From positions 124,001 to 188,000 of the forward strand of contig JAUXSE010000056.1 in assembly GCA_030681515.1 (NCBI GenBank): a stretch of 64,000 nucleotides of DNA, written 5' to 3'. Below the pieces are notes generated by a model that did no database searches, had not been told where the DNA came from, and saw only the letters and a list, made by a program, of their open reading frames with translations. The translations under genes were made by a program, and so were the position numbers. Shown piece after piece: positions 1 to 64,000 of the stretch. Source of the stretch: Geothrix sp. (GTDB lineage Bacteria; Acidobacteriota; Holophagae; Holophagales; Holophagaceae). Position 1 is the stretch's first letter; each line of letters begins with the position of its first letter.

Positions 1-672
1 ATCACCGCCCTGCAGATGGACATCAAGATCGGCGGCATCACCGCCGAGATCCTCACCAAGGCCCTCGACCAGGCCAAGGCCGGCCGCCTGCACCTGCTCG
101 ATCTCATGGGCCAGGTGCTCGCCGCTCCCCGCGCCGAGTTCGCCAGCAATGCCCCCCAGATGCAGAGCGTTCAGCTCCCCAAGGAAAAGATCCGCGACGT
201 CATCGGCAAGGGCGGCGCCACCATCCGCAACATCATCGAGGTGAGTGGCTGTGAAGTGAACATTGACGACGACGGCCTCTGCCAGGTTGCCGGTGCCACC
301 CAGGAGAAGCTGCAGATCGCGATGAAGATGATCGCCGACCTCACCCAGACCGCCGAGGTTGGCAAGACCTACCTGGGCAAGGTGGCCAAGGTGGTCGAGT
401 TCGGCGCCTTCGTGACCATCCTCCCCGGTCTCGACGGCCTGCTGCACGTCAGCGAGATCGCGCACCATCGCGTGGCCAACCCCTCCGACGAGCTGAACGA
501 AGGCCAGGAAATCATGGTCAAGTGCATCGGCATTGACGAAAAGAGCGGCAAGATCAAGCTCAGCCGCAAAGCCCTCATCCCCAGGCCCGAAGGCGCCGAT
601 GCCGAGCCCGAAGGCGAAGCCCCCAGCCACGACGATCGCCCCCGGCGGCCCCGGCCGCCCCGTCGGTCCTGA
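1..672 (+). CDS. pnp: Polyribonucleotide nucleotidyltransferase (PNPase), C-terminal part
   Basis: The open frame enters from the left edge, so only the last 223 codons are present. The first residues (ITALQMDIKIGG) match the end of the second RNase PH core of PNPase. A KH domain follows at about residues 55-115 with the GxxG loop IGKGG. An S1 domain follows at about residues 120-195 (VVEFGAFV, GLLHVSEI). The tail is acidic, then Arg/Pro-rich. PNPase is the phosphorolytic 3'-5' exonuclease of the RNA degradosome. The gene is closed by an intrinsic terminator about 20 bases after the stop. The identification is very secure; the 5' part lies outside the window. Confidence 0.97.
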   Translation: MTALQMDIKIGGITAEILTKALDQAKAGRLHLLDLMGQVLAAPRAEFASNAPQMQSVQLPKEKIRDVIGKGGATIRNIIEVSGCEVNIDDDGLCQVAGATQEKLQIAMKMIADLTQTAEVGKTYLGKVAKVVEFGAFVTILPGLDGLLHVSEIAHHRVANPSDELNEGQEIMVKCIGIDEKSGKIKLSRKALIPRPEGADAEPEGEAPSHDDRPRRPRPPRRS

Positions 673-692
673 ACGTCCACGCCAACGGATGA

Positions 693-720
693 AGAAGAGG
701 CCCGGTTTCGGGCCTCTTCT
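693..720 (+). terminator. Intrinsic terminator of pnp
   Basis: Perfect 12-bp stem (693-704 pairs with 709-720) with a four-base GTTT loop, 21 bases after the pnp stop. The trailing sequence is only moderately T-rich. The hairpin and its 3' flank recur almost exactly at 1949-1978. Confidence 0.8.
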
Positions 721-747
721 CATGTAGAGAGAAAGCACAAAAAACAC

Positions 748-967
748 TTTGCCGGTGATCCACGATGATAAACGGTGATCCCCTCCCGCAAGGGTCATCC
801 GGGCCTGCGGCCCCCGGGCGCGCAGGCGCGACCGGCTGGGTGGGCGGCGGCCCGGGCGGCCCCAAAAGCCGCCATGGCCGCCGCCCACCCAGGGATGACC
901 CGGAGAGTACGCCCCGCCTCCCCATCACCGTGCATCGCTGTTCATCAGGCTTTTCATCACCGGCAAA
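748..967. repeat. Nested palindromic intergenic element of about 220 bp
   Basis: This fills most of the gene-free stretch between pnp and the next gene. Four nested inverted-repeat pairs are visible: 748-759 with 956-967 (12 bp, perfect), 772-779 with 924-931 (ACGGTGAT), 790-798 with 893-901 (GGGTCATCC), and 836-851 with 877-892 (16 bp, perfect). The transcript could fold into one very long hairpin. No convincing coding frame is seen. It could be a MITE-like or REP/BIME-like dispersed element; copy number elsewhere cannot be judged from this window. Confidence 0.75.
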
Positions 968-1015
968 TTTGCTTTTCATCCCCGGCCGCCCCCAGCGGGA
1001 GTAGCGATCTTGAAT

Positions 1016-1049
1016 GTTCCATGGTATCTGTTATATTGATACCATGAAC
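1016..1049. promoter_or_regulatory. Inverted repeat overlapping a start codon (candidate operator)
   Basis: ATGGTATC (1021-1028) is mirrored by GATACCAT (1038-1045). The pairing extends outward by GTTC (1016-1019) and GAAC (1046-1049) with one unpaired C. The AT-rich spacer is TGTTATATT. The right arm contains the ATG at 1044 of the following gene. Protein binding here would block initiation, as in self-repressed toxin-antitoxin operons; an RNA hairpin would hide the start codon. The function is inferred. Confidence 0.6.
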
Positions 1050-1241
1050 CCCATGGAGATCATCCCTCTGTTCGATCGCTACCTCGGCGACCTCAGGGAC
1101 TGCATCACCCTTCAGCCCACGGCGGAAGAGCTTGGTGCAGCCGCATCCTGGCTGGTCCAGCAGGATCTCCATCCGGAGTGGCCCCTCCATGTGCACTCCA
1201 CCCTGAGCGACCTGGCGCGGAGGCTTGGTCATGGGATTTAA
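1044..1241 (+). CDS. Small hypothetical protein, first gene of an unknown two-gene unit
   Basis: 65 residues starting MNPMEIIPLF. An upstream in-frame ATG at 1014 exists, but it would place the inverted repeat inside the gene, so 1044 is preferred. No family is recognised; the protein is small, acidic-neutral and probably helical. It overlaps the next gene by 11 bases (ATG at 1231, stop at 1239-1241), which implies translational coupling. By context (tandem toxin-antitoxin pairs downstream, operator-like palindrome upstream) it may be the antitoxin-like partner of the larger protein. That role is inference. Confidence 0.55.
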   Translation: MNPMEIIPLFDRYLGDLRDCITLQPTAEELGAAASWLVQQDLHPEWPLHVHSTLSDLARRLGHGI

Positions 1242-1914
1242 GCGCACCCTCGGCCCGCCCGCCCTGATCGAGGGCGATGCCTTGACCGCCGCGATGGTGG
1301 GGATCGGAATGAACTTCGCGTCCCCTCCATCTCCGGATCCCAACATCGAGGACACCCTTCTCGCCGCCTCTGTCGAAGGCCTGGATCACGAGGATTACCG
1401 TGTCCTTTCCGTGCTCGTGAGTTGGCTGGAAATCCACGCGGCCTGGATCAACGCCGACCGGATGACCACCCTCACATCACGGCATTCCTCTGACCGCGTA
1501 CGAGCCTTCTGGAGTGCCGTGGGGGGATGGTTGTTCAAGGACCGGCGATTCGCCCGCATGGCCAGGATCTACACGGGGCCCCGGCTGGACTTGTTGGCGT
1601 CTGGCACCGCCTTCCATCTCAGGCGCTCTGGGGAAGACCCCAGATTCGCCGGAGGCCCCCTCGTGGTCCCAGGCAAAGTGTTGCGCGACCGGAAAGCCGA
1701 TGTGCTCACCCCGGCCGAACTCGCCCGGAAGCACAGGGCCTACCGCCGCCGGATCCTGCTGGGCCCTTCCTACCGGGCTGACATGTGGGCAGAACTGGAG
1801 GCGGATCCTTCGATCCCCCCCGCTGATCTGGCGCGACGCACCTATGGGTCTTTCGCCACAGCCTGGCATGTCAAGCACGACTGGCAACTCCTCGCCGAGG
1901 CCCAGGCGACCTAG
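1231..1914 (+). CDS. Hypothetical protein, second gene of an unknown two-gene unit
   Basis: 227 residues from ATG 1231; a TTG two codons upstream is possible. No signal peptide or membrane segment is seen. The central part (VLSVLVSWLEIHAAW) looks helical. The C-terminus (DLARRTYGSFATAWHVKHDW) resembles a small winged-helix or DNA-contacting module. No catalytic motif can be named. It overlaps the preceding small gene and is followed 35 bases later by a terminator hairpin, so the two form an isolated bicistron. The pair sits at the head of a row of toxin-antitoxin modules, so a toxin or abortive-infection role is possible but unproven. Confidence 0.6.
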   Translation: MGFKRTLGPPALIEGDALTAAMVGIGMNFASPPSPDPNIEDTLLAASVEGLDHEDYRVLSVLVSWLEIHAAWINADRMTTLTSRHSSDRVRAFWSAVGGWLFKDRRFARMARIYTGPRLDLLASGTAFHLRRSGEDPRFAGGPLVVPGKVLRDRKADVLTPAELARKHRAYRRRILLGPSYRADMWAELEADPSIPPADLARRTYGSFATAWHVKHDWQLLAEAQAT

Positions 1915-1948
1915 TGGTGCGTCATCTGCGTCAACGCCACCAATGAAC

Positions 1949-1971
1949 AAGAGGCCCGGTTCGGGCCTCTT
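1949..1971 (+). terminator. Intrinsic terminator, near-copy of the pnp terminator
   Basis: 10-bp stem (1949-1958 with 1962-1971) and a three-base loop. With its 3' flank to 1978 it matches 695-725 except for one T missing from the loop. It ends the unknown bicistron. Confidence 0.75.
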
Positions 1972-1984
1972 CTCATGTTGACGA

Positions 1985-2004
1985 AGTGATACAAAAGAAT
2001 CACT
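1985..2004. promoter_or_regulatory. Inverted repeat upstream of Phd/ParE-type pair
   Basis: AGTGAT (1985-1990) is mirrored by ATCACT (1999-2004) around the spacer ACAAAAGA, 21 bases before the antitoxin start. A TTGACG box lies just upstream (1978-1983). This is a plausible autoregulatory operator; no clear -10 box is seen at ideal spacing. Confidence 0.5.
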
Positions 2005-2025
2005 CTGAGGCCAGCGGGGGATCCG

Positions 2026-2286
2026 ATGCTGAAGCTGGTACCTGTGACCGAGGTCAAACGCCGCGCAACTGACGTCATCGCCAGTTTGAAAAAGACCCGT
2101 GCGCCCGTGATGGTGACCGAGCACGGCCGTGAGGCTGCCGTACTGGTGGACGTGGACACCTGGAACAGCCTCCAGAAGCGCTTGGAGATTCTCGACCAGG
2201 TGGCCAAGGGCGTCCGAGGTCTTCGCGCGGGCCAGGTGACCTCCCAGGAGGACGCCAAAGCCCGTCTGGCCAGGTTCGCCAAGTGA
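2026..2286 (+). CDS. Type II antitoxin, Phd/YefM family
   Basis: 86 residues. The N-terminal half has the Phd/YefM DNA-binding fold pattern: VTEVKRRATDVIASLKKTR, then VMVTEHGREAAVLVDVDTW. The C-terminal half is the toxin-binding tail. Members bind operator DNA in front of their own operon and neutralise a RelE/ParE-fold toxin. The stop overlaps the toxin's GTG start (GTGA at 2283-2286). A purine-rich GGGGGA stretch precedes the ATG. An inverted repeat lies directly upstream. Confidence 0.88.
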   Translation: MLKLVPVTEVKRRATDVIASLKKTRAPVMVTEHGREAAVLVDVDTWNSLQKRLEILDQVAKGVRGLRAGQVTSQEDAKARLARFAK

Positions 2287-2567
2287 TTGTCCAGTGGTAC
2301 GACCAGGCCCTCGAACATCTGGGGGATCTGCTGGATTACATTGCCCAGGACAATCCGAGCGCGGCCAAGCGTCTCCACGCCAAGGTCATCGAGAAGACGG
2401 ATCTCCTCGCTGATTTTCCCGCCCTCGGCCGCGTGCCGCCTGAGGTCGGGGAGCCCTTCCGGGAGCTGCACGTGAAGCCTTTGCGCCTCATCTATCTGCC
2501 TGAGGAGAACACGGTGACCATCGTTGCGGTGGTCCGTGAGGAATCCGATCTGGGGTCCCCACGCTGA
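2283..2567 (+). CDS. Type II toxin, RelE/ParE family
   Basis: 94 residues from GTG 2283, which overlaps the antitoxin stop by four bases. The ParE-like pattern is clear: an N-terminal helix pair (QALEHLGDLLDYIAQDNPSA), a central LADFPALGR, and the beta-strand end LHVKPLRLIYLPEENTVTIV. ParE relatives poison DNA gyrase; RelE relatives cleave mRNA at the ribosome. The sequence alone does not decide between them, although the FPALGR segment is more ParE-like. Partner of the Phd-type antitoxin immediately upstream. Confidence 0.87.
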   Translation: MIVQWYDQALEHLGDLLDYIAQDNPSAAKRLHAKVIEKTDLLADFPALGRVPPEVGEPFRELHVKPLRLIYLPEENTVTIVAVVREESDLGSPR

Positions 2568-2652
2568 TCGTTTCGCCCGCCTACAGCAAGAACCTCCGCC
2601 CCCACACCTAGTCCCCATCCAAAGTGTTTCTGCGTCGGGATGAGACCTGGTC

Positions 2653-3024
2653 ATGCAGAACCTCACCATGACCGCCCGGGTCTTCGACCATCTGGCCGAG
2701 CACGCCCCCGGCTGCCGGGCGATCTTCGCCTCCAGCGCCTTCGTGTGCGCCCCGACGCCCGATCCCGTGCGCGAAGACGCCCCCCGCCTCCGCTATCGGG
2801 CTGATATCAAAGCGATGGTCCGCGAGGTGGTGCTCTCCGGAAAATCCATTCCCGAGGCAGAAGAGCCCATCCGGGCCTATGCCAAAGCGAAACTCCCCAA
2901 GGAGAGCTGGACCCGCTTCCTGACTGTCGTCGAGACGGAATTGACCTCGCTGCATGACGGCAACTACGCCCGCAACCAGCTTCGCCCTTCGGAGTTCGCG
3001 GCCTGGCATCGCCGGAGGCCGTGA
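2653..3024 (+). CDS. Hypothetical protein between toxin-antitoxin pairs
   Basis: 123 residues from ATG 2653; ATG 2668 is an alternative. No family is recognised with confidence. The second half (TELTSLHDGNYARNQLRPS) is polar and well ordered in composition, unlike a random frame. An antisense open frame covers the same bases but has less protein-like composition. It lacks a visible partner gene, signal peptide or catalytic motif. It may be an orphan component of the toxin-antitoxin island. Confidence 0.5.
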   Translation: MQNLTMTARVFDHLAEHAPGCRAIFASSAFVCAPTPDPVREDAPRLRYRADIKAMVREVVLSGKSIPEAEEPIRAYAKAKLPKESWTRFLTVVETELTSLHDGNYARNQLRPSEFAAWHRRRP

Positions 3025-3101
3025 ACCGGCATGGGCCCCGTCAGCGACGGTGACAAGTTCGTCGTCCTGTCCGATATCGCTGGCCAGGCAGAGCCGCGAG
3101 C

Positions 3102-3129
3102 TTGACAATGCTCTACATTGTTCTACATT
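3102..3129 (+). promoter_or_regulatory. Promoter with overlapping operator for the RHH/PIN pair
   Basis: TTGACA (3102-3107), a 16-base spacer and TACATT (3124-3129) form a good sigma-70-type promoter. Two operator-like patterns overlie it: the direct repeat TCTACATT at 3112-3119 and 3122-3129, exactly one helical turn apart, and the inverted repeat ACAATG (3105-3110) with CATTGT (3116-3121). This fits self-repression by the ribbon-helix-helix antitoxin encoded next. Confidence 0.72.
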
Positions 3130-3146
3130 CTATCCAGGGGGGTTCC

Positions 3147-3482
3147 ATGTCCCACACACAAATCATCGGCTCCGACGGTAAAGGGAACGGGCTGCAGCGG
3201 GCCATCCATCTGCGAATTTCGGAGACTGAGGCCTCTCAACTGGAGGCCCATGCAGAGCGCCTGGCCGCCGAGCGGAAGACCAAGGTATCTGTGTCTGAGG
3301 CCGCCCGGGATCTGATGGCCAGGGGCCTACAGCAGAACCAGAAGCCGTGGGAGATGGCTCTGAAGAGCCTCTCCTTCGTGACTTGGCAGGGTGGGAAGCC
3401 CATCCTCCCACATCCCAAGGGCGTTCCCGAGGGGAAGGCCCTCTCTGCGGTCGTCCTCGAAGGCCGTGAGGATCCGCTTTGA
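3147..3482 (+). CDS. Ribbon-helix-helix type antitoxin (VapB-like)
   Basis: 111 residues from ATG 3147, preceded by a GGGGGG-rich ribosome site. A TTG further upstream in frame falls in the -35 box and is rejected. Residues 15-55 have the ribbon-helix-helix pattern: AIHLRISETEASQLEAHAER then VSVSEAARDLMARGL. The longer C-terminal tail should wrap the toxin. Its stop overlaps the TTG start of the PIN toxin gene. Family assignment is by pattern and partner; it is not a classical short VapB. Confidence 0.8.
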   Translation: MSHTQIIGSDGKGNGLQRAIHLRISETEASQLEAHAERLAAERKTKVSVSEAARDLMARGLQQNQKPWEMALKSLSFVTWQGGKPILPHPKGVPEGKALSAVVLEGREDPL

Positions 3483-3895
3483 TCCTCTACCTCGACACAT
3501 CCGCACTGGTCAAGCTCCTGCGGGTCGAGTTGGATTCCGAGGCCGTCTGGAAGGCGGCCGAGAACGCCAAGGCCCTGGCCTCCTCGACGCTTGCAAGGGT
3601 CGAAGTCCACTCGGCCTTTGCGCGGCTGCTCCGGGAGGGGCAGCCCAGCGAGGCGATTCAGACTTCGCTGGTCGAATTCGAGGAACTGTGGCGCGGAATG
3701 GCCCAGGTCCAGATGGACCGCGCCGTGGATGCGGCTTGTGGCTTGTGCATCAAGCATCCACTCAGGACCCTGGACGCCATCCACCTGGCGTCGGCGCTGC
3801 TCCTGCGTGAGGAAGGTGGGCTTGAAGTCGTTTTTGCTTGTGCGGATGGACGCTTGCGAGATGCCGCGGCGGCCGAAGGATTCCGCCTGGTCTAG
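3479..3895 (+). CDS. vapC: PIN-domain ribonuclease toxin (VapC family)
   Basis: 138 residues from TTG 3479, overlapping the antitoxin stop. The PIN acidic residues are present: Asp in YLDTSALVKL (residue 6), Glu in ARVEVHSAF, Asp in TLDAIHLASAL and Asp in ACADGRL. VapC toxins cleave tRNA or rRNA with Mg2+ and are inhibited by the cognate antitoxin. The gene ends four bases from the convergent BrnA gene, so the two operons collide tail to tail with no room for a terminator. Confidence 0.9.
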   Translation: MILYLDTSALVKLLRVELDSEAVWKAAENAKALASSTLARVEVHSAFARLLREGQPSEAIQTSLVEFEELWRGMAQVQMDRAVDAACGLCIKHPLRTLDAIHLASALLLREEGGLEVVFACADGRLRDAAAAEGFRLV

Positions 3896-3899
3896 TGGC

Positions 3900-4178
3900 T
3901 CAGGCCGGTTGATGGGTCCTGAGCCATTCCTTCAAGGCGCGATCAATGCGGGTCTGCCAGCCGTCACCGGAGGCGCGGAAGGATTCCACCACATCTCGGG
4001 AAAGACGGATCGAGACCAACTCCTTGGTTGGGGCCTTTTGAGGACCGCGCACGCCCAGCTTGTGCAACAGAGACGCAGGCAGTGCCTCGCGGGCAGGTAG
4101 GGCCTTCTTGAAGTCCGCCGCCGTCCATTCGGGGTTCTCCGTAGTGATCCTTTCAGGGGGTGGTGTTCGCTTGCTCAT
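3900..4178 (-). CDS. brnA: BrnA-family antitoxin
   Basis: 92 residues. The C-terminal ribbon-helix-helix is visible as LVSIRLSRDVVESFRASGDG then RIDRALKEWL, which is typical of BrnA (formerly DUF4415 / BrnA_antitoxin). The N-terminal part (ENPEWTAADFKKALPAREAL) is the toxin-binding arm. BrnA binds BrnT and represses the operon. The start lies 26 bases inside the upstream toxin gene, so translation is coupled. The toxin-first order is the usual brnT-brnA order. Confidence 0.9.
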   Translation of the reverse strand: MSKRTPPPERITTENPEWTAADFKKALPAREALPASLLHKLGVRGPQKAPTKELVSIRLSRDVVESFRASGDGWQTRIDRALKEWLRTHQPA

Positions 4179-4431
4179 ATAGTCTCTCCTCTCTCTGGTT
4201 CGCCTTGCGAAAGCTGATCACTCGGATGCCGATCTGGGTTTCAATAAAACCCAAGGCGTGAAGCCGTTCTTCCAGAAACCCGATGGCCCGGTAGCGGGTC
4301 TCACCGTAGTCTTCCCGGTCGTCCACAACGATCCAGGCCGAGGTAAATTCAAACCCCGCCACCCGCTCGAAGGACAGCCCACGAAGCTCAATGTTCTGGG
4401 CGTTCTTGATGGGGTCGAAGGAAACTTCCAT
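4153..4431 (-). CDS. brnT: BrnT-family RNase toxin
   Basis: 92 residues starting MEVSFDPIKNAQNIELRGLS, the signature opening of BrnT (FDxxKNxxNxxxHGxSFE). It continues with DDREDYGETRYRAIGFLE and IRVISFRKANQREERLYE, both conserved. BrnT has a RelE-like fold and cuts mRNA. A near-consensus promoter lies so close that the transcript should begin at or beside the ATG. Confidence 0.92.
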   Translation of the reverse strand: MEVSFDPIKNAQNIELRGLSFERVAGFEFTSAWIVVDDREDYGETRYRAIGFLEERLHALGFIETQIGIRVISFRKANQREERLYEQANTTP

Positions 4432-4437
4432 GACCTA

Positions 4438-4466
4438 AATGTATTTACAAAAAACATCCATGTCAA
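4438..4466 (-). promoter_or_regulatory. Promoter of brnTA, likely leaderless
   Basis: On the minus strand TTGACA (4466-4461), 17 bases, then TACATT (4443-4438). The predicted start point about seven bases on falls at the A of the brnT ATG (4431). No Shine-Dalgarno can then exist, so brnT is probably read from a leaderless mRNA. TGTAAATACA overlaps the -10 and is a candidate BrnA half-site. Confidence 0.75.
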
Positions 4467-4491
4467 GGGCCGCTGGCCCTCTGAGCCGAAC

Positions 4492-5433
4492 CTACATCCG
4501 CGCGTCGGCGTGGTGCGCCAAGAACCACTGGTAGGTCGCCGCGATCCCCTCGCGCAGCTCCGTCTTGGCCTTCCAGCCCAGGGCGTGCAGGCGCGAGACA
4601 TCCAGCAGCTTGCGGGGCGTGCCATCGGGCTTGGTGGCGTCCCAGACGATCTCCCCCGTGTAGCCCACCGCCGCCTGCACCAGCTCCGCCAGCTCGCGGA
4701 TGCTCACATCCGTGCCCACGCCCGCGTTGAGGAACATCTCGCCTTCGTAGTGATCCATGACGAACAGGCAGGCGTCCGCCAGATCATCCACGTGCAGGAA
4801 CTCCCGGCGGGGCGTACCGGTGCCCCAGAGCACCACCTCCGCGCGGCCCGCCGCCTTGGCATCGTGGAACTTGCGCATCATGGCCGGCAGCACGTGGCTG
4901 CTCTGCAAGTCGAAGTTGTCGCCGGGGCCGTAGAGGTTGGTCGGCATCAGGCTGATGGCGTTGAAGCCGTACTGGCGGCGGTAGGCCTGGCACATCTTCA
5001 GGCCCGTGATCTTGGCCATGGCGTACCACTCGTTGGTGGGCTCCAGCCCGCTGGTGAGCAGGCAGTCCTCCGTCATGGGCTGGGGCGCCAGCTTGGGATA
5101 GATGCAGGAGGAACCCAGGTCCAGCAGCTTGGTGGCCCCGTACCGGTGCGCGGCATCAATGACATTGGACTGGATCATGATGTTGTCGCGGATGAAGTCC
5201 GCCGGGTAGGTGCTGTTGGCCAGGATCCCGCCCACCTTCCCCGCCACCAGGAACACGTACTCCGGCCGCTGCGCCTCGAAATAACGGTACACCGCCGCCT
5301 GGTCCGTCAGGTCCAGCTCAGCTCGCAGGGGCAGCAGCAGATTCGCGCAGCCCTCCGCCCGCAGCTTCCGCACCACCGCCGAGCCCACCAGCCCCCGCGC
5401 CCCCGCGACGAAAATCCTGGAATCCGGTTGCAT
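4492..5433 (-). CDS. fcl: GDP-L-fucose synthase
   Basis: 313 residues from ATG 5433, preceded by GGGGGTG; a longer upstream frame has no support. The extended SDR fold shows the NADP-binding [10 protein letters not shown] at residues 8-17, the catalytic Ser in LGSSCIYP, and the Tyr-Lys pair in NEWYAMAK. The family-specific [10 protein letters not shown] and [13 protein letters not shown] are present. It epimerises and reduces GDP-4-keto-6-deoxy-mannose to GDP-L-fucose. The expected partner GDP-mannose 4,6-dehydratase is not in the window. It is divergent from the glycosyltransferase operon across 95 bases. Confidence 0.95.
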
Positions 5434-5528
5434 GACACCCCCACAGCTTGTGAGACCCAGCCGAGTCATCAGAGGGTAATCTGATTTCTTCATCCTTGGC
5501 ATCGCACCCTTTCCAGCCGGCAGCCCGC

Positions 5529-6311
5529 ATGACCCCCTCCATCTCCCTCATCACGGTTGTGCGGAACAACCCACTCGTGGCCCAGGCCGTCGCCAGTGGC
5601 CTGGAGCAGGCCTTCCCCGGGCGCATCGAGTCCATCGTCATTGACGGCGCCTCCACCGATGGCACCCTCGCCGCCCTGGCCCCCCTTCGCAGCCGCATCG
5701 CGCACCTGGTCAGCGAGCCGGACAAAGGCATCTACGACGCCATGAACAAGGGCCTGCGGCTCGCCACCGGCGACCTGGTGGGGCTCCTCAATGCCGACGA
5801 TCTCTACCAGGACGACCAGGTCTTCGCCCGCGTGGCCCGGGCCTTCGAGGATCCGACGGTCGAGGCCTGCTACGGCGACCTGGTCTACGTGCGCGCCGAC
5901 AACCCCTCGCGCGTGCTGCGCTACTGGCGCAGTGGCCCGCCCCGGCCCGAGGCCTTCCAATGGGGCTGGATGCCGCCCCATCCAACCTTCTTCGTCCGCC
6001 GCGGCGTCTACGAGCGCCTGGGCCTCTTCGACACCCGCTACCGCATCGCTGCCGACTACGAGTTCATGCTGCGCGTCCTCCTCAAGCATCGCCTGAAGAC
6101 CGCCTACCTCCCCCAGGTGCTGGTCCGCATGAGGGCCGGTGGCGCCTCCAACGGCAGCCTCAAGGGCATCCTGCGCGCCAACGCCGAATGCCGCCGCGCC
6201 TTCCGCGACCTGGACCTGCCCTGCACGCCCCTGTTCACGCCCTTGAAGCTGGCGCGGCATGCCCTGCAGCTCCTCCAGAGGCCGCCCCGCACCATTCCCG
6301 TGGCGGGCTGA
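5529..6311 (+). CDS. Glycosyltransferase family 2 (WcaA-like)
   Basis: 260 residues from ATG 5529; a TTG at 5496 is a weaker alternative. GT-A fold marks are [10 protein letters not shown] at the N-terminus, [10 protein letters not shown], the [14 protein letters not shown] segment typical of colanic-acid-type GT2 enzymes, and the metal-binding NADD (LLNADDLY). The acceptor side shows [11 protein letters not shown] and [10 protein letters not shown]. It probably adds a sugar from a nucleotide donor to a lipid-linked repeat unit on the cytoplasmic face. It is the first gene of a run of overlapping genes to 12.4 kb. Donor and acceptor cannot be told. Confidence 0.9.
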
Positions 6312-6314
6312 GCC

Positions 6315-9236
6315 ATGTGCGGCATCGCCGGGAGCTTCGCCTACCACCGCGAGGCCCCCCATCCAGACGCCCGTGAAATCCGCCGCATGACCGACGCCAT
6401 GGCCACCCGCGGCCCCGATGGCCAGGGGCTCTGGACCTCGCCCGGGGAAGGCCGGGTCATCCTCGGCCACCGGCGCCTCGCCATCCTGGATCTCAGCGAC
6501 ACTGGCGCCCAGCCCATGCTGAGCGGGGATGGCCGTCTCGCCATCACCTTCAACGGCGAGATCTACAACCACCGGGCGCTGCGACAGGACATGGAATCCA
6601 GAGGCTGGCGCTTCCGCTCCACCAGCGACACCGAAGTGCTGCTGGCCCTCTGGGATGCTCACGGCCCCGACATGGTGCAGCACCTGCGAGGCATGTTCGC
6701 CTTCGCCCTGTGGGATGCCCGGCAGCAGAGCCTCTTCCTGGCCCGCGACCCCTTCGGCATCAAGCCCCTCTACTACGCCGATGACGGGAAGTCCCTCCGC
6801 TTCGCCAGCCAGGTGAAGGCGCTGATGGCGGGGGGCGGCATCACCTCGGCCCCGAGTCTGGCCGCCTGGGCGGGCTTCCACCTGCTGGGCTACGTGCCCG
6901 AACCCCACACGGTGCATCAGGCCATCCGCGCCCTGCCCGCCGGGCAGGCCCTGCTGCTGCGGCGCGACGGCTCGCGGCAAGGGTTCACCCACTTCGACCT
7001 CCGCGCCGAACTCGCCGCCGCCGAAGACCAGGCCCTCATCCTGCCCGCCTCCGAAGCCCGGGAGCGACTCCGCGCCGAGCTGGCCGACAGCGTCCAGGCC
7101 CACATGGTGTCCGATGTGCCCGTGGGGCTCTTCCTGTCTGCGGGCCTGGATTCCTCCACCCTCACCGCCCTGGCCGCCGAGCGGGCCCCGGCACGCCTGC
7201 GGGCCCTCACCTTGGGCTTCCATGAATTCAAGGGCCAACCCGAGGATGAAACGGCCCTCGCCGCCCTGGCCGCCCGCCACATCGGCGTGGACCATGACAT
7301 CCGCTGGATCACCCGCGCCGATTTCGAGGCCCACCTGGATCACGCCCTGGCCGCCATGGACCAGCCCAGCATTGATGGCATCAACACCTACTTCGTGAGC
7401 CTGGCCGCCGCCCAGGCCGGCATGAAGGTGGCCCTCTCCGGCCTGGGCGGCGACGAGCTGCTGGCGGGCTACCCCAGCTTCCGCCAGGTGCCGCGCCTGG
7501 CCCGCCTCACCGGCCCCCTCGCCCGCCGCTGGCATGGCCTGGGGCAGCGGTTGCGCCAAGTCGTGGCCCCGCTCATCCCCGCGCACCTGTCGCCCAAGAC
7601 CGCGGGCCTGCTCGAGTACGGCGGCACGCTCCCCGGCGCCTACCTTCTGCGCCGGGCCCTCCACATGCCCTGGGAACTACCCGCCCTCATGGGCAGCGTG
7701 GATGCGGCCCGGGGCCTGGAGGAGCTGGACCTCCTGGGCCGCATGCAGCACTCCATCCAGGGCCTTCGTACCGATCGCGCCCGGCTCATGGCCCTGGAAA
7801 CCGGCTGGTACATGCAGGGCCAGCTGCTCAAGGATACCGACTGGGCCGCCATGGCCCACAGCCTGGAAGTGCGCGTGCCCTTCGTGGACATCGAGGTGTT
7901 CCGAGCCCTGGCCCCCCTCCAGGTAGGCGCCGCGCCCCTGGGCAAGGCCGATCTCGCCCAGGTTCCCGCCGCGGGCCTGCCCGAAGCCCTCCGCACCCGC
8001 CCCAAGACCGGCTTCGCCACGCCCGTGCGGGCCTGGGCCGAATCCCTCTATCCCCTGCGGGCCCAGGGACGGCGCCTGCGCGGCTGGGCTCAGGTCATAG
8101 CCGACCCCCACCCCCCATTCCGACCGCGGGGATCCAAACGCATCCTCCTCCTGCTGACCGACGGCTACGGCGGCCATGGCGGCATCGCCCAGTACTCCCG
8201 CGACCTCATCGAGGCCCTCTGCGCCCACCCCGAGGTGGGCGAGGTGGTGGCCCTGCCCCGGATCATGCCCCACCGGCCCGGTCCCATGCCCGCCAACCTC
8301 GTCTGGGAGTCCGCGGCGCTGGGCGGCAAGGGCCACTACCTGGGCGCCCTCGCCCGGGCAGCCCACGATCCCAGGGGCTACGATCTGATCCTCTGCGGCC
8401 ACCTCAACCTGGTCCCAGCGGCCACGGCGATCTCGCCCTGGATCCGCGCCCCCCGGGCCGCCTTCATCTATGGCATTGATGCCTGGCAGCGCCCGGCCTC
8501 CCTGTTTTCGAGGGCGCTGGCCAGAACCTTCGGCCCCATCATCTCGATCAGTGAGATCACCCTCCGCCGCTTCGTGGACTGGAGCGCGGCAACCCCGCGG
8601 CGGGCCGCCATCCTTCCCAACGCCATCCACCTGGGCGACTATGCCGCAGGTCCCAAGCCCGACTATCTCCTCAGCCGCTACGACCTGCACGGTAGGCCCG
8701 TGGTGCTCACCTTTGGCCGCATGGACAGCTACGAACGCTACAAGGGCTTCGACGAGATGCTGGAAGCCCTGCCGGAATTGCGCCGCCGTATTCCCGGCGT
8801 CGCCTATGTCCTCGCCGGGGATGGCAGCGATCAGGCCCGCCTGATCGCCAAAGCCGACCAGCTCGGGGTGCGGGATTCGGTGATCTTCACCGGGCGCGTG
8901 GCGGCCCACGAAAAGGCCGACCACTTCCGGATGGCCGATGTCTACGCCATGCCCAGCCGGGGCGAAGGCTTCGGCTTCGTGGTGCTGGAGGCGCTCGCCT
9001 GCGGCATTCCCATCGTGGGCAGCACCATGGACGGCACCCGGGAGGCCGCGCGGGACGGGCTCCTGGGCCGCCTCGTCCATCCCGATGACCGCGACGGCCT
9101 GGGCCAGGCCATCGCGGCGGCTCTGGCCGAAGGCCGCGGCGCGGTACCCGAAGGACTGGCCCACTTCGCCTTCCCCCAGTTCACCCACCGCACCCATCGC
9201 CTGATCGAGCGGCTCTGGACCGGGGATCTCGCATGA
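6315..9236 (+). CDS. Asparagine synthase (glutamine-hydrolysing) fused to a family 4 glycosyltransferase
   Basis: 973 residues in one uninterrupted frame. The N-terminal half is AsnB-like: catalytic Cys2 in MCGIAGSFAY, NGEIYNH, ARDPFGIKPLYY, then the ATP-PPi loop SAGLDSS near residue 275, GLGGDELLAGY near 376 and KTGFATPVRAW near 564. The usual AsnB C-terminal tail is cut short. From about residue 606 a GT-B glycosyltransferase begins (RILLLLTDGYGGHGGIAQYS) with ILPNAIHLGDY and the EX7E motif GEGFGFVVLEALACG near 882. AsnB-like proteins in polysaccharide loci amidate sugar acids or related groups, so the fusion may join amidation with glycosyl transfer. Starts three bases after the upstream stop; ends in a 4-base overlap with the next gene. 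Confidence 0.9.
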   Translation: MCGIAGSFAYHREAPHPDAREIRRMTDAMATRGPDGQGLWTSPGEGRVILGHRRLAILDLSDTGAQPMLSGDGRLAITFNGEIYNHRALRQDMESRGWRFRSTSDTEVLLALWDAHGPDMVQHLRGMFAFALWDARQQSLFLARDPFGIKPLYYADDGKSLRFASQVKALMAGGGITSAPSLAAWAGFHLLGYVPEPHTVHQAIRALPAGQALLLRRDGSRQGFTHFDLRAELAAAEDQALILPASEARERLRAELADSVQAHMVSDVPVGLFLSAGLDSSTLTALAAERAPARLRALTLGFHEFKGQPEDETALAALAARHIGVDHDIRWITRADFEAHLDHALAAMDQPSIDGINTYFVSLAAAQAGMKVALSGLGGDELLAGYPSFRQVPRLARLTGPLARRWHGLGQRLRQVVAPLIPAHLSPKTAGLLEYGGTLPGAYLLRRALHMPWELPALMGSVDAARGLEELDLLGRMQHSIQGLRTDRARLMALETGWYMQGQLLKDTDWAAMAHSLEVRVPFVDIEVFRALAPLQVGAAPLGKADLAQVPAAGLPEALRTRPKTGFATPVRAWAESLYPLRAQGRRLRGWAQVIADPHPPFRPRGSKRILLLLTDGYGGHGGIAQYSRDLIEALCAHPEVGEVVALPRIMPHRPGPMPANLVWESAALGGKGHYLGALARAAHDPRGYDLILCGHLNLVPAATAISPWIRAPRAAFIYGIDAWQRPASLFSRALARTFGPIISISEITLRRFVDWSAATPRRAAILPNAIHLGDYAAGPKPDYLLSRYDLHGRPVVLTFGRMDSYERYKGFDEMLEALPELRRRIPGVAYVLAGDGSDQARLIAKADQLGVRDSVIFTGRVAAHEKADHFRMADVYAMPSRGEGFGFVVLEALACGIPIVGSTMDGTREAARDGLLGRLVHPDDRDGLGQAIAAALAEGRGAVPEGLAHFAFPQFTHRTHRLIERLWTGDLA

Positions 9237-10360
9237 CCGGCCCTCGCTCCCTGCACATCGTCAGCAGTCTCCGCCTCAGCGCAGGGGGCCCCACCCAGAG
9301 CGTGACGCGACTCTGCGAGTCCCTGAACGCCCTGGGGGCCCCCGCTGAAATCGCGACAGTAGCCGATCCGGAAGAGGCCCCTATCCACCCGCCCCATGTG
9401 CCGGTCCACGCCTTCCCCCTGCATGCCCCCCTCCGCCTGCGGCGCAGCCCGGAACTGGCGGCCTTCCTTCGCCAGGAAGCCCACCGATTCGACCTGATCC
9501 ATGTCCACGGCCTGTGGGAATGGCCCGGGCGCTATGCCCGCCGGGCAGCCCTGAGCGCAGGGAAACCCCTCGTCCTCAGTCCCCGCGGCATGCTCGAACC
9601 ATGGTCCCTGCGGCAGAACGCCTGGGTGAAACGGCTCGCCCTCGCCCTGTGGGAGCGCCGGAACCTGGAAGGCGCCGCCCTGCTCCACGCCACAGCCGAT
9701 ACCGAGGCGGAACAGTTCCGCGCCATGGGCCTCCACACCCCCATCGCCGTGGTGCCCAACGGCCTGGATTTCCCGGATCCCCGCCGGGTGGAGGGAGCGA
9801 ATCCCCCGATTGCCCTGTTCCTTTCCCGCTTTCATCCCAAGAAGGGCGCCGATCTCCTCCTCCGGGCCTGGGCCACCCTTGCCCCTTCAGACTGGCAGCT
9901 GGTGCTGGCAGGGCCAGACCCAGACGGCCTTCAGGCCCAACTGGAGGTTCTGGCCAGGAATCTTGGTTTGGGCGGCCGCGTGGCCTTCCTGGGGGCCCAT
10001 TACGACGACGCCAAGTGGGATCTGTTCCGCCGGAGCAGCCTCTTCGTCCTGCCCAGCCACAGCGAGAACTTCGGCAACGTGGTGGCCGAGGCCCTCAGCC
10101 AGGGCCTGCCCGTCATCGCCACCCAGGGCACCCCCTGGAAGGACCTTGAGCCAAGGGGATGCGGGTGGTGGGTGCCGCCCACCGCCGAGGGCTTGGCCAC
10201 CGCCCTGAAGGCGGCCCTGGCCCTGCCGCAGACCGCCTTGGCCGACATGGGGCGGAAAGGCCAGGCCTGGGCTCGATCCGCCTTCAGCGCAGAGGCCGCT
10301 GCCCGGGAGATGCTGCGACACTACGAGGATCTCTCCGCCCACGGACCCCACCGCCCATGA
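9233..10360 (+). CDS. Glycosyltransferase family 4
   Basis: 375 residues; the start overlaps the previous stop (ATGA). GT-B fold: N-terminal LHIVSSLRLSAGGPTQSV, the donor domain opening VPNGLDFPDP and IALFLSRFHPKKGADLLL, and the retaining EX7E motif in SENFGNVVAEALSQG. It probably transfers a hexose in assembly of the polysaccharide repeat. It overlaps the following acetyltransferase gene by four bases, so it belongs to a coupled operon. Confidence 0.92.
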   Translation: MTGPRSLHIVSSLRLSAGGPTQSVTRLCESLNALGAPAEIATVADPEEAPIHPPHVPVHAFPLHAPLRLRRSPELAAFLRQEAHRFDLIHVHGLWEWPGRYARRAALSAGKPLVLSPRGMLEPWSLRQNAWVKRLALALWERRNLEGAALLHATADTEAEQFRAMGLHTPIAVVPNGLDFPDPRRVEGANPPIALFLSRFHPKKGADLLLRAWATLAPSDWQLVLAGPDPDGLQAQLEVLARNLGLGGRVAFLGAHYDDAKWDLFRRSSLFVLPSHSENFGNVVAEALSQGLPVIATQGTPWKDLEPRGCGWWVPPTAEGLATALKAALALPQTALADMGRKGQAWARSAFSAEAAAREMLRHYEDLSAHGPHRP

Positions 10361-10941
10361 CCACTCCAGACCCGCCAGACACGCCCCTCCCCGTGGATGT
10401 CTCCCACTACACCAGCCGCTTCACCTGGAAGCACAAGGTGGCACGGGGCCTGTGGCGCCTGGTATGGATGCTGCTTTTCCGCCCCAGCCCGGCCTTCCTG
10501 TACCCCTGGCGCCGTCTTCTTCTGCGAACCTTCGGGGCCCGCCTCGGCGCCAAAGCCGTGACCTATCCCAGCACCAAGGTCTGGGCCCCCTGGAATCTGA
10601 CCATGGGTGACTTCGCCTGCCTGGGCCCCCACGTGGACTGCTATGCCGTGGATCGGGTTAGCATCGGCGCTCATGCGACCATCAGCCAGCACGCCACCCT
10701 CTGCACCGCCAGCCACGACATCACCGACCCGGGCATGCGCCTGATCACCGCTCCCATTGAGATCGGCCCCTCGGCCTGGGTGGCTGCCGGTGCGTTCATC
10801 CAGCCGGGCCGCACCGTGGGCGAGGGCGGCGTGGTCGCCGCCATGGGCTGCCTCACGAAGGATGTGGGCCCCTGGGAGGTGTTCGGAGGGAATCCCGCCG
10901 TCTTCCTAAAGCGGCGGAAACTGAAAGACCCCCGACCATGA
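10357..10941 (+). CDS. WcaF-like acetyltransferase (left-handed beta-helix)
   Basis: 194 residues from ATG 10357, overlapping the previous stop. The C-terminal half has hexapeptide-repeat character (VSIGAHATISQHATLCTASH, then IEIGPSAWVAAGAFIQPGRT) and the conserved NPAVFLKRR end. This matches colanic-acid WcaF/NodL-type O-acetyltransferases, which use acetyl-CoA. An N-terminal hydrophobic stretch (LWRLVWMLLF) is typical of the WcaF subgroup. It is likely to O-acetylate a sugar of the exported polymer. Confidence 0.9.
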   Translation: MTTPDPPDTPLPVDVSHYTSRFTWKHKVARGLWRLVWMLLFRPSPAFLYPWRRLLLRTFGARLGAKAVTYPSTKVWAPWNLTMGDFACLGPHVDCYAVDRVSIGAHATISQHATLCTASHDITDPGMRLITAPIEIGPSAWVAAGAFIQPGRTVGEGGVVAAMGCLTKDVGPWEVFGGNPAVFLKRRKLKDPRP

Positions 10942-11768
10942 TCTCCGTTGTCATCCTCACCTACAACGAAGAGGTGAACCTGCCCGGCTGCCTGGCGAGC
11001 GTGGCCTGGTGCGACGACATCGTGGTGTTCGATTCCTTCAGCACCGACCGGACCGTGGAGATGGCCCAGACCGCGGGCGTGCGCGTGGTGCAGCAGCGCT
11101 TCGAGAACTATGGCACCCAGCGCGAAGCCGCCCGTGCCACCGTGGCCTACCGGTATCCATGGCTGCTATTCCTGGACGCGGATGAGCGGGTGGACGAGGC
11201 GCTGAAACAGGAACTCCTGTCCCTGCCAAGCGAGCCTTCACCCCACGCTGCCTACCGCATGCGGCGCAAAGATCACTTCATGGGGAAGTGGATCCGCCAC
11301 AGCACCCTGTATCCCTCCTGGTTCACGCGACTCCTCTGGCGTGAAAAGGCCCACTACGAGCCCCGGTCCGTTCACGAATATCCCACCGTGGAGGGCAGTA
11401 CAGGCAACCTCCGGGGACACTTGATCCATTTCAACTTCAACAAGGGCCTGGAGGACTGGCTGGCCAAGCACAACCGCTATTCCAGCCTGGAGGCCTCCGA
11501 AGACGTGAAGAGCCTCGCCTCGAAGCCTGACTCCTGGCGGCACCTCTTCACCTTGGATCCCACCCAGAGAAGACGAGCCCTCAAGGAACTGTCCTTCCGC
11601 CTTCCCTTCCGCCCCTTGCTCCGGTTTCTTTACATGTATGTGCTGCGCGGCGGATTTCTGGACGGGTCCAAGGGCTTCACCTACTGCCGCCTGCTGTACT
11701 TCTATGAGCTGATGATTGTGTTGAAGATGCAGGAATCGGAACAGAAGAGCCGCGGGCTTTCCGTTTGA
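10938..11768 (+). CDS. Glycosyltransferase family 2 (WaaE/KdtX-like)
   Basis: 276 residues with ATGA overlap to the preceding gene. MISVVILTYNEEVNLPGCLA, DSFSTDRTVEMA and FLDADERVDEAL are the GT2 nucleotide and metal sites. RMRRKDHFMGKWIRH and the C-terminal LRFLYMYVLRGGFLDGSKGF are typical of the KdtX/WaaE-like branch that attaches glucose or heptose to lipid-linked acceptors. A decayed copy of its C-terminal third lies 0.8 kb downstream. Confidence 0.9.
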   Translation: MISVVILTYNEEVNLPGCLASVAWCDDIVVFDSFSTDRTVEMAQTAGVRVVQQRFENYGTQREAARATVAYRYPWLLFLDADERVDEALKQELLSLPSEPSPHAAYRMRRKDHFMGKWIRHSTLYPSWFTRLLWREKAHYEPRSVHEYPTVEGSTGNLRGHLIHFNFNKGLEDWLAKHNRYSSLEASEDVKSLASKPDSWRHLFTLDPTQRRRALKELSFRLPFRPLLRFLYMYVLRGGFLDGSKGFTYCRLLYFYELMIVLKMQESEQKSRGLSV

Positions 11769-11794
11769 CTGAACCGATTCTGATTGGAGCAACC

Positions 11795-12439
11795 ATGCAG
11801 GATTATCAAGATTATGGGTGGGTCCAGTCCCAGACGCCCGCCCACCTGTACTTGCTTCCGACCCTGCTGAAGGTTCTCGGCCCACGCCAAGACAGACGCA
11901 TCCTTGACCTTGGCTGCGGCAGCGGTTTCCTCGCAAAAAAGCTCCTCGACCTGGGCTTTGATGTCTACGGCGCGGATGCATCAACAACCGGCATCAGCCT
12001 TGCCTCGCAAACCCACCCCGGACGGTTCTTCGTGATCAATTCATCCATTCACGCCCTTCCCCGAGAACTCCAGGGCCGCACCTTTGACACAGTCATCGCC
12101 ACGGAAGTCATCGAACACCTCTACGACCCCGCGGGGTTCATCCGGTTCTGTCACGCGATCCTGCCACTAGGCGGAGAACTGATCCTTTCCACCCCCTACC
12201 ACGGCTACCTGAAAAACCTGGCGCTGGCCCTTGCGGGTGCCATGGACAACCACTTCACAGCCCTTTGGCCAGGTGGCCACATTAAGTTCTGGTCGAGGAA
12301 AACTCTGGCGGCCCTTGTTGATGCTGAGGGATTCACCGTCACCCGATTCATGGGAAGTGGTCGCCTGCCATTCCTGTGGAAGAGCATGTTTCTGGCAAGC
12401 ACACGAAATTCACCATCAACATTGGGTGATCACCCTTGA
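11795..12439 (+). CDS. Class I SAM-dependent methyltransferase
   Basis: 214 residues from ATG 11795 with GGAG seven bases upstream; a TTG at 11765 overlapping the prior stop is less likely. Motif I ILDLGCGSGFLAKKLL, acidic residue in VYGADAS, post-motif TVIATEVIEHLYDP and ELILSTPYHGYLKN place it with Methyltransf_11/23 (UbiG/BioC-like) enzymes. Such enzymes in polysaccharide loci often cap or modify the glycan. The substrate is unknown. Confidence 0.88.
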   Translation: MQDYQDYGWVQSQTPAHLYLLPTLLKVLGPRQDRRILDLGCGSGFLAKKLLDLGFDVYGADASTTGISLASQTHPGRFFVINSSIHALPRELQGRTFDTVIATEVIEHLYDPAGFIRFCHAILPLGGELILSTPYHGYLKNLALALAGAMDNHFTALWPGGHIKFWSRKTLAALVDAEGFTVTRFMGSGRLPFLWKSMFLASTRNSPSTLGDHP

Positions 12440-12525
12440 ACACAAGTGTCCGGTTGACATCAGTGTAAGATTCTGTAAATTCATTTATTTAACGATTTTT
12501 TTGTTCAATACTCCTTGGTGGTGAT

Positions 12526-12912
12526 TTGAACGACGGGAACGGAATTGCGGGTGCTTTGCTGGGGTTAGACCCCAGGGGGCAGAGCCATGAAATCCGGGAA
12601 GACGATGTTCACGCAATTGATGGACCTCATGCCGTGGACGGGCTTCGGGCACATTGTGACGAGATATGGTGGCGCCACGATGCCCGAAGACTCTGCTCAG
12701 TGGATCCCGTCCGCCGCCGCGCCCTCAAGCTCCTCGCTGTGCCGCTACCGTTCCGGACCCTCCTCCGTTTCCTCTACAGGTATGTCTTCCGTGGCGGATT
12801 CCTCGATGGCGCTGCCGGGTTCCACTACTGTCGGCTACTCCACTTCTACGAGCTGATGATCCTGCTGAGAATCCGAGAAGTCCGCCGTTGCTCCTCGGAC
12901 CTATCCTCGTGA
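12526..12912 (+). pseudogene. 5'-truncated GT2 glycosyltransferase remnant
   Basis: The frame from VDPVRRRALKLL onward matches the last 65 residues of the GT2 at 10938-11768: PLPFRTLLRFLYRYVFRGGF against RLPFRPLLRFLYMYVLRGGF, and CRLLHFYELMILL against CRLLYFYELMIVL. The portion before it (VHAIDGPHAVDGLRAH) can be weakly aligned to VHEYPTVEGSTGNLRGH. The whole GT-A catalytic half is missing. The 3' end still overlaps the GTG of the flippase gene by four bases, so coupling survived when the front was deleted. It could still be translated as a 128-residue fragment from TTG 12526. Confidence 0.75.
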
Positions 12913-14207
12913 TTCCGGAGGCACCGAGCCGCTGGAAGGCCCTCGCCTGGAACCTCTTCGGGCAAGGCGGGGCGGCCCTCCTAGGGCTGGCCCTCATTAA
13001 GGTAAGCGTGTCCGCCTTCCCCATATCCGCGTATGGGACCGCCGCCCTGCTGCTGGGCCTCCAGGCCCTGGTGCGCAACACCACCCTGAACCCCCTCCTG
13101 AACCTCGCCATCTATACGAGCCGGGAAGAAGAGGCACGATTCGGCGCCGGATGGATCCACGCCGCGACAGGCAGAGCCTTAGGCACCTTGGTAGGCGCCG
13201 CCCTTCCCCTGTTCCTGCTCGCCATCTGGGCGCTCCGGATTCCCGTCGAGCGCACCCTACTGGCTGTGGGATGGCTTCTGGTCCTCCTGGCCTCCGAAGC
13301 CTTCAAGACCGCGCGGCTGAATCTGCTGCACTGCGATGGTCAGGCCAGTCGCTTCGCCCTGTGGACCCTGGCCGATGCCGCACTCAAACCTGCGATGATT
13401 CTCGGATTTCTGGCCACCGGGCAGGAGCGCGGCGCCCTGTCCCTGCTGGCCTGCCATGCCCTGGGGTCCACCCTTTCCCTGGCGCTGACCCTGCTGGACG
13501 CCCCCCTACAGCGGCTGGCCCGGGCACAACGGAAAGACAGCCCGCCACACCCCACACCGGGAGCCTGGGTGTCGAGCCACCGGACCTTTCTCCTGCCCCT
13601 TGTGGGCGTGGGGCTCACCGGCTGGATCACCGGCCTGAGCGACCGCTACCTCGTGAACCTGTATCTGGGCGCCGAATCGGCCGGACTCTACGCTGGCATC
13701 TACGCCCTCTTCAGCTCGCCCTTCCTCATTCTGGGGACAGCCTTCACCCTCGCCATCCGGCCTCGACTCCTGGCGCTCCAGGCCGAGGGCCGCGCGGCCG
13801 AGCGGGACCGCTGGTTCCGCCAAGGCCTCGCCGGGCTTGCCCTCGGCGCCTTCGTCCTGGCCGCCATTCTCTACCTGGCCCGGGGCCCGCTGGTCACAGC
13901 CCTGCTGCGGCCCGACTACCTGCAAGCCCTGCCCGCCGCCCCGGGGATCCTCTTGGGCAACGCCATCCTGGCTCTGGGCACGAGCCTAGAGCAGGCCTTC
14001 TTCGTGACCCACCGCACCCACCTCGTGCTCGCCAAGCAGGTCGCCGGAAGCCTAACGGCCATCCTGGTCGTGCTCTGGATGGCGCCTCGATTCGGCCTTG
14101 AGGGCGTCGGGTGGGCTTGCCCGATCTATGCAGCCGTAGAACTTATGTCGGGGATGCTAATTCTTGGGAAGTCAAGGAAGTCCCGGCCTCTATTGCCGAT
14201 GGCCTAG
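12909..14207 (+). CDS. Polysaccharide flippase (Wzx/MATE-like)
   Basis: 432 residues from GTG 12909, overlapping the GT2 remnant stop (GTGA). The frame continues upstream but that part is Arg/Pro-rich and not protein-like. About 10-12 hydrophobic segments are visible, for example LFGQGGAALLGLALIKVSVS, PLFLLAIWALRIPV and ALSLLACHALGSTLSLALTL. GLSDRYLVNLYLGAESAGLY is characteristic of Wzx-type lipid-linked oligosaccharide flippases. It would move the undecaprenyl-linked repeat unit to the periplasm. Its 3' end overlaps the convergent polymerase gene by 65 bases. Confidence 0.88.
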   Translation: MIPEAPSRWKALAWNLFGQGGAALLGLALIKVSVSAFPISAYGTAALLLGLQALVRNTTLNPLLNLAIYTSREEEARFGAGWIHAATGRALGTLVGAALPLFLLAIWALRIPVERTLLAVGWLLVLLASEAFKTARLNLLHCDGQASRFALWTLADAALKPAMILGFLATGQERGALSLLACHALGSTLSLALTLLDAPLQRLARAQRKDSPPHPTPGAWVSSHRTFLLPLVGVGLTGWITGLSDRYLVNLYLGAESAGLYAGIYALFSSPFLILGTAFTLAIRPRLLALQAEGRAAERDRWFRQGLAGLALGAFVLAAILYLARGPLVTALLRPDYLQALPAAPGILLGNAILALGTSLEQAFFVTHRTHLVLAKQVAGSLTAILVVLWMAPRFGLEGVGWACPIYAAVELMSGMLILGKSRKSRPLLPMA

Positions 14208-15603
14208 GTTCCAATGATTCAGGAATTGATTCGATTTTATTATTAAACACTTGCTTAATAATGAATCCCAGAAATAAAATCGTATATGGAAGTCCACCAA
14301 AAACTAATGAAAAATTTGATTCTATATTAAATAATGATGAAAGCAGAAACAAAGCGATCAATCCTTGAATCGGATGAAATCCAGAGTACAAAAATCTTAT
14401 AAGAACGGCATAAATTGTACCAACAAAAAACATTCCAAAAGTAACACCAATTATACCAAAATTTAGATATAATTCTATCATTTGAGGCATATTGACCGAT
14501 GTGTCATCATCATCTTCCCCCAACCATCCGAAGCGATGTCCCAATTCGTTTCCCCAATTTTCTTTAGGTTTCGAGGGGTACAACACCCTTGGAATTGGCT
14601 TCCAAAGCAGGCTATGGTAGGTCTTTCCATACAAATGCGGTACCTGGCTGGGTGTAAAATCAACAACAAACCCAAACATATGAGTGAGATCAAATCGTGA
14701 TGCCATCGTGTTATAACCAACTAGCAAGGTTTGTGAGTCCAGATTTTCAATCAACACCTGTCCAGCTTCTTGATAAATTTGCACCCTCTGGGCCATCTGC
14801 CCAATACCCGAAAATTTTTCTTTATTCGAGGCTGTTTCAAGTTGCCTAAAGGCCGTTTTTAGAAAAAATATTGGCAATAATACAACAAGCGTCATAGCCA
14901 GATTTCGCCATGGAATCGTATTTTTTATAAAAACATAAATCAAAAATGCTAATAAAATAATTCTAAGCATTGGATATAACAAACTTGTTGCAAGCGTTGT
15001 AAAAACAATAATTGGAAAAAAAACAAACCAATTTGTTAATAAATATACAAATTTTATTATATTTTTTAGTTGAAGATAAAAAAGTCCCGAAAACGCGAAT
15101 ACAAGTAATTCAGATGTTAAGGTGATTACCATTTGAAATGAAAGTGGGACCAATTTAATAAAAGTTAAAAGCCAACCAATTACACCTGCCAAACCTATTA
15201 AAACAAGACTTAAACTAGCATCTTTGGCAAGATCAAGTGTAATTTTACGAGAACCAGGATAACTCTTAATAAACAAATAGTATCCAGCCTGCATTGAGAT
15301 GACACCGATCAGTGCATAAATTTCACCCCAAAGTAGCCCTTCCTGCGAAACAGTAGCCATTGTGTAATAGGGTTCAAATGGAAGTAGTCCAAATGCAAAA
15401 TAATATATACCATACAATAAAGAAATGAAAGGAAAAAAGGGAAGATGCCTATCCGGAGAGGCAAAATGGCGAATTACTGGGATAAATGACCAAAAAAGGC
15501 CAGCCGAGCAGACAGCAACAGAGAACTGCCATTCACTTCTGACCCAGGCACCCACATTCAGTATGACAATAAACCCGGTTAACCACCCGTATGGCCTTCG
15601 CAT
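14143..15603 (-). CDS. Oligosaccharide repeat-unit polymerase (Wzy-like), AT-rich
   Basis: 486 residues with about ten to twelve hydrophobic segments (WLTGFIVILNVGAW, LSLVLIGLAGVIGWLLTFI, NWFVFFPIIVFTTLATSLLY) and one large periplasmic loop around SLLWKPIPRVLYPSKPKENW. That pattern fits O-antigen/EPS polymerases, which have little sequence conservation. Codon use differs sharply from neighbours: many AAT, ATT and TTT codons, and long AT runs throughout 14.2-15.6 kb, against GC-rich flanks. This suggests recent horizontal acquisition. It lies five bases downstream of the Wzz-like gene and is co-transcribed with it. Confidence 0.82.
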   Translation of the reverse strand: MRRPYGWLTGFIVILNVGAWVRSEWQFSVAVCSAGLFWSFIPVIRHFASPDRHLPFFPFISLLYGIYYFAFGLLPFEPYYTMATVSQEGLLWGEIYALIGVISMQAGYYLFIKSYPGSRKITLDLAKDASLSLVLIGLAGVIGWLLTFIKLVPLSFQMVITLTSELLVFAFSGLFYLQLKNIIKFVYLLTNWFVFFPIIVFTTLATSLLYPMLRIILLAFLIYVFIKNTIPWRNLAMTLVVLLPIFFLKTAFRQLETASNKEKFSGIGQMAQRVQIYQEAGQVLIENLDSQTLLVGYNTMASRFDLTHMFGFVVDFTPSQVPHLYGKTYHSLLWKPIPRVLYPSKPKENWGNELGHRFGWLGEDDDDTSVNMPQMIELYLNFGIIGVTFGMFFVGTIYAVLIRFLYSGFHPIQGLIALFLLSSLFNIESNFSLVFGGLPYTILFLGFIIKQVFNNKIESIPESLEPRPSAIEAGTSLTSQELASPT

Positions 15604-15608
15604 ATCGG

Positions 15609-16580
15609 TTAGGAGTCAAAAGCGATTAGACGACGGATTCGCCCAGGGTCGTTCGCTGCCAAGCCAACAATCATTCCAGCAATTGCAACCATTGCCACGA
15701 AAATGCTTCTCCCGGGCCCGTTCTTCTCAATCGGCAGATTCCCCGCATCCAGCACATTCAGGATGGGCATATCGTTCTTTTCTTCGAGCAGGGCCTGCTC
15801 GCGGGCGATGGCGAGGGTGGTGACGATCTGGGTGCGGAGCTTCAGCTCGCTATCCAGGCGCAGGCCCTTCAGGCGCACGGCGGGATCGGGGCTCATCAGG
15901 TAGTTGCGGTTCCCCTCCAGGTAGGCGCGGAAGGCGCCTTCCGCCTCGGCCATCTCCTCCCGGGCCTCGGCCAGGCGCTTGGCGGAAAAGGCGGCCTTGG
16001 CCCCGCCCCGGGTCTGGGCCTTGGACACCACGAACTCGTCCAGCAGCCGCACCAGGCGCTGGGCCACCTGCTGGCTGAGCTGGGGGCTTTCGGTTTCCAC
16101 GGCGACGGTGAGCAGCTTGGTCTTGAGGTCGCGGGTGATGCTGATGCGCTCGTTGAGGGCCTTCACGGCCCGGTCCAGGTTCTTCTTCCCCAGGTACTCG
16201 TAGAGGGTCTGCTGGCGGGCCTGCTCGGCGCCGAAGTACCAGGTGCGCACCTGGAAGGTGAAGCGGGTCTGCAGCAGGGCCTCGCGGAGGGAGCGGCTCT
16301 TGAGGATGTCCACATAGGCGGCGTCGGCGCTCTCCTGGCCGGGGATGCTCACGCCCACAGCCGCAGCGGCGGCGGCGGCGGCGCCCAGGCCCCCGCCGGA
16401 GCGGGCATCGGCGGGCAGGAGGCGGGCTTCGGACTTGTACTGGTTGGGCAGGGTGAGGGTCACCAGGGCCGTCAGCAGGCCCGCGGCCAGGCCCACCTGC
16501 ACGGGGCGGCGGAGGGCCGTCCAGCCGGCCTGGAACCGTTCGGCCAGGGCCGGGGACAGAAGGGTGTCGAGGCGGGTCAT
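15609..16580 (-). CDS. Chain-length determinant protein (Wzz family)
   Basis: 323 residues from ATG 16580 with AGGA upstream. An N-terminal membrane segment (VGLAAGLLTALVTLTL) is followed by the Wzz-type periplasmic start YKSEARLLPA. An Ala/Gly-rich loop, a long helical region (FSAKRLAEAREEMAEAEGAF), and a C-terminal membrane helix (SIFVAMVAIAGMIVGLA) complete the two-helix topology. No cytoplasmic kinase domain is attached. It would set the length of polymer made by the neighbouring Wzy-like protein. Confidence 0.88.
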   Translation of the reverse strand: MTRLDTLLSPALAERFQAGWTALRRPVQVGLAAGLLTALVTLTLPNQYKSEARLLPADARSGGGLGAAAAAAAAVGVSIPGQESADAAYVDILKSRSLREALLQTRFTFQVRTWYFGAEQARQQTLYEYLGKKNLDRAVKALNERISITRDLKTKLLTVAVETESPQLSQQVAQRLVRLLDEFVVSKAQTRGGAKAAFSAKRLAEAREEMAEAEGAFRAYLEGNRNYLMSPDPAVRLKGLRLDSELKLRTQIVTTLAIAREQALLEEKNDMPILNVLDAGNLPIEKNGPGRSIFVAMVAIAGMIVGLAANDPGRIRRLIAFDS

Positions 16581-16708
16581 GGGTGATCCTGGGCTTTCCG
16601 GGGGTGGACGGCCGCGGCCGCCCGCAAACCCGCCGCGAAGGCCCACTGGAGGGGCTTCTTCAGGCTGGCCTTGAGGTCCAGGGCTAGGGTTTCCGATGGC
16701 TGTGGCAT
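16577..16708 (-). CDS. Small ORF (43 codons) coupled to the wzz-like gene
   Basis: MPQPSETLALDLKASLKKPL opens a 43-residue frame whose stop overlaps the wzz-like ATG by four bases (ATGA). The overlap is the same coupling style as the rest of the locus. No family is recognised and the Shine-Dalgarno is weak. It may be a short leader protein or the remains of a longer polysaccharide gene. Confidence 0.35.
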   Translation of the reverse strand: MPQPSETLALDLKASLKKPLQWAFAAGLRAAAAVHPRKAQDHP

Positions 16709-16754
16709 GAGGGGACAGCCTACCAGATTCGGGCCTGCGGGCCCTGCTGAGGGC

Positions 16755-16955
16755 TCATGCGGATTCCGGGAGGGGGACCACCCGTTCGCGGGCGATCTCG
16801 GCGGAATAGGACAGGGCGGCCTGGATATCCTCGGGCTTGAGGCTGGGGTAGCTGGTGACGATGCCCGCAGCGGTCAAGCCCGCCGCGAGGTTATCGAGCA
16901 CGATGGCCACGGCCAAAGGTGGCCATGACGCGAAGATGTTGCTTAATTGCTCCAT
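16755..16955 (-). pseudogene. DUF433-type protein remnant
   Basis: The last 50 residues (VLDNLAAGLTAAGIVTSYPS then EDIQAALSYSAEIARERVVP) match the C-terminal half of DUF433 proteins, small antitoxin-like helix-turn-helix factors. The usual N-terminal part, with a GKPCIRGxRI-type motif, is absent. What precedes (FASWPPLAVAIVL) looks frameshifted or replaced. The frame can be read from an ATG at 16955. Its usual PIN-like partner gene is not present. It is divergent from the Fic gene, sharing its promoter region. Confidence 0.5.
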
Positions 16956-16981
16956 TGAATTTCCAATAATCAATGTTTCCG

Positions 16982-17010
16982 TGGAGCGATTACGCAATAG
17001 AATCGCTCCA
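16982..17010. promoter_or_regulatory. Perfect 10-bp inverted repeat before the Fic gene
   Basis: TGGAGCGATT (16982-16991) is mirrored by AATCGCTCCA (17001-17010) around a nine-base spacer, ending 15 bases before the Fic ATG. It is long and symmetric enough to be an operator. The Fic protein's own C-terminal winged-helix-like region could be the ligand; that is inference. Confidence 0.65.
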
Positions 17011-17025
17011 TGGAAGGGAATTGAC

Positions 17026-18201
17026 ATGGTTCAAACGACAGAAGGACGGACCTATATCTGGGAGCTGAAGGATTGGCCCAGGTTCACCTGGGATGCCGGT
17101 CGGCTGTCTGAAGCACTGGCCTCTGCCAGGCGATCCCAAGGCGAGCTCTTGGGGATGGTGAAAGCGATAGACCAGGTGGCCTCCAACGAGGCTGCCGTGG
17201 CCGCCATGGTCCAAGAGGTTGTGAGCAACAGCGCCATCGAGGGTGTGGCCCTCAACATGGAATCGGTCCGCGCCTCCATGCTGCTTCGGCTTGGGGTCGT
17301 GACAGGCCTGACCCAGGTAGCAGGGGTTCAGCACGTGGATCCCATTGTCGGCGTCCTGACTGAAGCAACACAGGGGTACCGTGACCCCCTGACCACTGAA
17401 CGGATCTTTGGGTGGCATCGAGCCCTATTTCCAAAGGGAATTCAGGAAGGGATTCGCGTGTTCCCGGCAGGGATCCTGCGCGGGGAGGGACCCATGGTGG
17501 TCGCCAGTCCTGGGCGGCACATCGGACTACCTCCCACGATCCATTTCGAGGCCCCTGGCCGGGAAGTGCTGGAGGGAGAGGTGGAGGCCTTCCTCGCCTG
17601 GTTCAACGCTCCGCCCGCGGGCCTCGATGGCTTGTTCCGAACTGCACTTGCCCACCTTTGGTTCATCACCGTCCATCCGCTGGCTGATGGAAACGGCCGT
17701 ATCGCCCGGACCATCACCGATCTGGCTCTGTCCCAGGATGAACAGTTACCCCTCAGGTACTACTCCTTGTCCGTTCAGATCATGCGGAACAAGCAGAACT
17801 ATTACGATGCCTTGGAGAATGCCCAACGAGGCGGGATGGACATCACAGACTGGCTGGCGTGGTTCCTTTCCCAGGTGTTGCAGGCAACCCGGCATGGTGT
17901 TCGGGAAGTGGCCATGGTGATGGCTCGGAGCCGATTCTGGGCCATGGCCCGGAAATTCAGCCTCAACCCCCGGCAGGAGATGGTTTTGAAGGCCATCCTC
18001 TCGCCGATGAGCCGGGAAGACGCTGTAAGCAATGCCTACTACTGCAAACTCGCCGACACCAACCGGACCACCGCATCGCGAGACCTGGCCGAGTTGGTGG
18101 GCATGGACCTTCTGCGTCCCTATGGGGCCGGTCGAAGCGCCTCCTACCGGGTTGACCTTGATCGGTTCACGCCGGACTGGGCTCAACTCAGCACCAGCTA
18201 A
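17026..18201 (+). CDS. Fic family protein (DUF4172-type N-terminus), putative AMP transferase
   Basis: 391 residues from ATG 17026, preceded by AAGGGAA. The N-terminus (YIWELKDWPRFTWDAGRLSE) is the DUF4172 domain found with Fic. The Fic core carries the catalytic motif HPLADGNGR at residues 217-225 with the invariant His. An inhibitory-helix-like motif NSAIEG lies at residues 68-73; the first position is Asn where Ser or Thr is usual. The C-terminal region (VSNAYYCKLADTNRTTASRD) resembles a winged helix-turn-helix. Fic enzymes transfer AMP from ATP to protein hydroxyls. No separate antitoxin gene is seen, consistent with an internal inhibitory helix. Confidence 0.9.
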   Translation: MVQTTEGRTYIWELKDWPRFTWDAGRLSEALASARRSQGELLGMVKAIDQVASNEAAVAAMVQEVVSNSAIEGVALNMESVRASMLLRLGVVTGLTQVAGVQHVDPIVGVLTEATQGYRDPLTTERIFGWHRALFPKGIQEGIRVFPAGILRGEGPMVVASPGRHIGLPPTIHFEAPGREVLEGEVEAFLAWFNAPPAGLDGLFRTALAHLWFITVHPLADGNGRIARTITDLALSQDEQLPLRYYSLSVQIMRNKQNYYDALENAQRGGMDITDWLAWFLSQVLQATRHGVREVAMVMARSRFWAMARKFSLNPRQEMVLKAILSPMSREDAVSNAYYCKLADTNRTTASRDLAELVGMDLLRPYGAGRSASYRVDLDRFTPDWAQLSTS

Positions 18202-18229
18202 CAGACGAACGCACCAGAAGATTCGATGC

Positions 18230-18476
18230 GCGACACCGGAGGGATGGACCGTGGTGTCCACCGTGGGGTTCACGGCCAGCTGGCTGCCGCTGGTGACGGG
18301 GGATTTGGCGGCGATGAAGCTGGTGATGACGGGGGCCGGTGGGGGGGGGGTGGCGGGGTGGACCCACCCCCACCCCCGCCGCCGCAGGCGAACTGAAGCA
18401 CTGTCCCCAGGGCCGCGAGCGCGAAGACCCGGAAGGCTTCACGGAAGGTGGCGCGACGAACGGGGTTCTAGGACAT
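18230..18476 (-). pseudogene. Broken Ig-like lipoprotein gene
   Basis: From ATG 18476 the frame reads Met-Ser-stop, then continues NPVRRATFREAFRVFALAAL and LQFACGG, a clear export signal with a lipobox-like cysteine. A Gly/Ser and Pro linker follows. After a run of ten G's (18341-18350, plus strand) the homology switches frame to APVITSFIAAKSPVTSGSQL, the start of a bacterial Ig-like domain. Adding one G (or removing two) would restore the frame. The domain breaks off near 18230 at the 3' border of the Fic gene. Three lesions are therefore visible: the amber codon 3, the homopolymer frameshift and the 3' truncation. Confidence 0.7.
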
Positions 18477-18532
18477 GGGTTACTCCCTGGAATCTGGGCG
18501 AGGCCCGGGCATGGCGTCTTCAGGTAAATCTC

Positions 18533-18565
18533 ATAAAAAAAGGGGGAGGGATCGCTCCCTCCCCC
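18533..18565 (-). terminator. Intrinsic terminator of the multicopper oxidase gene
   Basis: 10-bp perfect stem (GGGGGAGGGA 18542-18551 with 18556-18565) and loop TCGC. On the minus strand it is followed by seven T's (18541-18534). It lies 75 bases past the oxidase stop. Confidence 0.88.
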
Positions 18566-18640
18566 CATTAAATGGTCTTTCGTCGGATGGCGGGCAGGAC
18601 CTGGATCCCCCGGGCGGATCGCTCCGCCCGGGGGGCCGTG

Positions 18641-21600
18641 TCACAGTCCGTTGAACCGCAATCCGCTCACATTGGTCACCAGGTTGGCGTAGCTGAAGGA
18701 AGCCGGTGTCCAGGTGGCGTAGACGCCCGAGGCACTGAGGGATCCCGTCCAGCCCGTGGGCACCCGGAAGGTGAAGTTCCCATTGGCATCCGTCAGAACG
18801 CTTCCACCCGTGCTGAGGGTGATGGTCACGCCCGGGATGCTAGTGCCGTTGCCATTGACCTGGGCCCGGGCGCGGCCCGAGATGGTCTGGACGGTGATGA
18901 AGTCCTGGATCATGGCGCTGGCCAGAGGCACGGCGACGGTGACGTTCGTGGGGTTGAACAGGAACCCGGCCCGGGTGGGCGTGATGGTGCCCGTCCAGCC
19001 GGCCCGGACATAGAGGTTATAGGCGCCGGTGGCATCGGTGAGGATTGCGCCTCCTCCGTTGTTGAGGGCCACGCGGACACCGGCCAGACCCGCACCGTTG
19101 GTGGTGATGGTGCCGGAGAGCAGGAAGGTCTGGCCCGCGGTGAAGTTCTGGCCCGCGGGGCTGGCAGTCACATTGGTCAGGTTGCGGGCCGCGGGCGAGA
19201 ACACCCAGCCCACGAGCGCGGGCGTGAGCGAACCGCTCCAGCCGGAGGGCACGTAGTGGGTGTAGAGGCCGCTGGCATCCGAGACCGCAGTCCCGCCACC
19301 GTTGGAGAAGGTGACGGTCACACCCGCCAGGGGCAGGGGCGGCACGGCGTTGGTGTTGATGGCGCCGTAGACACGAACGGCGATGACGGCGGTGTAGTTC
19401 TGCGCGGCCTGGTTGGTGGTGATGGCCGCGTAGCTCGTGGAGAACGGGGTGATGAAGTAGCCGGGCCTGCTGGGCGTGACTGTGCCGGTGTAGGGCACAG
19501 GTACGGACAGGCTGTAGTTGCCGGAGGCGTCGGTGAGCACACTCTGACCGGTGCTGAAGGTCAGCGTGACGCCAGAGAGTCCGATGGCATTGAGGGTGAC
19601 CTGACCCGAGATCGTGGCGGCCTGGGTCGCGGCGAAGTTCTGGGCGGTCTGGTCAACCGAGACTGCCGCGTAGGCGCGGGAGGCCGGAATGAAGGTGAAG
19701 CCGGCCAGCGAGGCGGTGATGCTGCCGGTCCAGGGATTGGACAGAGCCGCGATGCTGTAGTTGCCACTGGCATCCGTGACGGTGGTCTGACCCGTGCTGG
19801 CGGTCAGGGTGACGCCGGCGAGGCCGGTGGCGCCCTGGGTGACGGTTCCGGAGAAAGTCAGCGCAGGCAGGCTGGCCACGAAATCCTGGCCCACCTGATT
19901 GAGGGTCAGGGTGGTGTAGGTGCGGGTGCCAGGCGCGAAGACATAACCCGCCAGGGTCGGCGTGATGGTGCCGGACCAGTTGGTGGGCACGGCGGCGGTG
20001 TAGGTGCCTGTGGCATCCGAAATGAAGGTTCCGCCACCGTTGCTGAAGGTGAGGGTGACGCCGGGCAGGTACTGGCGGGGCACGGAGTCAATGTAGGTCC
20101 GGCCCGAGATGACTGGCGTGTTGATGATGCTGTAGCTGATGGTCGTGGTCGCGTCGGGAACCGCAGCGGCCGGGAGGGTGGTGACGACGTCTGCCGTGAC
20201 AGCGTAGGTGCCGCCCGCGAGGGACATGGACGCGGGCAGGGTGAACTTCGCGTTCGTGCTGTAGGCCTGGAGGACGATGCCGTCCACGGAGAACTGGTAC
20301 TGGTAGCTGGTGGAGCCGATGCCCGTCGCCGTGAAGATGATGGTCTTGGTGGAGGGCTGCGGGCTGGGCAGGTTGGGCAGAAGCTGGACGCCGGTGGCGG
20401 GGCCAGGGGTGATGGTATAGGGGATGGTGGCGCTGACGATGGCGCTGGCAGCGCTGGTGCGCGCGTCCACGGTGACGGTGTAGACACCGACGGCCTGGGT
20501 GGCGGGCATCAGATAGGTGGCCGCGGTGCTGAAATCCTGCACCAGGGTGCCGTTGACGGTGAAGCGGTACTGGAAGGTGGCGGGGCCGGTGGCCGAGCCC
20601 AGGGCGGTGAAGGTGACGGCGGTGCCCTTGGTGACCGAGGTCAGCGGCAGGGCATCGAGGGTCACACCGGTGGGTGCGGTGACGGCACCGGGCACCACGG
20701 TCACGGGGCCGGCGGCGAGCGCCGAGTCACCCTTCTGGTTGTAGGCGATGACGCGGTAGTCGTAGCTGGTGCCAGACACCGTGGTGAAATCGGTGAAGTT
20801 GTTCTGGTCAGGAACGGTGGCGCCGAGCTTGGTGAAGACGGCTTCACCGTTGGGGCCGGGATTGCGCTCGACGCGGAAGCCGGTTTCATTGATGGAGCCA
20901 TCGGTCCAGGCCAGGTCCACACGGGTGGGCCCGTTGACGGTGGCGGCCAGGGCCGAGGCTTCCGTGGGCACGATGGTGGCCACGTTCAGGACCACGGGGC
21001 GCATGAAGTCATTTTCTTCGTGGCCCAGGATGTGGCAGTGCCACACGTATTCCCAGCCGTAGTCGGTGACGGCGTTGGGCACCATGAGCGGGTTCCCGAA
21101 GTCACCCATGTTCGGGCGGATGACCAGGTCGGTGATCTGGATCAGGGCGTTGGTGTCCTTGGTGGGATCTATGACGCGCTGGCTGTTGGGGAGAACGAAG
21201 GGGAGCTGGGGCGAGATGGGCCGGAGGGCGACGACGATGTCCTCCAGGGGGTTCATCTTGACGGTTTCCTTCCAACCGAGTTCATTGGCCTCGGGGAAGC
21301 GCACGGCGCCATCCCAGCCCACGCGGTTGACGATCTGGACATCAAAGAGGTGGAAGTGGACGGGGTGGGTATCCACGCCGTTGTGGGTGATCTTCCAGAG
21401 CTGGGTGGTGCCATCGGTCAGGACTTCCGTGGCGGGTTCGGCGTAGCCGATGGGGATGGTGGTCTGGTTGTTGAAGTTGGTGAACGGCAGCTCGATGGCG
21501 AGGGTGCTGTTCATGCGGCCGTAGTTGGTTTCGAAAAGCTCATGGATGGCCTTGGCCTGCAGCGGCATGACCGTGGGCACGCCGTTCTCGGTCTTGACGT

Positions 21601-23854
21601 AGCTCAGTTCGTTGCCTTCGATGGTGGCGTAGGTATCGGTCGCCACGGTGGTGTTCATGGCCGAGTTGTAGAAGGTCTGCGGCACGATGGGAATGTGCTG
21701 GGTGGCCGCGAAGGCGCCATGGGACGTCGAGGTGGACGTGAAAGCCGCGTTCAGGGCTACGAGGTCGAAGGGGGCCGCGGGGGTGCCCACGATCTCGACC
21801 TGCATGAGGGTGCGGGTGTTGGGGCCGTAGCCTTCCAGGGTGCTCGGCGCGCCGCCGGTGGCGGTCTGGTCTGGGGCACCGGTGAAGTAGTCGAAGCGGA
21901 TGTCGAAGGCCGGGATGGGCGCCAGCATGTCGCTGTAGAGGATGAGCTTGGAACCACTGGGGACGGAGGAGAAGTCCACGATGACATCGGCCCGCTCGGC
22001 GGCCATCAGGAAGAGGCCGTGGTTGAGGACGCTCAGCACGACGATGTCGCGGCGGTTCATGTTGTAGGTGGTGGCCTGGGAGGGGATCACCACGGGGGCG
22101 GGCAGGAAGCCGCTTTCGTTGCCGATCTGGATGATGTCGGGTCCCTTGGTGCGGAAGTCCACCACGCCGCCATCGCGGCCATCGGTGGGCCAGAGGGGGA
22201 CGCCGTTCTCATCCAGGGGCCCCTGGATGGCTTCGGCCGGGGTGGCCGGGATCATCTTGACTTCGGTGGGATGCAGCGGATCGGCGTAGTAGAAACCCAT
22301 GCCAAAGGGCCGGTCGTTGGACGCATTCAGGATGCGGAAACGGTAGGCCTTGGGTTCGAGGGTCAGCTTGGGATAGGCCGTGCCGTTGATCACGGGGGTG
22401 TCGAGGAAGGACTCGATCACCAGGGAGGGGTTGGGGGTGCCGGGGTAGTCAGGATCGCCAGGGTTCGCACCGGGCTTGGGGCCGTGGGCGGTGGGGATGC
22501 TGTTGGGGGCGGTATCGGACACGGGCAGCGGGGGCCAGAACCACGGGCCGTAGTCCCACCGTCCCATGGCGTTGGCGCCGGAGGGATCGCCGGGATTCTG
22601 GTTGGGCATGTAGACATGGGGGTACCACAGATCGCCGTAGCCGCCCCAGTTATTGATGTCCCAGGTGGGATCCCCGGCCGCCAGGTCGCTGGGGCCAGGA
22701 ATGAAGGTCTTGTCCTGGATGATGAGGGGGATGCCGTAGTTGTAGACGCCCCCGCCGTTGTTGGGCAGGATGCCGTCCGTGATGAGCTTTCTCTCCACGG
22801 GATCCACGAGCAGGTACCCGGCAGCCTCGCCCGCGTAGACGTTCAGGCGCGTGAGGCCAAAGGTATGGTCGTGGTAGAACATGAGCCGGCTGCTCTGCTG
22901 GTTCGTGTAGAAGTAGGTGGCGATGCCATCATCCGCCGTGGGATTGGGGAACAGGTTCCCGGGGCCCACCATGTCCGGCACGTTGGCGAAGGAAGCGCCC
23001 TTCTTGTTGGGGGTGGGATCGCCCGCGGGGGTGATCCACTGGTGCGGGGTGCCGTCACTGATCCAGGGGTTGAGACCGCCGTGGAGGTGCAGTTCGGCGC
23101 GGTTCTGGGTGAAGGTGGAGCCGCCCGGCCCGGTGCCGGAGCCCATGAGGCTGGTGTCCACGGGCAGCAGGAGGTTGCCGGCGGCGCCGGTGGGGAGCTG
23201 GTTGCGGAAGGTGACGCGCACGGGCCGATCCCGCTCGGCGATGATGAGGGGCCCGAGGTAGTGGGCCCGGCCGTCCCCCTGGTTGTCCTTGTAGCCCCGG
23301 AGGCGGGTGGCAGGCAGGTCCGAGTGCAGCTGCTGGGTGTAATCCACCAGGCTGATGTCGTAGTAGTCGGAACCCGGGAAGAGGGTGGTATTGGGCACGG
23401 CCACGGGGATGAAGTTGCCAAGGTTGTTGGCATTCGCCGCGCCCAGGCCGGGGAGCGTATCCACGAACTTGCGGATGAGGGGCGTGTTCGTCCAGTTCGG
23501 GATGACGCCACCCATGTAGTCAGGGGTGCCCAGGGGATCCATGATCCCGGGAGGGGCGGCGATTCCGGGGGTGGGTACGAAAGCCTTGGCGGACAGGGGC
23601 TTGCCCTTGGCCGCGGCCATGGCGGCCTTGGCGGCTTCGCGCCTGGGCCTGGCGCGCTCGGCAGCGGCCAGGCGGGCCTGGGCCAGGGCGCGACGCCGGA
23701 TGGCCCGCTCGACGATGGCGGCCTGATCGGCATGGGCGGTGGGGCCGATGGTTTTCGGCGTCGGTTCCTGCCCTGCGGGCCGTTCGGCGTAGAGGCCGAT
23801 TCCCACCAGCAAGGCCGCGGCGAGCGCCAGCAGACGGGTTAAGGGCTTCAACAT
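18641..23854 (-). CDS. Large exported multicopper oxidase with fibronectin III and carboxypeptidase-regulatory-like repeats (OmpB-like)
   Basis: 1737 residues from ATG 23854 (GAGGTG upstream). A signal peptide (LLALAAALLVGIGLYA) is followed by a basic Ala/Arg-rich stretch. All four copper-binding motifs are present: HLHGG near 253, FYHDHTFG near 328, HPVHFHLF near 835 and WHCHILGHEENDFM near 938, the last with type 1 ligands. The 500-residue gap between the second and third motifs makes the oxidase core much longer than laccases or CueO and resembles Geobacter OmpB. A fibronectin III domain follows (about 960-1060), then Ig-like regions. From about 1248 to the end come six repeats of the ISGxVxxNxxGLAGVTLTxSxG type. 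It probably oxidises a metal or organic donor at or outside the outer membrane. Last gene of the SCO locus. Confidence 0.93.
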   Translation of the reverse strand: MLKPLTRLLALAAALLVGIGLYAERPAGQEPTPKTIGPTAHADQAAIVERAIRRRALAQARLAAAERARPRREAAKAAMAAAKGKPLSAKAFVPTPGIAAPPGIMDPLGTPDYMGGVIPNWTNTPLIRKFVDTLPGLGAANANNLGNFIPVAVPNTTLFPGSDYYDISLVDYTQQLHSDLPATRLRGYKDNQGDGRAHYLGPLIIAERDRPVRVTFRNQLPTGAAGNLLLPVDTSLMGSGTGPGGSTFTQNRAELHLHGGLNPWISDGTPHQWITPAGDPTPNKKGASFANVPDMVGPGNLFPNPTADDGIATYFYTNQQSSRLMFYHDHTFGLTRLNVYAGEAAGYLLVDPVERKLITDGILPNNGGGVYNYGIPLIIQDKTFIPGPSDLAAGDPTWDINNWGGYGDLWYPHVYMPNQNPGDPSGANAMGRWDYGPWFWPPLPVSDTAPNSIPTAHGPKPGANPGDPDYPGTPNPSLVIESFLDTPVINGTAYPKLTLEPKAYRFRILNASNDRPFGMGFYYADPLHPTEVKMIPATPAEAIQGPLDENGVPLWPTDGRDGGVVDFRTKGPDIIQIGNESGFLPAPVVIPSQATTYNMNRRDIVVLSVLNHGLFLMAAERADVIVDFSSVPSGSKLILYSDMLAPIPAFDIRFDYFTGAPDQTATGGAPSTLEGYGPNTRTLMQVEIVGTPAAPFDLVALNAAFTSTSTSHGAFAATQHIPIVPQTFYNSAMNTTVATDTYATIEGNELSYVKTENGVPTVMPLQAKAIHELFETNYGRMNSTLAIELPFTNFNNQTTIPIGYAEPATEVLTDGTTQLWKITHNGVDTHPVHFHLFDVQIVNRVGWDGAVRFPEANELGWKETVKMNPLEDIVVALRPISPQLPFVLPNSQRVIDPTKDTNALIQITDLVIRPNMGDFGNPLMVPNAVTDYGWEYVWHCHILGHEENDFMRPVVLNVATIVPTEASALAATVNGPTRVDLAWTDGSINETGFRVERNPGPNGEAVFTKLGATVPDQNNFTDFTTVSGTSYDYRVIAYNQKGDSALAAGPVTVVPGAVTAPTGVTLDALPLTSVTKGTAVTFTALGSATGPATFQYRFTVNGTLVQDFSTAATYLMPATQAVGVYTVTVDARTSAASAIVSATIPYTITPGPATGVQLLPNLPSPQPSTKTIIFTATGIGSTSYQYQFSVDGIVLQAYSTNAKFTLPASMSLAGGTYAVTADVVTTLPAAAVPDATTTISYSIINTPVISGRTYIDSVPRQYLPGVTLTFSNGGGTFISDATGTYTAAVPTNWSGTITPTLAGYVFAPGTRTYTTLTLNQVGQDFVASLPALTFSGTVTQGATGLAGVTLTASTGQTTVTDASGNYSIAALSNPWTGSITASLAGFTFIPASRAYAAVSVDQTAQNFAATQAATISGQVTLNAIGLSGVTLTFSTGQSVLTDASGNYSLSVPVPYTGTVTPSRPGYFITPFSTSYAAITTNQAAQNYTAVIAVRVYGAINTNAVPPLPLAGVTVTFSNGGGTAVSDASGLYTHYVPSGWSGSLTPALVGWVFSPAARNLTNVTASPAGQNFTAGQTFLLSGTITTNGAGLAGVRVALNNGGGAILTDATGAYNLYVRAGWTGTITPTRAGFLFNPTNVTVAVPLASAMIQDFITVQTISGRARAQVNGNGTSIPGVTITLSTGGSVLTDANGNFTFRVPTGWTGSLSASGVYATWTPASFSYANLVTNVSGLRFNGL

Positions 23855-24220
23855 GGGGCACCTCACTGTGGAAAACTTCGGATGGGGTATCAATGGCCGG
23901 GGGATGGGAAGGCGAGAGACCCGTGGGATCCACGTGATCCCGGGCCTTGACTGCGACAATTTGTCCTAATTCCCCCAAGAGTCCTCTGATCCGGGGACTC
24001 GGGGTATGGGGAGTTCCCCCCATTGGATGGGTGGGAAGGCAGTAATTTTGCCGTCGTGCCTACCGGCCTGCCTCACCGCGGGGCGCGAATCCGCCCCGCG
24101 GGCGGCGGGAAGCCCCCGGATAGACCCGGGCCACCCGGGGCCGCCCCCTGCGCCTTTGGGGGCGGCGGACGGTTCAGCGCGCTGGGGCTGGTCTTCGTGG
24201 TCCCTGGGGCGGTGCCTGGA
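23855..24220. other. Intergenic region between oxidase and kelch genes with hairpins and an 11-bp palindrome
   Basis: No gene is seen. Two GC-rich hairpins follow the kelch gene on the minus strand: 24140-24148 with 24158-24166 (9 bp) and 24076-24085 with 24092-24101 (10 bp). Neither has a T run, so they may attenuate rather than end transcription. GACAATTTGTC (23955-23965) is a perfect odd palindrome about 100 bases before the oxidase start and a candidate operator. No clear -35/-10 pair was found. Confidence 0.5.
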
Positions 24221-25837
24221 TCAGTCGTAGATCTCGGCGCTGGACAGGAAGCCCGCCCCGGCGCCACCGGTGATGAGTGCTTTCCCGTCCTGGAGGACCG
24301 TGGCGGTATGCGCCTGGCGCCCGGTGGTCATGCTCCCCGTGGCGGTGAAGAGACCGGTGGCGGGGTCGTACAGCTCCGCCGAGGAGAGCAGGAGGGCGGG
24401 CGACCCCGAGCCGATCCCGCCCGCCACCAGCACCATCCCCGTGGGGAGGAGCGTGGCCGCGTGCAGACGGACCCGGATGTCCAGGAGGTTTCCAGTGGCG
24501 GCGAAGGTGCCGGTGGCCGGGTCGTACAGCTCGACGCTGGTGGTGGCCGCGCCGCCCACCACCAGCACCCGGCCATCGGGCAGGACCGTGGCGGAATGGT
24601 AGGACCGGGGAACCGCCATCGTTCCGGTGGCGGTGAAGGTCTCCGTGGCGGGATCGTAGCGTTCGGCGGTGGCCAGTGCGGTGGTTTCGAAGCCCCCGGC
24701 GATGAGGATCTGGCCGTCGCCCAGCAGCGTGGCGGTATGGACGGCCCGGGCCGTGAGGGGCGCATGGGCCGTGGCCGTGAAGACGCCCGTGGCCGGATCG
24801 TACAGTTCGGCGCTGGCGAGGTAGGTGCTCAGGGTGCGCCCGGCGACGAACAGGACCTGGCCGTCCGGCAGCAGGGTGGCGCTGTGGTCGGACCTCGCCG
24901 CGAGGAGGCTCCCGGTGGCCGTGAAGCTCCCCGTGGCGGGATCATAGATCTCGGCGCTGGCAAGGACGGTGCTGTAGCTGGTGCCACCGGCGATGAGCAC
25001 CTGGCCGCTGGGCAGCAGGGTGGCGCTGTGGAATTCCCGCGGGGTGGCGAGACTGCCGGTGGGGCTGAAGGTCCCCGCGACGGGATCGTACAACTCCGCG
25101 GTGCCGAGAGGGGTCCCATTGAAGCCCCCCGCGATCAGCACCTTGCCACTGGGCAGCAGGGTGGCCGTGTGGGAGGCCCGGGCGGCGGCGAGGCTGCCGG
25201 TGGCGGTGAAGAGGCCAGGGCCCGCGGTGCTGAGCACGATGAGGGTCGCGCTGGCGCTGGTGACGCTGCCACCGAAGGCATCGGAGACCTGCACGCTGAA
25301 GGCCGTGCCGCTGTCGGCCAGCGCCGCAGTGGGCGTGGTGTAGTCGGCGGCCAGGGCCCCGGGGATGGTGAGGCCATCCTGCAGCCACTGGTAGCTGAGG
25401 GTCCCCAGGCCGGCGGCAATGACCTTGAAGGTGGCCGTCTGGCCCACGAGGATGGACTGGTTCGCGGGCTGAGCGGTGATGGTGATGGCCGGCGCATTCA
25501 CGGTGAGGCTGAGGGTGGCCGTGGTGCTGCCCGTGCTGTTGGTCCCGGTCACGGTGTAGCTGGCGGCGGCGGTGACGGTAGTGGGGATGCCTGAGATCAC
25601 GCCCGAGGCGGGATCCAGGCCGAGCCCGGCGGGCAGCGCGGGGCTCACGGCGTAGGACGCGATGGCACCGCCGCTGTGGGTGGGGCTGTTCGCGGGGATG
25701 GCAATGCCCACGATGTAGACAGCGGGGTTGGCGGGGTAGGCGAGGGCGCTGGGGGCTTCGACGACCTCCTTGCAGCTGAGCCCCAGCAGCGCCAGACCGA
25801 GGAACATTGCCGACCATCCACGACCAAAAACACGCAT
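24221..25837 (-). CDS. Exported kelch-repeat protein with Ig-like domains
   Basis: 538 residues from ATG 25837 (GAGGTGG upstream). An N-terminal signal with a possible lipoprotein cysteine ([11 protein letters not shown]) is followed by a putative-Ig (He_PIG) domain ([19 protein letters not shown]) and an Ig-like domain ([17 protein letters not shown]). Seven kelch units follow, each of the form RxxHxATLLPxGxVLIAGG...[15 protein letters not shown]. They should fold as one seven-bladed propeller resembling galactose-oxidase-type propellers. No catalytic residues are evident. The last unit stops right after AEIYD. It lies 60 bases after the cytochrome gene and so is probably co-transcribed with it. 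Confidence 0.9.
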
Positions 25838-25897
25838 GACCACCTCAACCCGGAAAGAGAGTACTGGGGAGAAATGATAAAGCATATGGGCTGCTTC

Positions 25898-27616
25898 TCA
25901 GTGGACCACCCACTCGCTCTTGCGGACGAGTTTCGGTTCGGGGCCGGGGCTGAGCTGCATGAGATAGCAGCCCTTGGAGGCGTAGCGCTGGCCGGGGCCG
26001 AAGCTGAGCCGGAGAAAGTCCGGCAGGATGTGGTCGCGCTGCATGCCGAGGCGATCGAGCAGATTGTCCCGGTAGACATTGCGGTCCATCTCGATGAGCC
26101 CGGCCTGGAAGAGCTGGAGCAGGGCATAGGTCCGGGTGGAGATCCGCGTTTCGGGCTTGTGCCTGGAGAGCCCCGCGAGCAGCGAGTTCGCGTATCTGGA
26201 CACGGCCGGTTCGTCTTTGGGATCCCGGTACGGATAGGTGATCCAGGTGAAGGCGCGGGCCTTCTCGGGCAGGGCGTAGAGCTTCGTGCCAAGTTGGCGG
26301 GAGGACATGATGACGACCCCTGGGCGGTCCACCTCATCCGCCAGACCGTCGAGGGCGTCAAAGGTTCCGGCGGCGGTCCACAGCAGGACCGCGGTGGGTT
26401 TCTCCTGCTGGAGCATGGTGCGCAGGGAGGCGAGGCTCACCGTCTCCCCCTGCCCCAGACGGATCTCCTTCACCGCGCCCGCGCCCAGTTCCTGCCAGGT
26501 TTCGCGGAATCCCGCGGACAGGTCGCGTCCTTCGGGGCCGTCCTGGATGATCTGGAGGACGCGGCTGGCGGGAGCGGGATCCTCCAGGCCCCGGAGGTAG
26601 CGGGCGGCGGCCTGCCCTTCCTGGAAATAGCCCTTGGAGAAGTACTGGGTGTACCAGTCGGTGTCGGAGATCACGGGGAAGTCGGTGATGGGGAAGAGGC
26701 AGGGCAGCCGGCGGCTTTCGCAGAAGGTGTGGATGGGCTTCCAGTCGCCGTAGGAGATCCCGCCGAGCAGGGCGAAGACCGGTTCCTTGGCCAGGTGGGC
26801 CCCGAGCTGGGACGCCCAGGTATCGGACGGGCCCTTCAGGCGCCAGACCGAGAGGGCCAGTTTGCGGTAGGCGCCCCGCATCTCCTGCCCGCCAATGCTC
26901 ATGTACATGCGGGTGCCGAAGACGCTGGCATGGGCGTTGTGCCGGGCCACGAAGTTGTTCATGGGCACGAGCATGGCTTCCTGGTCCTCGGCGCTGACCT
27001 CATCCGTGATGACCGTGGCGACCCGGAGGGTGGTGGTATCCACCCCGGGGGATAGCTGGGCCGAAAGCGACCACAGGTAGTGGACCAGGATGGCCATGTC
27101 CGGATCCTTCAGATCGTAGCGGGGCATGACGGGATTCAGTTCGCGCCCTCCGGGATCGAGGCCGGTGCGGAGGACGTGGGCCAGGGACGCATCGGTGTAC
27201 GGCGGTCGCGCCGCGGGGGTCTGGACCCGGAGGCTCTTGCGCTCCTCGGGCGAGAGGTTCGGGTACTTCCGGTAGCGGGTCCGCCCAAGCTTGGTGCCAT
27301 TGGTCGGCAGGGTGACCACGCCGCCTTCGAAGGTCCCGAGGCCGCTCCGCACATGGCAGCTGACGCAGGTGAAGGCCGTGCCGGCCACGGGCACATCCCC
27401 GCTCACCACGGACTGCATGGGCTCGCCGGAAGGGAGGATGCCTTCGCGGTACATGCGCTCGCCCAGGGCCAGGGCCTTGTCGGCTGGCAGACCGGCCACG
27501 GTCTTGGGTTTGGCCTTCAAGGCCTTCTCCGGGGGAGCGGCAGCCAGGGACAGGGCCAGGAGGCACGCGATCGCGGCACCGCGTGCGAGGCCGGAAGTAA
27601 ACCCGGGCCCGCTCAC
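25898..27616 (-). CDS. Monohaem cytochrome c fused to a periplasmic (type 1) ligand-binding protein
   Basis: 572 residues from GTG 27616, which overlaps the SCO gene stop by four bases (GTGA). A signal sequence (GAAIACLLALSLAAAPP) is followed by a class I cytochrome c domain. It has CVSCH for haem attachment and a likely axial Met in NPVMPRYDLKDPDMA. From about residue 175 the protein continues as a Leu/Ile/Val-binding-type domain (VATVITDEVSAEDQEAML, ALLGGISYGDWKP, YFSKGYFQEGQAAARYL). No permease or ATPase genes accompany it, so it is more likely a redox or sensing component than a transporter part. The fusion is uncommon. Confidence 0.9.
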   Translation of the reverse strand: MSGPGFTSGLARGAAIACLLALSLAAAPPEKALKAKPKTVAGLPADKALALGERMYREGILPSGEPMQSVVSGDVPVAGTAFTCVSCHVRSGLGTFEGGVVTLPTNGTKLGRTRYRKYPNLSPEERKSLRVQTPAARPPYTDASLAHVLRTGLDPGGRELNPVMPRYDLKDPDMAILVHYLWSLSAQLSPGVDTTTLRVATVITDEVSAEDQEAMLVPMNNFVARHNAHASVFGTRMYMSIGGQEMRGAYRKLALSVWRLKGPSDTWASQLGAHLAKEPVFALLGGISYGDWKPIHTFCESRRLPCLFPITDFPVISDTDWYTQYFSKGYFQEGQAAARYLRGLEDPAPASRVLQIIQDGPEGRDLSAGFRETWQELGAGAVKEIRLGQGETVSLASLRTMLQQEKPTAVLLWTAAGTFDALDGLADEVDRPGVVIMSSRQLGTKLYALPEKARAFTWITYPYRDPKDEPAVSRYANSLLAGLSRHKPETRISTRTYALLQLFQAGLIEMDRNVYRDNLLDRLGMQRDHILPDFLRLSFGPGQRYASKGCYLMQLSPGPEPKLVRKSEWVVH

Positions 27617-28191
27617 AGGATCCCCACCTTGCGGCACTCGGCCACGAATTCGGAGGAGCTCATGAGACCGAAAATCCTGATCCATTTCCCGGTCTTCGGA
27701 TCCCGGATGAGCGTCAGGGGGTAGTGGGACATCTTGTTGGGGATGTAGGCGTTGAAGGCGCGCATGGCCTTGTCTATGTCCTCGCGCTGGCCGGTGAAGA
27801 AATCCCATCCGGGCCTGGCCCGGTACCGCTTGAGGTAGTCGCGCATCACCTTGGGGGTATCGTTTTCGGGATCAATGGAGATGGAGACCAGGTGGACCTT
27901 CGGGGCGCCGGGAGGCAGCTTCGCCTGGAGGTTGGCGTAGCCCGCGGACAGGACGGGGCAGATGGTGGTGCAGGTGCCGAAGATGAAATCCACGATGACG
28001 GGCTCGCCGGATTCAAGCATGGCCTTGAGCTTCACCTTGGCCCCGTCCTGGTTCACCAGCGTCACGTCGGGCACCGTGTAGCTTTCCACGGTCCGCTTGA
28101 TGGGTGGGGGGGCCTGGGCGAGCAGTCCGCCGGGCGTGGCTGCCAAAAGGCCAAGGACCAGTCCGGCGAGGTGCCATGTGCGTGGGTTCAT
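27613..28191 (-). CDS. SCO1/SenC-family copper chaperone or thiol oxidoreductase
   Basis: 192 residues with a signal peptide (LAGLVLGLLAATPGGLLAQA). The thioredoxin-like fold has the Cu-binding pair FGTCTTICPVLS (CxxxC) and the distal His in SHYPLTLIRDP. SCO proteins deliver copper to oxidases. Here it is first in a putative operon ending in a multicopper oxidase, so copper loading of that enzyme is the natural hypothesis. The promoter must lie in the AT-rich divergent region 28.2-28.37 kb. Confidence 0.93.
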   Translation of the reverse strand: MNPRTWHLAGLVLGLLAATPGGLLAQAPPPIKRTVESYTVPDVTLVNQDGAKVKLKAMLESGEPVIVDFIFGTCTTICPVLSAGYANLQAKLPPGAPKVHLVSISIDPENDTPKVMRDYLKRYRARPGWDFFTGQREDIDKAMRAFNAYIPNKMSHYPLTLIRDPKTGKWIRIFGLMSSSEFVAECRKVGIL

Positions 28192-28286
28192 GCTTCGATC
28201 TCCCCGGGGCCTGCCGTGACAGATATCTCGGCCCAGCTTCTGGCCAGACCGTTAGACTGATTTTTCCATCAGACCATGGGTTCGCG

Positions 28287-28326
28287 CAAATCATGATTTG
28301 AAGATTTTATTCTATAAATATACAAA
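28287..28326. promoter_or_regulatory. Palindrome and promoter candidate between divergent SCO and ATPase genes
   Basis: CAAATCATGATTTG (28287-28300) is a perfect 14-bp palindrome. Its end overlaps a candidate -35 TTGAAG (28298-28303), with TACAAA (28321-28326) 17 bases on as -10 for the rightward ATPase gene. The whole 28.26-28.37 kb stretch is strikingly AT-rich and must also hold the leftward promoter of the SCO operon. Confidence 0.55.
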
Positions 28327-28365
28327 TAATGTAACTTCATTAATTCGCAATCCAATTGAAATATC

Positions 28366-29574
28366 ATGAATTCAAACTATACTCCAACCATGCACCCTCG
28401 TCGGCTCTCCCCCCAACTGCTGGATCGTGCCTCCCATTACCCCGTTGTCACCCTCACGGGGCCGCGCCAATCGGGAAAGACGACCCTCTGCCGGGCGCTG
28501 TTTCCCGAACTGCCCTACAGGTCCCTGGAGTCGCTGGATCATCGCAGGTTCGCACAGGAAGACCCCCGGGGCTTTCTGGAGGAGATCCCCGAAGGGGCGA
28601 TCCTGGATGAGATCCAGCGGGTGCCCGATCTGGTGTCCTATCTTCAGGAAGAAGTGGACCGCGATCCGCGACCGGGCCGATTCATCCTGACTGGAAGTGA
28701 GAACCTCTCCGTCAGCGCCACCGTTTCTCAATCCCTAGCCGGCAGATCGGCCCTGCTCACCCTGCTGCCGCTGAGCCTGGATGAACGCCAAGCCTTTCCA
28801 AACGCGCCCACGGATCTATGGACCAGCCTCCTGGCCGGTGGATACCCGCGCATTCCTGACCAGGGAATTCAACCTGGGGTGTGGCTGGGCGACTACGCCC
28901 GTACCTATGTGGAACGGGATGTCCGTCAGCTTCTACAGGTCTCGAATCTACGCATGTTCGAGACTTTCCTCTCCCTGGTGGCAGGCCGGACGGGGCAGGA
29001 ACTGAACGCCTCGAGCCTGAGCGGCGACGTCGGAGTATCGGTGAACACCATCCGTGCGTGGCTTTCCGTTCTTGAAGCCAGCTACCTCATCGTGCTCCTG
29101 CCGGCCTGGCATCCCAATCACCGGAAGCAGTCCATCAAAGCGCCCAAACTGCATTTCCTGGATTCAGGCCTCGCATGCCATCTCCTGGGCATCCAGACGG
29201 TTCAGCAATTGGCCATGCACCCTTTGCGGGGGGCGTTGTTTGAATCCTGGATGGTTTCAGAGGTAATGAAAGCCCGTCTTCATGCAGGACGTCCGGCGCG
29301 GATGTTTCATTACCGCGAAGCCAGAGGACCCGAGGTGGATCTCCTGGTCCAATCCGAGGCCGGATGGATCCTTGCCGAGGCGAAGTCGGGGGCGAGCGTG
29401 GACATGAGTTTCTTCCAGCCCATGGAGGCTCTGGCGAGCCGACTCTCCGAAGACAGCCCTGTGGAGCGGCGCCTGATCTACGGAGGGAGGGACTCCTACC
29501 GGCGCCAGCAGGTGGCGGTGACTGGATGGGCCCAAATCCAGGACCGGGCCTGGCAAGGCTTGAACCGCTGGTGA
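28366..29574 (+). CDS. AAA-family ATPase with DUF4143 domain
   Basis: 402 residues. Walker A GPRQSGKTT and Walker B GAILDEIQ belong to the AAA_14 domain, with the sensor-like FILTGSEN. The C-terminal DUF4143 half has LLAGGYPRI, YVERDVRQLL and the nuclease-like ARGPEVDLLV...WILAEAKS pattern. These common bacterial proteins are of uncertain role, often on mobile or defence-associated DNA. Two ATG starts are possible, 28366 and 28390; neither has a good Shine-Dalgarno. It is divergent from the SCO operon and convergent with rpoC. Confidence 0.9.
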   Translation: MNSNYTPTMHPRRLSPQLLDRASHYPVVTLTGPRQSGKTTLCRALFPELPYRSLESLDHRRFAQEDPRGFLEEIPEGAILDEIQRVPDLVSYLQEEVDRDPRPGRFILTGSENLSVSATVSQSLAGRSALLTLLPLSLDERQAFPNAPTDLWTSLLAGGYPRIPDQGIQPGVWLGDYARTYVERDVRQLLQVSNLRMFETFLSLVAGRTGQELNASSLSGDVGVSVNTIRAWLSVLEASYLIVLLPAWHPNHRKQSIKAPKLHFLDSGLACHLLGIQTVQQLAMHPLRGALFESWMVSEVMKARLHAGRPARMFHYREARGPEVDLLVQSEAGWILAEAKSGASVDMSFFQPMEALASRLSEDSPVERRLIYGGRDSYRRQQVAVTGWAQIQDRAWQGLNRW

Positions 29575-29588
29575 TATACGGCTGAATG

Positions 29589-29615
29589 AAAAACGGCCCG
29601 CCGAAGCGGGCCGTT
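29589..29615 (-). terminator. Intrinsic terminator of rpoC (possibly bidirectional)
   Basis: 10-bp perfect stem (29592-29601 with 29606-29615) and a CGAA tetraloop. On the minus strand it is followed by a T-rich stretch. It lies 18 bases past the rpoC stop and also about 15 bases past the convergent ATPase gene. Confidence 0.88.
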
Positions 29616-29633
29616 CGGGGTGCAGCGGACGGA

Positions 29634-33872
<4,239 letters not shown>

Positions 33873-33914
33873 GGGGACCTCTCAGGATTCGTCGGAAACG
33901 GATGCGGAAGGAGA

Positions 33915-38306
<4,392 letters not shown>

Positions 38307-38615
38307 GGTTCGCTCCAGATGACGTTGGCGGAACCTTCTATGGACGGCCCGCCGCACGGGATTTCACAGCTGCGGGCCTTGAGCAAAGACGGCTTTGTCC
38401 CAGGGCCATGGCCCCGGAACGGAATCACATGCGATGGTGCGGGATGCCCCTGTACACGCCAGCGGCCACCTCGCCACCCCGTGGTGGAAGGTGTGGCCCT
38501 GAGATGATGTTGGCGCTGCGGCGGACGGCTTTTCGCAACCAGGGGCCTTTGCAGGGGCGGAGGTCCGTACGGGGGTCCGAACGGAAGGAATAATCGTACC
38601 ATATCCAGACACAAC

Positions 38616-38654
38616 CGCAAAGCGGAAGGTGCGGGACGCACCCTACGCTTTGCG
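38616..38654 (-). promoter_or_regulatory. rplL-rpoB intergenic hairpin (attenuator or processing site)
   Basis: CGCAAAGCG (38616-38624) pairs with 38646-38654, and GGTGCG (38628-38633) pairs with 38637-38642, with a small symmetric internal loop. It stands 18 bases after rplL in the 366-base gap before rpoB, where E. coli has its attenuator and RNase III site. A 15-bp palindrome TTATTTCTGAAATAA (38655-38669) abuts it. A weak promoter-like pair (TTTGCG, 17 bases, TACGAT) overlaps it on the minus strand. The rest of the gap shows nothing recognisable. Confidence 0.6.
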
Positions 38655-38672
38655 TTATTTCTGAAATAAAAG

Positions 38673-39050
38673 CTACTTGACTTCGACCTTGGCGCCGGCC
38701 GCTTCGAGCTTTTCCTTGACCTTGGCGGCCTCTTCCTTGGTGACGCCTTCCTTGACGGCCTTGGGGGCGCCGTCCACCAGATCCTTGGCTTCCTTGAGGC
38801 CCAGGCCGGCGACGAGCTCGCGGACCGCCTTGATGACGTTCAGCTTGTTGGCGCCAGCCTCAAGCAGGATGACGTCGAACTCGGTCTGCTCTTCGACAGC
38901 GGCGGCCGGGGCGGCACCGCCAGCGGCGGGAGCGGCCATGGCGGCGGCGGAGACACCGAAGCGGTCCTCGAGGGCCTTGACCAGATTGGCCAGGTCGAGC
39001 ACGGTCATGGTTTCGATTTCAGCGATGAGTTGATCAGCAGTGAGAGCCAT
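38673..39050 (-). CDS. rplL: 50S ribosomal protein L7/L12
   Basis: 125 residues. N-terminal dimerisation part ([20 protein letters not shown]), an Ala/Gly-rich hinge, and the C-terminal factor-binding domain with [21 protein letters not shown] strong AGGAGG site precedes the ATG. Forms the ribosomal stalk with L10. Confidence 0.98.
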
Positions 39051-39099
39051 GATGGCCTCCTAAATGTGAAACGAGGTTGTGGATGCGGGGTTGAATGGG

Positions 39100-39588
39100 C
39101 TACTCGCCGGCCTTCTGCTTGCGGATGCCTTCGAGGACGACCGCCAGACCGGAGATGGGATAGATCATGAGGTAGAGCAGCTTGGCGATCAACACGTCGC
39201 GACTCGGCAGCTCGGCAAGAACCTTGAGCTGCTGGGCGTTGATCAGCTTGCCATCCATGATGCCGGCCTTGAAGGTCGCGGCGGGATTGTCCTTCAGGAA
39301 GCCGTTGACGGCCTTGGCCAGAGCGACGACATCGTCGCTGGTGGTGGCAATGGCGCTGGATCCCTTGAAGGAACCGCCCAGGGCCTCGAAGGAGGTGTCC
39401 TTCACGGCCAGGCGGAGCAGGGTGTTCTTGCTGACGCGGTACTGGGCCTTGCTCTCGCGGACGCTCTTGCGGAAGGCGGTGTCCTTCTCGACCACGAGGC
39501 CCTTGAATTCGATCACGACCGCCGAGGTGGCGGACGCGAAGGTTTCCTTGAGCACGGCGACTTCAGCGAATTTCTGGGTCTTTTCCAT
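39100..39588 (-). CDS. rplJ: 50S ribosomal protein L10
   Basis: 162 residues from ATG 39588 ([13 protein letters not shown]); a GTG/ATG further upstream is not needed. [16 protein letters not shown] is the conserved rRNA-binding core and the C-terminal helix holds the L7/L12 dimers. Only ten bases separate it from rplA, so the E. coli-style long L10 leader is absent here. Confidence 0.98.
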
Positions 39589-39598
39589 GGTCAGCCCC

Positions 39599-40288
39599 CT
39601 ACTTCTCAACGGTGGTGTTGAGGGTGACGGAGGGGCCCATGGTGGAGGCGATGTACATCGTCTTCACGTATTTGCCCTTCGCCGTGGCCGGCTTGGCCCT
39701 GTGGACGGCATCAATGAGCGCCTTGGCGTTCTCTTCCAGCTTCTCGACGCCGAAGGAGAGCTTGCCGACGGGCGCGTGGATGATGCCGGTCTTGTCAACG
39801 CGGTATTCCACCTTCCCGGCCTTGATCTCCCGGATGGCCTTGACCACGTCGAAGGTCACGGTTCCGGTCTTGGGATTGGGCATGAGGCCCCGGGGACCGA
39901 GAACCTTGCCCAGTCGGCCGACGCCCTTCATCATGTCGGGGGTCGCGACCAGGGCATCGAAATCGAGGAATCCGCCGGCGATCTTCTCGACCAGCTCATC
40001 CCCGCCCACGATCTCGGCGCCCGCGGCTTCCGCTTCCTTGATCTTCTCGCCACCGGCGATCACCGCCACACGCATGGTCTTGCCCGTTCCGTGGGGCAGG
40101 ACGATGGTGCCGCGGACCATCTGGTCCGCGTGCCGGGGATCCACACCGAGCCGCATGTGGACTTCCACCGTTTCGTCGAACTTGGCGTAGGCCGTGTCCT
40201 TGACGACGGTGAGAGCGTCCTTCAGCTCGTAGGGGCGATCTTCGATCTTGGCCGCGGCAGCCCGGTACTTCTTTCCAGGTTTTGCCAT
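39599..40288 (-). CDS. rplA: 50S ribosomal protein L1
   Basis: 229 residues with the usual KYRAAAAKI opening, [20 protein letters not shown] and [15 protein letters not shown]. It binds 23S rRNA at the L1 stalk and in many bacteria represses its own operon. A hairpin lies upstream, between rplK and this gene. Confidence 0.98.
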
Positions 40289-40386
40289 GTTGGCTCCATT
40301 CGAACAATCTCCCGCGATGACGGTCGCGGTGGCCGGGATCGCCGCACGTCGCGGCTCTCCAACAAAAACAAAATGCAGGAAAGAGG

Positions 40387-40413
40387 TTCGCGCGGGTTCG
40401 GGACCCGCGCGAA
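40387..40413 (-). other. Hairpin between rplK and rplA
   Basis: 11-bp perfect stem (40387-40397 with 40403-40413), five-base loop, starting six bases after the rplK stop. On the minus strand TTTTT precedes rather than follows it, so it is a poor terminator. It may act in mRNA processing or L1 autoregulation. Confidence 0.5.
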
Positions 40414-40418
40414 AAAGA

Positions 40419-40850
40419 TCAGTCGATGACTTCGACGCCCATGGAGCGTGCGGAACCGGCGATGGAACGGACGGCGGCTTCGAGGCTGCCGGCGGTGAGA
40501 TCGGGCATTTTCACCTTGGCGATCTCGGCGAGCTGGGCCCTGGTGATCTTGCCGACCTTCTCCTTGTTGGGCGTGGCGCTGCCCTTTTCCAGGCCGAGCT
40601 TCTTCATGATCAGCACGGCGGCGGGGGGGGTCTTCAGGATGAAGCTGAAGCTGCGGTCGGCGTAGACGGTGATGACGACGGGAAGGGTGGTGCCCTTCTC
40701 GACGGAGCCCACGGACTTCGCGTTGAACTGCTTCACGAACTCCATGATGTTGACGCCGTGCTGGCCCAGGGCCGGACCCACGGGAGGGGCCGGCGTGGCC
40801 GAGCCCGCAGGCAGCTGCAGCTTGATGTAGCCAGTGATCTTCTTTGCCAT
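40419..40850 (-). CDS. rplK: 50S ribosomal protein L11
   Basis: 143 residues. The N-terminal proline-rich [20 protein letters not shown] (thiostrepton-site domain) and the C-terminal 23S rRNA-binding [19 protein letters not shown] are both standard. 118 bases separate it from nusG. It controls GTPase-centre function and RelA activation. Confidence 0.98.
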
Positions 40851-40956
40851 GTCTTGTTCCTCGTTCCTGCAGCGGATTCCAGCGAATGCCAGCGACTGCT
40901 GCCTTGGTGGGCGGGCGGCGGGATTGCCGCGAACGCCAGGTTGTCTCTTTTCCTAA

Positions 40957-40980
40957 CGAAAAACGCGCTAGCGTTTTTCG
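40957..40980 (-). terminator. Hairpin across the nusG stop codon
   Basis: CGAAAAACGC (40957-40966) pairs perfectly with GCGTTTTTCG (40971-40980), loop GCTA. The nusG stop lies in the loop (40968-40970). The descending arm is T-rich but no long T run follows, so partial termination or mRNA protection before rplK is likely. Confidence 0.45.
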
Positions 40981-41600
40981 ACTTGGATGAAGTCGAGCTC
41001 CACGGGGGTGCTGCGACCGAACACCGTCACCAGCACCTTGATGGTGGAGCGCTCTTCGTGGATCTCGTCCACATCCCCTTCGAAATTGGCGAAGGGGCCA
41101 TCAATGATACGGACCTTTTCGCCCTTCTCAAAGTGGTATTTGGGCTTGGGCTTCTCCTGGGTCTCTTCCGTGTGGTGCATGATCTGGCGGACTTCCTCGT
41201 CCGTCAGGGGCGTGGGCCGCTTCTTGTTGGCCCCCACGAAGCTCGTGACCTTCGGCGTGTTCCGCACGAGGTGCCAGTCGGCGTCGGCCATTTCCACGGA
41301 GCCGTCGGGCTTGCGCTCCACCTGGATCTGCACCAGCAGATAGCCGGGGAACGACTTGCGCTTCTTGACGACGCGCTCCTTCTTGCCGGACTTGGCGTCA
41401 ATCTTCATTTCCTCGTAGGTCTCCTCCGGGATCTGGATGTCCCCGAAGGTGCCATCGCGCTCCTCCATCTGGATGCGCTGGCGGAGATGCTCCAGCACCT
41501 TGGCTTCATAGCCGGAATAGGTGTGGATGATGAACCACTTGAGCTCACGGCCCTGGGGCTGAGCGGGGGATTCCTGGGGGGTGCTCACGAGATCGGTCAT
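40968..41600 (-). CDS. nusG: Transcription termination/antitermination factor NusG
   Basis: 210 residues, longer than the E. coli protein. The NGN domain opens KWFIIHTYSGYEAKVLEHLR, with a charged insertion (MKIDAKSGKKERVVKKRKSF) before FPGYLLVQI. The C-terminal KOW motif is EKVRIIDGPFANFEGDVDEI. It binds RNA polymerase beta' and couples it to Rho or ribosomal S10. Placed 13 bases after secE. Confidence 0.97.
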   Translation of the reverse strand: MTDLVSTPQESPAQPQGRELKWFIIHTYSGYEAKVLEHLRQRIQMEERDGTFGDIQIPEETYEEMKIDAKSGKKERVVKKRKSFPGYLLVQIQVERKPDGSVEMADADWHLVRNTPKVTSFVGANKKRPTPLTDEEVRQIMHHTEETQEKPKPKYHFEKGEKVRIIDGPFANFEGDVDEIHEERSTIKVLVTVFGRSTPVELDFIQVEKR

Positions 41601-41613
41601 GTCTGCCTCCGCT

Positions 41614-41808
41614 TCAGCGAGTCTTCATCCACAAGAACGCGAAGCCCTTGGAGAGGACCCAGTCCACGGACCAGAGATAGACCCCGACGAACACCGAGAC
41701 CACCACGACGGTCCAGGTGGAAGCCAGCACCTTCTCCTTGCTGGGCCAGTCCACGCGGTTGAGCTCGGCCGCAAGATCCTTGGCCTGTTGCTTGATGGCA
41801 CCGATCAC
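41614..41808 (-). CDS. secE: Protein translocase subunit SecE
   Basis: 64 residues from GTG 41808. The single-helix bacterial SecE pattern is clear: amphipathic ELNRVDWPSKEKVLASTWTV followed by the membrane segment VVVSVFVGVYLWSVDWVL. It clamps SecY in the Sec translocon. It sits between tRNA-Trp and nusG, as in most bacteria. Confidence 0.95.
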   Translation of the reverse strand: MIGAIKQQAKDLAAELNRVDWPSKEKVLASTWTVVVVSVFVGVYLWSVDWVLSKGFAFLWMKTR

Positions 41809-41877
41809 GATGGACCCCGTGGGAAGGTTGTCTATCAGAAAAACCTGGCCCCGGGCGGGATCGCCGGGGCCGGAATG

Positions 41878-41953
41878 TGGCAGGGGAGACAGGTTTCGAA
41901 CCCGCGGCCTGCGGATTTGGAGTCCGCTGCTCTACCAGCTGAGCTACTCCCCT
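41878..41953 (-). tRNA. tRNA-Trp (anticodon CCA)
   Basis: 76 bases with encoded CCA (41880-41878). Acceptor AGGGGAG/CTCCCCT, D-arm GCTC...GAGC, anticodon loop ACTCCAAAT with CCA, and T-arm GGGTTCGAAACC all pair. Placed between rpmG and secE. Confidence 0.97.
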
Positions 41954-42008
41954 GTGGGAACCGCCCGGCTTCTGGTGGAGCCGGGCGGGGACCCTCGGTA
42001 CCGGAGGC

Positions 42009-42158
42009 CTACTTCGCCTCGCGGTGGACCTTGTACCCGCCACAGAAACGGCAGAACTTGTTGAATTCAAGCTTGCCTGTGGTGGTCTTCTTGTTCTTGG
42101 TGGTGCTGTAGTTCTTGCGTTTGCACTCTTGGCACTGCAAGTGGACGATGTCGCGCAT
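42009..42158 (-). CDS. rpmG: 50S ribosomal protein L33
   Basis: 49 residues (MRDIVHLQCQECKRKNYSTT onward). It has the zinc-ribbon cysteines CQEC and CRFC and the family end GGYKVHREAK. A perfect AGGAGG lies upstream of the ATG. It is too short for a 60-codon cut-off but is certain from sequence and from its place between tuf and tRNA-Trp. Confidence 0.96.
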   Translation of the reverse strand: MRDIVHLQCQECKRKNYSTTKNKKTTTGKLEFNKFCRFCGGYKVHREAK

Positions 42159-42187
42159 GGGAACCTCCTAGGTCGGGCGGATCGGCG

Positions 42188-43381
<1,194 letters not shown>

Positions 43382-43434
43382 GGATACCTCCTGAAAGGTG
43401 GAAGAAAAAATGAAAGGGGGGAACAAGAGTGGGG

Positions 43435-43509
<75 letters not shown>

Positions 43510-43576
43510 CTTGAACCTTGCCGCCGGGAGGCGGGGGCCTTGCCGCCAGCTGGGTGGACCCGGCGGACGGGGAGGG

Positions 43577-43653
<77 letters not shown>

Positions 43654-43702
43654 GTGGAAACCGGAGAACGGGACCCAGCGATCCGGGTGGACTCCGGAGG
43701 AC

Positions 43703-43789
43703 TGGTGCCGAGAGAAGGATTCGAACCTCCGTAACGCGTTGCGTGGCAGATTTACAGTCTGCTGCCATTAACCACTCGGCCATCTCGGC
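43703..43789 (-). tRNA. tRNA-Tyr (anticodon GTA)
   Basis: 87 bases including a long variable arm and encoded CCA. Acceptor GCCGAGA/TCTCGGC, anticodon loop ACTGTAAAT, T-arm GGAGGTTCGAATCCTTC. It heads the tRNA-tuf operon. A consensus TTGACA lies on the minus strand at 43823-43818 but the -10 at right spacing is poor. Confidence 0.97.
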
Positions 43790-43948
43790 ATGCTTGTCCG
43801 GCGCCCCTCCCGGGGCTTGTCAATCCTCCCCGGGACTCCCGGGAAGGCAACCCATGGGAACCCCTGCCGGGGCTCCGTGTCAGGTGGCACTGCGAGGCAG
43901 GGCTTTCCTGACAGGGAACTCGAAAGGTATCACGGCAACGGAACACCC

Positions 43949-44695
43949 TCAAGGGGAAACTTCCGGGGTGACCTGCCCCCGGCGCGCCAGGACGCGGAAG
44001 AGCGTCACCGCCGCGGCGGCGGACACATTCAAGCTTTCGGTGCCGCCGGGCATGGGGATGTGCAGCAGCCCATCGCAGCGCTCGCGGATCTTCAAGTGCA
44101 GGCCCTCGCCTTCGGCGCCCATCACCAGCGCCACGGCACGGTCGAAGGGTTCGTCCAGGTAGTCGCGGCTGCCCTCGCCGGCCGCCAGTCCGTAGATCCA
44201 GGCCCCGGCCGCCTTCAGATCCTCTAGCGCCCGGCCGAGGTTCACCACCCGGCACACCGGCACCCGTCCCGCCGTGCCCGCGCTGGCGCGGATCACCGTC
44301 TCGTTCACGGCCGCGGAGCGGCGTTCCGGAAGCACCACGCCATCCACCGCGGCGGCGGCGGCGGAACGCAGGATGGCGCCCAGGTTGTGGGGGTCCGTGA
44401 TGCCATCCAGAACCAATACCAGCGCGGCGTCCCCCTTGGCCCGCACGCTGGCCGCCACATCCTCGAAGGCCGCATAGACGAAGGGGCCACCCTCGCCCAG
44501 CACCCCCTGGTGGCGCTGCCCCTGGCTGCGCCGGTCCAGGCCCTCCATGGGCTCGCGGTGGACCACCACGTCCGCGGCGCGGGCTTCGGAAATCAGTTTC
44601 GCCACCCGGCCGAAGGCGGCGGGGGCGATCCAGAGGGCGTGAAGCTCGCCCCGCGCCAGGGCCTCCTCGCAGGCGTGGGGACCCAGGAAACGCAC
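43949..44695 (-). CDS. rlmB: 23S rRNA (guanosine-2'-O-)-methyltransferase, SpoU/TrmH family
   Basis: 248 residues from GTG 44695, two bases after the upstream stop. The N-terminal substrate-binding part is followed by the SPOUT knot: motif 1 LDGITDPHNLGAILRSA, motif 2 LVMGAEGEGL and motif 3 IPMPGGTESLNVSAAAAVTL. RlmB methylates G2251 of 23S rRNA. Exact position specificity could differ in this phylum, but length and motifs fit RlmB rather than TrmH. Confidence 0.9.
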   Translation of the reverse strand: MRFLGPHACEEALARGELHALWIAPAAFGRVAKLISEARAADVVVHREPMEGLDRRSQGQRHQGVLGEGGPFVYAAFEDVAASVRAKGDAALVLVLDGITDPHNLGAILRSAAAAAVDGVVLPERRSAAVNETVIRASAGTAGRVPVCRVVNLGRALEDLKAAGAWIYGLAAGEGSRDYLDEPFDRAVALVMGAEGEGLHLKIRERCDGLLHIPMPGGTESLNVSAAAAVTLFRVLARRGQVTPEVSP

Positions 44696-44697
44696 GG

Positions 44698-46062
44698 CTA
44701 GAACATCATCTTGAAGCTGAGGGCCATGAGGTGCCCCATGCCCTCCATGCGGACGCGGTTGGCGGCGCCCTGGAAGCCCGTGGAGCTCCAGATGTCCTGG
44801 CGGCGGGTGTCCTGATCCTCGCTCTGCCGGTACTGGTAGCCGAGGTTCAACTCTCCGCCCCAGACCTTGTAGCCGGCGCCGATGGAGAAGGCGGCCGTGG
44901 CCGCCCCGCCGAGCAGGGGTTCCGCCGCGGCCTCCTCGATGCTGCGCTGATCGAGGGCCAGGCCGCCCCGCAGGGTCCAGAACTTCCCCAGATCCATCTC
45001 CAGGGAGGCGCTCAGACCCAGGTGGCCCTTGCCCCGCGGAAGCTCCGCCGGCGCGGTGACCGTCCCCGACGGCGTCTGCACCGTCGCGAAGGTGGGCACC
45101 TGCAGGCTGGCCGAGGTCCAGCGGAGGTCGGCCTCCCAGGTCAACATCGGCGTGATGCGATGGCGCATGCCGACCGTCGTCTGGGAGGGCAGCTCCAGGG
45201 TCGGGTTGCCCGCCGTGGCGCCGGATGCGGCCAGCAGGCTGGCGGCCCGGACATCCGTGCCATCCAGGGCCCGGCTGAGCCCGTCATTGTTGTAGAGCCC
45301 CAGGTACGCGCCCCGGAGATCCGCTTTCATATCCAGATCGCCCTTCAGTCCGGACTGGTGCGTGAAGCCCAGGGTCCAGCGGGGGCTGATGGCCCAGCGG
45401 AGACCCAACGAGTAGCTGGGCACCACCTTGTTCCCGCTCTGACCCACCCGCTGTTCCACCAGGCCCTCCACCGCGTTCGTCGCGGAGGCCGGAAGGGTCG
45501 GATCGTTGGGTACATTCAGGCGCATCACGCTGGTGGATTCGTAGGAGAGGCGTGCCACGCCCAGCCCAAGGCCCACGGACAGATTGGGGCTGAGGGCCCA
45601 GGCTGCCTGCCCTTCCAGCCGGCGGGCGGACAGATCAATCCCGTCGCCCAGGAACCGGCTCGGTGAATCGTCCAGGAGCTTCCCGTGGCGCAGGTACGGT
45701 TCATCCAGTTTCAGGCCGAGCGTCAACACGGGCGACAGGCGCGCGGCCAGTCCGAAGCCGCCGATGGCGCGGTTGCGGTCCGTGCTGTAGCGTGTCAACT
45801 GGTTCGACTCCAGGCTCTGCTGGGTGGCCGACATCTCCAGCCCCGCGGCCAGGTAGGCCCCGCCCTTCTCCTTCAGGGAGGCCAGCAGCGCGGGATTGGC
45901 GGTGGCGGCCTCCAGGCTGTAGCCGTAGGCCACCTGGGCGCCACTTCTCGCGATGCCCACAGGATCCGAGGCCGGAAGGGCCATGCTTTGGGCGGTGACC
46001 GGGAGGGCGCCCACGCCCAGCACCAGCCCCGCCCCGATCACTCCACGAACCATCTGGGCCAT
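44698..46062 (-). CDS. Outer-membrane protein, OmpP1/FadL/TodX family
   Basis: 454 residues from ATG 46062 with GGGAGG upstream. Signal peptide GVIGAGLVLGVGALPVTAQS. The N-terminal hatch (MALPASDPVGIARSGAQVAY, ATANPALLASL) and alternating beta strands ending in the aromatic FKMMF C-terminus are typical of FadL-like 14-strand barrels. They pass hydrophobic compounds across the outer membrane. Likely co-transcribed with rlmB. Confidence 0.88.
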   Translation of the reverse strand: MAQMVRGVIGAGLVLGVGALPVTAQSMALPASDPVGIARSGAQVAYGYSLEAATANPALLASLKEKGGAYLAAGLEMSATQQSLESNQLTRYSTDRNRAIGGFGLAARLSPVLTLGLKLDEPYLRHGKLLDDSPSRFLGDGIDLSARRLEGQAAWALSPNLSVGLGLGVARLSYESTSVMRLNVPNDPTLPASATNAVEGLVEQRVGQSGNKVVPSYSLGLRWAISPRWTLGFTHQSGLKGDLDMKADLRGAYLGLYNNDGLSRALDGTDVRAASLLAASGATAGNPTLELPSQTTVGMRHRITPMLTWEADLRWTSASLQVPTFATVQTPSGTVTAPAELPRGKGHLGLSASLEMDLGKFWTLRGGLALDQRSIEEAAAEPLLGGAATAAFSIGAGYKVWGGELNLGYQYRQSEDQDTRRQDIWSSTGFQGAANRVRMEGMGHLMALSFKMMF

Positions 46063-46174
46063 ACCCCACGCCTCCCGAGACACGCTTCTTGAATGGTCCG
46101 AACCCGGAAAGGGTTCAAACCCAAGACTCCAGGATCGCCAAAAGCGGCCGTTTCACCAAGCGGAAGTGTTCCGG

Positions 46175-46465
46175 TCAGTGTTCGGACTCACCCATGAACC
46201 GCACCAGCAGCCGGTCCACCAGCTCCCAGACTTCAATGAGCGCCGCGAGGCACATGACCAGGCCGAAGCCCAGCGCCAGCGCCCGGCCCCAGGGGCCCAT
46301 GAGCACCCGGCAGAGGTCCGGCCAGGCCCAGAAGACCGCCGGCAGCTTCAACCGGCCGTAGAAGGCCAGGGTGGACAGAAGCATCCCGCCCCAGAGCAGG
46401 TAGAAGAACCTCAACGCTCGGAGGAGGATGTCCCAGGCGAATGGACGGGGGCGGAATGCGGGCAT
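46175..46465 (-). CDS. Small membrane protein of unknown function
   Basis: 96 residues with two hydrophobic helices (FFYLLWGGMLLSTLAFYGRL and ALALGFGLVMCLAALIEVWE) separated by a short loop. No family is recognised. The ATG has only a weak GAG ribosome site. Composition is protein-like and there is no better frame over these bases. It sits between a porin gene and a histidine kinase gene, which gives no functional clue. Confidence 0.6.
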   Translation of the reverse strand: MPAFRPRPFAWDILLRALRFFYLLWGGMLLSTLAFYGRLKLPAVFWAWPDLCRVLMGPWGRALALGFGLVMCLAALIEVWELVDRLLVRFMGESEH

Positions 46466-46507
46466 GGAGAACTCAGCATACCCCGGCGATCCCGCGATGG
46501 GGTGTTG

Positions 46508-47659
46508 TTATGGGCTCTCAGGAAGCGTGATGAAGAAGCGCGTGCCCTCTTCCCAGCCGGTGGTGAACCCCACCTTCCCGCCCAGCACGGTCTCTCCCAT
46601 CACCTTCATCCCGTAGGTTCCCAGGCCCCTTCCCCGCGGGGCCTTGGTGGTGAAGGACCGCTGGAATATCCGGTCCGCCACTTCAGGCGCCATGCACCCG
46701 GGGTTCTGGACCACGAAGGTAGGGTGCCCCGCCCGCGATTCATGCCAGATCCAGGCCTGCCCCCCCGAAGGTACCGCCTCCAGCGCGTTCAGCACCATGT
46801 GGGTGAGGATCCCGCAGAGGATGGCCGGATCGGTCCGCACCAGGGGGGCGGCCGGATCCGTCGGCAGCCGGATCAGGCGCGCGGCCGATTCGACGCCCAC
46901 CGAGCCCATGAGGTCGTCGAGGATGCCATCCGGGGATACCTGCCGGAGGTCGGGGGTCAGTTCGCCGCGCTCCGCCCGGAGGAGGCGGCGCTGCCATTCC
47001 ACCTCGGCCGCCAGGTGGCCCGCCATGTCCAGGATCCGCTCGGCGAGCGTGGTGGCATCGGCCCCCGCGCCCTTCAGCGCCTCCGTCCAGCCCTGCAGGC
47101 TGCGCAGCGAGTCCGTGAGGTCATGGATGAAGATGCGCTCCAGGGTCTCCCGCCGCTTCTGGGCACTGATGTCCTGGAGCGTGAGAAGGGTCAGCCGGTG
47201 CCCCGCCACCGTGAGGGGCCGGGCCCGCGCGACGAATTCGCGGGCCTCCCAGCGGCCATCCCGCCGAAGGCTGATGAGGCATTCTCCCCCGGTGGGCTGG
47301 CCCGTGCCCTGGGTGGCGAGGATCGAAAGCAGGGATCCACAGCGCCCGCAGGCCCTGGAGGTGCCGCATCCATCGGACCCCTCGCCCGCATGGACGCACC
47401 CGAGCGCCTCGCCCAGGCGAAGGCCGCGGCAGTTCGCCGGAACCTCATGGGAAAGCGCCTCCAGGAAGGCCGGATTGGCTGCGAGGATCTGGCGCTGGGG
47501 ATTGAGGATCATCGCGTAGCTGTCCACCGCATCGAGCACCGCGTGGATCACGGGATCGTCCAGACAGAGGCTCGCCTGGTCGCCCACCTCCGTGGGCGTG
47601 GCCCGGCCCTGGGGGGCGAACAAGGATCCGTATGCGGACGGACGCCTCTCCTCGGTCAT
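46508..47659 (-). CDS. PAS-domain sensor histidine kinase with Cys-rich motif
   Basis: 383 residues, no membrane segment or signal, so cytoplasmic. A PAS domain spans about residues 35-165 (AMILNPQRQILAANPAFLEA). Inside it is a Cys/His cluster: Cys88, His90, Cys98, Cys104 and Cys107 (GCVHAGEGSDGCGTSRACGR). The phosphoacceptor His179 lies in FIHDLTDSLRSLQG. The HATPase_c domain has the N-box HMVLNALEAVP and G-box GLGTYGMKV. The Cys cluster suggests redox or metal sensing. No response-regulator gene is adjacent. Confidence 0.9.
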   Translation of the reverse strand: MTEERRPSAYGSLFAPQGRATPTEVGDQASLCLDDPVIHAVLDAVDSYAMILNPQRQILAANPAFLEALSHEVPANCRGLRLGEALGCVHAGEGSDGCGTSRACGRCGSLLSILATQGTGQPTGGECLISLRRDGRWEAREFVARARPLTVAGHRLTLLTLQDISAQKRRETLERIFIHDLTDSLRSLQGWTEALKGAGADATTLAERILDMAGHLAAEVEWQRRLLRAERGELTPDLRQVSPDGILDDLMGSVGVESAARLIRLPTDPAAPLVRTDPAILCGILTHMVLNALEAVPSGGQAWIWHESRAGHPTFVVQNPGCMAPEVADRIFQRSFTTKAPRGRGLGTYGMKVMGETVLGGKVGFTTGWEEGTRFFITLPESP

Positions 47660-47726
47660 GGATGCCTCGTGCGGGGAGTATGCCCGGGTGGTGGGACGCG
47701 AGAAAGGTGCATTCTCACCCCGGCGG

Positions 47727-48500
47727 TCAGATGTGCAGAATCTGCCAGCCCAGGCGGAGGATCAACGCCCCCACGACTCCGATGAACACACCGCGGACCC
47801 AGCGGCTGCCTTTGCTCAGGGCCACGTGGGCGCCCAGATAACCCCCCACGCCGTTGGCCGCGGCCATGCCCAGGGCCACCGAGGGGATCCAGCTCCCCTG
47901 CCACACGAAGAGCCCCATGGCCGTGAGGTTCGAGGCCCAGTTCACGCTCTTGGCCAGGGCCGAGGCCCGCAGGAAATCAAAGCCCAGCACCGCCACGAAG
48001 AGAAAGATCAGCAGCGAACCCGTGCCCGGGCCGAAGAATCCATCGTAGAAGCCCAGCACCAGCGCGATGAGTGCCGCCAGTCCCCGCTGATGGTTGAGGC
48101 CGAAGCGCGGCGCGTGCCGGTGGCCCAGGTCCGGCTTGAGCAGCGTGAAGGCCAGCATGGCCACCAGCAGCCCCAGCATGACCGGCCGCAGGAAATCCCC
48201 GTGGACCCGGTAGGTGAGCCAGACGCCGCCCGAGGCCCCCAGGGCCGAGGCCAGCACCGGCCCCACCATCTCGCGCCAGGCGAGCGTCCCTGAGCGCAGG
48301 AACTTGCCGGCCGCCATGGTCGCGCCCGTGACCGCCACCACCTTGTTCGTGCCCAGCAGCGTGGGCAGCGGCGTGCCCGCGGGCAACGCGATCATGAGCG
48401 CCGGCACCGTGATGAGCCCGCCCCCGCCCACGATGGCATCAATGAAGCCCGCCAGCAGCGCGGCGAGCATGAGGAGGGCGAGGATGGGGAGAGAGGGCAT
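47727..48500 (-). CDS. TSUP (TauE/SafE) family membrane transporter
   Basis: 257 residues from ATG 48500; an ATG at 48533 would add eleven polar residues. Eight hydrophobic segments with the two family repeats AGFIDAIVGGGGLITVPAL and LGFYDGFFGPGTGSLLIFLF. TSUP proteins move organosulphur compounds, sulphite or related anions. The substrate is not determined by sequence. Confidence 0.9.
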   Translation of the reverse strand: MPSLPILALLMLAALLAGFIDAIVGGGGLITVPALMIALPAGTPLPTLLGTNKVVAVTGATMAAGKFLRSGTLAWREMVGPVLASALGASGGVWLTYRVHGDFLRPVMLGLLVAMLAFTLLKPDLGHRHAPRFGLNHQRGLAALIALVLGFYDGFFGPGTGSLLIFLFVAVLGFDFLRASALAKSVNWASNLTAMGLFVWQGSWIPSVALGMAAANGVGGYLGAHVALSKGSRWVRGVFIGVVGALILRLGWQILHI

Positions 48501-48624
48501 GGGCTCAGGGTTCCGATGCGAAGGCTGGGGCATGCCCAGGGTCCAGTCGGCGAACCCACAGGTATCCTAGCAAGGGCCTTCCGGGTATACCGGAGTGACC
48601 TTGTCCCACAGCGTCGGGGGCCCG

Positions 48625-49128
48625 TCACCGCACCGAGGCCACAGGCCCCGTGCTCCTTCCGAAGTCGAACGTGAAGGCCTCCGATCCGAGCTGGAGGATC
48701 ACCCGGATATCCCGGTAGCGGGCATCTTCGAGGGTGGTCAGATCAAATGTCACCGTACCCCTCAGCGTCTCTCCGGAAATGAGGGTGTGCTTCTTCAGGG
48801 CCTCGGCGGCCTGAAGGTGATTCCCGGGCCGGTGGGGGTCCAGCGGACGGGCCGCCCGGGGGGGCCGCTTCGCGGAGCGGAGGCGGCATTCGATCTCTTC
48901 CGGCGCGACGAGTACCGGTGTCCTGCTGCGGTTGGTCACTTCGACCCGGAATTCAAGGCCCCCATAGCTCCAGCCCAGGTAGCGGACGCTCACCGCGAGG
49001 TCCGCACGCTCCTGGCGACCGACCGGAGATCCATCGACCTCCGACTCTGAGGCTGGAACAGGGACCAGATTCACCCGGGGAAAGTTGCACCCGAGCAGGG
49101 CCAGCAGCAGGGGCAGGAGGCGACGCAA
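48625..49128 (-). CDS. Lipoprotein of unknown function (paralogue of next gene)
   Basis: 167 residues. Lipobox LLGC directly after a short signal (MRRLLPLLLAL). The body is a beta-rich domain with EFRVEVTNRSRTPVLVAPEE and RGTVTFDLTTLED. These resemble segments of the neighbouring lipoprotein (VVLTNRGQAAVLVAPE, GKVVFHLDTRRV), so the two arose by duplication. No named family is recognised. Seven bases separate the pair, so they are co-transcribed. Confidence 0.75.
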   Translation of the reverse strand: MRRLLPLLLALLGCNFPRVNLVPVPASESEVDGSPVGRQERADLAVSVRYLGWSYGGLEFRVEVTNRSRTPVLVAPEEIECRLRSAKRPPRAARPLDPHRPGNHLQAAEALKKHTLISGETLRGTVTFDLTTLEDARYRDIRVILQLGSEAFTFDFGRSTGPVASVR

Positions 49129-49135
49129 GGAGACC

Positions 49136-49864
49136 TCAGCGGGGACGGTATTCGAACTGGAATGTGGAGGAACCGACGGGCAACCGCAGGATCACGCGCC
49201 CCACCCTCCGGGTGTCGAGGTGGAACACGACCTTGCCCTGCAGGCCGTAGCCCGGATCCAGGGTTGTTTTTCGTACACAGTCCTCCTCCCAGTGCCGGCG
49301 CATGCCCGCGATGCCACTGCTCCGGCGATCGGCCTCCCGGTCCGCCTCGTTCATATCGCGGTAGGTCTCCCGGCTGTCCTGACGGACCTCCCGCCGTTCC
49401 CGGGGGCTCCGATACCGGTCGTTGGACACGGAATCGGCCATGTCCGCCAGCAGGAAGACCCCCCGGAACACGGCCGTATTGGCCTTGGCGGCCTGCTCGG
49501 TCGCGGCCGCCTGCCCCAGCCGGTGGATCATCTGCTCGGGGTCCACGGCAGGCACGTCACGGGGCCCCGCGACGCCTGGGGGAAGCTCTTCCAGCCCACA
49601 GGAGAACTGCTCCGGGGCGACCAGCACGGCGGCCTGACCGCGGTTGGTGAGCACCACATCGAACAACAGGGATCCCGGGGCCGCCTCCAGGAAGGCCACC
49701 GTGGCCTCCAGATCACCGCGGGTCTGCCTCAGGTAGGCCTTGCCGTGGACCCACCGTTCCACGGGCTGCACCGGCTGAAGGGGCGGGTTGGGTTCGGGCG
49801 CCCGGAAACAGCCGATCAGCGGTGCCAGAAAGGCGATCGCCACAAGGGTTTGACGGGGTCGCAT
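49136..49864 (-). CDS. Lipoprotein of unknown function (paralogue of preceding gene)
   Basis: 242 residues with a lipobox LIGC after MRPRQTLVAIAFLAP. A beta-rich part (DVVLTNRGQAAVLVAPEQFS) is followed by an inserted highly charged stretch (RREVRQDSRETYRDMNEADR) that the shorter paralogue lacks. The C-terminal part is GKVVFHLDTRRVGRVILRLP. Both proteins seem to hold a domain of the DUF/Ig-like kind; the function is unknown. Confidence 0.75.
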   Translation of the reverse strand: MRPRQTLVAIAFLAPLIGCFRAPEPNPPLQPVQPVERWVHGKAYLRQTRGDLEATVAFLEAAPGSLLFDVVLTNRGQAAVLVAPEQFSCGLEELPPGVAGPRDVPAVDPEQMIHRLGQAAATEQAAKANTAVFRGVFLLADMADSVSNDRYRSPRERREVRQDSRETYRDMNEADREADRRSSGIAGMRRHWEEDCVRKTTLDPGYGLQGKVVFHLDTRRVGRVILRLPVGSSTFQFEYRPR

Positions 49865-49901
49865 GGGTCCTCCGAAGGCCTGGCGCCGATGGTTTGAAGC
49901 C

Positions 49902-50477
49902 TCAGACTTTGAGAATCTCCGCTTCCTTGTGCTTCATGGCCTCGTCAATCTCCTTGATGTGGGCGTCGGTGACCTTCTGGATATCGTCCAGGGCCTTCTT
50001 CGCCACATCCTCGGAGATGTGGGCCTCCTTGGCCTTCTCCAGCTTCTTCACGTCCTCATTGGCGTCGCGGCGGATGTTGCGCACGCCGGTCTTGATCTCC
50101 TCGCCCAGGCGGTGCAGCACCTTCACCAGCTCCCGGCGGCGCTCCTCCGTGAGCATGGGGATGGGCAGGCGGATCACGTTGCCATCGTTGGAGGGGTTGA
50201 TGCCCAGGTCGGACTTGAGGATGGCCGTCTCCACGGCCTTGATGGCGCTCCTGTCGAAGGGCGTCACCACCAGCATCCCGGCCTCGGGCACCGATACCGT
50301 GGCCATCTGGTTCAGCGGCACCACAGAGCCGTAGTAGTCCACATGCACGTTGTCCAGCAGGCTGGCGTTGGCCCGGCCCGTGCGGATGGTGGCCATCTCC
50401 TTCTTCAGCGCCTCCACGGACGCATGCATGCGACGTTTGGTCTCCTGCAGGATGGCATCGGGGGTCGGGGCGGACAT
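49902..50477 (-). CDS. frr: Ribosome recycling factor
   Basis: 191 residues from ATG 50477 (GAGGTG upstream). RTGRANASLLDNVHVDYYGS, NPSNDGNVIRLPIPMLTEER and VRNIRRDANEDVKKLEK are the family signature. It splits post-termination ribosomes with EF-G. Not beside tsf/pyrH here, which would be its usual neighbours. Confidence 0.97.
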   Translation of the reverse strand: MSAPTPDAILQETKRRMHASVEALKKEMATIRTGRANASLLDNVHVDYYGSVVPLNQMATVSVPEAGMLVVTPFDRSAIKAVETAILKSDLGINPSNDGNVIRLPIPMLTEERRRELVKVLHRLGEEIKTGVRNIRRDANEDVKKLEKAKEAHISEDVAKKALDDIQKVTDAHIKEIDEAMKHKEAEILKV

Positions 50478-50579
50478 GGGCACCTCGCGTTGTACAGCTT
50501 TCCTTTATACAACAGGGGGAAGCCTGCTGCAGGTTCTCCCCTGCGTGCTAGAGTGTGGGCACTTTCCCGAGGTCCCCCC

Positions 50580-51449
50580 ATGCGCACGCTCCGCCTGCTG
50601 GCCCCCTTGGCGTCCCTGGCCCTGTTCGCGGCCCCCGCCTCCACCCCCGCCCCCGCCCCCACGGAGATGGCGCTCACCAGCGCGGACGGCTTCGCCCTCA
50701 AGGGCACCCTCACCCTGCCCGCCACCAGGGGCAAGGCCCCCGTGGTGATCCTGGCCCACCAGTTCCGTTCGGATCGCGCGGGCTGGGCGCCCCTGGCCGA
50801 GCGCCTCGCCGCCCGCGGCATCGGCACCCTGGCCCTGGACCTGCGCGGCCACGGCGCCAGCACCCAGAAGGACGGTGCCGAAGTAACCGTATCCGCCGAT
50901 TTCATGGCCTCCGCCAAGGCTGTCGGCTTCGACCAGATCCCCGCCGATCTGGCCCAGGCCGCGGCCTGGCTCCGGAAACAGCCCGGCGTGGATGGCCGCC
51001 GCATCGGCCTGGCGGGCTCCAGCGTGGGCGGCTTCTCCGTGCTTCTGGCCGCCCCCGGGGTGAAGCCCGTGGCCATCCTCAGCCTCAGCCCCGCGGGCAC
51101 CGGCGCCTTCGGCGAGGGCGCCCAGGAGAAACTGAAGGGCGCCATTCTCCGGGGCAGGGCCTCGGTGCTGGTGCTGGCCTCCACCGGCGACAAGGGCGCC
51201 TTCGAGAACGCCCAGGCCGTGAAGGATCTGCCGGGCGTGGCCCTGAACCTGAAGGAGGGCGACGAGCATGGCTTCGCCTACTTCAAGGACCGGGCCGACC
51301 TCATGGCCGTCTTCTTCGGCGAGTACCTCACCTACCACCGCACGGGCCAAGCCTACTCCGCGACCGAGGCGAAAGCGCCGGCCCCGGCCGGGAACGTCAT
51401 CACCGACAAGACCGTGGCCGAAAGGAAGGTCACGGAGGTGCCCAAGTAG
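50580..51449 (+). CDS. Exported alpha/beta hydrolase (dienelactone-hydrolase-like)
   Basis: 289 residues from ATG 50580 with GAGGT upstream; the frame stays open upstream over frr but that is antisense. Signal peptide LRLLAPLASLALFAAPAS. The hydrolase core shows VVILAHQFRSDRAGW (oxyanion region), LDLRGHGAS, the nucleophile elbow GLAGSSVGG and a late Glu-His (EGDEHGFAYF). The substrate is unknown. Periplasmic or secreted. Confidence 0.88.
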   Translation: MRTLRLLAPLASLALFAAPASTPAPAPTEMALTSADGFALKGTLTLPATRGKAPVVILAHQFRSDRAGWAPLAERLAARGIGTLALDLRGHGASTQKDGAEVTVSADFMASAKAVGFDQIPADLAQAAAWLRKQPGVDGRRIGLAGSSVGGFSVLLAAPGVKPVAILSLSPAGTGAFGEGAQEKLKGAILRGRASVLVLASTGDKGAFENAQAVKDLPGVALNLKEGDEHGFAYFKDRADLMAVFFGEYLTYHRTGQAYSATEAKAPAPAGNVITDKTVAERKVTEVPK

Positions 51450-51461
51450 GGCCGCCCCCCA

Positions 51462-52514
51462 TCAGCCCCGGCCCCACCTGCCCGCAGGCTCCTCGATCCA
51501 CCGATGCACGGCCGCCGCGGCGAGGATCGCCAGCCCCAGCGCCAGGCTGAAACCCAGGCGTCCGCTGACATGGGGCGCCACCAGTTTCATGGTGAAGGGG
51601 TGCAGCAGGTAGAGGCCGAAGCTCCAGGCGCCCAGGCGCGCGAGCAGCTTGCCGAACCAGCCGGGTTCGCCATCCCGGGTGAAGGCCGCCAGGGCCACCA
51701 GCAGCGTCACCACGAGCAGGTACCGGTAGCGGATCCAGCCCGTCAGCGCCGTCATGTGATCGAAGAACTGCGGCGAAGGCCGCAGCAGGACCCATAGCAG
51801 CGGCAGGGCCAGCAGCAGGGTGACCTTGGGATCGAGCCGTTTCTCCGTGGTGGCGTGAATCCCCGCCAGCAGGGCCCCCCAGGCCAGGAGGAAGATCTGG
51901 TTGGGCGCCAGCACGTAGGTGTGGAAGCGGTTCCACTGTGCCTGTTCCATGACGCCGTGCAGCGTGGAAGGCAGACTCCAGGCCCACAGGCCCAGGGCCA
52001 GCGCCACCAGGAACCCGAGCCCGCCCTTCTCGCGCAGCCAGGCCAGGGCCGGATAGGCGAAGTAGAGCAGGGCCACCAGCCCCACATACCACCCCCCGGT
52101 CACCAGGGCGAGATTGGGCTGGATGGCGCCAAAGGTGAAGGTCAGGTTTTCGAGGATGCGCACCCAGGTGGGCTCCGGCCCCATGCCCAGACGGAAAGCC
52201 ACGTTCAGGGCACAGGCCAGATAGAACACCGGTGCCAGCCGCAGGAACCGCCGCATCCAGAAGCGGCCCAGGCCCTCCTTCCGAAGGCGCGGCCAGGGCG
52301 TCGTCCGGAACAGCAGGAAGCCGCTCAGCACGAAGAACGCCGACACGCCGTAGTTCCCCAGCCGCGCCATGGCCATGTTCATGCCCGAGCCCGATAGCGA
52401 CAGGTCAAACCATACGCTCAGGTGGTACACCGCCACGCAAAGCGCCAGGATGCCCCGGAGGGGATCCAGCAGGCCGAGGCGGGTGGCCTTGCTTGGTTCA
52501 GTGGCCACGGACAC
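51462..52514 (-). CDS. Acyltransferase family 3 membrane protein
   Basis: 350 residues with about ten hydrophobic segments. The family opening LLDPLRGILALCVAVYHLSV contains the catalytic His. FFVLSGFLLFR and RRFLRLAPVFYLACAL follow, as in OafA/NodX-type O-acyltransferases that decorate lipopolysaccharide, peptidoglycan or other glycans. It stands alone, convergent with the hydrolase gene. Confidence 0.9.
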   Translation of the reverse strand: MSVATEPSKATRLGLLDPLRGILALCVAVYHLSVWFDLSLSGSGMNMAMARLGNYGVSAFFVLSGFLLFRTTPWPRLRKEGLGRFWMRRFLRLAPVFYLACALNVAFRLGMGPEPTWVRILENLTFTFGAIQPNLALVTGGWYVGLVALLYFAYPALAWLREKGGLGFLVALALGLWAWSLPSTLHGVMEQAQWNRFHTYVLAPNQIFLLAWGALLAGIHATTEKRLDPKVTLLLALPLLWVLLRPSPQFFDHMTALTGWIRYRYLLVVTLLVALAAFTRDGEPGWFGKLLARLGAWSFGLYLLHPFTMKLVAPHVSGRLGFSLALGLAILAAAAVHRWIEEPAGRWGRG

Positions 52515-52534
52515 CCCAATGTGGAAGAGCCATT

Positions 52535-52751
52535 AACCGCAGATGACGCAGATGGCACAGATAAAAGCCAAGGAAGGTCCCCCAGATTCACACAGGTTAA
52601 ATTCACGGATCACGGATTTGTTCTGGGGGCCCCATCTTGCTCAGAAAGCCATTTGTGGCTATGACTTTTTGGGTGCTTTGCGGTGGATCGTGGCATCTCC
52701 CCTCCCTCCACCGCTGAACCCTGGGGCCCTCCATCTGCGTCATCTGCGGTT
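52535..52751. repeat. 217-bp element bounded by perfect 21-bp inverted repeats
   Basis: The arm 52535-52555 (starting AACCGCAGATGACGCAGATG) is exactly mirrored by 52731-52751. Each arm contains the tandem unit GCAGATGAC. An inner pair CCCCCAGA / TCTGGGGG is also visible. No gene fits inside. The arms look like the ACGCAGATG-type intergenic repeats I recall from several bacterial phyla; that likeness is from memory and unverified. It has the form of a MITE or a two-headed REP element. Confidence 0.8.
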
Positions 52752-52782
52752 TCAAATTCCTTACCCGCCTTGATGCTCTGAG

Positions 52783-53817
52783 CTACCGGTAGCTCACCAC
52801 GCCGGTCCCCTGCACCAGGCGCCCCAGCACCCAGGCGGGTTCCTCGTTGGCGTGGAGGCCGGCGAGGACTTCGGCCACGTGGCCGGCCTTCACGATGAGC
52901 ACCATGCCCACGCCCAGGTTCAGGGCCTGGCGGGCATCGTTCATGCCGAGGTCGCCCTTCTCCATGAGGAAGCGGAAGAGGGCCGGGATCTGCCAGCTGG
53001 CGGTATCTATCTCGGCATCCAGCGTCTCCGGCAGCACGCGGGGGATGTTGTCCGTGAGGCCGCCGCCGGTGATGTGGGCCATGGCCACCAGCTGGCCCGC
53101 CTTCACCAGGGGCAGGACCGGCGCCAGGTAGCTGCGGTGGATGGCCAGCAGGGCCTGGGCCACGGTCTGGGAGGTGCCCGGCAGGGTGTCGTGGACATCG
53201 AGCTGCTCCAGCTCGAAGCAGACCTTGCGGGCCAGGGAGTAGCCGTTGGTGTGCAGGCCCGAGCTGGGCAGGCCGATGAGCACATCGCCCGCGGCCATGG
53301 CCTCCAGGCGCGGCAGCAGGTCCGCCTCGGCCACCACGCCCACGATGGTGCCGGCCACATCCACTTCGCCGGTCGCGTAGACGCCCGGCATCTCCGCCAG
53401 TTCGCCGCCCAGGATGGCGCAGCCCGCGGCCTGGCAGGCGGTGGCCATGCCCTTGACGATCTGCTCGATGACCTCGGGCTCCAGCCGCTGGGCCGCGATG
53501 TAGTCCAGGAAGAAGAGGGGCCGGGCGCCCTGCACCAGGATGTCGTTGATGCAGTGGTTCACCAGGTCCTGGCCCACCGTATCCCAGATGCCGGCCCGGC
53601 GGGCCACCTTCATCTTGGTGCCCACGCCGTCCATGCTGCTCACGAGGATGGGCTTCGCCTCGGGGAACCGGGCGTCGAAGAGACCGCCGAAGAGGCCGAT
53701 ATCGCTGCGGACGCCGGGGGTCCGGGTGGCCTTCACGTGGGGCTTGATGCGCTTCAGCGCCTCGTCCTGGCGGTGGATGTCCACGCCGCTGGACGCGTAA
53801 CTGACCTTCTCGCTCAT
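52783..53817 (-). CDS. purM: Phosphoribosylformylglycinamidine cyclo-ligase (AIR synthetase)
   Basis: 344 residues from ATG 53817 with GGAGGGG upstream. YASSGVDIHRQDEALKRIKP, SSMDGVGTKMKVA, GQDLVNHCINDILVQGARP and the C-terminal ITGGGLTDNIPRVLP are all conserved. It performs the ATP-dependent ring closure of FGAM to AIR in purine synthesis. No other pur gene is adjacent. Confidence 0.97.
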   Translation of the reverse strand: MSEKVSYASSGVDIHRQDEALKRIKPHVKATRTPGVRSDIGLFGGLFDARFPEAKPILVSSMDGVGTKMKVARRAGIWDTVGQDLVNHCINDILVQGARPLFFLDYIAAQRLEPEVIEQIVKGMATACQAAGCAILGGELAEMPGVYATGEVDVAGTIVGVVAEADLLPRLEAMAAGDVLIGLPSSGLHTNGYSLARKVCFELEQLDVHDTLPGTSQTVAQALLAIHRSYLAPVLPLVKAGQLVAMAHITGGGLTDNIPRVLPETLDAEIDTASWQIPALFRFLMEKGDLGMNDARQALNLGVGMVLIVKAGHVAEVLAGLHANEEPAWVLGRLVQGTGVVSYR

Positions 53818-53949
53818 GACCCCTCCGCAATCGCCCATGATCCCACAGGGCCCCGTTCGGATTCTTTCGCGATTTCAAGCAAGCCTGGACCGCGAAAAGC
53901 CGCCGAAGACCGCGAAAGCTTCGGAAATAGGCCTATCCTTGGAAGAGCC

Positions 53950-54627
53950 ATGACTCCCCTCAGCATCAACGCCATCGGTCCGGCCACCTTGAGTGCGCTG
54001 GGCGCCCTGCGGCCGGTGCCGGCCCCGACGGTCCCGGCCACCCCGAACGGCAACGCTGCGGGGGCCACGGCACTGTCCATCCAGGATCTGGCCCAGGGTC
54101 TGTTCCAGCGGACCCTCCAGTCGGCCACCCTCTTCCCCGTGGCCGAACCGGCGGCGGGAAGCATCGGTCTGGCCCAGCAAGCCACCGCCTCCCTGCTGGC
54201 GGCCCTGAGCGCTCCCCAGGCCACCGCGACGGCCACCCCCGCCCCCGACGCCATGACGAATCCGGCCGCGGTCCAGGCCCCGGGCATTCCCCCCGCCCCG
54301 CCTCCCCCGGCCACCGTTCTCCGGGACCTCCCGGCCACTCAGGACGCCTTTGCGACCAGTTCGAGCCTGGACTTCGCCCTCCAGACCGCCCTGCGCTTCG
54401 GGGCCGGCGTCGCCGCCCAGGCCTTCCCGGCCCCGGTGGCCGCGGACCTGGGGGCGGGCCTGGTGCGGGACGCCATGGCGGTGCCGCGCATCCGGAACCT
54501 CCAGCCCCATGCCGGCGGCCCCGGCCCCGAAGCCTTCGCCCGGCCCGAGGCGGCCCAGCGGGCCCTGCGGACCTACGTGGCCAGCCCGGCAGCCCAGGGC
54601 TCCACTAGCCTGGACCTGATGGCCTGA
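53950..54627 (+). CDS. Ala/Pro-rich hypothetical protein
   Basis: 225 residues from ATG 53950 with GGAAG upstream. Very rich in Ala, Pro and Thr with a proline run (PPAPPPPATVLRDLP). No signal peptide, membrane helix or known domain. Two better ordered stretches, ALSIQDLAQGLFQRTLQSAT and SLDFALQTALRFGAGVAAQA, may be helices. The antisense frame is also open, as is common at this GC content; the ribosome site and the tight 55-base gap to folE favour this strand. Confidence 0.55.
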   Translation: MTPLSINAIGPATLSALGALRPVPAPTVPATPNGNAAGATALSIQDLAQGLFQRTLQSATLFPVAEPAAGSIGLAQQATASLLAALSAPQATATATPAPDAMTNPAAVQAPGIPPAPPPPATVLRDLPATQDAFATSSSLDFALQTALRFGAGVAAQAFPAPVAADLGAGLVRDAMAVPRIRNLQPHAGGPGPEAFARPEAAQRALRTYVASPAAQGSTSLDLMA

Positions 54628-54682
54628 GGGCGGTCCCATCGGAGGTACCCACAAGTCCCTGGGGGCGTAGACTGACCGGACC

Positions 54683-55246
54683 ATGACCGCTCCGTCCGCC
54701 CTGTCCGTTGACCGTGTCGCCGCCGAGGCCGCCGTCCGCGCCCTGCTGCGCAGCTTTGGACAGGATCCGGAGGCGCCCGAACTGAAAGACACCCCGCGCC
54801 GGGTGGCGGAGTTCTGGGCCGAGCGGCTGGCGGGCTACGGCCTGGACTTGGCCGCCGAACTGAAGCCCCTGCCCGGCGTCCTCCCGCCCGTGCCCGTCAT
54901 CCTCGAGCGCATCCCCTTCGTGAGCACCTGCGAGCATCACCTGGCCCCCTTCGAAGGCCACGCCACCCTCGGCTACCTCCCAGGCGAGGGCGGCACCGTG
55001 GGCCTGTCCAAGCTCGTGCGCGTGGTGCAGGCCTACGCCTGGCGCCTGCAGGTGCAGGAGCGCATGGCCCAGCAGATCGCCGACGCCCTGCAGACCCACC
55101 TGCGCCCGGCCGCCTGGGGCGTCCAGCTCGTGGCCGTCCATACCTGCATGGGCCACCGCGGCGTGAAGACCCCCGGCGTGCCCGTACGGACGACGCTGCT
55201 GGGCGGCGCCTGGGAGGCCCATCCCCCCGCCCCGTTCCGGGTCTGA
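54683..55246 (+). CDS. folE: GTP cyclohydrolase I
   Basis: 187 residues. TPRRVAEFWAERLAGY, the zinc ligands Cys-Glu-His-His in FVSTCEHHLAPFEG, GLSKLVRVVQAYAWRLQVQE and the last zinc Cys in HTCMGHRGVK are intact. It makes dihydroneopterin triphosphate for folate or queuosine-type pterins. No clear Shine-Dalgarno at ATG 54683, but the homology begins soon after. Confidence 0.96.
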   Translation: MTAPSALSVDRVAAEAAVRALLRSFGQDPEAPELKDTPRRVAEFWAERLAGYGLDLAAELKPLPGVLPPVPVILERIPFVSTCEHHLAPFEGHATLGYLPGEGGTVGLSKLVRVVQAYAWRLQVQERMAQQIADALQTHLRPAAWGVQLVAVHTCMGHRGVKTPGVPVRTTLLGGAWEAHPPAPFRV

Positions 55247-55293
55247 GCCCCTGTGCGCTTCCGACCCTGGATGGCCTCCTTGCATCCCTTGCG

Positions 55294-55640
55294 ATGCTGC
55301 CCGGGATCGCGCAGGGCCGCCCGTCTGATAAACGGATTGCGGCGCATGCGGTCGCGGCGATGGCGAAGCGCGGGATCAACGGCCTGGCCATGGCCATCGT
55401 CGAGGGTGGCAGAACGAAATATGTGAACAGCTGGGGCATCCGCAACGCCCGCAGCGAGCCGCTCACGCCTGACACGGTCATGTACGGGGGCCTCCCTGAC
55501 CAAAGCCGTGTTTGCCTACACGGTCATGCAACTGGTTGACGAGGGGTTCCTTGCGCAGACCCTTGCCTTCGGTAAAAAAGATGGTTTTCACGCCTGGCTC
55601 CGGGCTGAACCTGAGCTCCGTCAAGGGCCGGGGATCGTTT
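55294..55640 (+). pseudogene. Frameshifted and truncated serine beta-lactamase-family gene
   Basis: Frame one (55294-55490) reads MAKRGINGLAMAIVEGG then YVNSWGIRNARSEPLTPDTV, as in class C beta-lactamase-like hydrolases. At a run of five G's (55486-55490) homology moves to the next frame: ASLTKAVFAYTVMQLVDEGF, holding the SxxK catalytic motif. Removing one G restores MYGASLTK. Soon after VDEGF the similarity ends and the remaining two-thirds of the domain are missing, so it is broken even without the frameshift. The region from here to 55911 is otherwise AT-rich and empty. Confidence 0.8.
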
Positions 55641-55911
55641 TCGGGCGCTCGACAAGGGCCCTGCGACCCGTAAGTCCCCTAAAGGGTCGGCAGGCAAAAT
55701 GGATTCACCATTCGAATTGATCTTGATGGTCCTTCGTTTTGATTGAATACTCGGCCTGATTGAATCAATCAATCCCGTTTAATCTATTTATAATTAATTA
55801 TTTAGCTTTTTGGAACAGATGGTGCAGTCCTATCAGCGTGAGGCCTCTACCCCCCCCCGGCGGACCCCGATTCCCGGTTGTTCGCCACGCCTCCCTGACA
55901 AAGGACCAACC

Positions 55912-57021
55912 ATGCTCATGGGTTTGAAATCGTCTGCTTTTCAACTAGGAGCGGCATCGTTCCTGCTCTTCTCGCTCGTCGCCTGCAGTTCCAGTGACTC
56001 GCCCGCGCCAATCGTCGCAACGACGACCCAGCCCGCCGTCGCCTCCACCACGCCCGCCGCTGGCGCCATTGGTGTGGCGCCCAACGGGAATCTCAGCGTC
56101 ACCTTCAGCCAGGCGATGAACCCCGCCTCCCTCAACACCAGCACCTTCACCCTGGCCTCCGGAACACCGGCGGTGGCGGTGGCGGGGACCGTGATCTATG
56201 CCGGCTCGACGGCGACGTTCTGGCCCGGTGCCCACCTCGCCAGCAACACGATGTACACCGCCACGATCACCACCGGCGCCATGTCCGCCGCCGGCATGGC
56301 CATATCCGCGATGCACGCCTGGACCTTCACCACCGGCACCACCCTGACGGCCGGGCTTCCGGTGAACCTCGGGACCGCCGGTACCTATGTGATTCTCGCC
56401 AAAAGCGGGATCTCCACGGTGCCTGCCTCGGCCGTCACGGGAAACCTGGGGCTCAGCCCCGCCGCCGCCAGCTTCATCACGGGATTCTCGCTGATCGCGG
56501 ATGCCACGAACGTGTTCTCGACCTCCCCGCAGGTGACCGGGAAGATCTACGCGGCGGACTACGCAGCACCCACGCCCTCCAACCTGACCACCGCGGTGGG
56601 CGACATGCAGACAGCCTTCACCGATGCCGCGGGCCGCGCGCCCGATGTCACCGAGCTCGGCGCCGGCAACATCGGCGGGATGACCCTGGCCCCCAAGGTC
56701 TACAAGTGGGGCACCAGCCTCCTGATCCCCACGGATGTCACGCTCAATGGCAGCGCCACGGATGTGTGGATCTTCCAGATCGCCCAGAACCTCACCATGA
56801 GCAGTGCCGCGAAAGTCCTTCTGACAGGCGGCGCCTTACCCAAGAACGTGTTCTGGCAGGTCGCCGGCGCCGTGGATCTCGGCACCACGTCGCACTGCGA
56901 GGGCATCCTTCTGACGCAAACGGCCATCAACCTGCGGACGGGCGCCTCGGTCAACGGCCGGCTGCTCGCGCAGACCGCGGTCACCATCGATGGCAGCACC
57001 GTCGTGGAGCCCGCGCCTTAG
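55912..57021 (+). CDS. Ice-binding-like (DUF3494) lipoprotein with Ig-like domain
   Basis: 369 residues from ATG 55912 with AAGGA upstream. Lipobox LVAC after a hydrophobic signal. Residues 25-130 form a Big_5-type Ig-like domain (STTPAAGAIGVAPNGNLSVT, ATFWPGAHLASNTMYTATIT). The rest is a DUF3494 beta-helix: VNLGTAGTYVILAKSGISTV, LTAVGDMQTAFTDA-like segment, GGMTLAPKVYKWGTSLLIPT and ALPKNVFWQVAGAVDLGTTS. Such domains bind ice in some organisms but are also found in surface adhesins. Confidence 0.88.
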   Translation: MLMGLKSSAFQLGAASFLLFSLVACSSSDSPAPIVATTTQPAVASTTPAAGAIGVAPNGNLSVTFSQAMNPASLNTSTFTLASGTPAVAVAGTVIYAGSTATFWPGAHLASNTMYTATITTGAMSAAGMAISAMHAWTFTTGTTLTAGLPVNLGTAGTYVILAKSGISTVPASAVTGNLGLSPAAASFITGFSLIADATNVFSTSPQVTGKIYAADYAAPTPSNLTTAVGDMQTAFTDAAGRAPDVTELGAGNIGGMTLAPKVYKWGTSLLIPTDVTLNGSATDVWIFQIAQNLTMSSAAKVLLTGGALPKNVFWQVAGAVDLGTTSHCEGILLTQTAINLRTGASVNGRLLAQTAVTIDGSTVVEPAP

Positions 57022-57282
57022 CCAGAGAACGCTCGAAGGGTCAACCGGACGGTTCCACCTCTCTCTGAGGTTGGGCAGGTCCGGTTGGCCCGGAAGGCCT
57101 TGATGAGCCCTTCGGTTGAAGCGGTTCAGAGGGGGCCCCTCAAGCCTCCGCACACCCCTGTGCAACGGTCGCTCAAACGACCATGTCAAAAAATGATTGG
57201 GGGTCAACAAGTGCCTGAAAATTAATAGTAAATGATCGTGCCACATCAATGAAATCCTAATCATACTTAAAGTGAGGTAATA

Positions 57283-58215
57283 ATGATTAAGTTCCATATA
57301 CAGAAGGCTTCATTCATATCGTTATGGATCGTAGGCAGCATGTTCAGCGGCTTGCCGATCCTCGCCGATTCAGACCATCACGCCCAATCATCCGATCGCC
57401 ATGACAACGGTTCGGATAGATCCTCTAAGGAGCAGAAAAAGCACCGTAACAAGCCTCCTGTCGTCAAGGCCGCAGTCGACCTTGGGGCCGCTGCCACCTT
57501 TGGTTTGTTTGGTGGCGCCGCGGGGATGACCAACCAGGGTGTGTTCACCGTGATCAACGGGGACATCGGCACCACCGGTGCTTCCACCCTGATCACCGGC
57601 TTCCATGACCGGAGCGCCGTCTATACGGAAACGCCCCTCAACATCGGTGCCGTGAACGGAACGATCTATACCGCCACCGCGCCTGTGGGTTCGGTCCCCA
57701 GCGTGATGGCCTCGGCGGTCGCCCTCGCCACCCAAACCGCCTTCGACAACCTGTCTCCCGCCGCCCTTCCCGGTGGCCTGGATGTGTCGTCCTTGGGGGG
57801 TGGTGCCGGTGAACTCGGCAACCGTACCCTCGCCCCCGGCATCTACTGCTCCGCGCCTGGCTCCTATTCCATTCAGGGCGGCGATCTCACCCTTGATGGC
57901 AAGGGCAATCCCAATGCAGTCTGGGTCTTCCAGATGGCCTCCACCCTCACGGTGGGCGGCCCCGGAGCGGCCTTCCCCCAGAGCGTCATCCTGAAGAACG
58001 GCGCTCAGGCCAAGAACGTCTTCTGGCAGGTCGGCAGCTCCGCCACGATCAATGAAGCGGGCGGCGGTACCATGGTGGGAACGATCATCTCCTACGCGAC
58101 CACCACGGTCTCCACGGCCGGCAACGTCACCATCGTGACCCTGAATGGGCGAGCCCTGGCCCTGAATGCCTCGGTGACGCTGGTGAACACCCACGTCAAC
58201 CTGCCCGCGCTGTGA
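57283..58215 (+). CDS. Secreted ice-binding-like (DUF3494) protein
   Basis: 310 residues from ATG 57283 with GAGG upstream. Signal peptide (SLWIVGSMFSGLPILADS), then a His/Asp/Lys-rich linker (DHHAQSSDRHDNGSDRSSKE). The DUF3494 beta-helix follows: AVDLGAAATFGLFGGAAGMT, INGDIGTTGASTLITGF, LAPGIYCSAPGSYSIQGGDL and AQAKNVFWQVGSSATINEAG. It is a paralogue of the upstream lipoprotein without the Ig-like part. A long hairpin closes the unit. Confidence 0.88.
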   Translation: MIKFHIQKASFISLWIVGSMFSGLPILADSDHHAQSSDRHDNGSDRSSKEQKKHRNKPPVVKAAVDLGAAATFGLFGGAAGMTNQGVFTVINGDIGTTGASTLITGFHDRSAVYTETPLNIGAVNGTIYTATAPVGSVPSVMASAVALATQTAFDNLSPAALPGGLDVSSLGGGAGELGNRTLAPGIYCSAPGSYSIQGGDLTLDGKGNPNAVWVFQMASTLTVGGPGAAFPQSVILKNGAQAKNVFWQVGSSATINEAGGGTMVGTIISYATTTVSTAGNVTIVTLNGRALALNASVTLVNTHVNLPAL

Positions 58216-58251
58216 GGCGGGACGGTTTCATGTCGTAGAAGACCAAGAAAC

Positions 58252-58290
58252 AGGGAGACAGCCTGATTGAATCGATCAGGCTGTCTCCCT
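58252..58290 (+). terminator. Strong hairpin after the DUF3494 pair
   Basis: 16-bp perfect stem (58252-58267 with 58275-58290), seven-base loop, 37 bases past the stop. No T run follows. It shares the 13-base string GCCTGATTGAATC with 55754-55766. Confidence 0.65.
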
Positions 58291-58369
58291 TCGTGCAGCT
58301 CGACGCGCATCGCAGGGATGCACTCCCGACCCTCGCCGTGCTGGAATGGAACGGTTCCCCGGAGTCCCC

Positions 58370-58588
58370 ATGACCTTCAAGCCCCTCGCCGGACTGGCCC
58401 TCATCGCCCTGGGGGCGGCCTCGCTGGCCTGGCCGGAATTCAGCTACACGAAGGACAGCCACGACGCCAAGCTGGGCCCCCTGGAGTTCACGCTGAAGGA
58501 GAAGGAGACAGTGCGCGTCCCTGTGTGGGCCGGTCTGGCGGCCATCGCGGGGGGAACGCTGCTGCTGTGGCGGCGGAAGCAGGGTTGA
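58370..58588 (+). CDS. Small two-helix membrane protein
   Basis: 72 residues from ATG 58370 with GGAG upstream. Helix one FKPLAGLALIALGAASLAWP, a 25-residue charged loop (KDSHDAKLGPLEFTLKEKET), helix two VWAGLAAIAGGTLLLWRRK. I do not recall a family name, though small proteins of this layout are widespread. Five bases separate it from the flavin reductase gene, so the two are likely co-transcribed. Confidence 0.75.
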   Translation: MTFKPLAGLALIALGAASLAWPEFSYTKDSHDAKLGPLEFTLKEKETVRVPVWAGLAAIAGGTLLLWRRKQG

Positions 58589-58592
58589 TCCC

Positions 58593-59129
58593 ATGCGCAT
58601 CCTCGCCCTGTCGGGCAGCCTGCGGGCCCAGTCGCTGAATACGCTCTTGCTGCACGAGGCGGCCCGGCTCGCCCCGCCCGGCCTGGAGATCACCTGCTGG
58701 GAGGGCCTGGACGACCTGCCCCACTACAGCCCTGAACGCGACACCGATCCCCCGCCCCCGCCGGTGGCCGAATTGCGGGGCCGCATCGCCGAGGCCGATG
58801 CCCTGCTCATCTGCACCCCCGAGTACATCCACGCCATGCCCGCGGTGCTGAAGAACCTGCTGGAGTGGGTGGTGTCCTCTGGCGCTTGCATGGGCAAGCC
58901 CACGGCGGCCTGGAGCGTATCGCCCTCCCTGGAAGGCGGCGCCCGGGCCCATGCGTCCCTGGTCCACACGCTGGAGGTGATGTCGGCGCGGGTGGTTCCG
59001 GAGGCTTCGCTTTGCCTGACCCTGGCCCGCTCGGGGCTGGATGCGGCGGGCAAGCTGAGCGATCCGGTCCAGGCGGATCGGCTTCGCGGGGCCCTGGAAG
59101 CCCTGGCCACCGCTGTGGAGGCGCCATGA
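58593..59129 (+). CDS. NADPH-dependent FMN reductase-type flavoprotein
   Basis: 178 residues. The flavodoxin-like fold has phosphate-binding SGSLRAQSLNTLLL at the N-terminus and the isoalloxazine-contact motif CTPEYIHAMPAVLKNLLEWV. This is the SsuE/ChrR/YieF group that reduces FMN, quinones or chromate. Its stop overlaps the next ATG by four bases. Confidence 0.9.
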   Translation: MRILALSGSLRAQSLNTLLLHEAARLAPPGLEITCWEGLDDLPHYSPERDTDPPPPPVAELRGRIAEADALLICTPEYIHAMPAVLKNLLEWVVSSGACMGKPTAAWSVSPSLEGGARAHASLVHTLEVMSARVVPEASLCLTLARSGLDAAGKLSDPVQADRLRGALEALATAVEAP

Positions 59130-59608
59130 CCGGAAGCAGCGCCGAGACCCCCATCCGCATCGTCGTGGATGCCGACGCCTGCCCGGTGAAGGACGAGATC
59201 TTCCGCGTGGCGACGCGCTACGGGCTGAAGGTGCTGCTGGTGTCCAACTCACCGCTGCGGATCCCGCGCAATCCGCTGTTCGAGTCCGTGGTGGTGGCCA
59301 AGGGCCAGTTCGACGGGGCCGACGACTGGATCGTGGAGCAGATCACGGCCACGGACATCGCCGTCACGGGGGATATCCCCCTGGCGGCGCGCTGCCTGGA
59401 AAAAGGTGCCCGGGCCCTGGATGCCAAGGGCCGCGTCTACGCGCCCGACTCCATCGGCGACGCCCTGGCCAGCCGTGAGCTGATGGCCCACCTGCGGGCC
59501 ATGGGGGAGCTGGGCGGCGGCCCCCCGCCCTTCTCCGACCGGGACCGTTCGACCTTTCTGCAGCGCCTGGATGACCTCATCCAGGCGCTGCGGCGCGCAA
59601 GGCGGTAG
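59126..59608 (+). CDS. YaiI/YqxD family (DUF188) protein
   Basis: 160 residues from ATG 59126, overlapping the previous stop (ATGA). IRIVVDADACPVKDEIFRVA, GADDWIVEQITATDIAVTGD and IPLAARCLEKGARALDAKGR define the family, a PIN/NYN-like fold with conserved acidic residues. A nuclease role is presumed, not shown. Confidence 0.93.
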   Translation: MTGSSAETPIRIVVDADACPVKDEIFRVATRYGLKVLLVSNSPLRIPRNPLFESVVVAKGQFDGADDWIVEQITATDIAVTGDIPLAARCLEKGARALDAKGRVYAPDSIGDALASRELMAHLRAMGELGGGPPPFSDRDRSTFLQRLDDLIQALRRARR

Positions 59609-59659
59609 ACTCAGCAGAGTGCTGGATCAGCTGCAACCTCTTTCGTGATCGGACTCGCC

Positions 59660-59845
59660 ATGGCCAGGAAACCCAACTACAACTTCGAGAAGCGCCAGAA
59701 GGATCTGGCCCGCATCAAGAAGAAGGAAGAGAAGCTGCAGAAGAAGGCCCTGAAGAAGGATGCCCTGGGCAACGACATCCCGGACACCGAAGAGACGGAA
59801 GGGACCGAAGAGACCACCGAAGCGGGCGAATCCGAAAATCCCTAG
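59660..59845 (+). CDS. Small highly charged conserved-type protein
   Basis: 61 residues starting MARKPNYNFEKRQKDLARIK. The front is Lys-rich and helical, and the tail is an acidic Glu/Thr-rich stretch (DTEETEGTEETTEAGESE). Short proteins beginning MARKPNYxFEKRQ are common in Proteobacteria and elsewhere, with no known function. Frame and composition support a real gene; the ribosome site is weak. Confidence 0.7.
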   Translation: MARKPNYNFEKRQKDLARIKKKEEKLQKKALKKDALGNDIPDTEETEGTEETTEAGESENP

Positions 59846-60008
59846 GGCGGCTCTCGACATTTCGCGGATCAGGCTCTCGGCCCGTCGGGAGCCATGGGAG
59901 ATCAGGAGATCCAAGAATCGGTTAAGCATACAAATATTTTGACTTATTGAATTGGCACAAGGATCGCTCTACCTTGGAGTCGCCGAGCGCGGCCTTTCAG
60001 GAGACGCC

Positions 60009-60437
60009 ATGTCCTTCCCCGAATCCAAGACCCATCTGAACCTCAAGGCCGCCTTCGCCGGTGAAAGCCAGGCGAACCGCCGCTACACCTGGATGGCCCA
60101 GGTGGCTGAGAAGGAAGGGCTCCAGGAGGTGGCGGACCTCTTCAAGCACAGCGCCGATGGCGAAACGGGCCACGCCCTGAAGCACCTGATGTTCCTGGCC
60201 GAACAGGCCGGCGACCCCGCCACGGGCATGCCCCTGGGCGATTCGCTGACCAACCTGAAATCCGCGGTGGCCGGCGAGACCTACGAGTACACGGACATGT
60301 ATCCCGAGTTCACCCGCGTGGCCAGGGAAGAGGGCTACACCGAGATCGCCGCCTGGTTCGAAACCCTGGCCAAGGTGGAGCGCTTCCACGCCGGCCGCTT
60401 CCAGGACGCCCTCACCAAACTCGAGGCCGCCAGGTAG
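60009..60437 (+). CDS. Rubrerythrin-family diiron protein lacking rubredoxin domain
   Basis: 142 residues from ATG 60009 with AGGAG upstream. Ferritin-like helices carry the iron ligands: Glu in FAGESQANRRY, ExxH in DGETGHALKHL, Glu in AGETYEYTDMYPEF and ExxH in KVERFHAGRF. The C-terminal rubredoxin CPxCG domain of classical rubrerythrin is absent. It reduces hydrogen peroxide in anaerobes and microaerophiles. First of a stress-gene run with catalase, Dps and SOD on the same strand. Confidence 0.92.
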   Translation: MSFPESKTHLNLKAAFAGESQANRRYTWMAQVAEKEGLQEVADLFKHSADGETGHALKHLMFLAEQAGDPATGMPLGDSLTNLKSAVAGETYEYTDMYPEFTRVAREEGYTEIAAWFETLAKVERFHAGRFQDALTKLEAAR

Positions 60438-60470
60438 TCCTTTCCCCACCCATCCACCCGGGAGGTTCCC

Positions 60471-61907
60471 ATGGTAACGAAGCGAAAGCTCACCACCGCG
60501 GCCGGAGCGCCGGTCGCGGACAACCAGAATGTGCTGACCGCCGGGCAGCGCGGCCCCCAGCTCCTCCAGGACATCTGGTTCCTGGAAAAGCTCGCCCACT
60601 TCGACCGGGAGGTGATCCCCGAGCGGCGCATGCATGCCAAGGGCTCGGGCGCCTTCGGCACTTTCACCGTCACCCATGACATCACCCGCTACACCAGGGC
60701 CAAGATCTTCGCCCAGGTGGGCAAGCAGACGGATCTCTTCGTCCGCTTTTCCACCGTGGCGGGCGAGCGCGGGGCGGCGGACGCCGAGCGGGACATCCGC
60801 GGATTCGCCATGAAGTTCTACACCGAGGAGGGCAACTGGGACCTGGTGGGGAACAATACGCCAGTGTTCTTCCTGCGCGATCCGCTGAAATTCCCGGACC
60901 TGAACCACGCCGTGAAGCGGGATCCCAAGACCAATCTCCGCAGCGCGAAGAACAACTGGGACTTCTGGACCGCCCTGCCGGAGGCCCTGCACCAGATCAC
61001 CATCACCATGAGCGATCGAGGCCTGCCCGCGTCCTACCGGCACATGCACGGCTTCGGCAGCCACACCTTCAGCTTCATCAACGCCAAGAACGAGCGCACG
61101 TGGGTGAAGTTCCACTTCGTCTGCCAGCAGGGCATCAAGAACCTCACGGACGCCGAGGCCGAGGCCATCGTCGCCAAGGATCGCGAAAGCCACCAGCGGG
61201 ATCTTTTCGAGGCCATCGAGCGGGGCGATTTCCCCAAGTGGAAGCTCTTCATCCAGGTGATGACCGAGGCGGAAGCCCGGGCCTTCCCCATCAACCCCTT
61301 CGATCTCACCAAGGTCTGGCCCCACAAGGCCCATCCGCTGATCGAGGTGGGCGTGATGGAACTGAACCGCAACCCCGAGAACTACTTCGCGGACGTGGAG
61401 CAGGTAGCCTTCAACCCGGCCAATATCGTGCCCGGCATCGGCTTCAGCCCCGACAAGATGCTTCAGGGCCGCCTCTTCTCCTACGGTGACGCCCAGCGCT
61501 ACCGCCTCGGCGTGAACCACCAGATGATTCCCGTCAATGCCCCCCGCTGCCCCTTCCACAGCTACCATCGGGATGGCCAGATGCGGGTGGACGGCAACCA
61601 GGGCGCCACCCTGGGCTACGAGCCCAACAGCTACGGCGAGTGGCAGGAGCAGCCGGAATTCGCCGAACCGCCGCTCGCGCTGGACGGGGCCGCGGACCAC
61701 CACGATCCCAGGCCCGGATCCGACGACTTCAGCCAGGCCGGAGACCTCTTCCGCCTCATGAAGCCCGACGAGCGCCAGCGGCTCTTCGAGAACACCGCCC
61801 GGGCCATGGGGGATGCCCCGAAGGAAATCAAGCTGCGCCACATCGGAAACTGCCGCAAGGCGGACCCGGCCTACGGAGAGGGCGTGGCCAAGGCCCTGAA
61901 CCTGTGA
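60471..61907 (+). CDS. katA: Monofunctional haem catalase (small-subunit type)
   Basis: 478 residues with GGGAGG before ATG. Catalytic His in [12 protein letters not shown], Asn in [11 protein letters not shown] and the haem-ligand Tyr in [14 protein letters not shown] are all present, as is FDLTKVWPH. Length fits clade 3 small-subunit catalases. Converts hydrogen peroxide to water and oxygen. It starts 33 bases after the rubrerythrin gene, so the two are probably co-transcribed. Confidence 0.97.
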
Positions 61908-61941
61908 ACTCCCCTGTTTTTTCTTTGATGAGGCCTTCCGC

Positions 61942-62493
61942 ATGACGAACCTGGTCTTCGACCCCGCGACCGAACATGCGCGCTTTGACGCGCGCTGGAC
62001 CTTCCTCGGCCTCCAGGCGGCCCTGCGGCTGGATCTGGCGGAGGGCATCAGCTTCCAGCCGGAAACGGCGGAAAGCGTCGAGGATCAGGTCGTCGAAACC
62101 CTCTGGGCCGAAGGCAAGACGCCGGACACGGTGGATGCCGGGGAGCTGGCCGAGGCCCGCGCCTCCTTCGCCGTGCTGGCGCCGCGCCGGGAGGAAAGAG
62201 GCCAGAGCATCGCGGCGACCTTGATGCTGGGCTTTCCCGATGCCGTGCGCGATGGCCGCCTGGCGGCCCTGCACGGCTTTCCCGCCCAGCTGAGGCTGGA
62301 ACTGTCGGACGGATCCCTGGTGGAACCCGCCGTGGATCGCGGCACCGCCGGCCCCGACGACCGCCTGCCCTCCGTGCTGGCCCTGCGCTACCTGATCCCG
62401 GACGGCCGCAGCATCGCTGCCCTCGTCTCCAACCACGCCGAGGCTCCCGGCCGGTGGGCCGCCCCCGCCGCCTGGACCACCTGGCCTTCCTGA
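61942..62493 (+). CDS. Hypothetical protein in stress cluster (possibly DUF3501-like)
   Basis: 183 residues with GAGG upstream. A segment ISFQPETAESVEDQVVETLW then ARASFAVLAPRREERGQSIA and TLMLGFPD can be weakly matched to DUF3501 proteins, which occur beside rubrerythrin and Fe-S oxidoreductase genes. The similarity is too faint to rely on. No cysteine motifs, signal or membrane helix. It lies between catalase and dps with short gaps, suggesting a role in the same response. Confidence 0.7.
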   Translation: MTNLVFDPATEHARFDARWTFLGLQAALRLDLAEGISFQPETAESVEDQVVETLWAEGKTPDTVDAGELAEARASFAVLAPRREERGQSIAATLMLGFPDAVRDGRLAALHGFPAQLRLELSDGSLVEPAVDRGTAGPDDRLPSVLALRYLIPDGRSIAALVSNHAEAPGRWAAPAAWTTWPS

Positions 62494-62502
62494 GGAGCCA
62501 CC

Positions 62503-62973
62503 ATGGACATCAATATCGGCATTCCCGCCGAGGATCGGAAAGCCATTGCCGATGGTCTTTCCCGCCTGCTGGCGGACAGCTACACCCTGTATCTCAAGAC
62601 CCACAATTTCCACTGGAACGTGAAGGGCCCCATGTTCCAGACCCTGCACCTGCTCTTCGAGACCCAGTACACCGAACTGGCCCTGGCCGTGGACCTGGTG
62701 GCGGAGCGCATCCGCGCCCTGGACTACCCTGCCCCCGGCACCTATGCGGAATTCGCGCGGCTCTCCAGCATTCCCGAGCCCAAGGGCGTGCCCAAGGCCC
62801 CCGCCATGATCCGGGAACTGGTCGAAGGCCAGGAGGCCGTGGTTCGCACCGCCCGCTCCATCTTCCCTCTGGTGGACAAGGTAGGGGATGAACCCACCGC
62901 CGACCTGCTCACCCAGCGCATGCAGGTCCACGAAAAGAACGCCTGGATGCTGCGCAGCCTGCTGGAGGAGTAG
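62503..62973 (+). CDS. dps: Dps-family ferritin-like DNA-protection protein
   Basis: 156 residues, GAGGAG upstream. The ferroxidase-site signature is LKTHNFHWNVKGPMFQTLHL with FETQYTELALAVDLVAERIR. The C-terminal helix is MQVHEKNAWMLRSLLEE. Dps dodecamers oxidise and store iron with hydrogen peroxide and bind DNA. It is last of the catalase group before SOD. Confidence 0.95.
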   Translation: MDINIGIPAEDRKAIADGLSRLLADSYTLYLKTHNFHWNVKGPMFQTLHLLFETQYTELALAVDLVAERIRALDYPAPGTYAEFARLSSIPEPKGVPKAPAMIRELVEGQEAVVRTARSIFPLVDKVGDEPTADLLTQRMQVHEKNAWMLRSLLEE

Positions 62974-63003
62974 GGATCCGGGGATCCCATATTCTTGACT
63001 TTT

Positions 63004-63018
63004 TTGGTAAACTACCAA
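63004..63018. promoter_or_regulatory. Inverted repeat upstream of SOD
   Basis: TTGGTA (63004-63009) and TACCAA (63013-63018) flank AAC, 32 bases before the SOD ATG. It begins four bases after TTGACT (62995-63000), a candidate -35. A repressor bound here would cover the promoter. No good -10 at 17 bases is seen. Confidence 0.45.
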
Positions 63019-63049
63019 TCCGCGACCCCGCGCTGCGAAGGAGACGACC

Positions 63050-63628
63050 ATGGCCTATCCCGCCAAGAACTATGACCACCTGAAGGGCGGCAAGGTGAAG
63101 GGCCTGAGCGACGCCCAGCTGGATCAGCACTTCACCCTGTACAAGGGCTATGTGGCCAAGTACAACGAGATCGAGGAGAAGCTGGCGACCGCGGACACCA
63201 CCAAGCCCAACTACTCCTTCAACGAATTCAGCGAGTTGAAGCGCCGCGAGGCCGTGGCCTTCAATGGTTCCTTCCTGCACGAGCTCTACTTCGAGAACCT
63301 GGGCGCGGACAGCGAGATCAGCACGGGGCTGAAGGCCGCCCTGGAGGCCGCCGGCGGCCAGGCCAAGGTCATCGCCGATCTCAAGGCCACGGCCATGGGC
63401 GGCCCCGGCTGGGCCCTGCTCACCCGCAACCGCCGCGATGGCAAGCTGCACACCTACTTCGTGGCCGAGCATCACATCGGCCTGCCCATTGAGCAGGACC
63501 TGCTGCTGGTGCTGGACAGCTGGGAGCACGCGTTCATGGTGGATTACGGCATCGCCCGCGCGAAGTACCTCGACATGTTCGTCGAGAACATCAAGTGGTC
63601 TGAGGTCAGCAAGCGCTTCGGGAAGTAG
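63050..63628 (+). CDS. Superoxide dismutase, Fe/Mn family
   Basis: 192 residues with GAAGGAGA upstream. Metal ligands are recognisable: His in LDQHFTLYKGYV, His in NGSFLHELYFENLG, Asp and His in LDSWEHAFMVDYG. It is divergent from E. coli SodA/SodB and matches a shorter branch found in anaerobes. Fe versus Mn preference cannot be set. Dismutates superoxide; a natural partner of the catalase and rubrerythrin upstream. Confidence 0.92.
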   Translation: MAYPAKNYDHLKGGKVKGLSDAQLDQHFTLYKGYVAKYNEIEEKLATADTTKPNYSFNEFSELKRREAVAFNGSFLHELYFENLGADSEISTGLKAALEAAGGQAKVIADLKATAMGGPGWALLTRNRRDGKLHTYFVAEHHIGLPIEQDLLLVLDSWEHAFMVDYGIARAKYLDMFVENIKWSEVSKRFGK

Positions 63629-63658
63629 GCGCGGGCGAACCTCATCGCCCCCCGGATC

Positions 63659-63680
63659 GCAGGCCCCGCATGGGGCCTGC
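63659..63680. terminator. Hairpin between SOD and the convergent chorismate mutase gene
   Basis: 9-bp perfect stem (GCAGGCCCC 63659-63667 with 63672-63680), GCAT loop. No T run on either side, so a weak or Rho-aided terminator serving both convergent genes is possible. Confidence 0.45.
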
Positions 63681-63807
63681 TCCCGTTTCGCCCGCGCTTC
63701 GCTTGGCTCAACGGACGGGGCCCCGCTGGCATCGCCCGGGAAACCCATCCGGCCCACCAGCCTTCGGGCCCGATGGTGGTCGAGTGGACCGGACTTCCCA
63801 TCCAGGG

Positions 63808-64000
63808 TCAGCCCGCGGCGCCCTGAGCGGACCGCGAGGATCTCAGCACGGCCCGGAACACCTCCTCGACCCCCTGGACATCCAGGCCCGCCTCCTCGGC
63901 CCAGGCACGGCGGGCCTGGAGCTGGGCGGTTTCGCGCTCGGGGTCGTGGACGGGGAGGCTCAGTCCGGCCTTGGCGCGACCGGCGCGGAGCACCAGCTCC
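63808..64000 (-). CDS. Chorismate mutase (AroQ type II), C-terminal part
   Basis: The frame runs off the right edge, so the 5' end is missing. What remains, ELVLRAGRAKAGLSLPVHDP then ERETAQLQARRAWAEEAGLD and VEEVFRAVLRSSRSAQGAAG, matches the second and third helices of AroQ chorismate mutases (K-x-x-x-G-x-x-x-x-D-x-x-R-E). It converts chorismate to prephenate for Phe and Tyr. It could be a stand-alone enzyme or the last domain of a longer protein. Confidence 0.8.
   Translation of the reverse strand, partial: ELVLRAGRAKAGLSLPVHDPERETAQLQARRAWAEEAGLDVQGVEEVFRAVLRSSRSAQGAAG

Follow-up and report, generated by a model that had tools for sequence, protein, structure and literature searches.

A putative Holophagaceae variant of the OmpB/MofA-MofC-SCO cluster in Geothrix and a candidate control system for its multicopper oxidase

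Four consecutive genes of a Geothrix sp. genome encode a SCO chaperone, a cytochrome c fused to a periplasmic binding protein (PBP), a kelch lipoprotein and a giant multicopper oxidase (MCO). On the basis of the composition of the cluster, and of the published description of similar clusters, they are assigned here to a Holophagaceae variant of the OmpB/MofA-MofC-SCO cluster. The best explanation, in which we have moderate confidence, is that the cluster provides a secreted MCO together with its maturation and redox partners. By homology with the related systems, a metal redox role of the module is likely.

The mode of action of OmpB- and MofA-type multicopper proteins in bacterial iron and manganese cycling is a standing question in the literature. 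The Geothrix module is a compact and variable version of these systems, and related species with or without it offer natural comparisons. No literature linking Geothrix with a cluster of the OmpB/MofA type was found, nor any published description of the control site or the sensor-regulator pair reported below. The control element and the candidate regulator are new parts of this work, and those that deserve specialist attention.

The DNA analysed (here called the window) is a stretch of 64,000 nucleotides, positions 124001-188000 of contig C30 of a 3.2 Mb genome that is 99.5% complete. Its relevant features are collected in Table 1.

Table 1 Features of the Geothrix cluster, numbered from the first position of the window.
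Feature	Position	Strand	Description	Evidence
Putative intrinsic terminator after the MCO gene	18541..18566	-	11-pair stem and T run	Stem and position fit; the number of terminator-like sites in the region is at chance level
MCO	18641..23854	-	Secreted, 1,737 aa; ATG start most likely	CotA is the best PDB sequence match (7.7e-39); CarboxypepD_reg (2.1e-13)
Conserved control element	24006..24032	-	27 bp	Alignment of the kelch-MCO gap from 13 species; scoring matrix
Kelch lipoprotein	24221..25837	-	538 aa; lipobox C22, Ig-like N-terminal part, seven-unit propeller	Pfam Kelch_4 (1.7e-42), He_PIG (6.8e-11)
MofC-like fusion	25898..27616	-	572 aa, GTG start; monohaem cytochrome c (about 45-190) and type-1 periplasmic binding domain (193-572)	Peripla_BP_6 (2.6e-12)
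SCO1/SenC-type copper chaperone	27613..28191	-	192 aa	Pfam SCO1-SenC (7.3e-21); PDB sequence match to B. subtilis Sco1 (1.5e-19)

Gene organisation and conservation

The gene calls place the SCO, fusion, kelch and MCO genes in this order in a single minus-strand run, which confirms the arrangement described earlier from the letters of the DNA (the sequence-only reading). The overlap of 4 bp between the SCO and fusion genes and the 60 bp between the fusion and kelch genes are likewise as reported there: the GTG start of the fusion lies within the SCO stop, GTGA being common to both genes. The spacing between the kelch and MCO genes is much longer, at 366 bp. All four proteins have N-termini that resemble export signals, as judged by eye, and the Pfam domains found across the cluster are SCO1-SenC, Peripla_BP_6, Kelch, Cu-oxidase_2 and CarboxypepD_reg.

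The sequence-only reading had made its case depend on homologues of the four genes occurring together elsewhere, and in relatives they were found both to co-occur and to be collinear. The order SCO-fusion-kelch-MCO is present in most relatives that bear the module (for example at L062, L065, L066, L068-L070, L072, L074 and L075). Because the same order recurs in so many relatives, it stands above chance. In a survey of the order, covering 77 genomes, the fusion is present in 24 and a strong match to the giant MCO in 24, with both in 22.

The kelch gene, one of the four in the sequence-only reading, is not a core part of the system. It is a trait of the Holophagaceae clusters, with one similar case outside the family (L115), in which the kelch gene lies upstream of the fusion.

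Among named genome records, relatives of the fusion occur in Geobacter, other Desulfuromonadales, Desulfobulbaceae, Nitrospirae and metagenome-assembled Chromatiaceae, usually with an adjacent SCO gene and often with a large MCO gene next. SCO-fusion-MCO recurs in Desulfuromonadales, often with an FKBP gene in front, and loci of the Geobacteraceae type have, in order, a kinase, a sigma-54 regulator, a receiver, an FKBP isomerase, SCO, the fusion and the MCO. Over the core, the window MCO shares about 45-55% identity with the MCOs of Geobacter-type loci.

Protein domains and structure predictions

The MCO is the largest protein of the cluster. Its open frame starts further upstream than the ATG adopted here, with a TTG at 23959. 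The core (about residues 126-960) is followed by an fn3-like segment (about 967-1040), and then by Ig-like and CarboxypepD_reg-like repeats that continue to the C-terminus. The four copper motifs are present in order, as HLHGG at residue 256, HDH at 328, HPVHFH at 830 and HCHILGHEENDF at 939. The model of the core has a pLDDT of 75, and its top fold match is the bilirubin oxidase of B. pumilus (7z5p; Z 29.6, rmsd 2.5, 484 residues aligned), with CotA entries tied (Z 29.5, rmsd 2.3, 470 aligned). The protein thus shares its core fold and four copper motifs with CotA laccase and bilirubin oxidase, but differs from both in the axial residue discussed below, in long insertions, in an N-terminal extension, and in about 780 C-terminal residues of fn3/Ig-like character.

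An fn3 domain and EXXE iron-binding motifs have been reported for OmpB. The fn3 match in the Geothrix MCO is weak (E 1e-4, 22.9 bits against a Pfam cut-off of 25), and the model has a beta-rich segment at this position. EXXE occurs three times against 0.8 expected from shuffles, the motif being too short to weigh.

The axial residue of the type-1 copper is Phe950, within HCHILGHEENDF, and not the axial Met of CotA-type enzymes. Phe is found here in 30 of the 32 Holophagaceae family sequences counted (named and unnamed loci together, with some genomes counted twice), whereas Met is found in 17 of 20 sequences elsewhere, and in most of the Desulfuromonadales relatives fetched. In a Thermus laccase an axial Phe raised the potential by about 60 mV, and by analogy the type-1 copper of the Geothrix MCO, with its hydrophobic axial Phe, probably has a high potential. 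The same genome encodes a smaller second MCO of 752 residues (C30:240388-242646, in L093), in which the axial residue is Met.

The fusion contains one CxxCH motif (C84/C87/H88). C84, C87, H88 and a downstream M164 are invariant in 78 relatives, which fits a haem c with His/Met ligation. Pfam cytochrome models gave no match to the fusion at 0.001, and the haem domain is predicted here from the CxxCH motif, the invariant Met and the AlphaFold model (pLDDT 92, with the 78 relatives used). A PDB sequence search with the fusion profile gave no match at 0.01, and so structure was used instead. Residues 193-572 match type-1 binding proteins, the best chain being 3h5l (Z 26.4, rmsd 4.3, 348 aligned), with many matches tied. 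The closest folds are those of proteins that bind amino acids and aromatic acids, including binders of 4-hydroxybenzoate.

The SCO protein has by sequence the residues of a copper chaperone, namely CxxxC at C74/C78 and the distal H156. Two COX1-family oxidases are encoded in the genome, and another SCO gene lies directly beside a COX1-type oxidase gene (C30:97514-99600). This different SCO speaks against the cluster SCO as the cytochrome-oxidase chaperone and leaves it free for the MCO. The cluster SCO therefore probably serves the MCO, as had been suggested when it was first described as the loader of the oxidase.

The lipobox of the kelch protein is LLGLSC, and its C22 is the only Cys in the protein. 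A copper radical enzyme of the galactose/glyoxal oxidase type was considered and rejected, since there is no Cys for the Cys-Tyr cross-link, and the GlxA model falls far below the cut-off.

Comparison with known systems

The link to the Geobacter OmpB cluster made in the sequence-only reading was right in kind, since ompB/mofA clusters that hold MofC-like cytochrome c and PBP proteins and SCO have been described (He et al., PMC5566968). The Geothrix cluster contains an MCO with four copper motifs and a putative export signal judged by eye, an adjoining MofC-like cytochrome c/PBP protein, and a SCO1/SenC gene. It resembles the ompB cluster of Geobacter sulfurreducens (GSU1394, GSU1397, GSU1398; PMC5566968) in having a large secreted MCO, a MofC-like haem protein and SCO, perhaps also in the weakly matched fn3-like segment of the MCO, and differs from it in the kelch lipoprotein that is encoded between the fusion and the MCO. 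OmpB is cited in He et al. as being needed for Fe(III) oxide reduction, and in G. soli an OmpB homologue is higher on ferrihydrite.

The mofABC genes of Leptothrix discophora and the mof operon of Rubrivivax A210 are similar in combining an MCO with an FKBP/Mip-type isomerase and a cytochrome c protein; in Rubrivivax A210, mofA, mofB, mofC and a copper metallochaperone are in one predicted operon. An FKBP isomerase (MofB) is typical of mof operons, but is absent from the G. sulfurreducens cluster and is not defining for the ompB type. There is none in the four-gene cluster of Geothrix, which differs from the mof operons in having its FKBP gene outside the cluster, at the regulator locus on contig C17, and in the added kelch lipoprotein.

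A further comparison is provided by Slit_1812-1818 of Sideroxydans lithotrophicus ES-1, which are higher on magnetite and comprise cytochrome, SCO and tandem MCO or cupredoxin genes. Tandem MCOs are also present in one relative of the Geothrix studied here (G038). No kelch gene is mentioned in the description of Slit_1812-1818.

Control of the oxidase gene

An alignment of the kelch-MCO gap from 13 species has a consensus palindrome, ATGGGKRGAACTMCCCAT, about 150 bp before the MCO start. In the window the palindromic core is ATGGGGGGAACTCCCCAT, at 24006-24023 and 152 bp upstream of the start codon. The 27-bp form of the element has a single match in the window and none in shuffles. Allowing up to one mismatch, the palindrome is present in 19 of the 24 fusion-bearing genomes of the order and in none of the other 53, while a reversed control gave zero across the order. 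The genes with a site in front are giant MCOs, tandem MCO copies in G038, some smaller MCOs (in G021, G038 and G043), and the SCO gene in G033.

The sequence-only reading has to be modified in the light of this element. The four genes are indeed collinear in relatives, but one transcription unit for all of them is unlikely, since the MCO has a conserved control element of its own. The gap of 366 bp, and the conserved palindrome inside it, make it improbable that the four genes form a simple operon with the MCO as its fourth gene.

Other placements of the palindrome were less convincing. A site before the small MCO in the same genome (C30:242786, two mismatches, about 140 bp upstream) is weak when taken alone: at two mismatches three sites matched in this genome, compared with one when the reversed control was used, and by the scoring matrix 5 of 200 shuffles did equally well. 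Clear versions are found before its relatives in G021, G038 and G043. As a general feature upstream of SCO the palindrome was rejected, being convincing in just two relatives (L062 and L066) and not found there in the Geothrix genome itself. Known RNA elements, riboswitches included, were also rejected for the kelch-MCO gap, because Rfam gave only tRNAs across the window. No sigma-70 promoter could be placed for the MCO. In G038, giant MCO genes form a tandem array (L074, at G038:C142:14000-33000, and G038:C142:5077-8298), in which the palindrome stands before several copies.

The sequence TACCCAT in the consensus element fits the NarL/NarP heptamer TACYYMT, although the copy in the window deviates at the first positions of the heptamer. 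The genome encodes a NarL-type response regulator with a receiver and a GerE domain (C17:8179-8838), and the same locus encodes a PAS-HisKA_3 membrane kinase, the FKBP isomerase, NosL and an FtsX-type ABC permease. No copy of the palindrome turned up near the regulator in this genome; in G011 one is flanked by a NarL-type regulator with its kinase on one side and by a receiver-NosL-FtsX-ABC cluster on the other.

Relatives of the regulator are present in 26 genomes, which include all 24 that have a giant MCO, and in four genomes (G014, G023, G033 and G070) the regulator adjoins the MCO. On an rpoC tree, the module must have been gained or lost seven times or more along supported branches, and its presence is scattered within one genus. 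The regulator tracks the MCO in six of six independent contrasts (p 0.031); the wider co-occurrence is in part shared ancestry, kinship being corrected only in these contrasts, which are few. From the sequence data, regulator and kinase are likely to be a dedicated pair for the MCO module. Their locus further suggests that a MofB counterpart and a copper-handling transporter belong to the MCO regulon. The pair resembles NarX-NarL two-component systems in its HisKA_3 kinase and its receiver and GerE regulator, and differs from them in that the proposed target is an MCO regulon. A different two-component system, consisting of a histidine kinase, a sigma-54-activating regulator and a receiver protein, precedes the cluster in loci of the Geobacteraceae type (L124:4434-9216, L140 and L144).

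With the control element and the candidate sensor-regulator pair in hand, the inducing signal becomes testable. Should the regulator respond to copper, oxygen or metal oxides, this would be enough to discriminate between the roles considered below.

Proposed function and alternatives

We hypothesise that the membrane kinase and the NarL-type regulator, whose genes are observed on C17, would sense a redox or copper signal. The regulator would then bind the palindrome upstream of the MCO, as suggested by linkage, by co-occurrence and by one relative in which the promoter of the regulator itself has the palindrome. The SCO and the cytochrome-PBP protein, whose genes overlap, would act in the periplasm. 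Here SCO would load copper, and the haem protein would exchange electrons with SCO, copper or the MCO; a ligand bound in the cleft of the PBP may gate this exchange. The exported MCO would be located at the cell surface by means of its repeat tail, and possibly of the kelch lipoprotein. By homology, Fe(II), Mn(II) or reduced organic compounds may supply electrons to its type-1 copper; alternatively, this copper may take part in metal-oxide respiration as OmpB does.

The SCO and fusion genes also admit another, more tentative explanation. Together with the remote NosL/FtsX they might serve to acquire copper and load it into extracellular cuproenzymes, so that the haem protein would reduce copper or SCO rather than carry electrons to minerals, and the PBP would bind a copper ligand. 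SCO and fusion are the tightest pair in the cluster: their overlapping genes are kept across phyla, and in the named set (L095-L174) 38 of 55 same-strand pairs allow an overlap of 4 bp. Such pairs also occur with other classes of MCO, or with no MCO nearby. At L121, L154, L155, L157, L160, L167 and L171 they lie without a giant MCO beside genes for FtsX-type permeases, some of them with an ABC ATPase, a membrane protein or NosL, and in several Holophagaceae NosL-FtsX adjoins the regulator. Since it is found both with other MCOs and beside NosL/FtsX, the pair may serve to supply copper and not to transfer electrons. Against this, no set of copper ligands could be recognised in the PBP domain, whose nearest structural matches are binders of amino acids and aromatic acids.

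The pairs beside FtsX are a second context for the MofC family and may show its core role. We would suggest, as a rather speculative extension, that a dedicated NarL-type two-component system, a palindromic operator, NosL/FtsX, SCO, the cytochrome-PBP protein and surface MCOs might constitute one regulon, through which Acidobacteriota would build and supply their extracellular copper enzymes. The widespread MofC protein would then be a redox or ligand-sensing step in copper loading, and not an electron wire.

It is improbable that the MCO is a laccase-like enzyme that uses oxygen to oxidise phenolics or humic matter and has nothing to do with metals. Such a function would agree with the likeness of its core to CotA and bilirubin oxidase in both sequence and fold, with an axial Phe as in high-potential fungal laccases, with the two COX1-family oxidases of the genome, and with the similarity of the PBP fold to 4-hydroxybenzoate binders. 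Against it stand the links to Fe and Mn of those relatives, judged by gene cluster, that are best characterised, and the frequency of relatives among Desulfuromonadales and Desulfobulbaceae. A CueO-like, copper-induced detoxification is very unlikely: an MCO with a copper chaperone and NosL, and a two-component regulator that would fit copper sensing, are compatible with it, but no CueO assignment lay above the cut-off, the module is scattered within one genus, and the large repeat tail and kelch lipoprotein are unlike periplasmic CueO.

Neighbouring genes

Between rpoC and the SCO gene, the window contains a gene for a DUF4143/AAA_14 ATPase (28366-29574). In seven genomes (G011, G018, G021, G034, G038, G040 and G045) SCO lies within about 300 bp after rpoC, and the ATPase gene was not found at this junction; it therefore looks like an insertion in the lineage of the Geothrix window. 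A gene for a Fic/DOC family protein with DUF4172 and Fic domains (16855-18201) is convergent with the MCO gene and is an ordinary neighbour. Very long open frames run on the plus strand antisense to the MCO (18572-23842) and to rpoC (29586-36332); they are a consequence of the high G+C and are not genes.
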